Source: Crossaster papposus (Eukaryota; Echinodermata; Asteroidea; Velatida; Solasteridae). From it: a DNA stretch of 64,000 bases. A program made the position numbers and the translations under genes. Below the pieces are notes generated by a model, which made no database searches, had not been told where the DNA came from, and saw nothing but the letters and a program-made list of their open reading frames with translations. Shown one piece after another: positions 1 through 64,000 of this stretch (within the stretch, counting starts at the first letter, position 1; the number at the start of each line of letters is the position of its first letter). The stretch spans positions 186,001-250,000 of the forward strand of contig JBAIAA010000238.1 in assembly GCA_037893245.1 (NCBI GenBank), read 5' to 3'.

Positions 1-765
1 CGGAAGTTACAATGAAAAGATCTTTAAACCTTAAATAATTGCTGAAAAATCAACCGCGATAGATATAATTCAGATATTTGCTTTAAATAGCAAAGTTCAG
101 ACAGCTCTCGAGCGTTCTGTTAATGACGTCACGATTACGTCATCCAGTATCAGATTACAAGCAACCAATGATTAATAGATTAATCTTCGAAAATCAATAT
201 AAAATAAACTGTAAGAGATCCGATTTTGATTTTTAAGGTAATTGATAGAATAATACAGGGTCTTAATATTTCGTATAACATGCAAAATGATTTCACCCTT
301 TCTTTCGGTCCAAACCGGGAGTGCCTGAAAATCAACCACAAGAAATATAATCAATTTCTATTCTGTATAAATTTAATGAAAATAATCTTAAATGTAATGA
401 ACAATGAACAGAAATTGCGAGAAAGACATATGCTCGGTTCATAGAACAGACATATTTCTAGTTGTTATTGTTTTTGTCTTATCACAAGCTTCTAGAGATG
501 GGCAGCAGAACCTATTATTCGCGCAAAAAAAACCGCGTCAATACTGACGTCAATGAATATTGATGAATATTGATGTCAATTTTCACGATCTACGTACTCC
601 CTCCAGGGCCACCATACGTAAGGGAGTTTTAATGGAAGGTTCTCCTCATATCATGTACACGTGACGATATACCTGCCTATTATTTACATGTTGACTACAA
701 AAGTCCTATGATATAATTCGGTTTGACTGGTCATTTTTGTATTTATATCTTGGGGTGTCACACAG
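1..765. other. Repeat-rich 5' flank of FAMeT copy 1, shared with two other places in the window
   Basis: No gene is visible. The stretch aligns by eye with 28610-29430 and, up to about the equivalent of position 700, with 22030-22790. Landmarks shared by all three are the CGGAAGTTACAA start, the HindIII-containing TCACAAGCTTCTAGA segment and the GGCCACCATACGTAAGGGAG segment. Position 1 lies inside the repeated block, so the block extends beyond the window. Around 538-585 there is a short, degenerate form of the ATATTGACG tandem motif that is expanded in the copy at 22531. Confidence 0.7.
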
Positions 766-924
766 CTTGCTCGTTCACTTTGGAGGCGTCCGCCCAAGGT
801 ATCACGTTCATCTTGCAGCCGCTGAGGGCGCCTTTCCGGTTGGACTTCGATGTGAAGACACGCAATGATGCCACAATAAGTCTGGCGGAGGACAATACAG
901 AAGCGTCCGTCTTTGCCTCAATAA
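766..924 (+). CDS. FAMeT-domain protein, copy 1, penultimate exon (partial gene)
   Basis: This exon encodes the N-terminal half of a farnesoic acid O-methyltransferase-type domain (Methyltransf_FA family). Recognisable features are the FDVKTRNDATISLAED segment, which matches the family pattern of an F-x-V stretch followed by a small-residue D-A and L-A/S-E. It is bounded by an acceptor (CACACAG before 766) and a GTGAGT donor at 925, is 159 bases long and starts and ends in phase 1. The paralogous exon at 29431-29589 has the same length, phase and splice sites. The upstream exon with start codon and signal peptide is outside the window. The domain name comes from crustacean proteins once linked to methyl farnesoate synthesis; in most invertebrates the domain occurs in secreted or multidomain proteins of unknown role, so no enzymatic function is claimed. 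Confidence 0.75.
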
Positions 925-1060
925 GTGAGTGTCAGTGAGCTATTGTTTGGTTACTCATTTGACTTTTTTTCAGGGAAAGGGTTGTATCGCAAGAGCCACA
1001 AGGCGTGGGATCGACGGTCTGGAGTTCGTTGAATTGGTGGTGGTGGTGGTGGTGAGAAGT

Positions 1061-1099
<39 letters not shown>

Positions 1100-1555
1100 G
1101 CAATCTTTGTTTCGATTTTTCGAGCTTTTGAAACTTATTTGCCTTCAATATGTTTATTGCCCAAGTCCACGTGAATGTGAGATTGATTAGACAGAAACAA
1201 ACACTTTCCTACCGAGTTTTATCGGTCCTACAACTTCTAGTGAGTTACCCATAAAACAAAAACTGCCACGGAATGTTACACGGTGGAAAAAAACACTACT
1301 GTTTTTAACAAAGCTTTGCTAATGTTACGATCAAAAAGAGAGTAAGCTTAAAAATCATAATTACGTCATGACGTCACAAATCTTTAAGATGTCGCCCCCG
1401 TCGTTGGAAATTCTAAGAAGCTGATTGAACATTCTGAAATTCCATAATTCAGGAGTTTGATGCAAACCAACGTGATCTGTGATTGGCCATTGAGAAATAC
1501 ACATGCATTATTAGTGATAATTTGCACACGCACTCGCCCTTTGTTTTTTCTATAG
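925..1555 (+). other. Intron of FAMeT copy 1
   Basis: The intron begins GTGAGT and ends in a pyrimidine-rich TTTTTTCTATAG. It contains a 37-base pure G tract. Its second part (about 1130-1550) aligns with 30300-30720 plus 31335-31383 of the paralogous intron, which is longer because it carries a composite palindromic insertion. Confidence 0.7.
1061..1097 (+). repeat. Poly(G) tract, 37 G
   Basis: An uninterrupted run of G follows a short GGT repeat. It lies in the intron of FAMeT copy 1, and the paralogous intron has no comparable tract. Such runs can form G-quadruplexes and are hard to assemble, so the length is uncertain. Confidence 0.9.
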
Positions 1556-1872
1556 TCATAGGTGGCTGGTGGAACACGAAGTCGGTTATCCGAGCCTGTT
1601 ACCACTCTGCAACATCCTCAACCGAATGCCCTCTTACGTTGTTTTCAGAAGATCACGAGGCAGGTATCGTCAGTGACGCTGAACGTCGCCCCTTCTGGGT
1701 AGAGTACAAACGGGGCGTGGTGACCGTCGGCAAAGGAGGACAGGAGGAGGCTTTCCTGGAGTGGGACGCCGCTGCGCATCATCGTCGCAACATATCAACG
1801 CCGGTATACGTCGGTGTAAGTTCTTGGGGCCAAGAACCTGCGGACTGGGTGTTCAATCAATTCTGTGCCTAA
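1556..1872 (+). CDS. FAMeT-domain protein, copy 1, last exon
   Basis: The last exon encodes the second half of the FAMeT domain and ends at the stop codon at 1870-1872. Family hallmarks are IGGWWNTKSVIR, the RRPFWVEYKRGVVTVGKG stretch, FLEWD and the terminal YVGVSSW followed by W-x-F. The acceptor is CTATAG before 1556 and the exon enters in phase 1, matching the exon that ends at 924. Compared with the paralogous exon at 31384-31703 it is one codon shorter; differences lie in the loop between the two strongest motifs and near the C-terminus (SSWGQEPADW against SSYAYDPEPAEW). No frameshift or stop is present, so this copy appears intact as far as it can be seen. Confidence 0.8.
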
Positions 1873-3971
1873 GAAACCAAAAGCATGCGGGTGAAATCAG
1901 GGTGATGTATAACAAGTTGAAAAGGCGGGCACAGTTCGTCCCGTTAAATATAGGGGCGCCCTATTAAACTGCCAGGAATTTAATCTTTTACAGTGCAGTA
2001 GATGACTGGGACGTGTTAACATCACAGATATTTTCACACGTGTGCTTATGGAAGTCACTAGTTATGGAAGAAACCAAGATAGCGAGAAACTAACTAAAAG
2101 CGGGCGGGTGGAAAATAAGGGTGGTTGATAACGAGTTGAAGAAGGGCACACATAGATGTACTTATCAACTTCTGTCTTAGAATTAAAATAAATATAATTA
2201 CAGCAATTAACTCGTAAACTCACTGAGATTGATGTATGTTTTAGATCTGTCGTAAAACATGTAGTTCTACATAACAGCGACGTGAAGTTGTCACCGTTTT
2301 GACGGAGACGGGGATTTTGAAAAGAGTTTTGAAAGAAAACTGCAAAAAATACTACTCTGCAACAACTTTTGCAGTAAGGAAACCTTCACATGATTCTATG
2401 AGAGGTAAACTTTTTACATGAACCCAGTATTAACACGGTGGTTAATTACATTATTAATGTCATTAATAATATAATTAATGATGTGTTGCCTACAAAAGCT
2501 TGTCAAAATTGTTAAATACAGTGTTTTGAAGCAAAATAGTGATGAAAAAAAACTGAAATCGAAAAAATGATAATTGTTTAAATGTGTGGCTCCTTGTGAA
2601 AACGGTGACGATATTAAAGTCCATTAAGAATTGACAAGTACCCAGACATTTTGTTAACCGAGACAAATTGTAGTGGCAATTTGTTTATGGGGACTCTAAC
2701 TACCTCCCATAAATAAATTAACCGAAATCAACCTTAGGGAAACTGTTAATTATTTGTTTTAAATGCACAATGTATATTAAAAGGCACGTATTTTCGACAC
2801 CTAAGGCACCATTTCAAAATTCGGAAGTGGGAACGGAAAGATAGCGGAACTCCTACTTCCGATCCTGTCTGACCTATCGATAAGGCGAACGAAGTGGAAC
2901 ATAGAAGCCTAGTGTTTAGTTGTCAGGAGTATATTACATAGGGTTATAATAAATTGCGCTATGTATCCAAAGATCAACGGGATGGCCACTTGACAGCATG
3001 TGGTAATGGTTTTGACTGGTGTTTTTTACAGGTTTAAAAAAATGTTTTTAGCACTATTACATGTATTTCATGTAAAGTTTTCATTTTGTTTTCATTTTTC
3101 ATTGTTTGTTTGTTGTTGTCTTGTTTATTTAAGTGCTGTTTTGTGTTGTCTTTGTGTTTGTCCTGTCTCGTTTTGTCTTGCAGTATATTTTCTTGTTTTA
3201 TGTTTTGTCCCATGTTGTGCATTGTCTTGTCCTGTTTTGTTTGTTTAGTTTAGTTGTGTGCTTTTGTATCCTGACTTATGGGGCATTGTGTCGTGTCTTG
3301 TTCTGTTGTTTGTCTTGTCTTGTTCTATTTCGGTTTTTTTTGAATATGTATAAAGTCTTATATAATGTGCAATGTTAATGTTTTAATTTTTAATTTTATA
3401 ATGTTATTTTCACAATTTGATGTGGGGTGACAAGTCTTTGACCATAGTGATTGTTATAACTTTTGTTTTCTCAATGCCCATTTTTATTGTGATATCGTTC
3501 TTTATGGCATGAATATAATAATAGTAATAATAATAATAAAATATAATAATAATTTAAATTATTATTGTCATTTATTAATTTTACAGTTTACGAGTTGCCC
3601 GTATCTACATCCATCAGTGTTGCCACTGCTTGAAAGATCTTTCAAGATCTTGAAAGATTATATGTAAAAGTATAATTGAAGGTACATGTATTTTATTAAG
3701 TTTACACTCGGTCGTGTACTGATTTACATAGGCTTGAAAGATCTTGAAAGGTGTTGAATGGTGATCTGGAAAGAAACAAAATAACAAGTGGTCACACTTA
3801 CCTCCATACCCGTACGTACTGTTAGCCGAACGTCGTTTATGGTTCAATCACAAAATGGCAACAAGGCTACGGCTATTGCGCAGTCTAACAATGAATTTTT
3901 GAGCAAATAATTTCCGATAATTTTGTAATGATAGTGTATTGAATTTCAACTAACAAACCGATAAAGACGTC
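1873..3971. other. 3' flank of FAMeT copy 1, paralogous to 31704-34570
   Basis: No gene is seen. The stretch aligns with the region behind copy 2, for example the segments with CGGAAGTGGGAACGGAAAG (2822) and CCTATCGATAAGGCGAACG (2873). It lacks three insertions that the other copy carries at 32032-32380, 32408-32756 and 33879-34249. At 3510-3560 there is an ATA/AAT-rich microsatellite. At 3625-3760 short palindromic copies of CTTGAAAGATCTTGAAAG recur. Confidence 0.65.
3000..3350 (+). repeat. T/G-rich low-complexity tract
   Basis: The segment is built from degenerate TTGTCTTGTTTTG-like words, with almost no A on this strand. The same tract is present in the paralogous copy at 33450-33790, so it predates the duplication. 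The open frames across it are by-products of composition. Confidence 0.6.
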
Positions 3972-4683
3972 TGTAACGTCGGTATGAGTAAAACACTTGA
4001 TTTATTTCACTCTCTCTAGTACCGGCATACAACTGCCCTTTAATGCCACTGCAGCTGCCTGTTGCCACGTCAACTATGATTAAAAGTACAGAAAACATGT
4101 AAACAATATGTTATAAACTACCCAACACTATAAGAAAGCTCCAGAAAGTATGGACATATGCAGTCCCACCCCAAGAGGGCGCTGTTGCCTACAACTGCAA
4201 TGAACTGAGCCCCATACAATTTAACAATCAACAAATCTATCCAAAAATCACAACAAATATTCGGTCTATTATTTAGAACAATAAGAGTGAACTATCTGAT
4301 TATATGCAAAGGAGTTAAGCCCCGATATAGGCAGAATTTATGCCAGAGTTCTACAGAAATGTCACTATATAACTTATACACTACACAACATTCCATAAAC
4401 GGCACTAAAATAAAAGTAAACGCAACCCGTGCCAAAACGATGCCTATTTTACCTCTCAAATTACGCTAAAACTGTTCATAACCGATCATATAGTAAACTA
4501 CAAAATCTAAGAAATCCCCTTACCGCTGGTTAGGGATCCAGGGTCCTACAAATCTAGACAAACTTGGTGATTTATTCTGCAAAACCTGAAGTAACGGTGT
4601 AGCGAACACGTTTATCGCGATCCATTAAAAATGTGAATAGCGCCCTCTGTTGAACACTGATAAATAATCCAACCCGAAACATT
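3972..4683 (-). repeat. 3' LTR of the BEL/Pao element
   Basis: This is the LTR at the 3' end of the minus-strand element. On the minus strand it begins with AATGTTTCGGGTTGG and ends with CGACGTTACA. A purine-rich AGGGAGCCGG on the minus strand directly precedes it and is the likely polypurine tract. A 60-codon open frame inside both LTRs looks accidental. Confidence 0.93.
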
Positions 4684-4816
4684 CCGGCTCCCTAATTGCG
4701 GGACGAAATGTCAGGAGCAATTAACACAACTAAGATACTCATACTAAAGAAAAACAACACTGCTTCAATGTTAATGTGAATCAGAGTCTGCTCTCAAGCA
4801 CTCGGAGCTGGCGACC

Positions 4817-6283
4817 TTAGTCCGCTTCCAGCAAGAGGCACAGCTTGGTGATAGGCCTCCTCAGTTCTGATGACCCGATGCGTACTGTGACACTTCTCGC
4901 CAAGTTGTCTTCACCTGGAGTAGCTTCAGTGACTCGTCCCATGGGCCATCTGTTCCGCAAGAGGTTGCTGTCCGCAACCAGGACGACGTCTCCAACCCTG
5001 ATGTTCCGCGCCTCCTTGTGCCACTTCTGCCGCTCCTGTAGTCTGACTAGGTATTCACGGCTCCATCTCCGCCAGAAGACATTGGTCAGGTACTGCACCT
5101 GGCGCCATCTTTTCTTCGGGTATATGTCTTCCTTGACGAAGATGCCAGGGGGTAGCCTTTGGTTGGAATCCAGGCGCAATAGATGATTGGGTGTAAGTGC
5201 CGCTTCGTCTTCATGGTCGCTAGAGATTTTGGTGATAGGTCGGCTGTTCAGAATTGCCTCTACCTCGCAGAGTAGTGTCTGGAGGCCTTCATCATCGAGT
5301 TTGATCGGTTGTTCCTTCATAACGCCGTAGAGCACCTTCCTCGTTGAGCGGATGAGCCTTTCCCAGGCTCCACCATGGTGGGAGGCTAACGGGCAGTTGA
5401 ACTCCCACTGAATACTCAACTGTTTCAGACTAGAGTCGATCTTGGCTTGATTCCATTTCTCTATCTCCTCACGCATCTCTTGCTCAGCACCTACCAAGTT
5501 AGTTCCGTTGTCGGATCTCAGGAACTTGACGGTTCTTCGTGCTGCAAATCTCCGCACTGCATTGATGCAAGAGTCTGCGGAGAGGTCTTGAGCAACTTCC
5601 AGATGAACTGCTCGGCTAGCCATACAGGTAAAGATCACTCCGTAGCGCTTTAGAATGCTACGACCTCGCTTGATCTCGAAGGGTCCGAAGTAGTCAACAC
5701 CAGACTTCATGAAGGCTGGCTGGTCTGGTTCCAAACGTTCCTCAGGCAAGTTGGCCATCTTCTGTACCTGGAGGCGTCCCCGGTACCTACGGCACAGCAC
5801 ACACTTTGCAATAATGCTGCGCACCAATAGACTGGCCCTTGGAATCCAGTACTTGCGTCTCAATTCTGTGAGGGTGCTGTTGGTTCCGAGGTGTCCTACT
5901 CTTTGATGGGCACTGATAAGTATCAGCCTGGACACTTGAGAATCCTTGGGGAGGATTACCGGATGCTTGACATCTACTGGCAACTTTGAATGTCGGAGCC
6001 GCCCACCAACTCTCAGCAGTCCCACTTCGTCCATCATGGGGTCGAGTTTTCGCACAGATTCGGTTAGGTTATGGCTCTGCTGAACATATTTGATAAGTTC
6101 TGTGCCTGCTGTCTCCAATTCGTCCACACTGAGGGGATTTGGACTCTTGTATTGTGATGCCTCTGGCTCAACACTGGAAACCTGGCGCTGTTTGAAGAGC
6201 CTCTGTGCTCGCAGCATCCATGCCACTGTTGTCTTCAGTCGCCTCCAGGTTGAGCAACGGTCGATGAGCTGGTCGACAGTCAT
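4817..6283 (-). CDS. BEL/Pao integrase with C-terminal DUF5641-type domain
   Basis: The 488-residue frame encodes retroelement integrase, which joins the cDNA to host DNA in the nucleus. An HHCC zinc-binding region lies near residues 115-165 (AHQRVGHLG, then CVLCRR). The DDE core has D in GVDYFGPF (about 196), D in RSDNGTN (about 256) and E in GGAWERLIR (about 306). The last 90 or so residues match the domain that follows integrase in BEL/Pao elements. It is in the same frame as the upstream gag-pol frame, separated only by one stop codon and 30 open codons, so it is normally part of one polyprotein. The M at 6283 is simply the first in-frame ATG after that stop and is probably not a natural start. 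Confidence 0.88.
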   Translation of the reverse strand: MTVDQLIDRCSTWRRLKTTVAWMLRAQRLFKQRQVSSVEPEASQYKSPNPLSVDELETAGTELIKYVQQSHNLTESVRKLDPMMDEVGLLRVGGRLRHSKLPVDVKHPVILPKDSQVSRLILISAHQRVGHLGTNSTLTELRRKYWIPRASLLVRSIIAKCVLCRRYRGRLQVQKMANLPEERLEPDQPAFMKSGVDYFGPFEIKRGRSILKRYGVIFTCMASRAVHLEVAQDLSADSCINAVRRFAARRTVKFLRSDNGTNLVGAEQEMREEIEKWNQAKIDSSLKQLSIQWEFNCPLASHHGGAWERLIRSTRKVLYGVMKEQPIKLDDEGLQTLLCEVEAILNSRPITKISSDHEDEAALTPNHLLRLDSNQRLPPGIFVKEDIYPKKRWRQVQYLTNVFWRRWSREYLVRLQERQKWHKEARNIRVGDVVLVADSNLLRNRWPMGRVTEATPGEDNLARSVTVRIGSSELRRPITKLCLLLEAD

Positions 6284-6373
6284 GGTACCTTCATGGGTCT
6301 TAAGGGTAGTAGCATGAACTTGCTTGACTTCCGGGTCTTTGGCTGGTAAGTCTCTGACGATGTCTGACCTCGG

Positions 6374-9300
6374 TTACGTGGACTCCGGCTCCCACAGAAA
6401 TGCTGGCCCCTGAAACCAGAGTGTAGGATCTAGTTTCGGATGAATACCCCTTGAAGCTATATCTGCTGGGTTTTCCAAGGTTGGGACATGGCGCCACTGC
6501 TCAATGCTGGAGCCCTCTTGTATGGTGGTGACACGGTTTGCCACAAAGGTGTGGAACCTGGTCGTCTTGTTGGCAATGTACCTCAAGACGGAGGTACTGT
6601 CTGTCCAGTAGTAGACGTCAAACTGCAACTCCATAACTGAGGTAATTAGTGCGACAAACTTCACTGAAAGACTAGCTGCGGTTAGCTCCATCCTCGGAGT
6701 AGTTACCTTCTTGAGAGGGGCAACCCTTGATTTGCCCATAAGCAGATTGCAGAAGACTCTGCCTGAACTATCCTGGAGTCGTGTGTAAATGGCAATGCCA
6801 TAGCCCTCGTCGGAGGCATCAGAAAAGGCGTGCAGTTGGCAGGTCTCGGGCTTTGCAAAGTCACTTGGTCGCACACTTCTTGGTAGTGACATATGCTCCA
6901 ACTTGACAATGTCCAGCAGCCACTGGTTCCATACAGCCATTTCCTTGTCCCATCCAAGGCCCTGCTTGCAGAGCCGCTGCAGCATAATTCTAGCTGGAAG
7001 GATGAATGGCCCTGCTAGGCCCAAGGGGTCGAAGACACTGCTGACGACAGACAGAATGCCTCTGCGTGTGGCTGGACGGTCCTTCAGATTCACCTTAAAC
7101 CCAAAGGTGTCCTCTAGAGTATTCCAGAAGACTCCCAACGCCCGCTCTGATGGGGGTTGGTCACTGCTCTCAATTGTCAACTGCTGCGACTTTGATCTCT
7201 CCTCTGGTGGAATAGAGTCGTTCACTGCCTGATCATTGCTGACCCACTTATGCAAGTTGAACCCTCCACGCCTGCACACCTCCTTGACGATTCTCCTGGT
7301 TTCAATAGCTTCCTTGGCATCAAAAACTGCCTTCAGATAGTCATCGACGTAGAAGCTTCTCGGGATCTCAGGATGCTGGTTGTCTGCAGCACACTTACGC
7401 AGAGCTGCAGAAGCGCAAGATGGCGATGATACAGCACCGAAGGGGTGCGACTTCAGACGATAGACCTCTGGTGGTCGGGATGTGTCTCCATCTGGGAACC
7501 ACAGGTAACGTAGGTAGTCTCGGTGGTGTTCAGAAACCCTGACTTGGAAGAACATGCCCTCAATGTCTCCCATGAGTCCAACTGGTTGCTGCCTGAAGCG
7601 AAGCAGCACATCTACAACTGGGTTCGTAAGGATGGGTCCTTGGAGGAGTACATCATTGAGTGAAACTCCTCTGGTCTTTGCCGAGCAATCAAAAACTACT
7701 CTTATTTTGCCCGGTTTGGTGGGGTTGTAGACGCCATGGTGAGGCATGTACCATTGGCGCACTTGGACACCGCTGTCATCGGATGCTTCGGTGACCTTCT
7801 CTGCATACCCTTTCTCAGTAAGCGAGCTCATGAAGGTCACATAGTCGTGGTGGAAGATCGAATTGTTTCTTAGCTTCTTCTTCAGGGACATCAAACGGTC
7901 GATAGCATGACATTTGTTGTCTTCTAGCTTGCAAGCTGGATCTCGAAATGGCAGGTCGCATTGGTAGTGACCATCGACTAGCTTCAAAGATCTACCGACG
8001 ATTTTCTCAAATTGCTTGTCTTCAACTGAAGGCTCCTTTTTACTGTCCACCAGGCGCTCTGGAAAATCCATGTCTATGGACGATCTGATCATGTCTTCCA
8101 ACCTCTGAAGTTGTCCTGCTTCATCTCTTGCTAAGGCTAGTTGAAGGTTGGAAAGATGACGGGGCTCCTCTCCGCCTCTGACCATGCCCCATATTATCCA
8201 TCCAAGGACTGATCTGGCTCCATGGGGCTCGCGTACTGACCCTGTCTTCAGCTCTTGTGGTGTATACGCGGCTGGGACGTTATTGCCTATCAGCATTCCC
8301 ACCTCGGCCTGGATAACTGGAAGCTTTATCCCTCTAAGGTGTTCAAATCCATCAACATCTTCTTGCGTTGGCATGAGGTCTCTGGTGACGGGCATCTCGG
8401 ATTTGGTGTAGACCAAGGGTAGCTTTACGGCAGGACCTGAGTCCAGTCCGCAAACTTCCAGCCCGGAGATACGGTGGGTGGTTAAATGCTGCGTCTGTCC
8501 CATGGTGTGTAATTCCATGGTAGTGGCCTTGCCGGTTACTCCAAGCTGCTGTGCAAGGCCCTCGGTGCAGAAAGTCACGTTGCTGCCCGGGTCGAAGAAT
8601 GCGTAGGTCTCCACTGTTGTGTTGGTGGTTGGGGACCTGACCCTCACTGGTATTATGGCCATAGTGCAAAGACCCGCGCCGACTCCCATGTGGGAACTTG
8701 CCCTATCCTTGCTTGGAGCCATGTATGTGGAACATGAGTTCCCGTGGTCGGTGGTCTTTGGTGTCTCTTGCTTTTGAGACTCTTCTTTTATCTTCTGTTG
8801 CTGCTCTCTTTCCTTGTGAAGTACTGTGTGGTGCAGTGCGCCGCACTCTTTGCATTTGGCCCTCGCTCTGCATTGTTTACTCTGATGGCCACTCCTGAGG
8901 CAACCAAAGCAAAGTCCCTTAGACTTCAGAAATTGCAATCTGTCCTCCAGTGGTGTGGCTCTGAGCTTTCGGCACTCCTGCATCATGTGTCCTGATCCTT
9001 GACAGAAACTGCATGGCCTTGAGCTCGCTATATCGGCTGCTGAGTACCTGGTACCTGAGTCCGCAGAGAGGTGCTTCTCCTGCCTACTGGTCCCGACAAA
9101 CTCAGTTGCTCCGGAAGCGCACCCAATCTTTCTGAACGGTGACTGGTGAGGGCGTCCTCCTCCAATGACCGGTTTAACTTCCTTGGGTTTGTATCCTAAT
9201 GCAAGTCGTCCGTATACTGGATCTGTTGCCTTCCTAGCCTCTCTTTGGACGAGGTCTACCAGATGTGTGAAGGTCACTGGCTCGTTGTTGTCCTTCTTAT

Positions 9301-10876
9301 TCATGACGATATTTCGCCATCTGTCATGCAGATAGAAGGGGAGTTTGGAGACCAGTCGCTTAATGTTCTCAGAATACTCCAGAACCCTTGCCGCATTCAT
9401 GGAGTGTACAGCATTTTTACACTCAACAAGGAATATTGAGAATGCGTCAAGTCCAGATGGGTTATCCGGTCTGATCTCCGGCCATCCAAGGGCCCGCTGA
9501 ACGTAAGCATTGGCCAGGAGATCCACATCGCCATACCGCTTCTCTAATTCTTTAAGTGCAGCCGGGTAGCCTACATCCGCAGAAAGACAGCTATATCCGT
9601 TCACGATATGGTGCGGTTCTTCCTCGGTGAACTGCTCTAAGTAGTTCATCCGTTCGTCATCATCCACTGTGTTAGCAACGACTCTAGCCTTAAACTGGCG
9701 GATAAATCTCTTGTACTTCAAGGGGTCTCCCTTGAACTTAACCAAGTCAGAGCTAGGCTTCCTGATCTCCTTCACTATGTGGTGCACTGCGGTAATGGAT
9801 GACGCTGCAGTGGGGTTCGGACTCTCGCTGCCCTCCTGAATGGCACTTGAGCGGCCAGTTTTATCTTCCTGCTTCAGGCTGTCTGTCTGTTCCTGCTGAG
9901 TTTGTTGTACTGAGTCGTTTGCGGGGCTAGTTTCCTCTGCTACTACTTCGGTGTTAGGCTCTTTAGTGTCTTGAGTAAGGGCCTTTTGGGAGGGCTTCAT
10001 CACGGTACTTGTGGGTTCACCTGCAAGATGGTTGGTGTCTGAAACTGGTGTTTGGGGGAGATATCTCACCTGGGGTTGAGCTGACATGGTGAACGGTGAT
10101 GTGACTTGCGATGCTTGGGGGATGTACTCTGGTGCGGCAGGATTGAAAGCTAGACCCAATGGTGAGGGTGTTCTAGAAGTGAGCAGGGGTAAGGCACTCA
10201 AGTTTAGCTCGTCTCGAATCTCACTCTGCTCCAGTTCATCTAGGATTGCAGCTTTTGCACTTGAAACCTGCAATTCGGTCCTGAGCTCCAGTTCTTCTTC
10301 TTTCTGCCTGAGTCTCAGCTCTTCTTCATTCTTCCTTGATTCAAACTGAAGCCTCTCCTCCTCCAACTTCCCTTTCTCTTGGAGTGCTCTGGTTCGGGCC
10401 AATAGCTCCGCAGTCTTCTGATGCTCCATTGCTCTGGCTACTGATAAGGAACTGGAAATACGGCTCCCAGCGGAACGAGAAGTATGTGACCTCACTGACC
10501 TCACTGACCTCACGCTGTCCCTATCGAGTATGCTGGTGTGGTACACTAGCCACTCATTCAATGTGGCCTTAAAGTCCTGAAAGCTACTGAGTTCAGGCTG
10601 TAACTCTGCCTGCACTGTAGGCAGCTGCTCTTCTGTAACCAGTGCTGAATATTCGCCGTGGTGAATCAAAAATGTTTCATATTGCTGAAGCCATCTTGAG
10701 TGCTCAGCTCTAACTTTGTCCACATCTGGTGGAAGTACTAACAGCAACGGTTTGATGCTGTCCTTTATTCTGATAAGAGCCTGGGCACTGTCTTGCCGAC
10801 TCTCCATCGCTAACTTTACCTTCGCCCGTGTGGCCATAGCTGTGGCCTTGGTTTCCATACCATCAAGGGCCTCCAT
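6374..10876 (-). CDS. BEL/Pao gag-protease-reverse transcriptase-RNase H polyprotein
   Basis: The 1500-residue frame opens 79 bases inside the 5' LTR boundary. In order it shows: a charged coiled-coil region (about 150-225); the DUF1759-type gag core (about 370-520); three zinc knuckles (CSFCQGSGHMMQEC near 621, CFGCLRSGHQSKQC near 655, CKECGALHHTVLH near 671); an aspartic protease with FFDPGSN near 760; a reverse transcriptase with the YVDD active site near 1175; and an RNase H with SDASDEGYG near 1350. It ends at a TAA at 6374-6376 just after RNase H. That stop lies in an otherwise open frame that continues into integrase. Either this copy is defective or expression of integrase needs stop-codon readthrough; the near-identical LTRs mean the change, if inactivating, is recent. 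Confidence 0.9.
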   Translation of the reverse strand: MEALDGMETKATAMATRAKVKLAMESRQDSAQALIRIKDSIKPLLLVLPPDVDKVRAEHSRWLQQYETFLIHHGEYSALVTEEQLPTVQAELQPELSSFQDFKATLNEWLVYHTSILDRDSVRSVRSVRSHTSRSAGSRISSSLSVARAMEHQKTAELLARTRALQEKGKLEEERLQFESRKNEEELRLRQKEEELELRTELQVSSAKAAILDELEQSEIRDELNLSALPLLTSRTPSPLGLAFNPAAPEYIPQASQVTSPFTMSAQPQVRYLPQTPVSDTNHLAGEPTSTVMKPSQKALTQDTKEPNTEVVAEETSPANDSVQQTQQEQTDSLKQEDKTGRSSAIQEGSESPNPTAASSITAVHHIVKEIRKPSSDLVKFKGDPLKYKRFIRQFKARVVANTVDDDERMNYLEQFTEEEPHHIVNGYSCLSADVGYPAALKELEKRYGDVDLLANAYVQRALGWPEIRPDNPSGLDAFSIFLVECKNAVHSMNAARVLEYSENIKRLVSKLPFYLHDRWRNIVMNKKDNNEPVTFTHLVDLVQREARKATDPVYGRLALGYKPKEVKPVIGGGRPHQSPFRKIGCASGATEFVGTSRQEKHLSADSGTRYSAADIASSRPCSFCQGSGHMMQECRKLRATPLEDRLQFLKSKGLCFGCLRSGHQSKQCRARAKCKECGALHHTVLHKEREQQQKIKEESQKQETPKTTDHGNSCSTYMAPSKDRASSHMGVGAGLCTMAIIPVRVRSPTTNTTVETYAFFDPGSNVTFCTEGLAQQLGVTGKATTMELHTMGQTQHLTTHRISGLEVCGLDSGPAVKLPLVYTKSEMPVTRDLMPTQEDVDGFEHLRGIKLPVIQAEVGMLIGNNVPAAYTPQELKTGSVREPHGARSVLGWIIWGMVRGGEEPRHLSNLQLALARDEAGQLQRLEDMIRSSIDMDFPERLVDSKKEPSVEDKQFEKIVGRSLKLVDGHYQCDLPFRDPACKLEDNKCHAIDRLMSLKKKLRNNSIFHHDYVTFMSSLTEKGYAEKVTEASDDSGVQVRQWYMPHHGVYNPTKPGKIRVVFDCSAKTRGVSLNDVLLQGPILTNPVVDVLLRFRQQPVGLMGDIEGMFFQVRVSEHHRDYLRYLWFPDGDTSRPPEVYRLKSHPFGAVSSPSCASAALRKCAADNQHPEIPRSFYVDDYLKAVFDAKEAIETRRIVKEVCRRGGFNLHKWVSNDQAVNDSIPPEERSKSQQLTIESSDQPPSERALGVFWNTLEDTFGFKVNLKDRPATRRGILSVVSSVFDPLGLAGPFILPARIMLQRLCKQGLGWDKEMAVWNQWLLDIVKLEHMSLPRSVRPSDFAKPETCQLHAFSDASDEGYGIAIYTRLQDSSGRVFCNLLMGKSRVAPLKKVTTPRMELTAASLSVKFVALITSVMELQFDVYYWTDSTSVLRYIANKTTRFHTFVANRVTTIQEGSSIEQWRHVPTLENPADIASRGIHPKLDPTLWFQGPAFLWEPEST

Positions 10877-10955
10877 TATTTTGCTCTAATTCACCACTGT
10901 TGATCTTGAGTATTGTCTCTTAGCAACTGACTCTGGGGTTGTCCTCAGCGTTGAC

Positions 10956-11667
10956 TGTAACGTCGGTATGAGTAAAACACTTGATTTATTTCACTCTCTC
11001 TAGTACCGGCATACAACTGCCCTTTAATGCCACTGCAGCTGCCTGTTGCCACGTCAACTATGATTAAAAGTACAGAAAACATGTAAACAATATGTTATAA
11101 ACTACCCAACACTATAAGAAAGCTCCAGAAAGTATGGACATATGCAGTCCCACCCCAAGAGGGCGCTGTTGCCTACAACTGCAATGAACTGAGCCCCATA
11201 CAATTTAACAATCAACAAATCTATCCACAAATCACAACAAATATTCGGTCTATTATTTAGAACAATAAGAGTGAACTATCTGATTATATGCAAAGGAGTT
11301 AAGCCCCGATATAGGCAGAATTTATGCCAGAGTTCTACAGAAATGTCACTATATAACTTATACACTACACAACATTCCATAAACGGCACTAAAATAAAAG
11401 TAAACGCAACCCGTGCCAAAACGATGCCTATTTTACCTCTCAAATTACGCTAAAACTGTTCATAACCGATCATATAGTAAACTACAAAATCTAAGAAATC
11501 CCCTTACCGCTGGTTAGGGATCCAGGGTCCTACAAATCTAGACAAACTTGGTGATTTATTCTGCAAAACCTGAAGTAACGGTGTAGCGAACACGTTTATC
11601 GCGATCCATTAAAAATGTGAATAGCGCCCTCTGTTGAACACTGATAAATAATCCAACCCGAAACATT
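10956..11667 (-). repeat. 5' LTR of the BEL/Pao element
   Basis: The 712-bp repeat is identical to the other LTR except for one base seen. The 79 bases between it and the gag start (10877-10955) should hold the primer-binding site and leader. I could not assign the primer tRNA from the sequence GTCAACGCTGAGGACAACC that follows the LTR on the minus strand. Confidence 0.93.
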
Positions 11668-13075
11668 GTCAATATCATCAGGTCTTTCGACTGGCTGTAA
11701 ACAAACATATTTTTGGTAATATGAAACCAAGAATCTCTCAAAGGCGCCCTCGGCACTGTAGCTCGTAAGCCTGGAGAAAACTGTAGAGAGAAGACATTGA
11801 GAAGAAGGTGCAGTTTTAGAGGTTGGAGGAAAACCCCAGTAATGTCAACATGAATTCGTTCTTAAGTTATAGTCCCCCACATAATGAGGTTAAAAAAATA
11901 CAAAATAGAATGTATACTCTATACATTGTAATGCCGCATTTTCACCAATATACACTGGTGAAATAACAGCCAAATCGAATCCTAGGGGTAAACTGTTAGC
12001 TAATTAGCTAATTACCTTATTAGCTTATTATAGGCCTAAGCTTTAAAATTTCACAAGTTGAGTTGGCAAGGTTCCTCTTATAAATTAATAATAGGCGCGC
12101 CAAGCGCTTTCTTTGCCTGCGTGCGTTCCTCAAATACAGACAATGCACTTCCACCTGACTGACACCTCATTTCGGTAATGGATCGTACGTAGAATCGGTT
12201 AAACTTCTTTTCTCTCGTTTAATAATTTGGAATATTCTATCATGCATTCGTTTAGCCTTCACCAAGTTCCCTGAACAAGCGAGCGGCCGCTTTACCGCGT
12301 ATAGCTGATTTTTCCGATCCGTCTCGATCTCTGTTCTATTCTATATTATGATCTGTCCCTGCAGCACAAAACACACAGTGCCCGTGCCCAGCACGCTAGC
12401 CTTAAACCAGGGTCCGATACCAATACCACACTGTATAGGTCCATGCCAGGGCTAATTGGATTCACTCTGGCCCTGAAATGTGGTCAGGCACCTTCCATTC
12501 ACAAAATAGGTAAAACCATGGAGCAATAAACTAGACAATAAACTAGTTTATTGCTCCATGGTAAAACACACTGATTACTAGCTGCAAAGCAGGAAACTAC
12601 GGTGGCTGATTTTCGCCAAGAACGGCGTTATAACGCCCTACTAATACGACGTTATAACGCTCTAATACGGCATTATAACGCCCTAATAACGCCGTGCGTT
12701 ATATCGCCGTAATCATCCCCCGAGTGTGGGCACACATCAATTTAACTTAACGCTCTATATGCAGCATTGTTTGTGTCTGCTCCCTTTTATTTTTTGTTCG
12801 TCACTCGTTCGGCCTTATAACGTCGTAGGGCGTCAAGCGAATCTTTTTCAACAACTACAAGGATTTTTTTGTCAAGTTACCTACATCTGAAAGATAATGA
12901 TACTCATATAGATAATAAGGAAGACAGTGATGATTAAAGACTAATAGTATCAGGACAAAAACTATTGTATTTAAAAACAAACTATAGTAGTTCTTTTGGT
13001 AGAAAACAAAATAATAATAAAATAGTCACTTCTGTTAGTCACTATCACAGTAATTCGTTATGGTTATTTAATATT
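11668..13075. other. Non-coding stretch with palindromes; end of the duplicated block
   Basis: Homology to the paralogous copy continues for only about 40 bases after the retrotransposon (to about 11703, matching 34606) and then stops. Beyond that I see no gene. Contents are a 46-bp inverted repeat at 12516-12561 with arms CCATGGAGCAATAAACTAG, and an array of short palindromes at 12622-12712. Confidence 0.6.
12622..12712. repeat. Array of CGTTATAACG palindromes, about 20-bp period
   Basis: About four imperfect units each carry a palindrome: GGCGTTATAACGCC (12624-12637), then ACGTTATAACGC, GCATTATAACGCC and a final GTGCGTTATATCGCC. They are separated by CTAATACG-like linkers. A related CTTATAACGTCGTAGGG word appears near 12815. 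It could be a cluster of binding sites or a remnant of a repeat. Confidence 0.6.
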
Positions 13076-13430
13076 ATAACACCTCACTCACAGATTCTGT
13101 GTCTTGATTGGCCGAGAGCGCGTCACGTGTCACTTGCTATTTTTACTATTTTTTACTTGCTATCCAAAAAGACTATACCACGCAGCCTCGTTCTGAAAAA
13201 GGACTATGCGCATAGCAACACACGAACTATGCGCGTAGCAACGAAAGCGTGACTGAAACCCAGACGTGTGTTTCGGTGCATTGCGTAAACATTGCTCTAT
13301 CACCTTCGCACCCGTTCATCAAGGCAACAAAGTACACGTATGATCGAGAGACGTATAATTCGGAGATTTTTTGTCATTACTATACTTTCAGGAAGCTTAA
13401 ATTGTGCAGAATCTGTGAGTGAGGTGTTAT
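13076..13430. mobile_element. MITE of family A (ATAACACCTCACTCACAG ends)
   Basis: The 355-bp element has terminal inverted repeats ATAACACCTCACTCACAGA and its complement at 13412-13430, and no coding capacity. A second copy lies at 30728-31174, in the intron of FAMeT copy 2. Both copies are followed a few bases later by the palindromic element B, so the two travel as a pair. Confidence 0.75.
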
Positions 13431-13433
13431 AAA

Positions 13434-13597
13434 ACAAATATTGACTGCTTTATTTCGCGGTATAGTAAAACTAGCCTCCCTCTGTGATCCATGGAGCATT
13501 CTATTTTCCCTCGGCTTCGCCTCGGGAAAATAGAATGCTCCATGGATCACAGAGGGAGGCTAGTTTTACTCTACCACTCAAAGCAGTCAATATTTGT
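13434..13597. mobile_element. Palindromic foldback element B
   Basis: The 164-bp near-perfect palindrome begins ACAAATATTGACTGC and ends with its complement. The centre is the CTCGGCTTCGCCTCG loop region, with arms containing GCATTCTATTTTCCC. It would form one long hairpin. A second copy is at 31178-31334. In both places it sits directly after element A. Confidence 0.78.
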
Positions 13598-15400
13598 ATA
13601 CTATTACGTTACATTGAGGACAGCGACTATATACATGTAATATAAGTGGCTAAGAAAAATATTTAGAAAAAAACAGACACAGACTAATCAAAACACGGTG
13701 TTTCAGAGAAGAATTTTGTCAATAAAACAACGTTATAATATACTTTCTCTATTTGTATTTTTGTGTGTTGGCCCTGTCAATTATCCCTATATAATAAATG
13801 CTGCATTAGAAAACTGCAATATTGCCGGGCACATTTTAATACAGTTGTAAACACGTGACGTCAGAGGGCACATCGTCTATAAGGAGGGAGATGTCAAATT
13901 TAAACTTGTCCACATCTTTCTTCCACCGCTTACTGTTCTTCATCACCCGAATCCTGCCATCTCATCTCATTGCGGTTGGTGCAGCGAGCTAGGCATAATA
14001 CAATACCATATCATTACGTACCATACCGCGTACTGTATACTACCTCATTATATATCATATATCATGTATCATGTATATTACATCACATTAACAAAAACAT
14101 ACATACAAAGTGGTACGATATTTTATTTATTTGCATTTACACGAAAGGCAGGAGATATTTCTTTGGGCAGATCAGGCCACATTTGTGGCAATTTTATTAA
14201 CACAAATTTTAATACCTCCAAATGGGCACTTTGGGAGACAATCCCATAGAGTCGTGCACAATCTTTATTGTAACCTAACCCGTTTTTACCTGGAGCTTTT
14301 TCCACGAAATTTCATATTTATGCTATTTAGACCCAAATCTGTCTTCTCCGAGCAAAAATAACTCCCAAATATCGTTTTGTGGGGTAGCTAGACACTTAGG
14401 GAGACACTGAAATGTCTCCCTAAGTGCCACTGTCTCCCAAGTGAATCAAAACTATCGCTAATTTGTCTCCCAAAGTGCCTATTTGGAAGAATTTGAACAC
14501 ACTTCGAATACATAATTATAATAAATTAAGGAACAGTAGCACCTGCTTGCTGTTCCCTGATGTCGGAAGTATGGGATCAGTAGCCCCTGCTTGCTGATCC
14601 CACACTCCCGAAATATCCGTTTACATATTATACATAAATCACATACACTTCTTGTCAATTTCCGAAATAAACATAAGTTCAATTTTAATGGGAATGTTAA
14701 ATTTTATTTTTAGAACATAAAAATAAGACAAATCCCCCATGCCGCGAGTCAATCCGCATTCCTACATTAAAAAACCCCAATATGCCCATTTATTAGAAGT
14801 AGTAATGATATCTTTATTCGTGGGGGAAAAGTACAAAATGCAGATCAACCACTGAATATTGGCCTATTCCGCCATCGAGGAGGAGGTCGGGGTGGAGGTG
14901 GTGTGACAGTTGGAATGCATGTACTCCCACACATAATTTATGTACACGTCCTTCCAACTGTGGTAGAACCGTGAAAATGGCTTTCTGCCTAGCTGTCATG
15001 CTCGGGTGACTTTGCATATCAAGTCATCTTTGTTAGCCATTTTCACAATAGAAGGCCCCGCCCTAAACCGATTATAGTATTGTCCTGCCTCCGTGTAAAG
15101 TGACTTATCGACGCTGCCCATAAGTCGTATTTACGCGAGCCCTCCACATCCATTATTAACACCCCGCGGTCAAGACAGTGGGGGTAAGTGCTGCGTTCTG
15201 ATTGGCTGAATTCCCATTAAAAATTGACAAACTATCCTGATCAGACCGTGAGCACTACTGGTAACCAATGTGTTTTCTTTCGTTGGATCCAGGCCGCACG
15301 CGTGGGACTGATAAGGATAATGAGCTCATCGTATACCAGGGAGGTGTGCGGTTCCCGTTTTGCCGCAGATACCAAAGTGAATTCGAACTGCTGGCTGGAA
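13598..15400. other. Unassigned stretch, possible 5' flank of FAMeT copy 2
   Basis: No coding region is supported. Short inverted words built from GGGAGACA occur at 14395-14470. GCACCTGCTTGCTG and GCCCCTGCTTGCTG recur at 14540 and 14581. The 350 bases before the signal-peptide exon at 15401 contain inverted CCAAT-type words (GATTGGCTGA at 15202), so a promoter may lie there, but no TATA box is evident. Confidence 0.4.
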
Positions 15401-15605
15401 ATGAAAAACCCGCGTAAAATGTTGGTGTTGGTTTTAGCTTTTGGGCTTCTTAGTTTTCTCTCTTTGCAACCTGTACGAGGGAAGATGTGTAGCGCCATGA
15501 CCAAGGCTGCTGCCGGTGATAATCTGACCACGCTTCGTGACAAGGCTTTCGCGGCTTTCAGAACCGAGTGCCGTGGTAAACGAGGCAATCTGGACGACAA
15601 CAAAT
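15401..15605 (+). CDS. Probable first coding exon of FAMeT copy 2 (secreted protein)
   Basis: From the ATG at 15401 the exon encodes MKNPRKMLVLVLAF and a further hydrophobic stretch ending near QPVRG. This is a convincing signal peptide of about 27 residues. A 41-residue mature part with two cysteines follows, up to a GTAAGT donor at 15606. The exon ends in phase 1, exactly what the FAMeT exon at 29431 requires, and joining gives an open protein of about 226 residues that fits a small secreted FAMeT-domain protein. The link rests on phase, strand, order and signal peptide; the 13.8-kb intron makes it an inference. It could instead belong to another short secreted protein. An in-frame ATG further upstream would place the hydrophobic stretch internally, so 15401 is preferred. 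Confidence 0.55.
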
Positions 15606-16330
15606 GTAAGTTATTCTACCACGTACAAATCTGTTGAATTTGCGAGTACACATTCACAATGGTGAAGAAGCATATAGCACACTCAAAATTGAAAAAGACT
15701 CTAACAAGATTTTATACAATGATATGTTTGCAAGCGTTGTTAAAAACCTATGCAAATTAACATGCGAGGTAACCAGTGTTAGTTGCTATCATTTTAAACA
15801 TTGGGCTTCATCTTATCATCTACTCAAGGGTTGACCTTATGTGCATTGGATTTGTTTTCCTGATTAGAATTTCTTGCCATGTACATTTTGTTTCTCAATT
15901 CCCTTTTTTTTAACTCTTTATTGCTTACTCTGTATAGTTGAGTTACATTATGATTTAGATGGTTGTAGTAGAGTGCAAAGTGTCAAGGGCCACGTTCACA
16001 TCATCAATATCAATAATAGCATCCAAATGAACATTACCTAAGTCATTTTGAATTTTTGCTCGTCAAGATGCCCAAAAGAACGATATTCGAAGCAATTTCC
16101 AAACGATTTGGTATTCACATTAAAATCTCTTACAGCATAAATAAAATGTAGGGGAAACACCACAATCATGATAACAATTTTAATTAGTAGCAAAAATTAA
16201 GTCAATAATAGTAGCACTATGGTTTGTGACTCGAGTAGGAGTCTCAATAAGCTGGGTAAAACCATTAGAAGATGTATGAAATAATAAATTACGACAGTGG
16301 GTATCACTTACCGGAGGCATCAGATCATAG
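15606..16330. other. Start of the long intron; nothing recognised
   Basis: This AT-rich DNA shows no coding signal and no repeat that I can pair within the window. It ends at the TTAA that flanks the next MITE. Confidence 0.4.
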
Positions 16331-16334
16331 TTAA

Positions 16335-16505
16335 AGGTAGTATACACCATTTGCAGATATCGAAAATATTTACTACCGAATTATTAAGAAATATCTTACT
16401 CATATAAAAGTAAATAATGCATCCAGCAAAATTATTGCGCTAGATATCCTGTAATTATTCCGAAAAAATATAATTTTATAAAGACAAATTCGCGATCGCC
16501 GGCCG
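16335..16505. mobile_element. Partial copy of the AGGTAGTATACACC MITE
   Basis: The fragment starts after TTAA with AGGTAGTATACACCATT and continues through the conserved inner words ATATTTACTACCGAATTA and GCGCTAGATATCCTG. It breaks off near GCGATCGCCGG at about 16500. It is one end of the family whose complete copies lie at 32408, 44062, 47232 and 60360. Confidence 0.75.
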
Positions 16506-16507
16506 GC

Positions 16508-16750
16508 CGAATTTGTACTGATGGGACCAAAAATGGAACCAAAATTGCTCGTGTTCCAGTACCGTTATTTCTACATCAAAATACAATTATTTACTCCGGA
16601 AAATGTGGACCTTTTAGTAATTTGGGAGGCGAATTTGTATAGATGGGACCAAAAATGGAACCAAAATTTTGCGTGTGCCAGTCCATTTTTTTCTACATCA
16701 AAATATCATTTTTACACCAGAAAATGTGGAACTTTTGGTAATTTGGAGGG
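16508..16750. repeat. Two tandem copies of a unit of about 120 bp
   Basis: The words GATGGGACCAAAAATGGAAC, TTTCTACATCAAAATA and CCGGAAAATGTGGACCTTTT recur about 120 bases apart with a few changes. A C-rich tract (16768-16800) follows the second unit. The open frames here reflect this duplication rather than a gene. Confidence 0.75.
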
Positions 16751-16878
16751 GTGCGTACGCACCCATCGCACCCCCCCCCCCACCCCCTGCGCCCCCCCTG
16801 CGTACGGGCCTGACTTCGGTAAGTCGACTTGGCAATATATTACATGTATCTCGAAAAGTAATTTTCTCGACTTCGTTA

Positions 16879-17184
16879 AGCTGGGAGCACACGACACGCA
16901 AGCTTTGGCGTTGACTGGCGTTTTTTGCCGCAAGAGTTGGCTGCCAGCGGATCCTGGTCAGAGCACACGACGCTTTTTCTTGCGTTCACTGGCGTTGAAG
17001 CGCGTTCACGCTCGTCACAAATCAAACATGTTAGATATCTGGCGTTGAGTTGCGGCAAGTAGCGGCAAGTCGCTTTCTCCAACGCGCGTTCGTAGCAGAC
17101 GAGGGATTTTAAAAGGCGTTCAGGACTGTTGCGCCAAAAAAACGCCAGTCAACGCCAAAGTTTGCGTGTCGTGTGCTCCCAGCT
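16879..17184. mobile_element. MITE with 3-bp TTA target duplication (PIF/Harbinger-like)
   Basis: The 306-bp element has long terminal inverted repeats beginning AGCTGGGAGCACACGACACG, followed on both sides by TTTGGCGTTGACTGGCG. The flanking direct repeat is TTA (16876-16878 and 17185-17187). The interior repeats GCGTTGA/CGCCAGT words. The 3-bp TTA duplication is typical of PIF/Harbinger-type MITEs. Confidence 0.82.
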
Positions 17185-17224
17185 TTAGGACGACTTGGCC
17201 GACCACCCGTAAACTCGAATCAAG

Positions 17225-18335
17225 GCAGCTGCGACTTGGGAACTAGTCTTGTTGGTTAGCGGTTTGGTCTCTTTATATCAAGTCGCCAAATCCACGACGG
17301 TCAGCGCGTACTAAACAGGTCAAAAGAAATAAGTCCCCCCTGGGAATTTTTTTCTGGAAGACAGTTAGACTCCTTAATCTGTTACAAAAATGTAAAATGT
17401 AGTCTGAAATGTTACACATTTATTTTCCATAGAGTTTCACCCAACAGTTAACCTTCGCCTTGAAATGCTGCCATTTATTAAATGTGATGACCAATACAAA
17501 ATGACACTTTCTTGCATAGGGATTGGACAAATGGAGAAAATCATGTTTTTACAGAATCTTTTAATATTCTTTCCTCACTTCAATTAATTTTCCTAAAGTG
17601 TACAAATGTAAACATGCATTTAATGTTTTTGCTTTTGTTTTTAATTTTTTTAATTTACGAAGTACAGTAAATTAGAGTCACCCAAGCAAAACAATTTTTT
17701 TAGAGCATATGGGTTTTGTGGAAATGGAAAGTTGTTTTTGTTGGTCCTTTCGTTTCAGTAATAAAATTAAAAACAAAACCCCAACATTTTTATGCATGTT
17801 TACATTTGTACACTTTAGACAAATTAATTGAAGTGAGAAAAGAATATAAAAAAAATTATGTAAAAACATGATTTTCTTCATTTGTCCAATTCCTATGCAA
17901 GAAAGTGTCATTTTGTATTGGTCATCACATTTAATAAATGGCAGCATTTCAAGGCGAACGTTAACTGTTGGGTGAAACTTTATTGCACAATAATTGTGTA
18001 ACATTTCAGACTACATTTTACATTTGTGTAACAGGTTAAGGAGTCTAACTGTCTTTTTACCGATCTATAGGTTAAACATAACAGGTCGACCTGATGCATT
18101 TTGTTGGAAAATTAGATCTATTGAAACTCATGGGTCGAGAAACGTACGTGGGAGACGGCAGATAAATTTGCCACGATTCGGATTTGATTAGAGGGATGTA
18201 TAGATAAGAATACGACCGTACTACTTTGTGTATAGTGTGGCCATGTATAGGTGGGATTACAATCATATAGTTGGTGGCAACTTGCTGGATTGTACGTACA
18301 ATTCAGCATTATTATGCACATAAGTTGCGGTCACG
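17225..18335. repeat. Dispersed repeat unit, copy interrupted by a foldback element
   Basis: The outer parts (17225-17310 and 18060-18335) align with 24985-25271 plus 26218-26295. Shared words include TCAAGTCGCCAAATCC, GGTTAAACATAACAGGTCGA and GATAAGAATACGACCGTACT. This copy is split by the foldback element at 17361-18052. The other copy is split at a different position by the TA-flanked MITE at 25274. Each copy therefore shows the empty site of the other. Confidence 0.75.
17361..18052. mobile_element. Foldback element with arms of about 260 bp
   Basis: The left arm starts ACAGTTAGACTCC and runs to about 17625; the right arm runs from about 17785 and ends GGAGTCTAACTGT. The arms stay alignable over almost their whole length (for example AAATGTGATGACCAATACAA at 17478 and its complement near 17920), with scattered differences. 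The loop of about 160 bases is T-rich. No protein is encoded. Confidence 0.82.
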
Positions 18336-18352
18336 ACAATTCATAGGAGTTA

Positions 18353-18974
18353 CACCGCGTTCACACTTGATCCTGCTAGGAGGATCAAAGGAGGATCTGA
18401 TCTCGAAAGGGCGATCAAAGGGAGATCACTGGATAGTGTGAACGCGATCAGGATCAGGATCAGATCCTCCTTTTTGACCTTCCTTTATTGTGAGATCAAA
18501 TGGAGATCAGATCCCGCAAAGGCGATCAAAAAACAAGTGTGAACGCAGATCGAGATCAGATCCTGCAATTTAAGCTGCTCACACCCGGTGTGTCAGGTCA
18601 TTAAAAACAAACCGCGAAACAAGAAATTGTAAACAACGCTTTGCCTACCACCTGTCATCGTCCGTGACCGGCCAACGCTGTGTAATGTATATGGGAGATT
18701 GCAACGTACATGTACGCGTGTCGCCGTGTGGTTTACACACATGTACACAAAATTAAAAAATGGCGCGACGCAACGAACAAAACAACATGCGCGCGCACAA
18801 TCAATTACCTCGCACAGTAACCTTTGCCGTCAGCTGAACTGAACTTCCGTTTAACTATGCGAGATCAATGCGAGATCACACTCAAGTGTGAACGCGGCAC
18901 AAAAATGCTTGATCTCGCTTTCGGGATCTGATCCTCCTTGGATCCTTGCAGGAGGATCAAGTGTAAACGCGGTG
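18353..18974. mobile_element. TIR element with CACCGCGTTCACAC ends
   Basis: The terminal inverted repeats start CACCGCGTTCACACTTGATC and, at the other end, CACCGCGTTTACACTTGATC. Inside, GGAGGATCA/AGATCA words and AGTGTGAACGC recur, so sub-terminal repeats are present. The flanks are TTA and TAA, which does not settle the target duplication. No coding region is present. Confidence 0.75.
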
Positions 18975-19064
18975 TAAGTTGCTTAGACCAAAGCTCTATG
19001 CTCAGACACAATAGGTCGGATTAGAAGCGCGTGCATGCTGCTGCGTACATGTTAAAAGTGTTAA

Positions 19065-20503
19065 GAGTAGGTCCACGTAAATATTTCATATAAGTGTCCT
19101 CGGCATTTTTTTTTTTTTTTTAATATAAAAGGACTTTGTAATCAAGTAACCAACATTGATATATATTTTTTTCTATGGCCCGTTGCCATGGAAACAGGCC
19201 AATTTGTGTTTTGGGCATTTTAGCCAGTTTTGGGGCCGCAAAAACTGTATTTTAACAAAATCACCCAGCCAAAATACAAATTTTATCACAAAATCAGCTA
19301 TATCATTACAAAGTATCATCCTTGCCCTTACCTGAGGGAAAAAATGTTTTAAATGCCACCCTTATGCCAGTTTTAGAACATGCATTAAAACATTAATTAT
19401 TGCACGAATCTAGTTTCTCGTCCATTCTCCTTGACATAATGTTTTAGTTCACAACAAGTATTGTTTCCCTTTTTTATATGCCACTAATAAAATGTTATCA
19501 GAAAATGGTATGTAAGATAATGTTGTGGAGGGGATTTTCATGAAAAATATTATTGTTTGTGTGTAGGCCTACTATTACTTCAAACTGAAGAAAAAGCTCA
19601 AATTTCATTTTTGTTGTTTTTATGGGAGAATGACCATTTTTAATGCAGTACTGCCTTAAGAGGAAACAATCCCCCAATCTTTTGTCACCAGATATAAAAA
19701 GACCAATGTTGGCTCTAATCAAATCCAAAAGGAAAATATTCTGAGACCCCTGGCAAGTTGACCTTTTGATGGACAAACATTAGAATTTTACAAGTTCTGA
19801 AAACATGCTTTAATACACAAAATGGCCTGTTACCATGGCTAATTGCCGTAAACAAAGTTCATTTTTGGTTACTTGCTTACCAAGTCCTACCCTCTTATGG
19901 TTTTACCTTTCAAAACCTTTCAAAATCTGCTTAAAGGGCAAAATGGCTATCAATAAGTATGAACCTTTCAAAACGCTCCAGAATTTTTTGCTACTGCACT
20001 ACTACACCTTTCAAAACCTTTTGAAAGTTTTTTTTTTTTTAACACCAGTTTGTTCAGAGAGTTGTTTTACCTTTCAAAACCTTTCATAGGTTCCTTTTGT
20101 CAGACAGCTTTCTCACCTTTCAAAACGCTTCAGTCCAGAAAACTTGAAAGGTTTTGAAAGGTCTGACAGCTCTATGGTAACTGCACTGTATATAGGAGGG
20201 CTACTAAAAATTGAAATATTTACGTGGACCCAATTTTATTTCAAGTAAGGGCAAGGTTAATACTTTGTAATGATATAGTTGATTTTGTGATAAAATTGTG
20301 TATTTTGCCTGGGTGAATTTTTTTTAAATAAGCAAAAAAAAACTAAGCAAAAAAAAAACGGCGGCCCAAAAACTGGCTAAAAATGGCAACGGGCAATAGA
20401 ACAAAAATATGGAAAACAAATTGGTTACTTGCTTACCAAGTCCTTTCATATAAAAAAAATAAAAATGCCGAGGACACTTGAAATATTTACGTGGACCCAC
20501 TCT
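19065..20503. mobile_element. TIR element with AGTGTCCTCGGCATTTTT-type ends, 1.4 kb
   Basis: The left end reads GTCCACGTAAATATTTCATA then GTGTCCTCGGCATTTT; the right end at 20461-20503 is its complement. TAAG flanks both ends. The inside contains several CCTTTCAAAACCTTT words (19905-20165) and a second internal copy of the terminal CCACGTAAATATTT word near 20220, which suggests a nested or rearranged element. A truncated relative lies at 26370-26830. No transposase is recognisable. Confidence 0.65.
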
Positions 20504-21060
20504 AAGAGTTTATAATATTTTATATAAGTGTCCTCGGCATTTTTGTATTATTTTTTTTATATGAAATATAGTTTTTTTTCGGCGAATTTAAACATAAATT
20601 CAATCAATTTAATACCCGGCTTATTCAATTTCATTTGTAAATGAATGCTCCGTTGTATCAGCATTCAACAGTCAAAAGGAGTAATTCCATTTAAGCAGTT
20701 AGCATTCATTGGCTAAATAAGATCATTTAAATTCATGAGGTCACAAAGATCATTCAATTTGGTAATAGCCAGCAGCAAGAGGCTGGTCAGCCATTCATTT
20801 TCATCAATTGGCAAACATGTTTTAAATGTTCACATTCAAAATCGTTTCTATGGTATGTGCTTTCTGATTTCGTATGTGCCTAAATAAAGGCAGATATTTT
20901 GAAAAGAATTAATTTTCACACTTATTCTACGTTACATATCTTTAGTTAGAGCGAATTTGAACGAAAAGATGGCTGCCCGTATAGTCAGTATAACTGAATG
21001 TCTTTCAAATAATATTGAAAAGTGTGTGAAATGGTACAACCACAGCCAAACGTGCATGGC
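20504..21060. other. Unassigned AT-rich stretch
   Basis: Apart from a short leftover of the preceding terminal repeat at 20523-20565, nothing recognisable is present. Confidence 0.4.
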
Positions 21061-22790
21061 GAGATAGCAGTACCGTCAGTAATCATTGAAGATTAAATAA
21101 ACTTCAGATATAAAGAAACGATTCGAAGAAATACATACAAAACAGAAAAAGAAAAGGACCTCTGAAAAAATGAAAAGAACAACATTTTGTTTTTGGTAAA
21201 TTGTTTCTTAAAAACATTTGTTTAGTTTTTAATTTGACATGGTCCGAACATTAGCAGAAATAAATAAGAAAACATAAAGACCAGTGCAAACGATCACAAG
21301 GCTGTAACGAAAGATTTTGTTTTCATTTGAAACACCCAACCATAACTTTTCCAACTTTAATTAACATTCTTCTAGAATACGGGGTACAGGTTTTAATTGT
21401 AATCATGGGGTAACAAAGCACAAGGAACAATTGTTGCAATTAAAACATAACGTCTAATGAGAAAGTAACCCTACATTCTTAACCCAAGCAACAAAATCGC
21501 TGAAAAACACACAAAAATCTTACTTATCTAAAAGTAAATAATGATTCTAGGCATCCAGTTAAATTATTGCGCTAGATATCCTGTAATATTGTTCCGAAAA
21601 TTGAATTTTATTTATAATAATTTACGATCGCCGTCCGGAACATCAAAACTAAATCAACCGCGCAAGACTGGGACTTGACGTTTGTGGGAATTGATAGAAT
21701 AATGAAGGATCTTCAATTTATCTCCCGTGCGTAAAATCACGTGACCCTTTCTTCCAGTCGAAACCGGAAGTGCCTTATAATTTGAAAGTGAAAAATGATG
21801 CGAACTTACTTTCAACGATGTTAGTCTCTGGCTAATAGTGCTTTTCAAAACAATTACCGGCGACGTCATAAATAATTATAGCGCCCTCTAGCGACAGGTC
21901 AAAAAATGATCAAAATGAATAATCAGTTGATGTGTGTGGCGAAGTTTGCTCAAATCACTTTATAACTGGTGTATATAATAAGCAACTTGTTAGGAACAAG
22001 TTGGTGGAGAGAAAAAATATGACGTCACCAGACCGGAAGTTACAAATAAAAGACCTTTTAACCTTAAATAATTGCTGAAAAGTCAACCGCAATAGATATA
22101 ATTCAGATATTTGCTTTAAATAGCAAAGTTCAGACAGCTCTCGAGCGTTCTGTTAATGACGTCACGATTACGTCATCAAGTATCAGAGTACAAGCAACCA
22201 ATGATTAATAGATTTATCTTCGAAAATCAATATAAAATAAACTGTAAGAGACATGCAAAATAATTTCACCCTTTCTTTCGGTCCAAACCGAGAGTGCCTG
22301 AAAATCAACAGCAAGAGATATAATCAATTTTTTTTCTTCAATTTCTATTCTGTATACAATGAAAATTAAATGACAAGAATTTTAAATTTAATGAACAATA
22401 AACAAAAATTGCGAAAAAGCCATATGCTCTGTTCATAGAACAGACATATTTCTAGTTGTTTCTGTTTTTGTCTTATCACAAGCTTCTAGAAATTGGCAGC
22501 AGAACCTATTATTCGCGCAAAAAAATCGCGTCAATATTGACGTCAATATTGACGTCAATATTGACGACAATATTGACGACAATATTGACGACAATATTGA
22601 CGACAATATTGACGACAATATTGACGACTATAGGTGCCAAGTCGTGACATTTGTCGTGAATATTGATGTTAATTTTCACGATCTACGTACTCCCCCCAGG
22701 GCCACCATACGTAAGGGAGTTTTAATGGAAGGTTCTCCTCATATCATGTACACGTGTCGACATACCTGCCTATTATTTACATGTTGACTA
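21060..22790. repeat. Dispersed block, paralogous to 26830-29370
   Basis: The block aligns with 26830-27190 and then 28040-29370; the second copy has an extra 850 bases in between. Shared landmarks are GACCAGTGCAAACGATCACA, GCGCTAGATATCCTG, CCGGAAGTGCCTTATAATTT and GGCCACCATACGTAAGGGAG. Parts occur inverted at 40.1-42.6 kb. Unlike the 1-765 and 28.6-kb copies it is not followed by a FAMeT exon. Confidence 0.75.
22531..22629. repeat. 12-bp tandem repeat CAATATTGACGA, about 8 units
   Basis: Eight units of 12 bases centred on the palindrome AATATT lie within the dispersed block. The equivalent place has two units at 29174-29205 and a degenerate one or two near 540, so the array has expanded in this copy alone. 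Confidence 0.85.
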
Positions 22791-24529
22791 CAAGTCCTAT
22801 TAGTCCATCATCTTATGTAAAGAAAATAAATCTTGTCATATTTTTGTATACAATCTTGGAAAATGCAGTTAAATTAGTTTATATAGTATTGTAAACATAA
22901 ACAAAATTGTTGCCATTTTTTATATTTGGTCCTGGGGTGATTTAGGGGCAAAAGTATGAAAATTAAATATCAGATATCGTTTATAGCAGCAAAATTTCAC
23001 TAATTAATTAATAAATTTTTTTTAATGTTGTTTTTGTATCCCATATTTTTAGTATTCCTAGTTCATCCCTTACATTTGAATCTGTAAAAAGTGCCTTGGC
23101 TTAGTGAACTGCTGCCACCTCTTCCTAAGGGTCACGAAACCCACCGCAGAACGTCTCATTTGTTTATGTAGAGTGATTGTTGTGCACAGTGTCCCATAGG
23201 GATTTTCCTATGCCATCTGCCACCTCCAATTACTTTTTTAGCCAATGTACATGAATAAAAACTGTCTGTAAGTCATCACGTGGCAGGTTGTGATACGTCT
23301 GTGCTACTAGTGTTCTTTCGTTTTGGATGGTCTTATACAACATAATAGACGATGTACGTCTCCTATCAAATCAAAAGCCGTGAAAAAACAATATGCCCCC
23401 CACCGGGGCCCCGTCCAATCGTTGGCCAGATGACGACCGGTCGTTACCTTAGGCTTTTGTTATTACATGTACTAAGGCAAATATAATGTTACATATTCAG
23501 CATGAATTAATTGATTTAAATTAAGGAAGCTTTTTCTGCGGTTTGTTATAACAGCAATGTATGCCTACAGGGGACTCTGGATCTAGTCTTGGAATTTCTC
23601 ATCTTTGTTTAATGTATATGCTTGTATCGCGCACGTTGGAGTCAGCGGGGAATTTAAGTAGCCTGGACAAACGCGTTGCTGCAATGATAGACCATGCATA
23701 GACATTTTCATTCATAATGGTTTGATGAAAGCCGCTACTACTAGTCAATAACAAATGTGATGCGATCAAGCAAAATCAGTCAAGTAGGCCTTGGTCATTT
23801 TTTGGGGATTTTTACATATTCTTTTGTAGCGTACTTCAGGCTCCATTTCAGTGAAAACCGCATGTGAATACGACCTTTGGTTAAACAATTACAACCATTT
23901 AAACACCAGCACGTTAAAAATAAAGAAACTGAGAAAATCATGTTTTTGTATCACTTTCCTTCTGAATTTGGTTAAAAGAGTATTTTCATGTAAAAGAACA
24001 TATTTTGGCCCGATCTGTAAACAAAAATTGCGGAGTTCCGACTGATTTTGATTGATCGAATCACAAATAACCACTGAACTTGCATCCACGCTCGACAGTG
24101 GCGTGCAAAGGCTTAATATTCCTCGCCTCTTTCTTGTTGTAATGTAAATTAGCCAACTCCAACCGCTCATTAATAATGAGCGCACACTTTTGTTCTTTTA
24201 ATCATTTTTCAACAAAGCTCCCTGCCTCAATACCGAGAGCTTAATCGTCATTTGGGTGACTGATTGATACTACAATATTCACAACTTGGAACACAAACGG
24301 AGCGAAAATTGTTCAGCTTGTCAAAGAGACAAAAGGCACACTTCGTTTCATTTGTGGCTTTTAGCTTGATTGAACTAGGAACAAATACAGTTAATATTTT
24401 ATTTAGTTACTATGGGGATTTCGGTAATGATTTCCACGTCAAATGTTTCCAATAAATCTTACAATTGTGCCTGCATACGAATAGTACAAAGACCGCAATT
24501 ACTGTGTGAGTGTATTGTATTTTCAGTGA
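22791..24529. other. Unassigned stretch
   Basis: No gene, RNA or repeat that pairs with other parts of the window was found here. Confidence 0.4.
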
Positions 24530-24556
24530 GGGGGGGGGGGGGGGGGGGGGGGGGGG
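24530..24556 (+). repeat. Poly(G) tract, 27 G
   Basis: An uninterrupted G run in intergenic or intronic DNA, similar to the one at 1061. Confidence 0.9.
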
Positions 24557-24984
24557 TAGAATAGAAGTAAATATATTTTTATTTATTTTGATGCTACAAA
24601 ATTGGTCAAAGTGTTAAATAGAATGTTTAACAACAAGGCCTACTGTATTGAAGTTTTGCTCAATTGATATTACGTTTCCTGTTTAGGGGAAAACTGCAAA
24701 ATAATGCACATTTTGGGTTCGTTTGAGTTTTCTTTGCTGACGCATGGTTTCAAACCATTTCTGGTGAAATTAGTTCACACGGGTTTAAAGGGATCGTATA
24801 CGTTTGGTGAAATATTAATTAAATTTTAATACTTATTTCGGGTTTTTTTGGCTCAAAAATACCCAGGGACCACACAGAAAAACTGGCAACATTATTTTGT
24901 CTGATCTGTGATGTATTTAGATTGAATTAAACATGGTTGCCAAGATTGTATATGAATTTTTTTTTTTTACATAAGCTAATGGAC

Positions 24985-26295
24985 TATTAGCGGTTCGGTT
25001 TCTTTATCAAGTCGCCAAATCCGCGACGGTCAGCGCGTATTTGTTCCCTTGTTTTAACCGGTCTATAGGTTAAACATAACAGGTCGACCTGATGCATTTC
25101 GTTGGGAAATTCCGTAGATCTATTGCAACTCGTGGGTCGAGAAACGTACGTGGAGGCGGCAGATAAATTTGCCACGATTCGGATTTGATTAGAGGGATGT
25201 ATAGATAAGAATACGACCGTACTACTTTGTGTGTAGTGTGGCCGTGTATAGGTGGGATTACAATCATATACTACAGTTGTTTTCCTAGTTCCGGATTTTT
25301 CCTAGTTCCGGATCGCTTCAAATAAAAACCTACCTCTTATGGCTTGGTCTCCAATACTATTTTTTTTAGATGAAGTGCATTTTGAAAAGAAACATACAAG
25401 CTTCTTGATACATAAATATCTTTTCAATAAAATATCCAGAAAAGGAATTTTGGCCAGATTTTCGACTCGTACTTTGACATGTTTGGACGGTTTGTAGAAA
25501 TCACGGGAGCCGCAAAACCACGAACATGTCACTCAAAACGTTTGATTTCATTTATGCCTTTTTGTAGTCTAAAGTTGTAAAAAACTCATGCATCGATTAC
25601 TTGTTGAGTAAAAATAAGTCTAAAAGTCTCCAGTATTTAAAAATCTGCCAAAGACTGAACGTATATCTTTTCCTAGTTCCGGGTCGCGCGTAAAATACAT
25701 GCATCAACTACACGCGCGCAAGCGTTTTCATATGACGTGTTCTGCGATGTGATCGGTCAACGTTTATCGGCTCGTTGCCGTGCCACACGTACCGGTCGCG
25801 CACGCTACACGGACAAAACATTTCAAAAAATTTCCTTGCAAGTCTTCTTTTTGAACTTTATTGGAAGTGGAAGTATTTGAAATGTATTTTAAACTGTATT
25901 CATATAAACTAATGAATACTTTATCAGAAATAAAGGCTTGATTCAGGTTGGTTCTAGCGTGATTATTTTTCATGTACGAAGCAGTTTTTCACCCGATCCG
26001 GAATTGGTTAAACCGATCCGCAACTAGGGAAAGTGATGTCGGTATATTTGACGTCGTATTTTCACATTAAGAAGAGCATAAATATCGAAACAAAAACTGT
26101 AGTTTCTCCATTACTTAAGGCAAACTACTAAACCTATTTCATTCAAATTTCGAGGATTAGACTTGCCGAAAACAGCCTGAGTTGTTTTTGCGATCCGGAA
26201 CTAGGAAAACGTCTGTAGTTGGTGGCAACTTGCTGGATTGTACGTATACAATTCAGCATTATTATGCCCATAAGTTGCGGTCACGACAATTGACC
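24985..26295. repeat. Dispersed repeat unit, copy interrupted by a TA-flanked MITE
   Basis: This is the second copy of the unit described at 17225. It is continuous across the place where the first copy holds a foldback element, and is itself split by the MITE at 25274-26215. Confidence 0.75.
25274..26215. mobile_element. Tc1/mariner-like MITE with TA target site
   Basis: The 942-bp element begins CAGTTGTTTTCCTAGTTCCG and ends with the complement of CAGACGTTTTCCTAGTTCCG. It is flanked by TA on both sides (25272-25273 and 26216-26217). The empty site is preserved at 18268 as CATATAGTTGG. TCCTAGTTCCGG words also occur inside. The CAGT start and TA duplication fit non-autonomous Tc1/mariner elements; no transposase remains. 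Confidence 0.85.
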
Positions 26296-26369
26296 ATTTG
26301 CGTGTGGAAATTAAATAATATCTGGTACACTGACTTGTTCACACAGCTTGGCACAGTTTGACTTTAAAT

Positions 26370-26830
26370 TATTATTATTTCAAAGTAATATTACTTCATT
26401 TAATTTTGTTTTCAAGTAAAGGCAAGATTGATACTTTGTAATGATATAGTTGATTTTGTGATAAAAAACAGTTTTGGCGGCCCCAAAACTGGCAAAAAAA
26501 TGTCAAAATGGCCTGTTACCATGGCTACTAGCCATAAAAAAAATAATAAGTTAATTTTTGGTAACTTGCTTACCAAGTCCTTTAATACTAAAAATTGAAA
26601 GGGCAATATTGATATACTTTGTAATGATATAGTTGATTTTGTGATAAAATTGTGTATTTTGGCTGGGTGATTTTTTTAAAATAAGCAAAAAAAAACCTGT
26701 TTTTGCGGCGGACCCTAAACTGGCTAAAAATGGCAACGGGCAATAGAAAAAAATATATAAAAAAATTGGTTACTTGCTTACCAAGTTCTTTCATATAAAA
26801 AAAAATAATACAAAAATGCCAAGGACACTG
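26370..26830. mobile_element. Truncated relative of the 19065-20503 element
   Basis: The words TACTTTGTAATGATATAGTTG, GGTTACTTGCTTACCAAGT and CAAAAATGCCAAGGACACT match the interior and one end of the larger element. One terminal repeat is missing, so this is a fragment. Confidence 0.6.
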
Positions 26831-27189
26831 ATAGAAGAAACGATTAGAAGAAATACATATAAAACAGAAAAAGACCTCTGAAAAAAATGAAAAGAAAAAC
26901 ATTTTGTTTTGGTAAATTTTATAACGACCCCCTGATAACTGTAAGCTTTTGTTTCTTAAAAACATTTGTTTATTTTTTAATTTGACATGGTCCGAACATT
27001 GGCAAAAATAAAGAAGAAAACATAAAGACCAGTGCAAACGATCACAAGGCTGTAACGAAAGATTTTGTTTTCATTTTAAACACTTAACCATAACTTTTCC
27101 AACTTTACTTAACATTCTTCAAGAATACGGGGTACAGGTTTTAATTGTAATCATGGGGTAACGAAGCACAAGGAACAATTGTTGCAATT

Positions 27190-28040
27190 AAAACATAACA
27201 CACAACGTAAATGAATTGCAAACAACACGGAAACGCATTTTAACAAGAAAATCTTAAGTGCCAGTATATTGCCATACAGCTTCCTCGAATAAACAAGCCA
27301 CAACTTATGTTTAATTTGAACGCACAGAAGTTGAAGTTCGTTGCCTATTAACGAAAAAATAAAAGAAACCCTAGCTACAAATTAATGTGCGCTTCGATGC
27401 GTCTTAATTTGATTTCATCAATAATGTAGATATGTAGCAGAAATTCAACTGAAGAATGGTGAAAATGTAGTCTTGTATGCCTATAAATGAAATAGGTTTA
27501 CGGAAGCGAACCTGAATGAAAAGAACTAAATCATGTGTGCACAAACACGAAAATGAATGCAATAGTAGCTAAAAAGAAACCCTAGTTTGAATGAATTCGG
27601 GGGAAGTGGTTGAATTTTAATGTGTGTTAATAAAAGTGAAATAATTTGTGATGAAATTGGCCGGGAAAACCTATATTATTATTTAGTCGACCATAACATT
27701 TAAAAACACAGAGATTGGCCAGGGGCAACAACAGTAAAAATACTGTGGTCCGCGGGCCTGTTGTCCCACATCAAAGCACTCCAATTATATACATATATAA
27801 AAATTTAAAAAGGGAAAAACATAAACTAAACAAATGTTAAAACAAATAAACAAACACCCCAACAAACAAACAAAACAACAATTCTAAAAACAATGAAGTC
27901 TGAACAAGAACAAAATTAAACCCGAGTTTTAACCCGACTACATCTAATGAGAAAACACACAATCCCATTAAAAGAAGAAAAAACGTAAGTTAAATTAAAT
28001 GGATTAACGTTTAAAACGTAAACGAAAGAATCGAGAATAC
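27190..28040. other. Unassigned insertion within the dispersed block
   Basis: This 850-bp piece is absent from the otherwise collinear copy at about 21450. It contains an A-rich AACAAACAAAC-like stretch (27830-27900). No terminal repeats are obvious. Confidence 0.4.
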
Positions 28041-29430
28041 GAAAGTAACCCTACATTCTTAACCCAAGCAACAAAATCGCTGACAAAAACCCCAAAAATC
28101 TTACTTATCTAAAAGTAAATAATGATTCTAGGCAACCAGTTAAATTATTGCGCTAGATATATTGTTCCGAAAAATTGAAATTTATTTTTAATAATTTACG
28201 ATCGCCGTCCGGAACATCAAAACAAAATTAACCGCGCAAGACCGGGACTTGAAGTTTGTGGGAATTGATAGAATAATGAAGGATCTTCAATTTATCTCCC
28301 GTGCGTAAAAATCACGTGTCCCTTTCTTCCGGTCGAAACCGGAAGTGCCTTATAATTTGAAAGTGAAAAATGATGCGAACTTATTTTCAACGATGTTAGT
28401 CTATGGCTAAAAAGTGCTTTTCAAAAAAATTACCGGTGACGTCATAAATTATTATAGCGCCCTCTAGCGACAGGTTGAAAAATGATTAAAATGAACAATC
28501 AGTTGATGTGTGTGGCGAAGTTTGCTCAAACCACTTTATAACTGGTGTATATAATAAGCATCTAGTTAGGAACAAGTTGGTGGAGAGAAACAAATATGAC
28601 GGTACTAGACCGGAAGTTACAATGAAAAGACCTTTAAACCTTAAATAATTGCTGAAAAATCAACCGCGATAGATATAATTCAGAATTTTGCTTTAAATAG
28701 CAAAGTTCAGACAGCTCTCGAGCTTTATGTTAATGGCGTCACGATGACGTCATCAAGTATCCGATTACAAGCAACCAATGATTAATAGATTTAATCTTCG
28801 AAAATCAATATAAAATAAACTGTAAGAGATCCGATTTAGATTTTTACGGTAATTGACAGAATAATACAGGGTCTTACTATTTCGTATAACATGCAAAATA
28901 ATTTCACCCTTTCTTTCGGTCCAAACCGAGAGTGCCTGAAAATCAACAGCAAGAATTATAATCAATTTTTTTTTTCAATTTCTATTCTGTAATCTGTATA
29001 CAATGAAAATTAAATGACAAGAATCTTAAATGTAATGAACAATAAACAAAAATTGCGAAAAAGCCATATGCTCTGTTCATAGAACAGACATATTTCTAGT
29101 TGTTATTGTTTTTGTCTTATCACAAGCTTCTAGAAATTGGCAGCAGAACCTATTATTCGCGCAAAAAATTCGCGTCAATATTGACGTCAATATTGACGAC
29201 TATAGGGGGCAAGTCTTGACATTTGTCGTGAATATTGATTTTAATTTTTACGATCTACGTACTCCCTCCAGGGCCACCATACGTAAGGGAGTTTTAATGG
29301 AAGGTTCTCTTCATATCATGTACACGTGACGATATACCTCCCTATTATTTACATGTTGACTACAAAAATCTTATGATATAATTCGGTTTAGCTGGTCATT
29401 TTTGTATTTATATCTTGGGGTGTCACGCAG

Positions 29431-29589
29431 CTTGCTCGTTCACTTGGAAGGCGTCCACCCAAGGTGTCAAGTTCATCTTGCAGCCGCTGAGGGCGCCGTT
29501 TCGGTTGGACTTCGATGTGAAGACAGGCCGTGATGCCTTTATAAATCTGGCGGAGGAAAGTACAGAAGCGTCCGTCTTCGCCCAAATAA
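29431..29589 (+). CDS. FAMeT-domain protein, copy 2, middle exon
   Basis: The 159-base exon is the equivalent of 766-924, with acceptor CACGCAG and donor GTGAGT, entering and leaving in phase 1. It encodes the first half of the domain, including RLDFDVKTGRDAFINLAEES. Preceding DNA has no start codon in a good context, in line with an upstream exon; the signal-peptide exon at 15401-15605 fits in phase. Differences from copy 1 are mainly substitutions that keep the frame. Confidence 0.75.
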
Positions 29590-30727
29590 GTGAGTGTCAA
29601 CATATCAAATCCTTTCTAGTCAAAAGGACCCCAAGCAAACCAGCCAAAAACGCACAGTCCAGTGACCTTGGACAAAAAAAGATAAGAGCTCCCTGGCTCT
29701 GTGTAGGGTGTTGGGTCAAAACGAAACCCACGCTGCATATATGCCATAAACAAGATGCATAGATTACACGTGTGTACTGTGTGTATTGTGTGCAGCTCGC
29801 CGAGCCATGCAACGATCAATTTAATTGACTTTCAGATCCACAATTTCTTTTAAAGTGAATACACGCGAGCCTAAACCTCAACCAATCACAAAAAAAGTTT
29901 ACATTGTTAGAAAGCTGACAAGCCAGAGAGAAATGACTCGAGAGATCTAAGCTTCTAGAGGGCGCTATTTAATGTTATGATCATTTTATTACACCAGTTT
30001 TTGGCTACACGCGCGTTTTACACAGGAAACGGGTCGATTTTTGACAAAAAATGCAAGATTTAACATGATTTACGCAAGTGAAAAACTATTTTTTGTTCAG
30101 TTTTTTTTGCATTTTCTGAAAGACGGCAATGTTTGGGACATAATGTGGCAAGATCTAAGGTATACTTTGTTAAATAATGTTGTGGTGGCGATAGATGCGA
30201 AAAAGGACCCGTTTTTAAATGTTTTTAGATACAAGTTCTCATAGAGATGCCACGTGAAAACTGTCCAGTGGCTTTAGTTCTCCAAAAGAATCCATATGGC
30301 CTTCGAAACTTATTTGCCTTCAATATGCTTATTGCCGAAGACCACGTGAATGTGTAATTGATTAGGCAGAAACAAGCACTTTCCTACTTAGTTTTATCGG
30401 TCCTATAACTTCTAGCGAGTTACCTATAAAACAAAAACTGCCACGGAATGTTACACGGTTGAAAAAAGCACTACTGTTTTTACCAAAACTTTGCCAATGT
30501 TACGATCAAAAAGAGAGTAAGCTTAAAAAACAATTTGATGATATAGAAAGGGTACTTTATGACGTCATAACGACGTCATGACGTCAACAATCTTTAAGAT
30601 GTCGCCCCCGTCGTTGCAAATTCAAAGAAGCTGCTTGAACATTCTGTAATGCCATTAGGCTATTCAGAAGTTTGATGCAAACCAACGTAATCTGTGATTG
30701 GCCATTGAGAAGTACACATACATTATT

Positions 30728-31174
30728 ATAACACCTCACTCACAGATTCTGTGTCTTGATTGGCCGAGAGCGCGTCACGTGTCACTTGCTATTTTTACTA
30801 TTTTTTACTTGCGCTCCAAAAAAGACTATACCACGCAGCTAGCCTCGTTCTGAAAAAGTACTATGCGCATAGCAACACACGTACTATGCGTGACTGACAC
30901 CCAGACGTGTGTTTCGGTGCATTGCGTAAACATTGCTCTATCACCCTCGCACCCGTTCATCAAGGCAACAAAGTACACGTATGATCGAGGAAAAAGGGAA
31001 CGAAGATACAAATAGTCGGGTGCCCTTTCAAAACGCAAATTTAACGTACATTGCTTTCGTCAACATTAACAACGCACTTCTTGCACGTAGGTTGACACTG
31101 AATTCGGAGATTTTTTGTCATTACTATACTTTCAGGAAGCTTAAATTGTGCATAATCTGTGAGTGAGGTGTTAT
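30728..31174. mobile_element. MITE of family A, copy 2
   Basis: The ends are ATAACACCTCACTCACAGA and its near-complement. It is about 90 bp longer than the copy at 13076 because of extra sequence before the right end (about 30985-31100). The empty site is in FAMeT copy 1 near 1507. Confidence 0.75.
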
Positions 31175-31177
31175 AAA

Positions 31178-31334
31178 ACAAATATTGACTGCTTTATTTC
31201 GCGGTATAGTAAAACTAGCCTCCCTCGGTGATCCATGGAGCATTCTATTTTCCCTCGGCTTCGCCTCGGGAAAATAGAATGCTCCATGGATCACCTCGGG
31301 AGGCTAAATACCACTCAAAGCAGTCAATATTTGT
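31178..31334. mobile_element. Palindromic foldback element B, copy 2
   Basis: The same hairpin as 13434-13597, with the same CTCGGCTTCGCCTCG centre and a slightly shortened right arm (the AGTTTTACT part is missing). It directly follows element A. Confidence 0.78.
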
Positions 31335-31383
31335 ATAATAGTGATAATTTGCATACGCACTCACCCTTTGTTTTTTTCTATAG

Positions 31384-31703
31384 CCATAGGTAGCTGGTGG
31401 AACGAGAAGTCAGTTATCCGAGCCTGTGTCTACTCTGCACTCTCAACCGGATGCCCTCTAAAAGGGATTGTAGAATACAACGAGGCAGGTATCGTCAGTG
31501 ACACTGAACGTCGCCCCTTCTGGGTAGAGTACAAACGGGGCGTGGTGACCGTCGGCAAAGGAGGACAGGAGGAGGCTTTCATGGAGTGGGACGCCGCTGC
31601 GCATCATCGTCGCAACATATCAACGCCGGTATACGTTGGTATAAGTTCTTATGCATATGACCCCGAACCAGCGGAGTGGGTGTTCAATCAATTCTGTGCC
31701 TAA
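31384..31703 (+). CDS. FAMeT-domain protein, copy 2, last exon
   Basis: The exon encodes the second half of the domain from WWNEKSVIR through RRPFWVEYKRGVVTVGKG, FMEWD and YVGISSY, and stops at 31701-31703. It is one codon longer than its paralogue (320 against 317 bases). The strongest motifs are unchanged between copies while the loop residues between them differ, which points to constraint on the protein in both copies. Confidence 0.8.
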
Positions 31704-32031
31704 GAAACCAAAAAGCATGCGGGTGAAATGAGGGTGATGTATAACAAGTTGAAAAGGCTGGCACAGTTCGCCCTGTTAAAATATAGTGGCGCCCATTAAA
31801 CTGCCTGGAATTTAATCTTTTACAGTATAGTAGATGACTGAGACGTGTTAACATCACAGTTATTTTCACACGTGTGCTTGGAAGTCACTAGTTATAGAAG
31901 AAACCAAGATACCGTGAAACCAATAGCGGGCGGGTGGAAAATTGGGGTAACGAGTTGAAGAAGGGCACACATACATGTACTTATACACTTTTAACTATAA
32001 ACAATTAACTCGTAAACTCACATCACTAAAC

Positions 32032-32380
32032 TACGGAAGACGGATAGTGCCACTGGATACTGATGAATATATTTTTTGCAAATGCGCGAATAAATATTTT
32101 TTGTTGTATCATTTATCTGGCGGCCGCCACTTAATTATGTGGTGGCCGCTCCAACATAATCTGGCGATACTATTCGAGTATTGTCGCAAGATTCGAGTAA
32201 TGGTCCTCACGTGTTATGTTGTGGCCGCCAGATAATTAAGTGGCGGCCGCCAGATATTATGTGGCGGCCGTCACAAAATTAGGTGGCGGCCGCTAGATAA
32301 ATGGTACCAAAAATATTCTCGCGCGTTACTTTGCAAAAAATATATTCATCAGTATCCAGTGGCACTATCCATCTTCCGTA
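32032..32380. mobile_element. Foldback element with repeated NotI-like core
   Basis: Arms of about 100 bp start TACGGAAGACGGATAGTGCC and end with the complement. The centre has four copies of GGCGGCCGCC-like words separated by AATTA/AGATA stretches, so it can fold in several ways. It is absent from the paralogous flank near 2225. Confidence 0.8.
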
Positions 32381-32407
32381 ATAAACTGATATTGATGTTT
32401 GTTTTAA

Positions 32408-32756
32408 AGGTAGGATACACCATTGGTAATTGCTTGAATTATCATGAATGAGTAGATTTGGGGGTTGTATTTTATAGTAAACATCGTTTAACTGAGCTGT
32501 CCAAAGTTTTAAAATCTTGGATGCCGAGAAAAGCACGAAAAACAGCGGGTTTTTTCAACCGGCGTCACAAGCAGTTATTGTTATGTTATCTTTGTTTTTT
32601 CGCGATCGCCGTTAATTTTTCGGAATATTTACAGGATATCTAGCGCAATAATTTTGCTGGATGCCTAGAATAATTATTTACTTACCAATGAGTAAGATAT
32701 TTCCTAATAATTCGGTAGTAAATATTTTCGATATCTGCAAATGGTGTATACTACCT
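32408..32756. mobile_element. TTAA-flanked MITE, AGGTAG family (349 bp)
   Basis: The element is AGGTAGGATACACCATT at the left and the complement of AGGTAGTATACACCATT at the right, with TTAA at 32404-32407 and 32757-32760. The paralogous copy has the uninterrupted site near 2235 (GTTTTAGATC). Inside are GCCGAGAAAAGCACGAAAAA and the GCGCAATAATTTTGCTGGAT words seen in all members. Confidence 0.85.
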
Positions 32757-33878
32757 TTAAGTATGTCGTAAAACATGTAGGTCTACATAACAGCGACGTG
32801 ATATCGTCCTACCGTTTTCACGAATGGAAGAGCCTCGCGTGGATTTTGAAGAAAGCCTGAAGCGTTTTCGTAGATAATCGGAAGAGTATTATCTCCTTTT
32901 AAAACTGCCAAAAATTGCAGTAAGTAAACCTTCACATGATTCTATGAGCGGTTAATTTTTACATGAACCCAGTAATTAGAATCAAAATAGTGAGGAAAAA
33001 TCGAAATCGAAAAAAATAATAATTGTTAAAATGTGTGGCTCTTCGTGAAAACGGTGACGATATTAAAGTCCATTAAGAATTAACAAGTACCCAGACATTT
33101 TGTTAACCGAAACAAATTGTAATGGCAATTTGTTTATGGGGACTCTAACCACCTCCCATAAATAAATTGACTAAAATCAACCTTGGGGAAACATGTTAAT
33201 TATTTGTTTTAAATGCACAATGTATATTAACAGGCACGTATTTTCGACACCTAAGGCACCATTTCAAAATTCGGAAGTGGGAACGGAAAGATAGCGGAAC
33301 TCCTACTTCGGATCCTGTCTGACCTATCGATAAGGCGAACGAAGTGGAACATAGAAGCCTAGTGTTTGGTGGTCAGGAGTATATTACACGTGGTTATAAT
33401 AAATTGCGCTAAGTATCCAAAGATCAACGGGCTGACCACTTGACAACATGTGGTAATGGTTTTGACTGGTGTTTTTTTACAGGTTTTTAAAAATGTTTTT
33501 AGCACTATTCAATTTTTTCATGTACAGTTTTCATTTTTTTCTCATTTTTCATTGTTTTGTTGTTGTTGTCTTGTTCATTTAAGTGCTGTTTTTTATTGTC
33601 GTCTTTGTGTTTGTCCTGTCTTGTTTTGTCTTGCAGTATATTTTCTTGTTTTATGTTTTGTCCCATGTTGTGCATTGTCTTGTCCTGTTTTGTTTGTTTG
33701 GTTTAGTTGTGTTCTTTTGTATCCTGACTTATGGGGCATTGTGTCGTGTCTTGTTTTGTTGTTTGTCTTGCCTTGTATTTTTTTCGAATAAGTATAAAGT
33801 CTTTTATAATGTGCAATGCTAATGTTTTAATTGTATAATTTTATTTTCACAATTTAATGTGGGGTGACAGGTGTTTAA

Positions 33879-34249
33879 AGGGATCATATTCGTTTGGTAA
33901 TTACTCCAAAAATAAAAAACTTACTTGGTAAGCAGCTTTGGATAGTATCATGCATTTTTAGAAACTTTTCACTTCGAAGTACTGCGGTTATGGAAAAAGA
34001 TATCACTTTTTATCCCCCAAAAAATGAATCTGAGAAGCGTGACTGCTGTGACGTTTTCTCAGATTGTGTATTCCAATGCAGAATATTTTTTCTGCGTGGA
34101 CATAACCGCTCCAGATTTTCGGCAATATCTCAAAATCGCTACCACCTTTTGAAATGAAATTTTTACAGGTTAGTTTGTTGGTATATATCTATAACTATTA
34201 AATTTTGAAACAAACAGTGGGTTCCAATTACCAAACGTATACGATCCCT
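33879..34249. mobile_element. TTAA-flanked MITE, AGGGATCG family (371 bp)
   Basis: The ends are AGGGATCATATTCGTTTGG and the complement of AGGGATCGTATACGTTTGG, flanked by TTAA (33875-33878, 34250-34253). The paralogous site near 3436 is uninterrupted. A second copy is at 38328-38715. Confidence 0.85.
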
Positions 34250-34325
34250 TTAACCATGTGATTGTTATTACTTTTGATTTTTCAATGCCCATTTTTATTG
34301 TGATATTGTTCTTTATGGCATGAAT

Positions 34326-34358
<33 letters not shown>

Positions 34359-34606
34359 TATTATTGTCATTTATTAATTTTACAGTTTACGAGTTGTACT
34401 ATTAGCCGAACGCTAACGTCGTTAATGGTTTATTCACAAAACGGCAACAATCCTACGGCTTTTGCGCAGTCTAACCATGGTCTAACAATGGATTTTTGAG
34501 CACATTTTTGATTATTTTTTAATGATAGTGTATTGAATTACCAGTACAACTAACAAACCGATAAAGACGTAAATATCATCAGGTATTTCGACTGGCTGTA
34601 AACCAG

Positions 34607-35109
34607 CATTGCGTAACATCGAGCGGAAGATAATTCATGTAAATTCCTACGTCATAATTTTGCTAACACAAATTTAAGCATCGCCCACCACAGACATAAG
34701 TGGTGCACAAGTAGTACACAGAGCTCTGGTCAGTGGTGTGATGTCTGTGGTGTGCACACATTACGCGCAAAATGCACAGCGCCACCCACAGTTCAAGTCT
34801 GGCCAGCTCACTTGTCCGATATTGCAACGCCAGCTAGTTGTTTATCACACGCGTGAGTACGAGTGTCGACTGCAGAGTATACCATAGATAAATTATAATC
34901 ACTGTGGCCAAAATTACGGTGCGACAGCGAGTGCGAGATAAGATCATCCCCATATGAAGCGGTAGCTAGCTGTCCGTGGTTTCTTTCTAGTTGGAGCGAG
35001 CGAGAGTGGACGGGGAGTCCGCGGACCGTGCTCTGCCCCACCGCGCGCGAGGGAAAACTACTGCCGTGATTTGACACCTCTGCTGGGCGGACTGTTGCGT
35101 TGTGGCGAT
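34607..35109 (+). promoter_or_regulatory. CpG-rich 5' region of the ankyrin-repeat gene
   Basis: The 200 bases before the first coding exon are much richer in G, C and CpG than their surroundings (for example GCGAGCGAGAGTGGACGGGG near 34997 and CCACCGCGCGCGAGGG near 35039), as expected for a promoter or 5' untranslated region. Upstream, 34690-34760 holds an inverted repeat of CACCACAGACAT. No TATA box is obvious, and the start of transcription cannot be placed. Confidence 0.45.
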
Positions 35110-35158
35110 ATGCATGCCATTTATTCTTCCATGGCCATACCAAGTCTTCACGAGGCAG
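35110..35158 (+). CDS. Ankyrin-repeat protein (ANKRD66-like), exon 1
   Basis: A small ankyrin-repeat protein, resembling ANKRD66-type proteins in size and repeat layout; its function is unknown and ankyrin repeats act as protein-binding scaffolds. This exon encodes the start, either from ATG 35110 or, more likely by context (CCATGG) and family fit, ATG 35131 (MAIPSLHEA). The donor is CAG|GTAAAC at 35159, phase 1. The model is exons 35110-35158, 35640-35689, 45746-45869, 48492-48662 and probably 51174-51214. The total of 435 bases is divisible by three and encodes 144 residues (137 from the second ATG). Joined exons give a continuous first repeat (LHEAAFSGDAGLVRSILDQG), a second repeat and a third. 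All internal junctions agree in phase, which strongly supports the model for exons 1-4. Confidence 0.75.
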
Positions 35159-35639
35159 GTAAACTATTGCGTAGAATTAAACTAGAATTAAATAGACCTC
35201 CGATTAGCACGGCTGATTCACGCTTAGAAAAAAAAGGGCAATTTTGTATAGTCTGCAGAATAGCTAGACTAGAGTCTGTCTCTAGTGAGTGTAGTTAGTA
35301 CTGTCAGTGACTGTAATTTGTGTACAAATTTGTACATACCCCTGGCCCTAGAACTATCATCGGGAGCCCTATAATAAAGGGTAGACTCTGTAGTCATAGT
35401 GACTGCCTTGACTGCACAAAGTTAGAGATTTTATTCCATTTATTCCAAATCATTCGGCCTCAAACTCAGCATGTAGGTTAACTACTTTATCGTAGCATCT
35501 CAATATTTCGCCAAAATTAGGATTATTCCATTGTTCTTGCGGCTTAACAGTTTTTGTTTAATACACCAAGCACTGTTACCATGGTTACTGTTGGGTTTAT
35601 TAAATTAAACAATTTTTATCCGATTTTGTTTTTTTACAG

Positions 35640-35689
35640 CTTTTTCGGGGGATGCCGGATTGGTTCGGTCCATCCTTGATCAAGGAGAG
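35640..35689 (+). CDS. Ankyrin-repeat protein, exon 2 (50 bp)
   Basis: A 50-base exon lies between TTTTTTTACAG and GAG|GTGAGA. Entering in phase 1 and leaving in phase 0, it encodes AFSGDAGLVRSILDQGE, the helix-turn-helix part of an ankyrin repeat that joins exon 1 to the GEDPDLR loop of exon 3. It is too short to be found by ORF length alone. Confidence 0.75.
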
Positions 35690-36451
35690 GTGAGAAGATT
35701 TTGCTTTAGCAGCACTTGGCAGATTGTTTAGAAATGGGAGGGGGGGGGGGGCTTACTAGATATCTGGATATCCTGTAAATGTTCCGACAAATTTAATTTT
35801 CTAAAACAAATTCACAATCGCCTCATGGCGATTGCGAACAAAAACAACTGCCAAACAGGACAAGTAAGGTTCGGTTGAGCTTAGCAACGGCTATGTTCTA
35901 ATCATTATTTCTTCTTGAAACTTCCCACGCATACAAACTTGTATAATCAACTAATATCAACGTAGGACAGTTAGACCTAATTTGGATATTTAATTACCGT
36001 GTTAATTAGACCACTGATGGACTTTAATCCAAACACTAACTACGCAAACACTACTCAAAATCACGTAATTTAAGAGGTTTTCGATCATCTGATTGCACCC
36101 AAAACAATAGGAATATGTAGAGGAGGACTTTAGGCTTTCCAAATTACACAAAATCTCAAAATTGACCACCCCTTCATATTTTGACTTTGGATGGCCATAT
36201 CTCCAAATTACACTGTGCGACTTTACTCTCATTTTGTGGTGACAGGTCACATATAGCACAGCCCAGTTAGCTCTGTTGAAACCTATCACTTGATAGGTCA
36301 TTGCATTATGCCGTTTTATTTTTGGCTCTGAAAGTGGAGGGTTAAATTGAGTCCTTTGCCGTATTATTGATCACTCCATCGTTTTTGGTGACTGTTTGAT
36401 TGAAAAAATTAATGGAAGTAGAATATCGGCCTGAAACGTGAAACCACTATG
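35690..36451. other. Intron 2 start of the ankyrin gene
   Basis: The part at 35755-35850 matches inner words of the AGGTAG MITE (GATATCCTGTAAATGTTCCG). 36175-36255 matches one end of the TGTGACCTGTCATCAC family. The rest is unassigned. Confidence 0.5.
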
Positions 36452-37682
36452 CAGTGTTGTATTCGAGTCCCTGCAAGTCCTTTCACAAGTCCTTTCACAA
36501 GTCCTTTCACAAGTCCTTTCACAAGTCCTTTCACAAGTCCTTTCACAAGTCCTTTCACAAGTCCTTTCACAAGTCCTTTCACAAGTCCTTTCACAAGTCC
36601 TTTCACAAGTCCTTTCACAAGTCCTTTCACAAGTCCTTTCACAAGTCCTTTCACAAGTCCTTTCACAAGTCCTTTCACAAGTCCTTTCACAAGTCCTTTC
36701 ACAAGTCCTTTCACAAGTCCTTTCACAAGTCCTTTCACAAGTCCTTTCACAAGTCCTTTCACAAGTCCTTTCACAAGTCCTTTCACAAGTCCTTTCACAA
36801 GTCCTTTCACAAGTCCTTTCACAAGTCCTTTCACAAGTCCTTTCACAAGTCCTTTCACAAGTCCTTTCACAAGTCCTTTCACAAGTCCTTTCACAAGTCC
36901 TTTCACAAGTCCTTTCACAAGTTAAGTCCTTTCACAAGTCCTCTCACAAGTCCTCTCACAAGTCCTCTCACAAGTCCTCTCACAAGTCCTCTCACAAGTC
37001 CTCTCACAAGTCCTCTCACAAGTCCTCTCACAAGTCCTCTCACAAGTCCTCTCACAAGTCCTCTCACAAGTCCTCTCACAAGTCCTCTCACAAGTCCTCT
37101 CACAAGTCCTCTCACAAGTCCTCTCACAAGTCCTCTCACAAGTCCTCTCACAAGTCCTCTCACAAGTCCTCTCACAAGTCCTCTCACAAGTCCTCTCACA
37201 AGTCCTCTCACAAGTCCTCTCACAAGTCCTCTCACAAGTCCTCTCACAAGTCCTCTCACAAGTCCTCTCACAAGTCCTCTCACAAGTCCTCTCACAAGTC
37301 CTCTCACAAGTCCTCTCACAAGTCCTCTCACAAGTCCTCTCACAAGTCCTCTCACAAGTCCTCTCACAAGTCCTCTCACAAGTCCTCTCACAAGTCCTCT
37401 CACAAGTCCTTTCACAAGTCCTTTCACAAGTCCTTTCACAAGTCCTTTCACAAGTCCTTTCACAAGTCCTTTCACAAGTCCTTTCACAAGTCCTTTCACA
37501 AGTCCTTTCACAAGTCCTTTCATAAAGCCAGTCGCAAGTCCTTTCATAAAGCCAGTCGCAAGTAACCGGTTGAACATTGACAAAGGAATGCTTTTGTTAA
37601 CAGTTCATCTGAATAGCTAGTGACTTGACTTAAGACTGAAAGACTTGTGATGGACTTGCAGGGACTCGAATACATCACTCTG
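36452..37682. mobile_element. hAT-type MITE containing a large 12-bp array
   Basis: The ends read CAGTGTTGTATTCGAGTCCC and the complement of CAGAGTGATGTATTCGAGTC. They are flanked by an 8-bp duplication with one mismatch (CCACTATG 36444-36451, CCACTATC 37683-37690), diagnostic of hAT elements. The short relative at 54634-54847 has the same ends and a perfect 8-bp duplication but only two 12-bp units. Here nearly 90% of the element is the array at 36475-37520. Confidence 0.88.
36475..37520. repeat. Minisatellite AAGTCCTTTCAC / AAGTCCTCTCAC, about 87 units
   Basis: There are three blocks. About 37 units carry CCTTTC. A junction with a 2-base disturbance (AAGTTAAGTCC near 36920) is followed by one CCTTTC unit and about 39 units carrying CCTCTC. 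About 10 units with CCTTTC end the array. Within each block the units look identical. Because 12 is a multiple of three and no unit contains a stop, five of six frames stay open; these are not genes. Confidence 0.95.
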
Positions 37683-37718
37683 CCACTATCCGAGTCTCAT
37701 TGGTTCTTACCACTTTAA

Positions 37719-38068
37719 AGCCCTGTTCGCACTGGACTTTTTTTGATAAACGTACCGAGACGATGGGTACTTTTCCCATTTTAAGTCCAGTGTGGACAGC
37801 CTAGGACGTTTTCCTCTCAGGTACTTCTCCCGAGTCCAGTGGCTACTTCTACCGGCCAACTGCTGCCCGGTTAAACTTCCCAGGTCACTTTTCCCTAGAC
37901 GATAAGTCCAGTGCGAACTGTGCGTGTCGGTAAAAGCGGCCCAGGAAAACGTACATCCGGCCTCCCAGTGCAAGGCCACGCTACACAAGACACCGCGCAT
38001 GCGCTCTTTGCATTGTCACGAGTCATTAGTAAAACCTTCCCCCCAAAAAGTCCAGTGCGAACACGGCT
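37719..38068. mobile_element. MITE with TAA target duplication, AGCCCTGTTCGCACTGG ends
   Basis: The 350-bp element starts AGCCCTGTTCGCACTGGACT and ends with the complement of AGCCGTGTTCGCACTGGACT, flanked by TAA (37716-37718 and 38069-38071). AGTCCAGTG words recur inside. A diverged copy follows exon 4 of the ankyrin gene at 48692. PIF/Harbinger-like by its 3-bp target. Confidence 0.8.
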
Positions 38069-38157
38069 TAAATGGCAAATCTTTCCACTTCATGCATTTC
38101 ATCATTATGTTATGGGCTTTATACAGTGTAGTTTGATTTTTCAAGCTACATCTGTAG

Positions 38158-38925
38158 CCCAGGGCTGATATTCATAATAGCTTGCTAAGCATAGTTGGCT
38201 TGCTAACCCTAGTTGACAGCTAAGCCTAGTTAGTTGTGGAAGCTTAGTGATATTCATAAAACTTTGCTAAGCTTAGTTGGTTGCTAAGTTAACTGCTAAC
38301 ATTAGAGTTGATCTGGGGTGTCTTTAAAGGGATCGTATACGTTTGGCAATTGCTCCAAAAATTAATGGCAATAAAAACCTACTTGGTAAGAAGTACAGCA
38401 GCTTTGGATAGCATAATGCATTTTTATAAACTTTTCACTTCGAAGTACTCCAGTTATGGAAAAAGATATCACTTTTTATCCCAAAAATTTGAATCCGAGA
38501 AGCGTTACTGCAGTCACGTTTCTCAGATTGTGTATTCCAATGCAGATTATTCTTCCTGCGTGAACATAACCGCTCCAGAATTTCGGCAATATCTCAAAAT
38601 CGCTACCACCTTTTGAAATGACATTTTTACAGGTTAGTTTTATGGTATTATATATATAACTATATAGGATTGAAACAACCAATAGGTTCCAATTACCAAA
38701 CGTATACGATCCCTTTTAAGTCGCTAGATGGCAACTTGCCTGATGTCCCTGCTGTGTGCCTCAACTATCTAGCTGTCAACTAGCTGGTAACATTCTTAGC
38801 AAGGTTTTGTGAATACATAATTAGTTGGTAACCACAGAGCAGCAAACTAGGGATTTAGCAGCTGCTGAGGCCTAGTTGGCTGCTAAGTTAGCAGTTTTTT
38901 TGGTTTAATATCGGCCCTGGTCTAC
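38158..38925. mobile_element. TIR element with CCAGGGCTGATATT ends, hosting a second MITE
   Basis: The ends CCAGGGCTGATATTCATAA and the complement of CCAGGGCCGATATTAAACC enclose a sequence full of TTGCTAAG/CTAGTTGG words. A TTAA-flanked MITE sits inside at 38328-38715. A matching 8-bp target duplication was not found. Confidence 0.6.
38328..38715. mobile_element. TTAA-flanked MITE, AGGGATCG family, copy 2
   Basis: AGGGATCGTATACGTTTGG at the left, its complement at the right, TTAA outside both ends (38324-38327; the right end is TTTTAA). It shares long inner words with 33879-34249, such as ACTTTTCACTTCGAAGTACT. Confidence 0.83.
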
Positions 38926-40139
38926 ATACCACCAAAACAACATCATGACTAATTCAATCACGATGGCATCTATTTTTATCTAAAAAAAATAAATATATAA
39001 GAATAATCAAATTAAGAAGAACTGCATATATATCAATGCTTGTTCCCATTTTGTATAAATTAAATCAGTTGTTGCTCAAGGCTGACGTTATTACATTATC
39101 CTCTCTCTTTTGTGCATAAAAAAACATATGCTCTGGTCTGTGTAGCACTAATTGACGTCAGAAAGTGGGATTGTCCGGTTATAGTGATTTGTAGATGGTA
39201 ATTCTTTTTTTTAAACCTTAAAGCTCGTAATTATTTGATTTATTTGATAGACTTACGATGTACAGCTTTGCATGATCTATTGTACATGTGTTTATGTACT
39301 ATGTTTTCCATTATTAGGCCAGTTATAATTAATTATTCATTTTTAGGTTTTCAATCGTTACCCCCTGTCCCAATTTTCACGCCCGCCCCAATATGTTTGT
39401 TTTTTTCTCAGCAATGCCACAGGTGTCTGTGTTTATTTCAGCAGGTTTTTCTTTGCTTGGCGCATATACTGTAACTGCAATTAATAATAATAATAATAAT
39501 AATAAAACAGCATTTATATAGCGCAATATAAATCAAAGATTCCTCAAAGCGCTTTACAAAAATATTATAAAATATTGTAAACTGTTAAATACTGCAGTAC
39601 CGCACATAGTTAAAATACCATTAAAATAAAATACTGTAAAAACTACATTGTAAAAACCCCAATCACTATTATTCCTAGTAAATGCATGGACAAAAACAAA
39701 TGCATGTAACGCTTCAAATGAAAACTAAAACGTGAATAAAATACAGACTTATGTTCAATTACAGTTAAAAAGATGAGTCTTAAGTAATTTCTTAAAATCA
39801 TCTACCGACTTGGCACATCCAATAGACAATGGAAGCTCATTCCAAAGAAGAAAAAATAAAAAATAACTAGAACTACGTCTGTTCAAGGAACAGAACATAG
39901 GGCTTTTCCGCTTTCGCATTTTTTAGAGTATTTGTTTTCAAAAAAACCGAATTTAAGTTAATTTAAACAGATTAAAATAAATTGAAACTGATTAAAACGA
40001 TGACGTCACACGTTTCTGAACTTTTTGTGCAACTATCTATCACCTAACAACACAAAATGATTGTGTTATGTTAACACGATCCTTTGCTGAGATATGCCTT
40101 CAACGTCTAAAAACGTAATAATTCAAATATAATCGTAAT
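38926..40139. other. Unassigned intron sequence with AAT microsatellite
   Basis: 39482-39506 is an (AAT)n run followed by CAGCATTTATATAGCGC and AAAGCGCTTTACAAAAAT. This motif combination is common in repetitive elements of marine invertebrates, so 39482-39900 is probably a transposon fragment. No gene was seen. Confidence 0.45.
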
Positions 40140-42600
40140 ATGACGTAACATTTGTCAACATGACGCTAGAGGGCGCTATAACATGTTATGACGTCACCAA
40201 TATTTATTTTGAAAAATACAATCTAGCCAGGTCCTAACATCGTTGAAAGTAAGTTCACATCGTTTTTTACTTTTAAATTATAAGAAACTTCCGGTTTGGA
40301 CCGGAAGGAAGTGTCAGGTCTTTTTGCATGTAATACAAATTATGAAGACCATGGATTAATCTATCAATCCTCCTAAAACTCTAAATCAGATCTCTTACAG
40401 TTGATTTTATATTGATTTTCAAAGATTAAATTTATAAATATTTGGTTGCTTGTAATCTGACACTTGATGACGTCATCGTGACGTAATTAACAGAAAGCTC
40501 GAGAGCTGTCTTAACTTTGCTATTTCAAGCAAAAATCTGGATTATATCTATCGCGGTTGATTTTTAAGCGACGTTTTAAGGTTTTAAGGTCTTTTCATTG
40601 TAACTTCCGGTTTGGTGACGTCATCAATAAATATCTTTCTCAATATGTTCTTAGCACGAAGCTGATTATATACACCGGTTATAAAGTGATTTTAGCAAAC
40701 TTCGCTACACACATCAACAGATTATTCATTTTAACAATTTTTCAACCTGCCGCTAGAGGGCGCTATAACGTGTTATGACGTCGCCGGTAATTATTTTGAA
40801 AAGTTTATTCTAGCCAGACACTAACATCGTTGAAAGTAAGTTCATATCATTTTTCAGTTTTAAATTATAAGGCACTTCCGGTTTGGACCGGAAGGAAGGG
40901 TCACGTGATTTCACGCACGGGAGATAAAATTAAGATCCTGGATTATCCTATCTATTGCCACACAAATTAAGTTTCGGTCTTTTGCGGTTGATTTTGTATT
41001 GATTTTCAAAGATTAAATCAATTACACCTTTAAGATGACGTCACGTGACCCCTGATGACGTCACTATGACGTCTGTCTGCGAGACACCAGTTCACTATAG
41101 GGCCTTCACCTGGGATTAAGTTTTATGGAAATACGACTTTGTTTTCTATTAAAAGTGACGGGCAGAAAAAACGTGTACAAAGTCTATGGGTTTTAGGTTA
41201 CTAAAAGAAAAAAAGAAGAAGAAGAAGACGACCGGAAGGAATGGTCACGTGATTTCACGTACAGGAGATAAAATGAATATCCTGGATTATTCTATTAATT
41301 GCCACAAAATTCAAGTTTCGGTCTTTTGCGGTTGGTGTTTTATTGATTTTCAAAGATTAAATTAATTGCGCCTTTAAGATAAGGTCGCGTGGCCCTGATG
41401 ACGTCTTCCTCGTGGTGTCTGTCGGCGAGACTGGAGTTCACTATTGGGTCTTCACCTGGGTCGAGTTTATGGAAATACGACTTTGTTTTTCCGTTAAAAG
41501 TGCTTTGAATTGTGCAAGCAACGTTTACAAAGTCTACGGGGTTGGATTCTGCGTAGCCGAAAGCGTGTTTACCTACCTGTCGTACGCGGCGCCCTTCCTC
41601 ATGGGCAACTTGATGACGTCATCCTGTTTCACAGGTTGGCGGCTAGTGTCATCTTGGGTGAGCGTAAATGTGCTTGCACGAACGATGTCAGTGGTGATAC
41701 ATTCGCTCAATACATAATGCACTATCGGTGTATACGTACATGTACTAGCATGTATATTATACGTGTGGCACGCACACGTAAGGGGTCAATGCTTTTTGCA
41801 CCTAGGCCAAAACGATTACATTTCAAGCGTGCCGCAGGGTATGTTCAAGTTCGTTTTTTGCCCCAAAACACAGGGAAGTTTGAGAACTACTTTTACATTA
41901 ACCTTTAGAGCAAAAATCAAGATTGTATCTGTCAAGTTTAATTTTTTAGGAATTTTCAAAGGAAAAAGAGTCTTTTCATTCTAACTTCCGGTCTGGTGAC
42001 GTCATAATTTTTTCTTCCCGTCAACTTGTTCCTAGCATGAAGCTGATTAAATACACCGGTTATAAAGTGATTTCAGCAAACTTCGCCACACACATCAACA
42101 GATTATTCATTTTAACCATTATTCAAACTGCCGCTAGAGGGCGCTATAACATGTTATGACATCACCAATTTTTTTTTGAAAAATACATTGTAGCCAGACA
42201 CTAACATCGTTGAAAGTAAGTTCATATCATTTTTCACTTTCAAATTATGAGGCACTTCCGGTTTAGACCGGAAGGAAGGGTCACGTGATTTCACGCACGC
42301 GAGATAAAATCAAGATCCTGGATTATTCTATCTATTGCCACAAAAATCAAGTTTCGGTCTTTTGCGGTCGATTTGTTATTGATTTTCAAAGATTAAATCA
42401 ATTACACCTTTAAGATGACGTCACGTGACCCCTGATGACGTCACCATGACGTATTTCTGCGAGACACGAGTTCACTATAGGGTCTTCACCTGGGTTAAGT
42501 TTTATGTAAATACGACTTTGTTTTCTATTAAAAGTGACGGGCAGAAAAAACGTGTACAAAGTCTATGGGGTTTAGGTTACTAAAAGAAAAGAAGAAAAAA
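40140..42600. repeat. Cluster of inverted copies of the dispersed block
   Basis: Two complete units (about 40600-41215 and 41980-42600) and two partial ones (40140-40600, 41225-41560) share AGAGGGCGCTATAAC, CTAACATCGTTGAAAGTAAG, GGCACTTCCGGTTT and GACCCCTGATGACGTCAC. They are the reverse complement of segments at 21600-22250 and 28200-28830. Every unit contains several TGACGTCA-like palindromes. No protein is encoded. Confidence 0.7.
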
Positions 42601-43393
42601 AGAAGAAAAAAAAAAATCAGAACAAAAACAAAGGCTTTTTCGCAAAATTGCGAAAAAGCCAAAGAAGAAAAAAACAAAACATTCCCCTCCCGATCGAGTT
42701 GTATATTTTATTGTTCATTCTAAGTACTGAAAATATAAACATTTATTTTAACTTGCCTTTACAAAAAATGCCTGATTGCCGAAATGTCTTACAAAGGGGT
42801 CGAATTTTTGGAAAATATCCACTTATTTGAAAGTAAATGTAATTGTAATGATTCTACATGTAGAACACATCTAGCAAAATGATTGCGGTTAATAGATTTA
42901 ATACCCTGTAATTGTTCCGGAAAAAAATTAAATTAAAAACAAATTAAAAATTGTGGTTCACTTGTCTCGAGGGGGGTGTTTTAACTTGTTGGGGGAAGTG
43001 GAACCATGCATAAACAATTTGATCAAACGGATGGCGAAACCTCCATGAATTATTGATTGCAGACAAAACCATCGGTATTGTGGGAAAAAAACAAATTGTA
43101 AGCTGCGTTCATTTGACTTATAAAAATCCATAGGCAAGGTTTGCCTTCTGGGCATACAGCTTGCATGGTGGACTCGAAGGAACTTTGTTTTTTATTTACT
43201 ATTAACTGCAGCAGGATTTGATGGAAATAAAAAATCTTTGGAAGGGAATGTCATTATAAATGTCTTTGCAGATTTGGCAGATGTTTTCTAGCAACAAAAA
43301 CTGGCTTTTGAAAAGATTACAAAAAAATCTGAATTCCATCTCATTGGGAACAACGTAAATGAAAGATATCTCTGCTCGCTTTAATTTGACCAC
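42601..43393. other. Unassigned intron sequence
   Basis: An A-rich tract at 42580-42620 is followed by fragments resembling the interior of the AGGTAG MITE (near 42790-42945). Nothing else was recognised. Confidence 0.4.
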
Positions 43394-43810
43394 ATTTGTG
43401 ACCCACTCTGCAAAAATGAGTCAATTTTACAGTTGGTCAGAAAAAGCAGGAAATAAGCTTTCATTTGATGTATGGCACAACTCTGTAGTGTAATGCATTG
43501 GTCTTTTACAATTTTGAGAAATTTGCTTTTTCTCAGTTATATTCAAAATGTCTTTGAAAAGAAATGGAGATTTACAATTGTAGTGCTTCATCAGATGCCA
43601 TGGTAAGAGAATGACAAAACCTGTATTAAATTTAATTTAGGGATCAAAACAATCTTTTCAATCGATATCGGTGTCGGAGAAACCAAAATGGCTTAAAACA
43701 AAAAACAAAAAATTTGTTGAAAGAAAAATCACCTCCGAGTCAATAAACAGCCCTTTACGTAAAAATGTATTTTGCGAAATCTGACTCATTTTTGCAGAGC
43801 GGGTCACATT
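43394..43810. mobile_element. TIR element, TGTGACCCACTCTGCAAAAA family
   Basis: The left end TGTGACCCACTCTGCAAAAA and the right end, complement of TGTGACCCGCTCTGCAAAAA, enclose 380 bp with AGGAAATAAGCTTTCATTTG and GTAATGCATTG words. A second copy is at 55793-56354. Confidence 0.78.
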
Positions 43811-44061
43811 TGTTATTGTGATGCTTGTAGTTCACTAGGGTTATTTTATTAATTGTCTACTTAAATTCAGCCTTGTCCACTTTTGTGTGGAACTGACCAT
43901 CTCATCAAAGGATGTCTTTCAGCAGTGGTCAGATGACCATAATTGGACATATTAAAATGTACGTGCACGTCATAAAACTCAAGATGCAACACACAGCATA
44001 TTGTAATATCTCAAGTGCCAATTATGCAATGGTCATCTACTAAATATGGATGGACCATTAA

Positions 44062-44441
44062 AGGTAGGATACACTATTAGTAATTGCTTGAATTATCATT
44101 AATGCGTAGATTTTGGGGGTTGTATTTCATAGTAAATATTGTTTAACTGACCGGTTCAAAGTTTTACAATCATGGAAGCCGAGAAAAGCCTGAAAAAGAG
44201 CGTTTGTTTTCAACCGGCGTAGGGCAGTTATTCTTATGTTATCTTTGTTTTTTTGCGATCGCCGTTCGGCGAATTTTTCTTTATCAAATTATATTTTTCT
44301 GAATAATTACAGTACATTGTATATCTAGCGCAATCATTTTGCTGGATGCCTAGAATCATTATTAACTCTAAAATGAGTAATATATTTTTTAATAATTTGG
44401 TAGTAAATATTTTCGATAACTGCAAATGGTGTATACTACCT
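44062..44441. mobile_element. TTAA-flanked MITE, AGGTAG family (380 bp)
   Basis: AGGTAGGATACACTATTAG at the left and the complement of AGGTAGTATACACCATTTG at the right, with TTAA on both sides (44058-44061, 44442-44445). It carries the same inner words as the other members and a central GCGATCGCCG palindrome. Confidence 0.87.
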
Positions 44442-44445
44442 TTAA

Positions 44446-45406
44446 CGTACACTTTAATCCGAGGTTTTAGCAGACTATGCAAATTTAACGTGAAGCCAAC
44501 AAAAGCCATAATCAAATTTTGCAAAATTGGAGCAGGAAAACCTGCCGCGATGTCACAAGTTCGCGTTCGCTTTCCCACCGAATATGAACCAGCCTTTAGC
44601 ATACGTACTGCCAACCTTCAAACTAAATTATTTAGAATTAATTCAATATACGATACACAAGTACCTGTACATGCAATGTATAATGATCCCTGTTATACAT
44701 GTACCTGTGCCCTTGGCATTTCACAATTGCGCTGATTTCTGATAGAATTATTCTGACATGCCCGCCCAAGCTCTACCTGTTCACTAATTTGCTCTTCAAT
44801 GCCTTCTGGCTTGTGGTTGGCGCGGCGTTGATCAGCCCAAGGAAAGCAATGAGAGAAAATTAAAGGCACATAAATTAAGAAACAATTTGCTGGGAGTGTG
44901 GGGGAGGTTGTTCAAACATCTGTTTTATTTTTTTTGCTTAATAATATGCAGGGATGAAGGATTTTGGTTTACAGATTTAATCTTAGTTTTGTTATGATTA
45001 TAACTGCATGCATGTTTCGTTCGCGTACCTGTTTTTGAGGACCTTCTACCGGTACGTCGCAGGTAGTACGGCGTATGCAAAGAGTTGATAGACCCAGTCC
45101 GTGTTTCGGGAGAATACTTAAATAAAAGAAACTGCAACGACAAAAGTTTGCTTTTTTCCTAGCATAAATCTTTAGTTTTACAGTTACACCCTCGAAAAAT
45201 GGTACATGGAGGAAACTGGTACGTGTTAATAGGTATAGCCAGAATTTAATTTTTAATTGTTGCTAATTAGAAAAATAAAATTATATATTATTATTAAAAT
45301 AATTTAAAACATTTAATATAAAATATTTATTATAAAATAAAACCCTACAAATCCACCCATTCATGACAATTCAAACAATTACCAATGGTGTATCCTATAT
45401 GTACCT
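44446..45406. other. Unassigned intron sequence
   Basis: Nothing supported as a gene. 45355-45410 is a leftover end of the AGGTAG MITE (CAATTACCAATGGTGTATCC) directly against the next element. Confidence 0.45.
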
Positions 45407-45410
45407 TTAA

Positions 45411-45646
45411 CCAGTTCGCGCCTGGATTATTTTAACATCACCGAGCATCGAGGCGCGGGATTATTTTTAACAAAACTCGATCAGAGGCGGGTTCAGGCCG
45501 ATAGTACCGAGAAGCACACCCATGCTTTTCCGGCCTTGCTCGCTGCTGACAGACATTTCCGGCCTTGCTCGTGATGTGTTTATGCGTCATCTGTTGTAAA
45601 TCGGGGGAAAACTCTGCGTTTATATACGTCCTCCGGCGCGAACTGG
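45411..45646. mobile_element. TTAA-flanked MITE, CCAGTTCGCGCC family, copy 1
   Basis: Terminal repeats CCAGTTCGCGCC and complement, TTAA at both sides (45407-45410, 45647-45650), 236 bp. Inner words are TTTTAACATCACCGAG, CGCTGCTGACAGACATTTCC and ATATACGTC. Confidence 0.87.
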
Positions 45647-45745
45647 TTAAACAAATTCGATTTAATAAAAGCCACTGCTAGAAAAGTGCCCTAGTTAAGA
45701 TTGTTTTCCCCCTCCTATTGAATCCTGATGTGGTTTTCATCCCAG

Positions 45746-45869
45746 GATCCAGACTTGCGAACCTGCCATGGCGAGACTGCGTTACACCGAGCTGCAATGA
45801 ATGGCAACATGGACTGTGCTAAGGTGCTGATTAGCAGAGGTGCTCAGACACACATACAAGACCAAGCAG
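45746..45869 (+). CDS. Ankyrin-repeat protein, exon 3
   Basis: The 124-base exon between TTTCATCCCAG and CAG|GTATGG enters in phase 0 and leaves in phase 1. It encodes DPDLRTCHGETALHRAAMNG and the rest of one full ankyrin repeat (G-x-T-A-L-H-x-A-A, then LI-x-x-G-A). The intron before it is about 10 kb. Confidence 0.85.
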
Positions 45870-46109
45870 GTATGGTTATGAGACAACGGCGCACCCAGGA
45901 TTTTGTCTTAGGGGGGCTTAAAGAAAACTTTATTCTCCAAAATTAACTAGGCCTAGTATATGTATGTATAAGGGGTGGATCCAGGATTGTTAAAATGTGG
46001 GGGGGGGGGGGGGGGGGGCGGGCGTGAAAAATGTTGACCGACAAATGGTATATTGCCCACTTTAAACGATAACAATGCACAACTAACAAATAAGGTATTG
46101 TCCCTTTAA

Positions 46110-46348
46110 CCAGTTTGCGCCGGATGACGAATATAAACGCAAAGTTTTCCCCAGATTCAAAACGGATGACGCATAAACACGCCACGAGCATGACCGGAAA
46201 TGTCTGTCAGCAGCGAGCAAGGCCGAAAATTCGTGAATGTGCTTCCCGGTACTGGCGGCCTGAACCTGCTTCGGATCGGATCGAGTTTCGTTAAAAATAA
46301 TCCCGCGCGTCGGCTCAGTGATGTTAAAATAATCCCGGCGCGAACTGG
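46110..46348. mobile_element. TTAA-flanked MITE, CCAGTTCGCGCC family, copy 2
   Basis: Inverted relative to the copy at 45411: CCAGTTTGCGCCGGATGACG at the left and GGCGCGAACTGG at the right, TTAA on both sides (46106-46109, 46349-46352). Confidence 0.87.
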
Positions 46349-47231
46349 TTAAAAAGCACATGAAGCAAGATATATGAGATGGAGGGACCCCCCCCCCCCC
46401 CCCCCCCCCCCCCCCAACTCTGTGGTGGTCTGTGTTGGCTGAATATTGTGGTTTCTCAGGAAGTCTGTTTAGGTTTTTATGGGGAGGGGGGGGGGGGGGA
46501 GGCATACACGTACATTAGGTAACAATAGTCTAGATAGTGTATAATTATAGGGGGGCTAAGCAGGGGAGTCCCTCGGTCTTATATCGTGCTAGGTACATGT
46601 ATACCAAAAAGGGCCATTTACAAATGATTTACAAAGAAATCAGCACGGTGTAAAGGGCATTTGATTTGATGCAAAAATCCCTGGACAAATAAAATTTAAA
46701 AATACCTGGGAGCGGTTCTCAGTCAAGCTACCATGAAAGTGGATTGTATAGTCTGTGGTTGCCATGCCAATTTCCCCGGTAACTATGGCGACATCTGAAA
46801 TCCAACCTCTTCAATTTGTTTCTGAGTCTCTTTCCCAGGGGATATTTAATTTGTGCCTATAGATACATACATTGTGTACATGCTGATCTACATCTTAATA
46901 TATGTACAAACCTCGGTTAAAATTTAGGCAGAAAATCTCAAGCGTTTCCTTAATTGCGTTGGGATACTCTGAGCCTGGGGCCTGATGAGGCCCACGAGGA
47001 AAGGCAAACTGATTGGACAACAGATCCAAAACATTACATGATTAATAGTACACGGTATGAGCTTGGCATATCTTGCGGCGGAACAAAATATTGTAGCAAG
47101 CTACTGTACTTTACAGTAGGTTGTGACGATAACATATGACACAAGCAGACGTGCATTTATGTTTAAAGTACTTGTATGTACATAAAAGGTTAGGTGAGGG
47201 GTTATGGCAAAATGAGACGGATACAATTTAA

Positions 47232-47610
47232 AGGTAGTATACACCATTGGTAGTTGCTTGAATTATCATGAATGGTTAGATTTGGGGGGTTGTATTTTAA
47301 AGTAAATATCCTTAAACTGACCTGTCTGAAGTTTTACAATCATGAATGCCGAGAAAAGCACGAAAAACAGCGTTTGTTTTCAACCGGCGTCGAGCAGTTA
47401 TTCTTATGTTATCTTTGTTTTTTCGCGATTGCCGGACAGCGATCGCGAATTTTTCTTTATAAAATTCAATTTTTCAGAATAATTACAGGATATCTAGCGC
47501 AATCATTTTGCTGGATGCCTAGATTCATTATTTACTTTCAAATGAGTAAGATATTTCTTAATAATTCGGTAGAAAATATTTTTGATATCTGCAAATGGTG
47601 TATTCTACCT
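47232..47610. mobile_element. TTAA-flanked MITE, AGGTAG family (379 bp)
   Basis: AGGTAGTATACACCATTGG at the left, the complement of AGGTAGAATACACCATTTG at the right, TTAA at 47228-47231 and 47611-47614. This copy has a GCGATTGCCGGACAGCGATC centre. Confidence 0.88.
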
Positions 47611-48083
47611 TTAAATAAATAATTGTTATGGAAGAATAGTACAGATCATTTCATGGCAATTTGGATGAGATATATGACATAATTATATATTACACCATAT
47701 ATCTTAATACTGTATTGTAATGCTCCCTGTCGAAACCCCACCCCTTTCTCCTCGCTTCTGCATTCCCACCCTATCCATACCCTTATGAGCTATTATTTGA
47801 GTTTATTTATTTCCAATTCAGACTCATACATGTAGTTCCATATTCCATGAAATAATATTCATCATATTTCCAATTTGCCTATAAAATACATATTGGAGGT
47901 GTAGACCATCGTCACATATACCAGACATATATATCCATTGCCATGGAAATATAATATGTCAAAGCCATGCCTGCACACAATTACTACCCCCTGGGAGAAA
48001 ATCTGTGTATCTGATTGAATTAGTTGTCCTCCCTAGGGATGTTGCTTATGGACCATAAAATCCACTTATTTAGGACCCTTTTA

Positions 48084-48376
48084 TATGTGACCTGTCATCA
48101 CAAAATGAGCGTAAAGTCGCACGGAGAGATTTCCCAGTACGGCCAGTCAAAGTCAAAATTTGACTATGCCTTCCTTTGGGCGTTCACACAATTTCTCGCA
48201 AGAAATGCCCGTTTTCTCATAATCTCTGTATTAAGACTCCAGACTAAAAAATAAAAATAAAAAAAATATTGAGTATCAAACCTCCAAGTGTTATATACCA
48301 TTGGAAAGCTCTGTTTCCACAGAATTAAATTAATTTTGCCGACTTTACGCTCATTTTGTGATGACAGGTCACATAT
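48084..48376. mobile_element. TIR element, TGTGACCTGTCATCAC family
   Basis: Ends TGTGACCTGTCATCACAAAA and complement, about 290 bp. Further copies lie at 56492-56890 and, partial, at 36175-36255. CATTGGAAAGCTCTGTTTCC is a shared inner word. Confidence 0.78.
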
Positions 48377-48491
48377 ATCTCGACATGTCAGCATTTCAAG
48401 AGATATGGGGTTTTGCCACCTGGGTAGTAGTAACATGATTAAGACACTGATTGGTATTATTTTGTTTCCATTTGTTGATTTTTGTTCTCAG

Positions 48492-48662
48492 GATGCACTC
48501 CCTTGCATTACGCGGCAGGCAACGGTCACCTTGTACTGGTCAAATGGTTGATCCACGAGGCCAGAGTAAGCCTGACCCCTCAGAGCAAGAAAGAACGGAC
48601 GCCTAGGACATTCGCTAAGAAAAACGGACACAGAAAAGTGGTGCTCTTCCTGGCTGAAATGG
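48492..48662 (+). CDS. Ankyrin-repeat protein, exon 4
   Basis: The 171-base exon follows TTTTTGTTCTCAG, enters and leaves in phase 1 and ends at ATGG|GTGAGG. It encodes GCTPLHYAAGNGHLVLVKWL, the strongest ankyrin signature in the gene, and a degenerate further repeat (TPRTFAKKNGHRKVVLFLAE). A MITE of the AGCCCTGTTCGC family begins 30 bases after the donor. Confidence 0.87.
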
Positions 48663-48691
48663 GTGAGGGAAAAAAGCTAGGTTGTCTTATA

Positions 48692-48947
48692 AGCCCTGTT
48701 CGCACTGGACTTTTTTTAATAAAACTTACCGAGACGATGGGTACTTTTCCCATTTTAAGTCCAGTGCGGACAGCCTACGACGTTTTCCTCTCAGTTACTT
48801 TTCCCGAGTCCAGTGGTTACTTTTACCGGCCAACTGCTGCCCGGGAAAACTTCCCAGGTAACTTTTCCCTAGACGATAAGTCCAGTGCGAACAGCGCGAG
48901 TCGGTAAAAGCGGCTTAGGAAAACGTACATCCGGCCCCCTAGTGCGA
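48692..48947. mobile_element. Diverged MITE of the AGCCCTGTTCGCACTGG family
   Basis: The left end AGCCCTGTTCGCACTGGACT matches 37719 and the interior runs in parallel (GAGACGATGGGTACTTTTCC). The right end is degraded (CCCTAGTGCGATAG). Confidence 0.7.
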
Positions 48948-50182
48948 TAGTCTGAACAAATCAAGAGAACCAATTATGCTTTTGTAGTCGGGTATACTCA
49001 CCTCACTATAAAGATTAAATGGAGCAATTTGTAGACATATGAGAATTGTAAGGTCAGAGAATCGGAGAAATGTGTAATCAGTTGCAAGAAAAATGTGAAA
49101 TAACTAAATATGAAAAATTAAAAGCAGTATTTGAAAAAAAATCTGGTTTTTTTTCCAGGCCTGGTCGGTTAACCAGTTGGGAATCGATACAAAATACCAC
49201 TTTACTTGAAAATGTCAGCATACCGGGAGCCATTATTTTACAGGATGCTTCAGACTGCCATTTCTGGCTCGGATGTGACTTTGGTGGTGCACTGTGGATA
49301 GGATGCATTCAAGCCGTTCAAAGTGCCCTCTATAAATTGCACACCCCTACATGTACAGCAACGAACCCTTCATTATAATGTAGCTCTAAAAGACCAGATA
49401 TTTTCAGCATGCTTAGAGAGAAAAAAACACCTCTAGCCCCATCAAACACTGACAGCTCTGTCAATATTGAGATTTGAAGTGGACCATCCTTAAGTAGACT
49501 GTAGCGGCAAGATCCATACAATGTACACTTGTAGACGGGCATTTTTATATGGAAGCAAAGCGTGTGTATGTGCAAACAGTATGACATGTGTTAGGGAACC
49601 TAAATCGGGGATTAGCTGGAATTGTGGGTTTTTTTCGGGGTTTTTTCGCCACAATTTTATTTGTTAGTTTTTGGAGAGAATTTTTTTTTTCTTCTGAACA
49701 AAATAAAATGCTACAGTATATTGTCTAGTCAAGTATTTAGGTCGAGCCAAATCGAAACACAAATATTTGAAAACTATACAGTGTGTCAAGATTGAAATAC
49801 TCGAAATACTCGAAATACTCGAAAAGTACATTATTTATTACCCTAAGGATTCCTATCCAGCCAAACTCCAACACAGGGTTTTGGTGGAGTCCAGCTGTTA
49901 GTGCACAGTTGTAAGCTTCACATGTTGACTGCCAACTACGAGTATAGTCGTACAGGTAGCATAGAGGAATTCTCCATGATCGTAGTAACAGGTGTACCGG
50001 ATTCTGCCACTACGAGTATACTCGTAGAAAATGAAAGCTTTTTGTATTGTAAACTAAATACGCTGGCATCACTGATAACACAACAAACACGCTGCTGGCA
50101 GTGCTAAGGGTATACATGTTTATGTTCAAATAATTGTTTTTCCGTTTACAAAAAAAGGTTTCTATTAATAAGGCATACAACA
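48948..50182. other. Unassigned intron sequence
   Basis: Notable small items are a tandem CGAAATACT run (about 49799-49828) and an 18-bp perfect palindrome CTACGAGTATACTCGTAG (50012-50029) with an imperfect partner at 49937. No gene is seen. Confidence 0.45.
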
Positions 50183-50970
50183 ACAAAATGTTATGTTGGC
50201 GTAACCCAACCGACCCTAAAAATACGGCCGACCCTGGATATTATTTTTTTCAAGGGACAAGATTTAATTATTAAAATCTATATAAATCTAGTTATAAATA
50301 TGTTTGAAACCATTTCTGACCGTTTCTCATTGTTGTGTGTGTGGATTGTGTATATATTGAACCTGGACACGCACGTAAAAGAACCCAGTCATGCTTATCG
50401 CTAAGAGAAGAGGTTCGCCCCGGTGTTTCTGGCATTTCGTTCATCCTCCTTCAGGTTTCCTCAGGCTTACGAGCTTACAGTGTCTTGGGCGCTTTTTGAG
50501 GAATCCTCGGTTTCATTGCCGAAAGAAATAATAGATAATAGATAATGTACATGTACATACGGAGATAGATGCACCAAGTAATATACGTTGTACATGTATA
50601 GTCCCGTCCCCGACTCCCACTATACTGCGCTGCATTTCACAATGGTGAATACACGGGCTGCTTTCTTGGAAGTCTGATTCTCTGCAATTAAAAATATGGT
50701 AGCCTCGTCCTTGACTGTTTCACGGCGCGTACTGCTACATACAATATTAAACATAATTGGCTATTTATTTCGTGTTCAAAAAATAATTCGTTACAATATA
50801 AATTATTTTAAAAGTATGTGTGTAGCCTTGTTTTCTTTTGTTATCGTGTATCAATACCGGCTTAAACAATTAGAAAACATCATTTTCATTGCTGGGAGGG
50901 AAAAAATAAATAAATCCCTACCTACCTACCCTATTTGTTTGGGCCCGTTACGCCAACATAACAATTAATT
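50183..50970. mobile_element. TIR element, TGTTATGTTGGCGTAAC family
   Basis: The ends are TGTTATGTTGGCGTAACCC near 50185 and the complement of TGTTATGTTGGCGTAACGG near 50960. The first 200 bp reappear inverted at 55100-55310. No coding region was identified. Confidence 0.6.
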
Positions 50971-51173
50971 TTGTTATGCCCAAGTATGTGCATGCGTAAA
51001 ATGCTTGGCAAATAGGGGCGCCCTGTAAAATTATGCCTTGCAGTCAACGTGTTAACCCCTCTCAGAACCTATTGAGCTTAATACTTTCTGAGTAATACAT
51101 GTACTTTGTATGGTATGTGACCTAAAATGTTTCTGTCTGTGTTTCTGTCTCTCCCGTCTTCATCTTACTACAG

Positions 51174-51214
51174 AAAACAAACAGTCTGGCTTTGACTGGC
51201 TCGGGAGCTCTTGA
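51174..51214 (+). CDS. Candidate last coding exon of the ankyrin-repeat protein
   Basis: Behind an excellent acceptor (a long pyrimidine tract ending CATCTTACTACAG) the phase required by exon 4 gives ENKQSGFDWLGSS and a TGA at 51212-51214. The total coding length then is a multiple of three. The choice rests on splice-site quality and phase only; another downstream exon could be used instead. Confidence 0.35.
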
Positions 51215-51508
51215 TCGGCACGTCACAGTGACACCGACTTTGTATGTGCAAACAGCAGATATTATGAGCCGTCGTGGACAAAACGTCTCAGGGAATTGGC
51301 CTGATGGGCAGATGGGGTGACTGACAGTACAAATAATGTGAAAAAAAAGCTTATTGGCTATTGTGAGGCGTTCTGGCAAAATGTGACCGAACCATGCACA
51401 GACCTCAAAAATGCCAATTAGTGAACGGGACAATTTTCAGATTGATCAATATTTTTATTCTTTATGTCTGCTAACCATATTTGTTTTAAAAAAGTAAGAA
51501 AGTGTTAA

Positions 51509-51742
51509 CCAGTTCGCGCCGGGATTATTTTAACATCACCGAGCCCACGGGCGGGATTATTTTTAACGAAACTCGATCCGAAGCGGGTTCAGGCTGATAG
51601 TGCCGGGAAGCACACCCACGCATTTCCAGCCTTGCCCGCTGCTGACATACTTTTCCGAACTTGAACTTGGCGTGTTTATGCGTCATCCGTTTTGAATTTG
51701 GGAAAATGTTTGCGTTTATATACGTCATCCGGCGCGAACTGG
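51509..51742. mobile_element. TTAA-flanked MITE, CCAGTTCGCGCC family, copy 3
   Basis: CCAGTTCGCGCCGGG to CCGGCGCGAACTGG, TTAA at 51505-51508 and 51743-51746, same orientation as the copy at 45411. Confidence 0.87.
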
Positions 51743-51770
51743 TTAAGTGTTTGTTAAGAATAATTGTTAA

Positions 51771-52005
51771 CCAGTTTGCGACCGATGACGTATATAAACA
51801 CAAAGTTTTCCCCAGATTTAAAACGGATGACGCATAAACACGCTACGAGCAAGGCCGGAAATGTCTGTCAGCAGCGAGCAAGGCTGGAAATGCGTGGGTG
51901 TGCTTCCCGGTACTATCGTCCTGAACCCGCCTGGGATCGAGTTTCGTTAAAAATAATCCCGCCCCTCGGCTTGGTGATGTTAAAAATAATCCCGGCACAA
52001 ACTGG
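51771..52005. mobile_element. TTAA-flanked MITE, CCAGTTCGCGCC family, copy 4
   Basis: Inverted with respect to its neighbour 28 bases away. CCAGTTTGCGACCGATGACG at the left, GGCACAAACTGG at the right; TTAA at 51767-51770 and TCAA at 52006-52009. Confidence 0.82.
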
Positions 52006-52278
52006 TCAAGTGACTGTAAGAGAATAACAGTCTCAACTATTCTGTGAAATCACAGCATCTGGTGGGCTGTGATTTCCGTTTAAAAATTGTCTTCAAAATA
52101 ATATTTCTACCCCACAATAGTTCAAGAGACCCATCATTTAGAAGCAAGTTGTATCATATTTTGAACTTTAATTTGTGTGTACTGGTATTTTATTGTTATC
52201 TTGCTCGTTGCTTTGTACTTCAAATGTGACCTGCTCCAGGAAAAGGTGACATAAGTCGCGCTGTGCATTTATGAGTAA

Positions 52279-53704
52279 TTAGACCACAGGGCATGGCTGC
52301 AAAATGTGCTCAGAAATCAATTTCCTTGCTGCACCTCTTGAATCTAAGTGGAATCACTGCAGTCTGTTAGCTGGGATCATGTGGATCACGAAAAACCAAA
52401 ATCCCCAATCGCAAGTTCACCAGTTAATTAAATATTTGCATTTTAATCACCTGTGTATAACGGGCGCCCTCTATTGACCAGGATTGGAAAGCTGTGTACA
52501 TTTTCAATGGGAAAAGATTGCTTATTGCAGTTGCTTGCTCAAAAGGGAATCTACAGAGACAGAATTCGATTAAAGAGGAATTAGGATGTATTTTAATGTC
52601 TTAATACAAATTTTGTTCATTGCCATAATTTGAACTTTTTAATAGAGTGTCATTTTTTTATTGTTATTGTTTGATTTTTGTATTATAATTGTTTAATCTT
52701 TTTTTTTAGGGGGGGGGGGTTAAAAATCTAAATGTAAATTGTATGAACAAAATATATACACGACCCGAGTTTTTTTTTAGCTTTAGTCTTTGATACATGT
52801 TTATGCGTGACGGTAAAACTGAAATTTGTCCATGTCTTTAACAATGTAGGTGTGAGTGGGTGAACAACAACTCGTACCGATTTACATTTAATACACAATT
52901 CTGTTAAAACAAACATTTTGCCCATTCCCAGCTAAATTTTTATTAGGGAGAGTCAGATGGAAATCAGACTGTGTGATACAATGTTTCTGTGGTGACAAGA
53001 TCCTTCCCTTCGATCTGTGAGAGCAGCCACTGATCTTCTTTTTTCCTCGCTGCTTCCAGAAGCTTTCCTACAGTTAGCGTCTGGCATTGTGAATGTTTGT
53101 CAAGGACAGTTGTTCGGGTCTTTTTGTCCAAACTCCACCTCTGTTCTCTTTTTTTAACGGCATATACTCAACTACATCACGTACTGTTGACAATGCGGAT
53201 TCCTGCGGTACATCAACCAGTGCGTGTACGATTGGAATGCCGATATGATCATCTCCGCCTTTTCGGCGATTTTTGCTTGGGTACATTTTCCCACCTACCG
53301 GCACAAGCGTGGAATTTTTTTAAAACTCTTTTCAGAGAACAACAAAACCCTGGAATCTGCATCTGAACCGTGCATAATACACTTTTTCTTGTTCAAATCG
53401 CTATCATCTGAGCAGCTCGTGTCAACAGCGCCTACGCTCGCTCTATTTTACAACGCCCGCTATTGGTCCATTTTCCCACTATTCGCACAAACGTGCCGCA
53501 CCACGACAGAAGGGCCTCGTTGATTGGTCGTTGGAAAACATGAATTTTAAATTGAGATTTTATCGAGTACTGGTTCGCAGACCGTTTGGGGATTTTATTT
53601 ATGAGTTTCCCAACAACTTCCTAAGTAGTTTAAAGTAAAATGTATATAGATTCACGATATGCGTCAAGAAGGTGCAAGATAATCGGCCATGCCCTGTGGT
53701 CTAA
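52279..53704. mobile_element. Inner TIR element with TTAGACCACAGGGCATGGC ends
   Basis: The left end TTAGACCACAGGGCATGGC is mirrored at 53686-53704. Between them is a degenerate minus-strand reading frame and a G run at 52710-52719. It is 1.43 kb long, so it could once have been protein-coding. Confidence 0.65.
52975..53485 (-). pseudogene. Decayed mobile-element reading frame
   Basis: Minus-strand frames with protein-like composition run in sequence through the inner element: SDDSDLNKKKCIMHG and VLLFSEKSFKKI first, then GIPIVHALVDVPQESAL, then LTVGKLLEAARKKEDQWLL followed by LVTTETLYH. They lie in different frames, with a break near a run of seven T at 53147-53153. The pattern (a C-x-x-x region followed by an L-x-x-AA...LV-x-x-E-x-x-YH motif) resembles N-terminal zinc-binding regions I associate with repetitive ORFs of marine invertebrates. 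The precise family is not identified. Confidence 0.4.
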
Positions 53705-53974
53705 ATGGCCGGTTAAAGTTAATAGGGTAAATATTTTTGTCTTAAATGACATCTTTAATATCCAAAGTTTCAGATTTAATTAACAACAAGCTGGAATTTG
53801 ATAAATAAAGTGAAACGAAACCTTTTAAGAGTGCATGGTTCCAATGTATTGTCTTAGTTTTGAAGCCTGTTTTCTCATTTTGAATTCCATGGAACCATTA
53901 ATATGCAAAAACGTCATATCACTGGAACGGGAGGGGCTATGGAGCTGTACTATGTACCAAATGAAAGCTTATAT

Positions 53975-54214
53975 CCAGGGGCCAATTTCACAAAGCTGCT
54001 AAGCACACAAATTTGCTTAGCATGAAAATTTGTCATTGGTAAAAACAAGGTTACAGACCAAATGTTCACGTGATCTTTATTGTTTTTGATTGACAATCAG
54101 CTGGTTTTTTGCTTAGCATGAAGAATTTTGGCTGATAAATTGTTTTTATTGAGCAAGACCTTTTTGTGCTAAGCAAATTTGTGTGCTTAGCAGCTCCGTG
54201 AAATTGGCCCCTGG
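53975..54214. mobile_element. TIR element with CCAGGGGCCAATTTCAC ends
   Basis: The 240-bp element has ends CCAGGGGCCAATTTCACAAA and the complement of CCAGGGGCCAATTTCACGGA, then GCTGCTAAGCACACAAATTT on both sides. hAT-like by the CAGGGG end, but no 8-bp duplication was found. Confidence 0.72.
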
Positions 54215-54221
54215 ACTTTTC

Positions 54222-54585
54222 AATTCGGGCGATTCACAATGCAGTGCGCCACCAAGCGTTTGACTCAAAAGAGCCACTTTTAAACTTTACGGTCGACTTC
54301 TTCCGTATATCATACTGTAGTGAAATATCTATTCTTCATTGTTCACGCGAGGTACAACACAAACATAAATGTATCCGGAAGCGTCGTTGATTAAAACATT
54401 GTTATTTGCAGAACAAAATTGGAGCTTTAATAGTGCGCGTCCAAAAAGACGTAAAAACTGATGAGTTCATGCAAAATGAATACAGTTTTTCAAACTGATG
54501 CCGACTTTTTCCCAAGATGCACTGCGGGTATAGCAGGATTTGCGCCTCCAACGGCAGCTTCTAGGTATTGTGAATCGCTCGAATT
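54222..54585. mobile_element. TIR element with AATTCGGGCGATTCACAAT ends
   Basis: Ends AATTCGGGCGATTCACAAT and complement of AATTCGAGCGATTCACAAT, 364 bp. The first 260 bp are nearly identical to 62085-62345, immediately upstream of the RING gene. Confidence 0.75.
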
Positions 54586-54633
54586 ATGTACATAACACCA
54601 CTTTTTGTTTTTGCGACTTATGTCACCTTTTCC

Positions 54634-54847
54634 CAGGGTTGTAGTCGAGTCCCTGCAAGTCCTTTCACAAGTCCTTTCGTGAAGCCAGTCGCAAGTCCCT
54701 TCATAAAGGCAGTCACAAGTAACTGGATGAACAATGACAAAGGAATGCCTTTGTCAAAGCTGATTTGAATAGCTTGTGATTTAAATTTGAACTGAAGGAC
54801 TTGTGATGGACTTGCAGGGACTTGTGATGGACTCGACTACATCCCTG
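54634..54847. mobile_element. hAT-type MITE, short form (214 bp)
   Basis: CAGGGTTGTAGTCGAGTCCC at the left, the complement of CAGGGATGTAGTCGAGTCC at the right, and a perfect 8-bp duplication CCTTTTCC (54626-54633, 54848-54855). It contains two units of the 12-bp sequence that is amplified at 36475. Confidence 0.93.
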
Positions 54848-54873
54848 CCTTTTCCAGAAGCGGGTCACAAATG

Positions 54874-55790
54874 TACAATGCTGCACTTTATCTCGGTCAG
54901 TGAACGCTGATCAATAGAAACACAAACGTCTTGCCAGCTGCCAATCAAAAAGATAATAATTGAAATGTATGCATCAGAGAATTACTTCAGGAAGGAACGA
55001 ATGAAACAATATATGCTCTGTTGCCATGGGAGCCAGAAAGCCAGACAGGACCTTGGAAATCACATTAGGGAAGTTTTTTTTTTTTAAAGTGCAATTGTGT
55101 ACTGCTTGTGTACTGATAGCGTGTCCAGGTTCAATATATACACAATCCACACACACAACAATGAGCAACGGTCAGAAATGGTTTCAAACGTATTTATAAC
55201 TAGATTTATATAGATTTTAATCATTAAATTTCGTCCCTTGAAAAAAAAAAAATCCAGGGTCGGCCGTATTTTTAGGGTCGGTCGGGTTACGCCAACATAA
55301 CATTTTTTTTGTATGCCTAATTCAAGCAATTAACAATGGTGTACCCTATTTTGCGAAGCGCAGTCAGAGGTACAATTCACATCGTAAAATAACTAAGCCG
55401 CGCCCGTGAATTAAACGTGGCGTGGTTTAGTTAATTTTGGTTGTTCGTTGAGGATGTTGTTTGTGACTTTGTTCACCCTGTATAGTGCAAGTGTTGTCTT
55501 ATGAATGTCCCGTTATTAACAGTTTATGATTGTGAGATTTAACAAAGATTGTAAAGAAATATTGTTTATTTTTATCAGCACATCAAATGAATTTTAATAA
55601 AAAAGTTCACTAAAGATGTTTGTTTGTTTTTATTCAAATTTTTTGGATACATTCGTGAACAATGTACTAAATGCTTGTGTCAACAATATACAATAGCAAT
55701 ACATGTATATCCTTTTAACAATGAAAATGCAAATGAAGATACACATAGGTAGAAAAATAAATATACAGACAATGCTTAATATATGAAGCA
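54874..55790. other. Stretch with an inverted relative of 50183-50380; otherwise unassigned
   Basis: 55100-55310 is the reverse complement of the left part of the element at 50183 (GTGTCCAGGTTCAATATATA). 55377-55440 holds a short palindrome around CCGCGCCCGTG. AATAAA words (for example near 55599) exist but cannot be tied to a transcript. Confidence 0.45.
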
Positions 55791-55792
55791 AT

Positions 55793-56354
55793 ATGTGACC
55801 CACTATGCAAAAATGAGTCTGATGTGTGGTTTTTATTTTACGGTTGGTCAGAAAAGGCAGGAAATAAGCTTTCATTTGATATATGGCACAACTCTGTAGT
55901 GTAATGCATTGATTGGTCTTTTACAATTTGGGCAAATTTGCTTTTTCTCAGTTATATTCAAAATGAAGAAATGAAGATTTGCTATGGTAAGAGAATGACA
56001 ACACCTGTATTAAATTTAATTTAGGAATCAAAACGATCTTTTTAATCGATCAGATCTGAAAATATGTGACCCAGCACGAGTAAATGAGACACTTTGCGGC
56101 AAAAATGAAAATTGAGATTTTGATTTCATCATTTAAAGCTAAACAAGCTTTAAATAATGAAATCAAAATCTCAATTTTTGCCGTAAAGTTTCTCATTTAC
56201 TCGTGCTGGGTCACATATAGGTGTCGGAGAAACCAAAATGCCTTAAAACAAATATATTATTTGTTGAAAGAAAATTTACCTCCGAGACAATAAACATCCC
56301 TTTACGTAAAAATGCATTTTTTCGACAGACTTATTTTTGCAGAGCGGGTCACAT
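55793..56354. mobile_element. TIR element, TGTGACCCACTATGCAAAAA family, with a nested palindrome
   Basis: Same ends and interior as 43394-43810 but longer, because a separate 158-bp palindrome sits inside it at 56062-56219. Confidence 0.75.
56062..56219. mobile_element. Nested foldback palindrome
   Basis: ATATGTGACCCAGCACGAGT and the complement of the same sequence bound a nearly perfect hairpin with AGCTAAACAAGCTTT at the centre. It interrupts the element at 55793; the copy at 43394 shows the empty state. Confidence 0.85.
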
Positions 56355-56491
56355 GGGACGGAGAAAGCCCCCCCTCCTTTGTAGTGGTCATTGTGCTTGC
56401 GAATTGTTGCGGTTTTTAGGGGGGGGGGGGGGTGCGTTAGGTAACGATAGTCTAGGGAGTGTATAGGTAAGGGGGGAGTCACTCGGTCCCA

Positions 56492-56890
56492 TATGTGACC
56501 TGTCATCACAAAATGAGCGTAAAGTTGCACGCAGTGATTTCCCAGTACGGCCACTCAAAGTCAAAATTTGAAGGGGTGGTCGATTTTGAGATTATATGGT
56601 TTTTTTTAAGACTAAAGACGATCAGATAAAAAAAAAAAAAGTTTTTGAGACAATTTTGACTATGGATTTCTATGCCTTTCACACAATTTCTCGCAAGAAA
56701 TGCCCGTTTTCTCATAATTTCTGTATTAAGACTCCAGACTAAAAAATAAAAAAAATAAAAAATATTGAGTATCAAACGTCCAAGTGTATACCATTGGAAA
56801 GCTCTGTTTCCACAGAATTTAGAAATACCCATATCTCTCAATTTTTGATTTTGCCCACTTTACGCTCATTTTGTGATGACAGGTCACATA
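56492..56890. mobile_element. TIR element, TGTGACCTGTCATCAC family, copy 2
   Basis: Ends ATATGTGACCTGTCATCAC and complement, about 400 bp, with the inner CATTGGAAAGCTCTGTTTCC word shared with 48084-48376. Confidence 0.8.
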
Positions 56891-58276
56891 TGTTGCTGGG
56901 TATATATACTCTATCTTCGGGCACTGAAGGATAATACACTTTTTTTAAGAGGGGTGCATGTTGAAGTGGGTTGGAGGATAAATAAGAGTCGAGGGTTAAG
57001 TGAGCCAACCCTTTTTGTTTTGCAGCTGTCCTTGGTGCACCATGCACTCGCGAGTGTACTGTATAAAGTTTATAGACATGGCATACATGTGTGGAAAGAT
57101 GCATTGTATAAGCATTATATTCAAACGCAAGTAATTTGAAATTGGGATTTCCAGATTATGTCCTATTTTTCAGTTTACCTTTCAGTTTTTGTTCCCAAAA
57201 ATTGTTTTAGAAATAATGTTAATATTTAGGTTTTTAATATTTAAGTTATTCAGGGGACTTCTTTTTGACTCGCCCTGTATAAATATGGTATAATAAGCCA
57301 GTTGGGACTGTTAAATACATTAAATTAGAGCTTGCCAGAGGTTCAGAAGCATCAAGAGGCACAATAACAAAAGAATGCTTTAATTTCAAAGTGAACAAAA
57401 TTGTTAAGACGGGACTCGGACAGGCTCTCTACCAGCAGAGCTATCCTGCCCTATATACGTTTGCGGTCTCCCACATTGTCAGTATCTTTGTTCGAGGGCA
57501 CTAGTTAGAAGTCGAAAACACTAGAATGCCGTGTGGCCAGGAATCGCGCCAAAAAGCGAAATCCCAAATCACAGTAGTCAACAATTCTTCAATCTTTGCA
57601 TACACTTGCTCCTGCCAAAAGTACACAGTTTTTATCCCTGGGATTTTTAAAGATTTTTTTCCCCTTAACCCTAACCCTACCAGACCCAGCACAGTGCATC
57701 TGTGGTGACTGCTTGACCTTGCTGCAATCTGATGCGTCTGGAAGGGTTTCTAGCCAAAATACCCTGGAGGGTTAGGGTTAAGAAATTTAGATCATAATTC
57801 CCTTAGTTACAGAACATACAGTGATTGGCATCATCCACGTCATTTGCGTTTTGCCTTCTTTTTGCATCGTCTGCCCCCTGCATCTTCTTCCTCGGAAGCA
57901 CCGGATTCTCTGTTTCTATGGCGACGTTGACCCCTGCGAATCAATAGGCAATAATCGCATCAGACAATACGACCTTCTACGAAATGTGCAAGGGATAACT
58001 TAATCAACCTTTATTCTCTTCAAAATCAAAGCAAGGCAAATAACGCAACAAACGGCCACTGGTTCTAGGCTCTATTTTGTACGATTCTTCCTCAAAATGC
58101 AACATGACCTACCTAGAATACAAATTGACGATTCAGAGGGATTTAAGCCATACGCCTATTTTAAAAATATGCTGGAAATTTGAGAAAGCCACTAGTTCAC
58201 TGCACAGTGCACATACCATTTTGGTTTTGTTTGCATTATTTGCCCTGCATTGATTAGAATTAACGCTAACCGTTGA
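56891..58276. other. Unassigned stretch, 3' side of the RING gene
   Basis: No coding region is supported. 57664-57684 (CTTAACCCTAACCCTACC) and 57768-57781 (GGGTTAGGGTTAAG) are inverted telomere-like words. A TTTATT at 58009 would be an AATAAA signal for the minus-strand RING transcript. Confidence 0.4.
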
Positions 58277-58555
58277 ATGATTACACAAAGTTTTAAAAGG
58301 CTCACACTATCACAGAGGCCTGAAATGGTTCGGGAGAAAATTAAAAAGATTTGGTGTGGGAAGCTGACTAGAGGGGTGCTCTTCCACCAGGACAGTGCTC
58401 TGGCCTACATGTCCATAGTGGCCACGCCTACATGTCCACAGTGGCCACGCCTGCCATCCGTGTCCAGAAATGTGGATTTCAACTTGTCGAACACATGCCC
58501 TATTATCCATCCCCCAAATCATTGGATTTTGGCAGACTTCGCAGTAATGTTATTG
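58277..58555 (+). pseudogene. Mariner-family transposase relic
   Basis: The catalytic-domain signature of mariner transposase is visible in pieces: RPEMVREKIKKI, then LTRGVLFHQDSA, then (after a local duplication of GGCCACGCCTACATGTCCA and a frameshift) CGFQLVEHMPYYP. The order matches the family (H-x-D-x-A followed by GF-x-LV-x-H-x-P-Y). The frame is broken and both ends are missing, so it is non-functional. It ends next to the stop codon of the RING gene, on the opposite strand. Confidence 0.72.
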
Positions 58556-59868
58556 TCAAACAAGGAATGTGATTATGTCCACCAACATAAACCAACGCTT
58601 CAGCGGTGGTTCTATTAGATCCTGTACAAAAAGAAAATCGACTGATGGATTTTGCCGAATTCGGTCCAGTACTCCGCGGCGCAGAGGCAGTAAGGAGTTG
58701 GGGTTAACATACCTGGTTGTTGGGCCCGTATTCTGAGACTCTCTTTCACCGGCCGTCTCCTCTTGGTTTCCAGACTGTGTGGAGGTACTGGGTCTGTCTG
58801 CAGCTTGACTCACTAAATCCCCCGCTTGCATTTTCTTCCTGGTCGAGGTTCTGGTGTTCCTCCTGTCACTGGCGAGCTCTGGTGAGCTCGGGTGCTCATT
58901 GCCCGACAGATCATGGCCGTCATCTTGAATCCCTTCGGCGGACGTCTCTGATGAAGAAGTGCCTGACGAGGAGGTATGAGCCTCGGGCTGCCAATCCTCG
59001 TCTTCTGTGTCGGTGTAGCCAACCTGGATCCCATACAAGGAACAGGCAGCATCCGTGGGGTTCACCTGGGAGGGTTCCACTGAAGACGTTTCGGAGTTAT
59101 CGGTGCTAGACGATCCCAATGAGGTATCATCAGAGTCCTCCCTTGCTTGTTGCTGGTTTGTCGAACGGCTGGATTCACCAGCGGCTTGTGCTGGTTGGCC
59201 ATCATTTGAAGTGGGCTGCCCGCCTCGGCTACTCGAAGGAACAGAGATTTGATCCCCTGGTGTTGACTGTGGCGATTCTTCCTCCTCTGCGGGGCTGAAC
59301 TCTGCATTGGGGCTCTCTGTGCCGTCCCACTCGGGAGAGTAGTCTTCATGCCACGATTCTTCGCCGAATTCATCCGGAGACTGATCCCTAAACCCGTCAT
59401 AACTAGTATCTTCCCACTCAGGGCTGTCAAACACAGGGCTATCTCTACGGCTATGGTCTGATATGAAACTACTACTGGAGCTTTCACTGTCACTATGGCT
59501 GCGACTATGACTGCGACTATGACTGCGACTATGACTGCGACTATGACTGCGACTACAACTATGGCTACTTCTGTAACTGTGATTACTGCTGTAGCTGCTG
59601 CTCCTGCTCCTGCTGTGGCTTCTGCTCCTACTCCTGCTGTGGCTTCTGCTCGTGCTGCGGCTTCTGTTAGGGCTACGGCTTGTGCTTCGTCTCAGGAACC
59701 CATCTCTTTGCAACTCCCCTCGTAATGCGTTTAGTTGGACATCTGTATGGTAACTTTCGTCTAGCAGACCTTCTTCTACGCTGCCGACACGCTTCAACAG
59801 GTTCTCCTCACATTTTACCATCTTGTTCTCCATATCCTTCAAGCGTTTGTTGAAGGTCTGTTCCATGA
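58556..59868 (-). CDS. RING/TRAF-zinc-finger protein, exon 3 (coiled coil and SR-rich tail)
   Basis: The exon follows TTGTTCCTCAG, enters in phase 1 and runs 1313 bases to the stop at 58556-58558. It encodes a predicted coiled coil (MEQTFNKRLKDMENKMVKCE), an SR/SH-dipeptide region of about 60 residues (from SRSPNRSRSTSRSHSRS), and a long acidic, serine-rich, probably disordered tail. The GACTGCGACTATGACTGCG repeats at 59500-59560 (plus strand) make the SR/SH region length-unstable. The last 20 or so codons border a mariner relic, so the natural C-terminus may have been altered. Confidence 0.75.
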
Positions 59869-60125
59869 CTGAGGAACAAAGAAAAAACACAAAACAGTTG
59901 GGTCATAAAACACACATTTATATATCGGTATATCGATCGTTCGGTATAGCAATTGTTAGCTTCTGGTCCATCAGGAGCCCATATTTAAATAGCACCCTAT
60001 TGTAGCCTACTTCAAGTGCAAAATAAAATTCAGACCAGTCTCATAGGGTTTAGGCACAGGGTGTCAAGTGGCATGATGAGTGATGTTAAGGTACGGAATT
60101 CTTTCCCAAGTATAAACCTGCTTAC

Positions 60126-60353
60126 CTTTCATGCAGTTTTTTAACTCTTTTATGCAACTGTGCAAATGCATGGTAGACGCCGTCACTGGTAACCCGCATC
60201 CCTTCTTGCACTTGACCAGGCGGTACGCACATTCCTTCTCGTGCTTCAGCATGTCCTTGCGCAGGATGTTACGGACGCAGCCGCTGTTGAGACAGCCTAC
60301 CAGGCCAAAATCGCAATCCTTGCCATGACGCTCAAACATCTCCAGCTTGACGC
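60126..60353 (-). CDS. RING/TRAF-zinc-finger protein, exon 2 (TRAF-type zinc fingers)
   Basis: The 228-base exon ends with AAAG|GTAAGC and carries TRAF-type zinc-finger pattern: FERHGKDCDFGLVGCLNSGC then HEKECAYRLVKCKKGCG and HLHSC. It enters and leaves in phase 1. Its 5' boundary is the end of a TTAA-flanked MITE: the acceptor AAAG|GC is formed by the duplicated TTAA plus the host AG. Read directly after exon 1 it continues the first zinc finger (RGC-VKG-VKLEMFERH). Confidence 0.8.
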
Positions 60354-60359
60354 CTTTAA

Positions 60360-60762
60360 AGGTAGGATACACCATTAGTAATTGCTTGAATTATCATGAA
60401 TAAGTAGATTTGGGGGTTGTATTTTATAGTAAATTTTATAGTAAATACCGTTTAACTGATCTGTCCGAAGTTTTACAGTCATTGATGCCGAGAAAAGCAC
60501 GAAAAACAGCGTTTGATTTCAACCGGCGTCGAGCAGTTATTTTTATGTTATTTTTGTATTACGGCGATTGCGAAAAAAATAAAATAACATACGAATAATT
60601 GCTCGACGCCTGTTGAAAAAAATCTATTTTTCAGAATAATTACAAGAAATCTAGCGCAATCATTTTGCTCGATGCCTAGAATCATTATTTACTTTTAATT
60701 GAGTATTTCTTAATAATTCGGTAGTAAATATTTTTGATATCTGCAAATGGTGTCTCCTACCT
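60360..60762. mobile_element. TTAA-flanked MITE, AGGTAG family (403 bp), inside the intron
   Basis: AGGTAGGATACACCATTAG at the left, the complement of AGGTAGGAGACACCATTTG at the right, TTAA at both sides (60356-60359, 60763-60766). Inner words agree with 44062 and 47232. Confidence 0.87.
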
Positions 60763-61411
60763 TTAAAAGGTACATGTAGTATACACCATTTGCAAACATT
60801 TAAAAAAAAATACTAAATCATTATACAACTGTGCTGTGATGTGGGATATGACATTTTGAAAACCTGAGGGACACATAGCACAAGAGGCGAAGCATGCTAA
60901 ATCCATCAAGTCCCAACGGAAATGTCAAATGGTTGGATCCTGTTGGATTCAGCAGGATTAGGGATAAAATATGAATCCCCTAACCCATTCATTTTCAAAA
61001 ATTACAGCAAAAGCCAATGGTATATATAATAGTGGCGAGTTATTCCACGCCGGAAACGATTCTAATCGATTCCTTGATTCTTTTTTTTTGAGGAATTGAT
61101 TCCTTGAAGTGGTCGATTCCATTCCGAAAAGATTTGATTCCAGAAAGCGCCCAGCGATTCTGAAGACCTGCGAGACTTTGCAATCCCAGCAATTCTTTGA
61201 AGAAACAACACGGCCGTGATTTATAAGCCAACACAAAGAACTTTTGCCACTGCTAAAACTATAGTACTTCCGATTTCAGTGTGAAAAATTACGATGGACA
61301 ATTGGATATGGACATTCAATCACGTTTCTACATTATGATTACACGTCTTGAATGAATTATATTGAGCAATTAACTACTCCCGACAGATATGGCATTTTTT
61401 ATTAGGAACAA

Positions 61412-61715
61412 ATGGAATGGCGATTCCTGGGCGGAATGGCGATTCCTGGGGGGAATGGCGATTCCTGGGCGGAATGGCGATTCCTGGGCGGAATGGCGAT
61501 TCCTGGGCGGAATGGCGATTCCTGGGCGGAATGGCGATTCCTGGGCGGAATGGCGATTCCTGGGCGGAATGGCGATTCCTGGGCGGAATGGCGATTCCTG
61601 GGCGGAATGGCGAATCCTGGGCGGAATGGCGATTCCTGGGCGGAATGGCGAATCCTGGGCGGAATGGCGATTCCTGGACCGAATCACGAATCCTGGACCG
61701 AATCACGATTCCTGG
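61412..61715. repeat. 19-bp minisatellite GGAATGGCGATTCCTGGGC, about 15 units
   Basis: Units are nearly identical, with variants GCGAATCC and a terminal pair in which CGGAATGG becomes CGAATCACG. The 19-base period keeps three frames open on each strand, giving spurious repetitive ORFs. The array lies in intron 1 of the RING gene. Confidence 0.93.
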
Positions 61716-61757
61716 GTGGAAATGCTAGAGTCGCCCACCACTAGCGTATACTACTAC

Positions 61758-62034
61758 CTTTAACACAGCCCCGGGACACGTTGCGGCACTTCATGAGCAA
61801 ACGGTTGATCATGTTGCGGACGATGGGCAGAACCGGCTTGAGCCGAGACTCGCTGAGGTGCTTGCGGCAGCTCGGGCAGCTGCGGTGCATGTTGAGCCAG
61901 GTGGTGATGCAGACACGGCAGAAGACGTGCTGGCAGGGGCTCTCCAAGGGGGTGGAGAGAACATTATGGCAGATGCAGCAGATGAGATCTGGGTCAGGCG
62001 GGGTCACAAAGTCGTCCAATTCAAACTTGGACAT
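61758..62034 (-). CDS. RING/TRAF-zinc-finger E3 ubiquitin ligase-like protein, exon 1
   Basis: The three-exon gene (61758-62034, 60126-60353, 58556-59868) encodes 605 residues. RING fingers of this type bind ubiquitin-conjugating enzymes and transfer ubiquitin; with the TRAF-type zinc fingers it resembles RNF41/RNF151-like ligases, but substrate and pathway are unknown. Exon 1 starts at ATG 62034 and carries a complete C3HC4 RING (LICCICHNVL, then PCQHVFCRVCITTWL, then CPSCRKHL) near residues 19-60, followed by RNMINRLLMKCRNVSRGC, the start of a zinc finger. It ends in phase 1 at AAAG|GTAGTA. Without splicing the frame stops five codons later inside the MITE end. The long SR-rich and acidic tail is unlike the short human RNF151. 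The start fits RING proteins that begin with a short acidic leader. Confidence 0.82.
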
Positions 62035-62345
62035 GCTAAAACAAGCGCCAAAACCAGTGCTGGGAATGAAAAAAATTACACATCAATTCGGGCGATTCAC
62101 AATGCAGTGCGCCACCAAGCGTTTGACTCAAAAGAGCCACTTTTAAACTTTACGGTCGACTTCTTCCGTACATCATACTGTAGTGAAATATCTATTCTTC
62201 ATTGTTCACGCGAGGTACAACACAAACATAAATGTATCCGGAAGCGTCGTTGACTAAAACATTGTTATTTGCAGAAAAAAAATTGGAACTTTAATCGTGC
62301 GCGTCCAAAAAGACTACCGTTTTACAAACTGATGCCGACCTTGAT
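62035..62345. mobile_element. MITE copy in the 5' flank of the RING gene
   Basis: 62085-62345 is nearly identical to 54222-54480 (AATTCGGGCGATTCACAAT end, then GTGCGCCACCAAGCGTTTGA). The element starts 51 bases upstream of the start codon, so the 5' untranslated region or promoter is probably built from it. Its other terminal repeat is not found here. Confidence 0.7.
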
Positions 62346-63692
62346 ATTGACTAACATTACGTCACTAGACTTCACGGCACAGTCACACTACATACACTGT
62401 AGTCTACAGGTCAAATAAATCTATACCGTTAAGGCAGGTTCTTCCTTCACGCGAATGTCATTGCGAAACGAATTTGTTAAGGCAACGGAGAACGTCCGGC
62501 ACAATGAAACTTCAAAGTTAAATTGTTGACGTCATGAAATTTGCTTCGCATTCGCTTTCGCGTAAAGTATGAACCGGCCTTTATAATTATATACGGTACG
62601 TCCTACAAAATGGCAGTTACCCTTGAAAGCTGTATGGTGCAGTTCAACCATAAAGGAATAAGAAGAGGTTCAACTGAAGAATAATTGTCAACAATTCTGG
62701 AAAATGTGAGGTAAAAATTATATTATTAATCCAGATGTAGCGCCCTCTGTTTTATCATGGAGGATTGAATAAATAAAACAGATAGAGGGCGCTACTTGTA
62801 CTTAAGGGCCAGAGCACTGACCTCTCAGTGGGCCAGAGCCGTAGATACGGCTCTGTTTAATAAGGGCGCAACATTAAAATCTGAAACGAGTGTCACTAGA
62901 AACTTGCTATTCACCGTAAAAAAATCCTATTTTCAGCAACGTAAAAACACTATTTGGAAATCTAAACCATAATGATATTCTGTCACCCAATTACTTGGAG
63001 AAAAAATAAGATACAACGGGCCTAGTTATCAATAATTAACTTACTCAAACCAAACTACCTCCATGCTCAAACTTACCTTTACATGTCGTCAAATATGACG
63101 TCTTGTTATTTGAGAAAGCGTGAATGATTCATGAGGTCATTTAGTACGGTGTACGTGATTGGTCAATCGATAGGTCAAAGTGCATTTCATTTGGCGCGCC
63201 ATGGACGTATTTTTCCCGTAAAAATGAGTTTCTTCGATTTAGGGTGGTGTCCTTATTATACAATACCTCCATGGTTTTAAGCATAAATTCATCTCGAAAT
63301 CAGCCACAGTGTTAGAATCATTGCAGTGAGTATGTCTTTGTTGAGTGAATGATTTGTTAGAAGAATAGGCCTAGAGAATGAATAATTTTTGTTAGGTTTG
63401 TTATTGATGATTGTTTATTGTTATTGATGTACATCACATCATGCATGTATGACCATCTCCACAACACTTCACTATATTCTCTCGATTCTTTATAGATCTC
63501 TTTGTAAACACAAACGATGATACTTCATTCTTTCCGTGGTATACATACATGTACATGATAAACAAAAAGTGGTGTCACTGTCAGTATGCAACATTCTTTA
63601 CAAAATTTGGATATAATCATGGAGGAATAAATAAGTATGATATTGATAACATTAACTGAGCCTTTTTGGGGTCTGTTTTCTTTCACTTTCAG
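62346..63692. other. Unassigned stretch
   Basis: 62737-62795 is a short inverted repeat with arms GTAGCGCCCTCTGTTTTAT. 63150-63200 has a CCAAT-like GATTGGTCAATCGATAGG and a GGCGCGCCATGG. No gene can be supported. Confidence 0.45.
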
Positions 63693-63756
63693 ACAACGTT
63701 GCTGACCAATGATTGGAATTATGAGCACCCAGTCACCCAAGGCCACATCAAGCCAG
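63693..63756 (+). CDS. Possible internal exon of an unknown gene
   Basis: A 64-base piece lies between a very good acceptor (TGTTTTCTTTCACTTTCAG) and a CCAG|GTACTG donor, and is open in one frame (TTLLTNDWNYEHPVTQGHIK). No neighbouring exon and no family were recognised, so this may be chance. Confidence 0.22.
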
Positions 63757-63829
63757 GTACTGGTAGTATGTGTATGCAGAAGCTTGGGTGATTCCATGCC
63801 AGAATTTCTCAGAATCAATTACAAACTTA

Positions 63830-64000
63830 AATCGAAAATATTTACTACCGAATTATTAAGAAAAATCTTACTGATTTGAAAGTAAATAATGATCCAGCAA
63901 AATTATTGCGCTAGATATCCTGTAATTATTCCGAAAAATTTACGGCGATTGCGAAAAAATAAAGATAACATAAGAATAACTGCTCGATGCCGGTTGAAAA
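63830..64000. mobile_element. Partial AGGTAG-family MITE running off the window
   Basis: The words ATCGAAAATATTTACTACCG, GCGCTAGATATCCTGTAATT and GATGCCGGTTGAAAA are family interior. The terminal repeat on the left is missing. Confidence 0.75.

What the first reader, a model, noticed from the sequence alone, without database searches (positions are those of the whole stretch)
60354..61757. An intron that is exactly a TTAA transposon insertion, inside a zinc-finger exon of a RING gene
Exon 1 ends GTGTTAAAG and exon 2 begins GCGTCAAG on the minus strand. Between them is a segment bounded by TTAA copies and ending in AGGTAG...CTACCT, the ends of a MITE family with at least three other complete copies here. 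Splicing at AAAG|GTAGTA and TTTAAAG|GC removes the insertion plus one TTAA and rejoins the first TRAF-type zinc finger in frame. The acceptor side of the MITE provides TACTAAT and a pyrimidine-rich stretch. This matches the idea of introners (transposons that create introns), but with a TTAA-targeting element in an animal gene. Seen directly: the ends, the TTAA pair, the open frame across the join. Inferred: that it is spliced and newly gained.
Basis: partly seen in the sequence, partly recalled or inferred. Interest (0 to 1): 0.9.

Follow-up and report, generated by a model that had tools for sequence, protein, structure and literature searches.

The report
Intron built from two jumping genes
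In an echinoderm-like gene for a ubiquitin-ligase-like protein, the first intron is built from two small jumping DNA elements inserted at one TTAA site in the coding sequence, one carrying the start splice signal and the other lying at the end splice signal, so it looks like an intron made by transposons, although splicing itself was not seen.

Summary
Removing window 60354-61757 (minus strand; GT..AG) restores GTGTTAAAGGCGTC and joins a RING/TRAF-finger protein that aligns without a gap at the junction to 7 of 7 homologues. The insert is not one MITE but two TTAA elements of two families, head to tail: el1 (60767-61759, split by a hAT-like insertion) and el2 (60360-60762). The donor AG|GTAG lies in el1's terminal repeat, the branch-point-like TACTAAT in el2; the acceptor AG is exon sequence after the TTAA. 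Termini and TTAA fit Kolobok rather than piggyBac. Both haplotypes carry the intron; one holds a further 925-bp insertion. Five of five other loci in the genome that match across the site have no intron there, but three of these also lack the ordinary intron 2 and one is only distantly related. It is not brand new: el2 is about 6% from its family consensus. No sign of mass intron creation: 20 AG-flanked copies sampled, 12 with both ends, 5 of these running into another copy, none in recognisable coding sequence. Splicing and orthologous gene structures could not be seen. Verdict: probably a transposon-made intron; a new member of a known kind.

The parts
61758..62034 (-). Exon 1, coding part: RING domain and the first half of zinc finger 1
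61760..61763 (-). Left TTAA target-site copy, in exon 1
60767..61759 (-). el1: TTAA MITE of a second family, carrying the donor AG|GTAG in its left terminal repeat; exon 1's last two bases (AG) come from it
   Evidence: the sequence after the hAT-like insert matches genomic copies that begin TTAAAGGTAGTATACACCATTTGCTTTTGCTG (L053) and similar (L050, L054, L055); L051 and L052 have altered starts
61030..61743 (-). hAT-like insertion inside el1's left end (TAGTGGTGGGCGA..TCGCCACTA). No clean 8-bp duplication: the adjacent bases are GTATACGC and TTATATAT; with two more bases counted to the insertion at each end they are TAGTATAC and ATATATAC
   Evidence: hAT label recalled
61414..61721 (.). 19-bp minisatellite, 16.2 copies, inside the hAT-like insertion
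60763..60766 (-). Middle TTAA shared by el1 and el2
60360..60762 (-). el2: MITE of the abundant family (terminal repeat AGGTAGGATACACCATT), holding the branch-point-like and pyrimidine-rich stretch of the acceptor
60374..60380 (-). TACTAAT branch-point-like motif in el2; TACCAAT in 38 of 49 copies, TACTAAT in 2 of 49 (el2 and one copy that is not in this intron)
60356..60359 (-). Right TTAA target-site copy; the following AG (60355-60354) is original exon sequence and serves as acceptor AG
60126..60353 (-). Exon 2: rest of zinc finger 1 and TRAF-type fingers
59869..60125 (-). Intron 2, ordinary GTAAGC..TTCCTCAG
58556..59868 (-). Exon 3: SR-rich tail to the stop codon

Best explanation
A TTAA-targeting, Kolobok-like MITE inserted into the coding TTAA of GTGTTAAAGGCGTC. 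Its terminal repeat begins AGGTAG right after TTAA, so the insertion brought a donor (AAAG|GTAG); its 3' side brought a pyrimidine-rich end; and the exon's own AG after the duplicated TTAA became the acceptor. Removing GT..AG therefore restores the old coding sequence base for base. A second MITE from another family then landed in one of the flanking TTAA copies, so today the donor belongs to el1 and the branch point and pyrimidine stretch to el2. The intron later took a hAT-like insertion and, in one haplotype, a second. Shown: the ends, both families, the restored site, the conserved open frame, both haplotypes. Inferred: splicing in cells, the order of the two insertions, and that the ancestor had no intron here.
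For: Both intron edges coincide with ends of repeat families carrying TTAA. GT..AG exists in just one of the eight equivalent registers of the 7-bp edge repeat TTAAAGG (sequence). Spliced protein: no gap at the junction in 7 of 7 homologues (sea cucumber, two urchins, crinoid, two mussels, sea slug), finger residues C83, C90, H102, C106 invariant. The 1,818-bp CDS is open in both haplotypes with 1 difference. Five of five non-self loci that match across residue 92 read through it in one frame without an intron (four read, the fifth, a distant RING protein). Neutral simulation at el2's divergence (0.063): 73 of 2000 CDS copies stay free of stops, indels not counted.
Against: No RNA data. The donor GTAGTA is weak beyond +3 (consensus recalled). 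Three of the five intronless loci (C1012, C154, C817) match also across the place of intron 2 without a break, so these paralogues may be intron-poor or retrocopies. The gene structure of orthologues was not seen. If less divergence accrued after insertion the intact frame tells less: 394 of 2000 simulations stop-free at half, 806 of 2000 at a quarter. The related empty site found for another copy (window 32408-32756) reads TTTTAGTTTTAG, not a clean single TTAA.
Confidence: 0.82

Rival explanations
1. The two elements break the gene: the insertion is a disrupting allele or the gene is a decaying pseudogene, and no splicing occurs.
For: Reading into el1 meets a stop after a few codons (ORF 61741-62082 ends ..VKGSSIR). 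Frame restoration is automatic for any insertion with a target duplication.
Against: Exons intact over 605 codons in both haplotypes although el2 is about 6% from its consensus and el1 already carries a nested insertion; conserved fingers; AG in the right register has only about a one in ten chance.
Confidence: 0.09
2. An older ordinary intron sat here and its content was replaced by transposons until only their ends remain at the splice sites.
For: Introns commonly collect transposons (general knowledge); this one did so repeatedly.
Against: Requires TTAA element ends to coincide with both splice sites and the flanks to be exactly one TTAA duplication apart. Five of five other loci matching across the site lack an intron here.
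Confidence: 0.06
3. A variant of the best explanation: el1 and el2 inserted together as one composite (dimer-like) unit rather than in two steps.
For: Head-to-tail copies sharing one TTAA are common: 6 of 20 sampled AG-flanked ends run into another copy, and L013/L030 (the same place), L031, L035, L039 show such junctions. KolobokP multimers are described (PMC9587614, passages seen).
Against: El1 and el2 belong to different families, and the searches with el1 and with the whole intron listed no further locus with the same pair besides the two haplotypes; only 40 candidates were scored in each.
Confidence: 0.15

Closest known systems
Introners, as surveyed by Gozashti et al. 2022 (PMC9860276; seen: abstract and start of introduction, part 1 of Results and Discussion, section 11, passages)
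   Same: Non-autonomous DNA element with TSD and/or TIR makes an intron on insertion into an exon; their Chrysochromulina case has a 4-bp TSD, carries the 5' splice site and co-opts the 3' site, the same logic as here
   Different: Introners are found there as groups of similar introns in one genome; here one intron was found. They report only two animal groups. The main text has no 'TTAA' and no 'echinoderm'
Kolobok superfamily and its MITEs (PMC9587614, PMC6004289; passages seen)
   Same: TTAA duplication, 5'-RR..YY-3' termini, AGG start as in T2-MITE (terminal AGGRR)
   Different: Terminal AGGTA, not AGGRR; no transposase linked to these copies here
Kolobok-H and other DNA transposons found inside recently gained fungal introns (PMC8476143; passages seen)
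   Same: A Kolobok element associated with a gained intron
   Different: Fungi; the passage seen does not describe element ends coinciding with splice sites
piggyBac MITEs
   Same: TTAA target duplication
   Different: piggyBac differs from Kolobok in its termini (PMC9587614, passage); its usual CC start is recalled

Membership tests
Introner | Transposable element whose insertion in an exon forms an intron bounded by the element | tested here: met
   Sequence anatomy; splicing itself not tested
Introner | Several similar introns in one genome, similarity reaching the splice sites | tested here: inconclusive
   20 of 2,147 AG-flanked ends sampled; 12 had a recognised 5' end, 5 of these run into another copy; none in recognisable coding sequence
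Introner | Spliced in RNA | not testable with these tools
   No transcript data
Kolobok superfamily | TTAA target-site duplication | tested here: met
   40 of 54 near-full-length copies have TTAA at both ends under a simple rule, some of them the same copy seen in overlapping loci or both haplotypes; the other 14 were not examined
Kolobok superfamily | 5'-RR..YY-3' termini | tested here: met
   AGG..CCT consensus; criterion from PMC9587614
Kolobok superfamily | Kolobok transposase mobilises the element | not tested
   No autonomous copy sought
piggyBac | Termini of piggyBac type (CC start, recalled) | tested here: not met
   Elements start AGG

The most novel reading that the evidence does not exclude
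TTAA MITEs in this genome are ready-made intron parts: the consensus terminal repeat carries a donor at a fixed distance from TTAA, and an insertion followed by AG can be spliced, so many introns across echinoderm genes may have arisen this way, some assembled from elements of different families that take over each other's splice signals.
Probability: 0.15. Interest if true: 0.82.

Novelty: new member of a known kind. Interest (0 to 1): 0.52.

Why it matters
Transposon-made introns are documented in protists and fungi, but a survey of 3,325 genomes found introners in only two animal groups (PMC9860276, section 11). A clean case in an echinoderm-like genome, with TTAA Kolobok-like elements and two element families sharing the work of donor and acceptor, would give an animal example whose empty site can be read base for base and tested by RNA and by comparison of species.

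Tried and rejected
Rejected: one single MITE (the insert is two elements plus nested insertions). Rejected: a strong age claim. I first computed el2 at K2P 0.141 from the consensus, but the alignment showed that many of the differences sit in a variant central segment; without it el2 is at 0.063, rank 31 of 49. The 49 copies lean towards el2, because most loci were chosen by similarity to it; exact duplicates were dropped, 54 to 49. The C-to-T change making TACTAAT is not evidence of selection: another copy has it too (2 of 49). The pairing of the intron's first 25 and last 32 bases (-17.9 kcal/mol) had no control and includes bases of the hAT-like insertion; I give it no weight. The empty site for the copy at 32408-32756 is not a clean TTAA. 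Open-frame tests across other copies gave nothing of note; 15 frames of 60 aa or more from 40 copies; apart from the gene itself none looked coding by eye, none was scanned against Pfam; 12 of 20. The 20 were the first of 60 I picked from the 100 places listed, all on contigs C1 to C3, with several clustered places left out. One of the 7 homologues, Elysia, has five extra residues just before C90. Counts of head-to-tail junctions in the whole genome, and of TTACCAAT-type ends followed by AGG, were asked for and never answered. Literature: no paper held joins 'introner' with 'echinoderm' or with 'MITE' and 'TTAA'; one joins 'Kolobok' and 'introner'. Other searches, listings seen. Other passages seen: PMC13326754, PMC7789003.

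Full report
Setting. The window is C238:186001-250000 of a 1.02-Gb, 1,841-contig assembly. The finding's gene encodes 605 residues: RING (Pfam zf-C3HC4, E 5.1e-7), a TRAF-type finger match (zf-TRAF, E 1.6e-5, 26 bits against a cut-off of 27) and an SR-rich tail. Over residues 1-170 the search listed 7 homologues: Holothuria leucospilota 61%, Lytechinus pictus 59%, Diadema antillarum 57%, Anneissia japonica 51%, two mussels 49% and a sea slug 47%. So the genome is very likely an echinoderm's; the species is not known. A second haplotype of the locus lies on C125.

Anatomy. On the minus strand exon 1 ends GTG TTAA AG at 61758; the intron is 61757-60354; exon 2 starts GCGTC at 60353. The junction is phase 1 after K92, within finger C83-C90-H102-C106. 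From 5' to 3' the insert holds: TTAA; el1 (61759-60767); TTAA; el2 (60762-60360); TTAA. Taking out GT..AG leaves GTGTTAAAGGCGTC, which is also the site expected before insertion. The repeat at the two edges is TTAAAGG, 7 bases, so eight registers of removal give the same product; only one starts GT and ends AG.

El2 belongs to a family with terminal repeat AGGTAGGATACACCATT. A profile found 126 matches, 54 of them near full length, in 46 sequences of 320,665 bases in all, some overlapping or haplotype copies and many chosen for similarity. Under a simple rule 40 of the 54 show TTAA at both ends. In the whole genome AATGGTGTATCCTACCTTTAA occurs 20,364 times, reversed control 0, and with AG after it 2,147 times, control 0. 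For the copy at window 32408-32756 a related place on C125, flanks 85% and 92% identical, lacks the element; it reads TTTTAGTTTTAG, so it marks the insertion to within a few bases but is not a clean TTAA.

El1. Its left end TTAAAGGTAGTAGTATAC is cut by an insertion (TAGTGGTGGGCGA..TCGCCACTA, 61743-61030, hAT-like by recall, no clean target duplication) and goes on as CATTGGCTTTTGCTGTAATTTTTGAAAATGAATGGG. A genome search with the right part of el1 gave 41 matches, the two haplotypes among them, from 40 scored of 1,902 candidates. Of six matching places fetched, four begin at TTAAAG and carry the same start (L050, L053, L054, L055); L051 and L052 have altered starts. So el1 is a TTAA element of a second family, and the intron's donor lies in its terminal repeat. 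Head-to-tail copies sharing one TTAA are usual here: 6 of 20 AG-flanked ends sampled.

Kinship of the elements. Kolobok makes TTAA duplications and ends 5'-RR..YY-3', unlike piggyBac (PMC9587614, passages); T2-MITEs start AGGRR (PMC6004289, passages). AGG..CCT with TTAA fits Kolobok. No transposase was sought.

Is it spliced? Not observed. The case rests on four points. (a) The joined protein has no gap at the junction in 7 of 7 homologues. (b) The 1,818-bp CDS is open in both haplotypes, 1 difference, while the intron has changed: haplotype C125 has a further 925-bp insertion flanked by CTTCAGAA. (c) AG follows TTAA in only 10.5% of intact ends, part of them neighbouring copies. (d) El2 is 0.063 from its consensus outside the variable centre; at that divergence 73 of 2,000 simulated unconstrained CDS copies had no stop, 394 at half and 806 at a quarter of it. 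Point (d) alone is moderate. TACTAAT at 60374-60380 lies about 21 bases before the acceptor. Against: the donor GTAGTA is weak beyond position 3 (consensus recalled).

Is it gained? The protein search of the genome (96 candidates, all scored) listed five other loci matching across residue 92: C902, C1012, C154, C817 at 30-42% identity and C261 at 34%. All five read through it in one open frame with no intron (for four; for C261, a distant RING protein, which by recall resembles RAG1). Three of them (C1012, C154, C817) also match across the place of intron 2 without a break, so these paralogues may be intron-poor or retrocopies; this supports gain but does not prove it. Orthologous genes of other species could not be read.

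Is it part of a wave? Of 20 AG-flanked copies fetched from 2,147, 12 had a recognised 5' end and 5 of these 12 run into another copy. Among the other seven the longest joined frame was 70 residues (L062), and none was recognisably coding. This sample is too small to exclude rare cases, but it gives no support for an introner burst.

Judgement. A transposon-made intron in an animal gene is the best reading (0.82), working like introners that carry the donor and borrow the acceptor (Gozashti et al. 2022, PMC9860276). It is not filed as a member of an introner family, since the multi-copy criterion was not shown to be met. 'Newly gained' is not supported.

Noticed in passing
L024:467-1391 (C125): A 925-bp insertion present only in one haplotype of this intron, flanked by 8-bp repeats CTTCAGAA and with ends TAAGG..CCTTA: a hAT-like (recalled label) polymorphic insertion.
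   Followed up: partly
window 4817-10885, minus strand: Two adjacent long open frames (1503 and 518 aa) that look like a Gag-Pol retroelement; label by eye, not scanned.
   Followed up: no
window 36474-37546: 12-bp minisatellite, 89 copies, 97% matches.
   Followed up: no
L013/L030, L031, L035, L039, L056, L059, L063, L065, L069, L075: TTAA MITE copies standing head to tail with one shared TTAA, as el1 and el2 do.
   Followed up: partly
window 39867-42660: About 2.8 kb present in one haplotype and absent from the other.
   Followed up: no
L080 (C261:718480-719080): A RING-bearing open frame resembling RAG1 (recalled resemblance, not tested).
   Followed up: no
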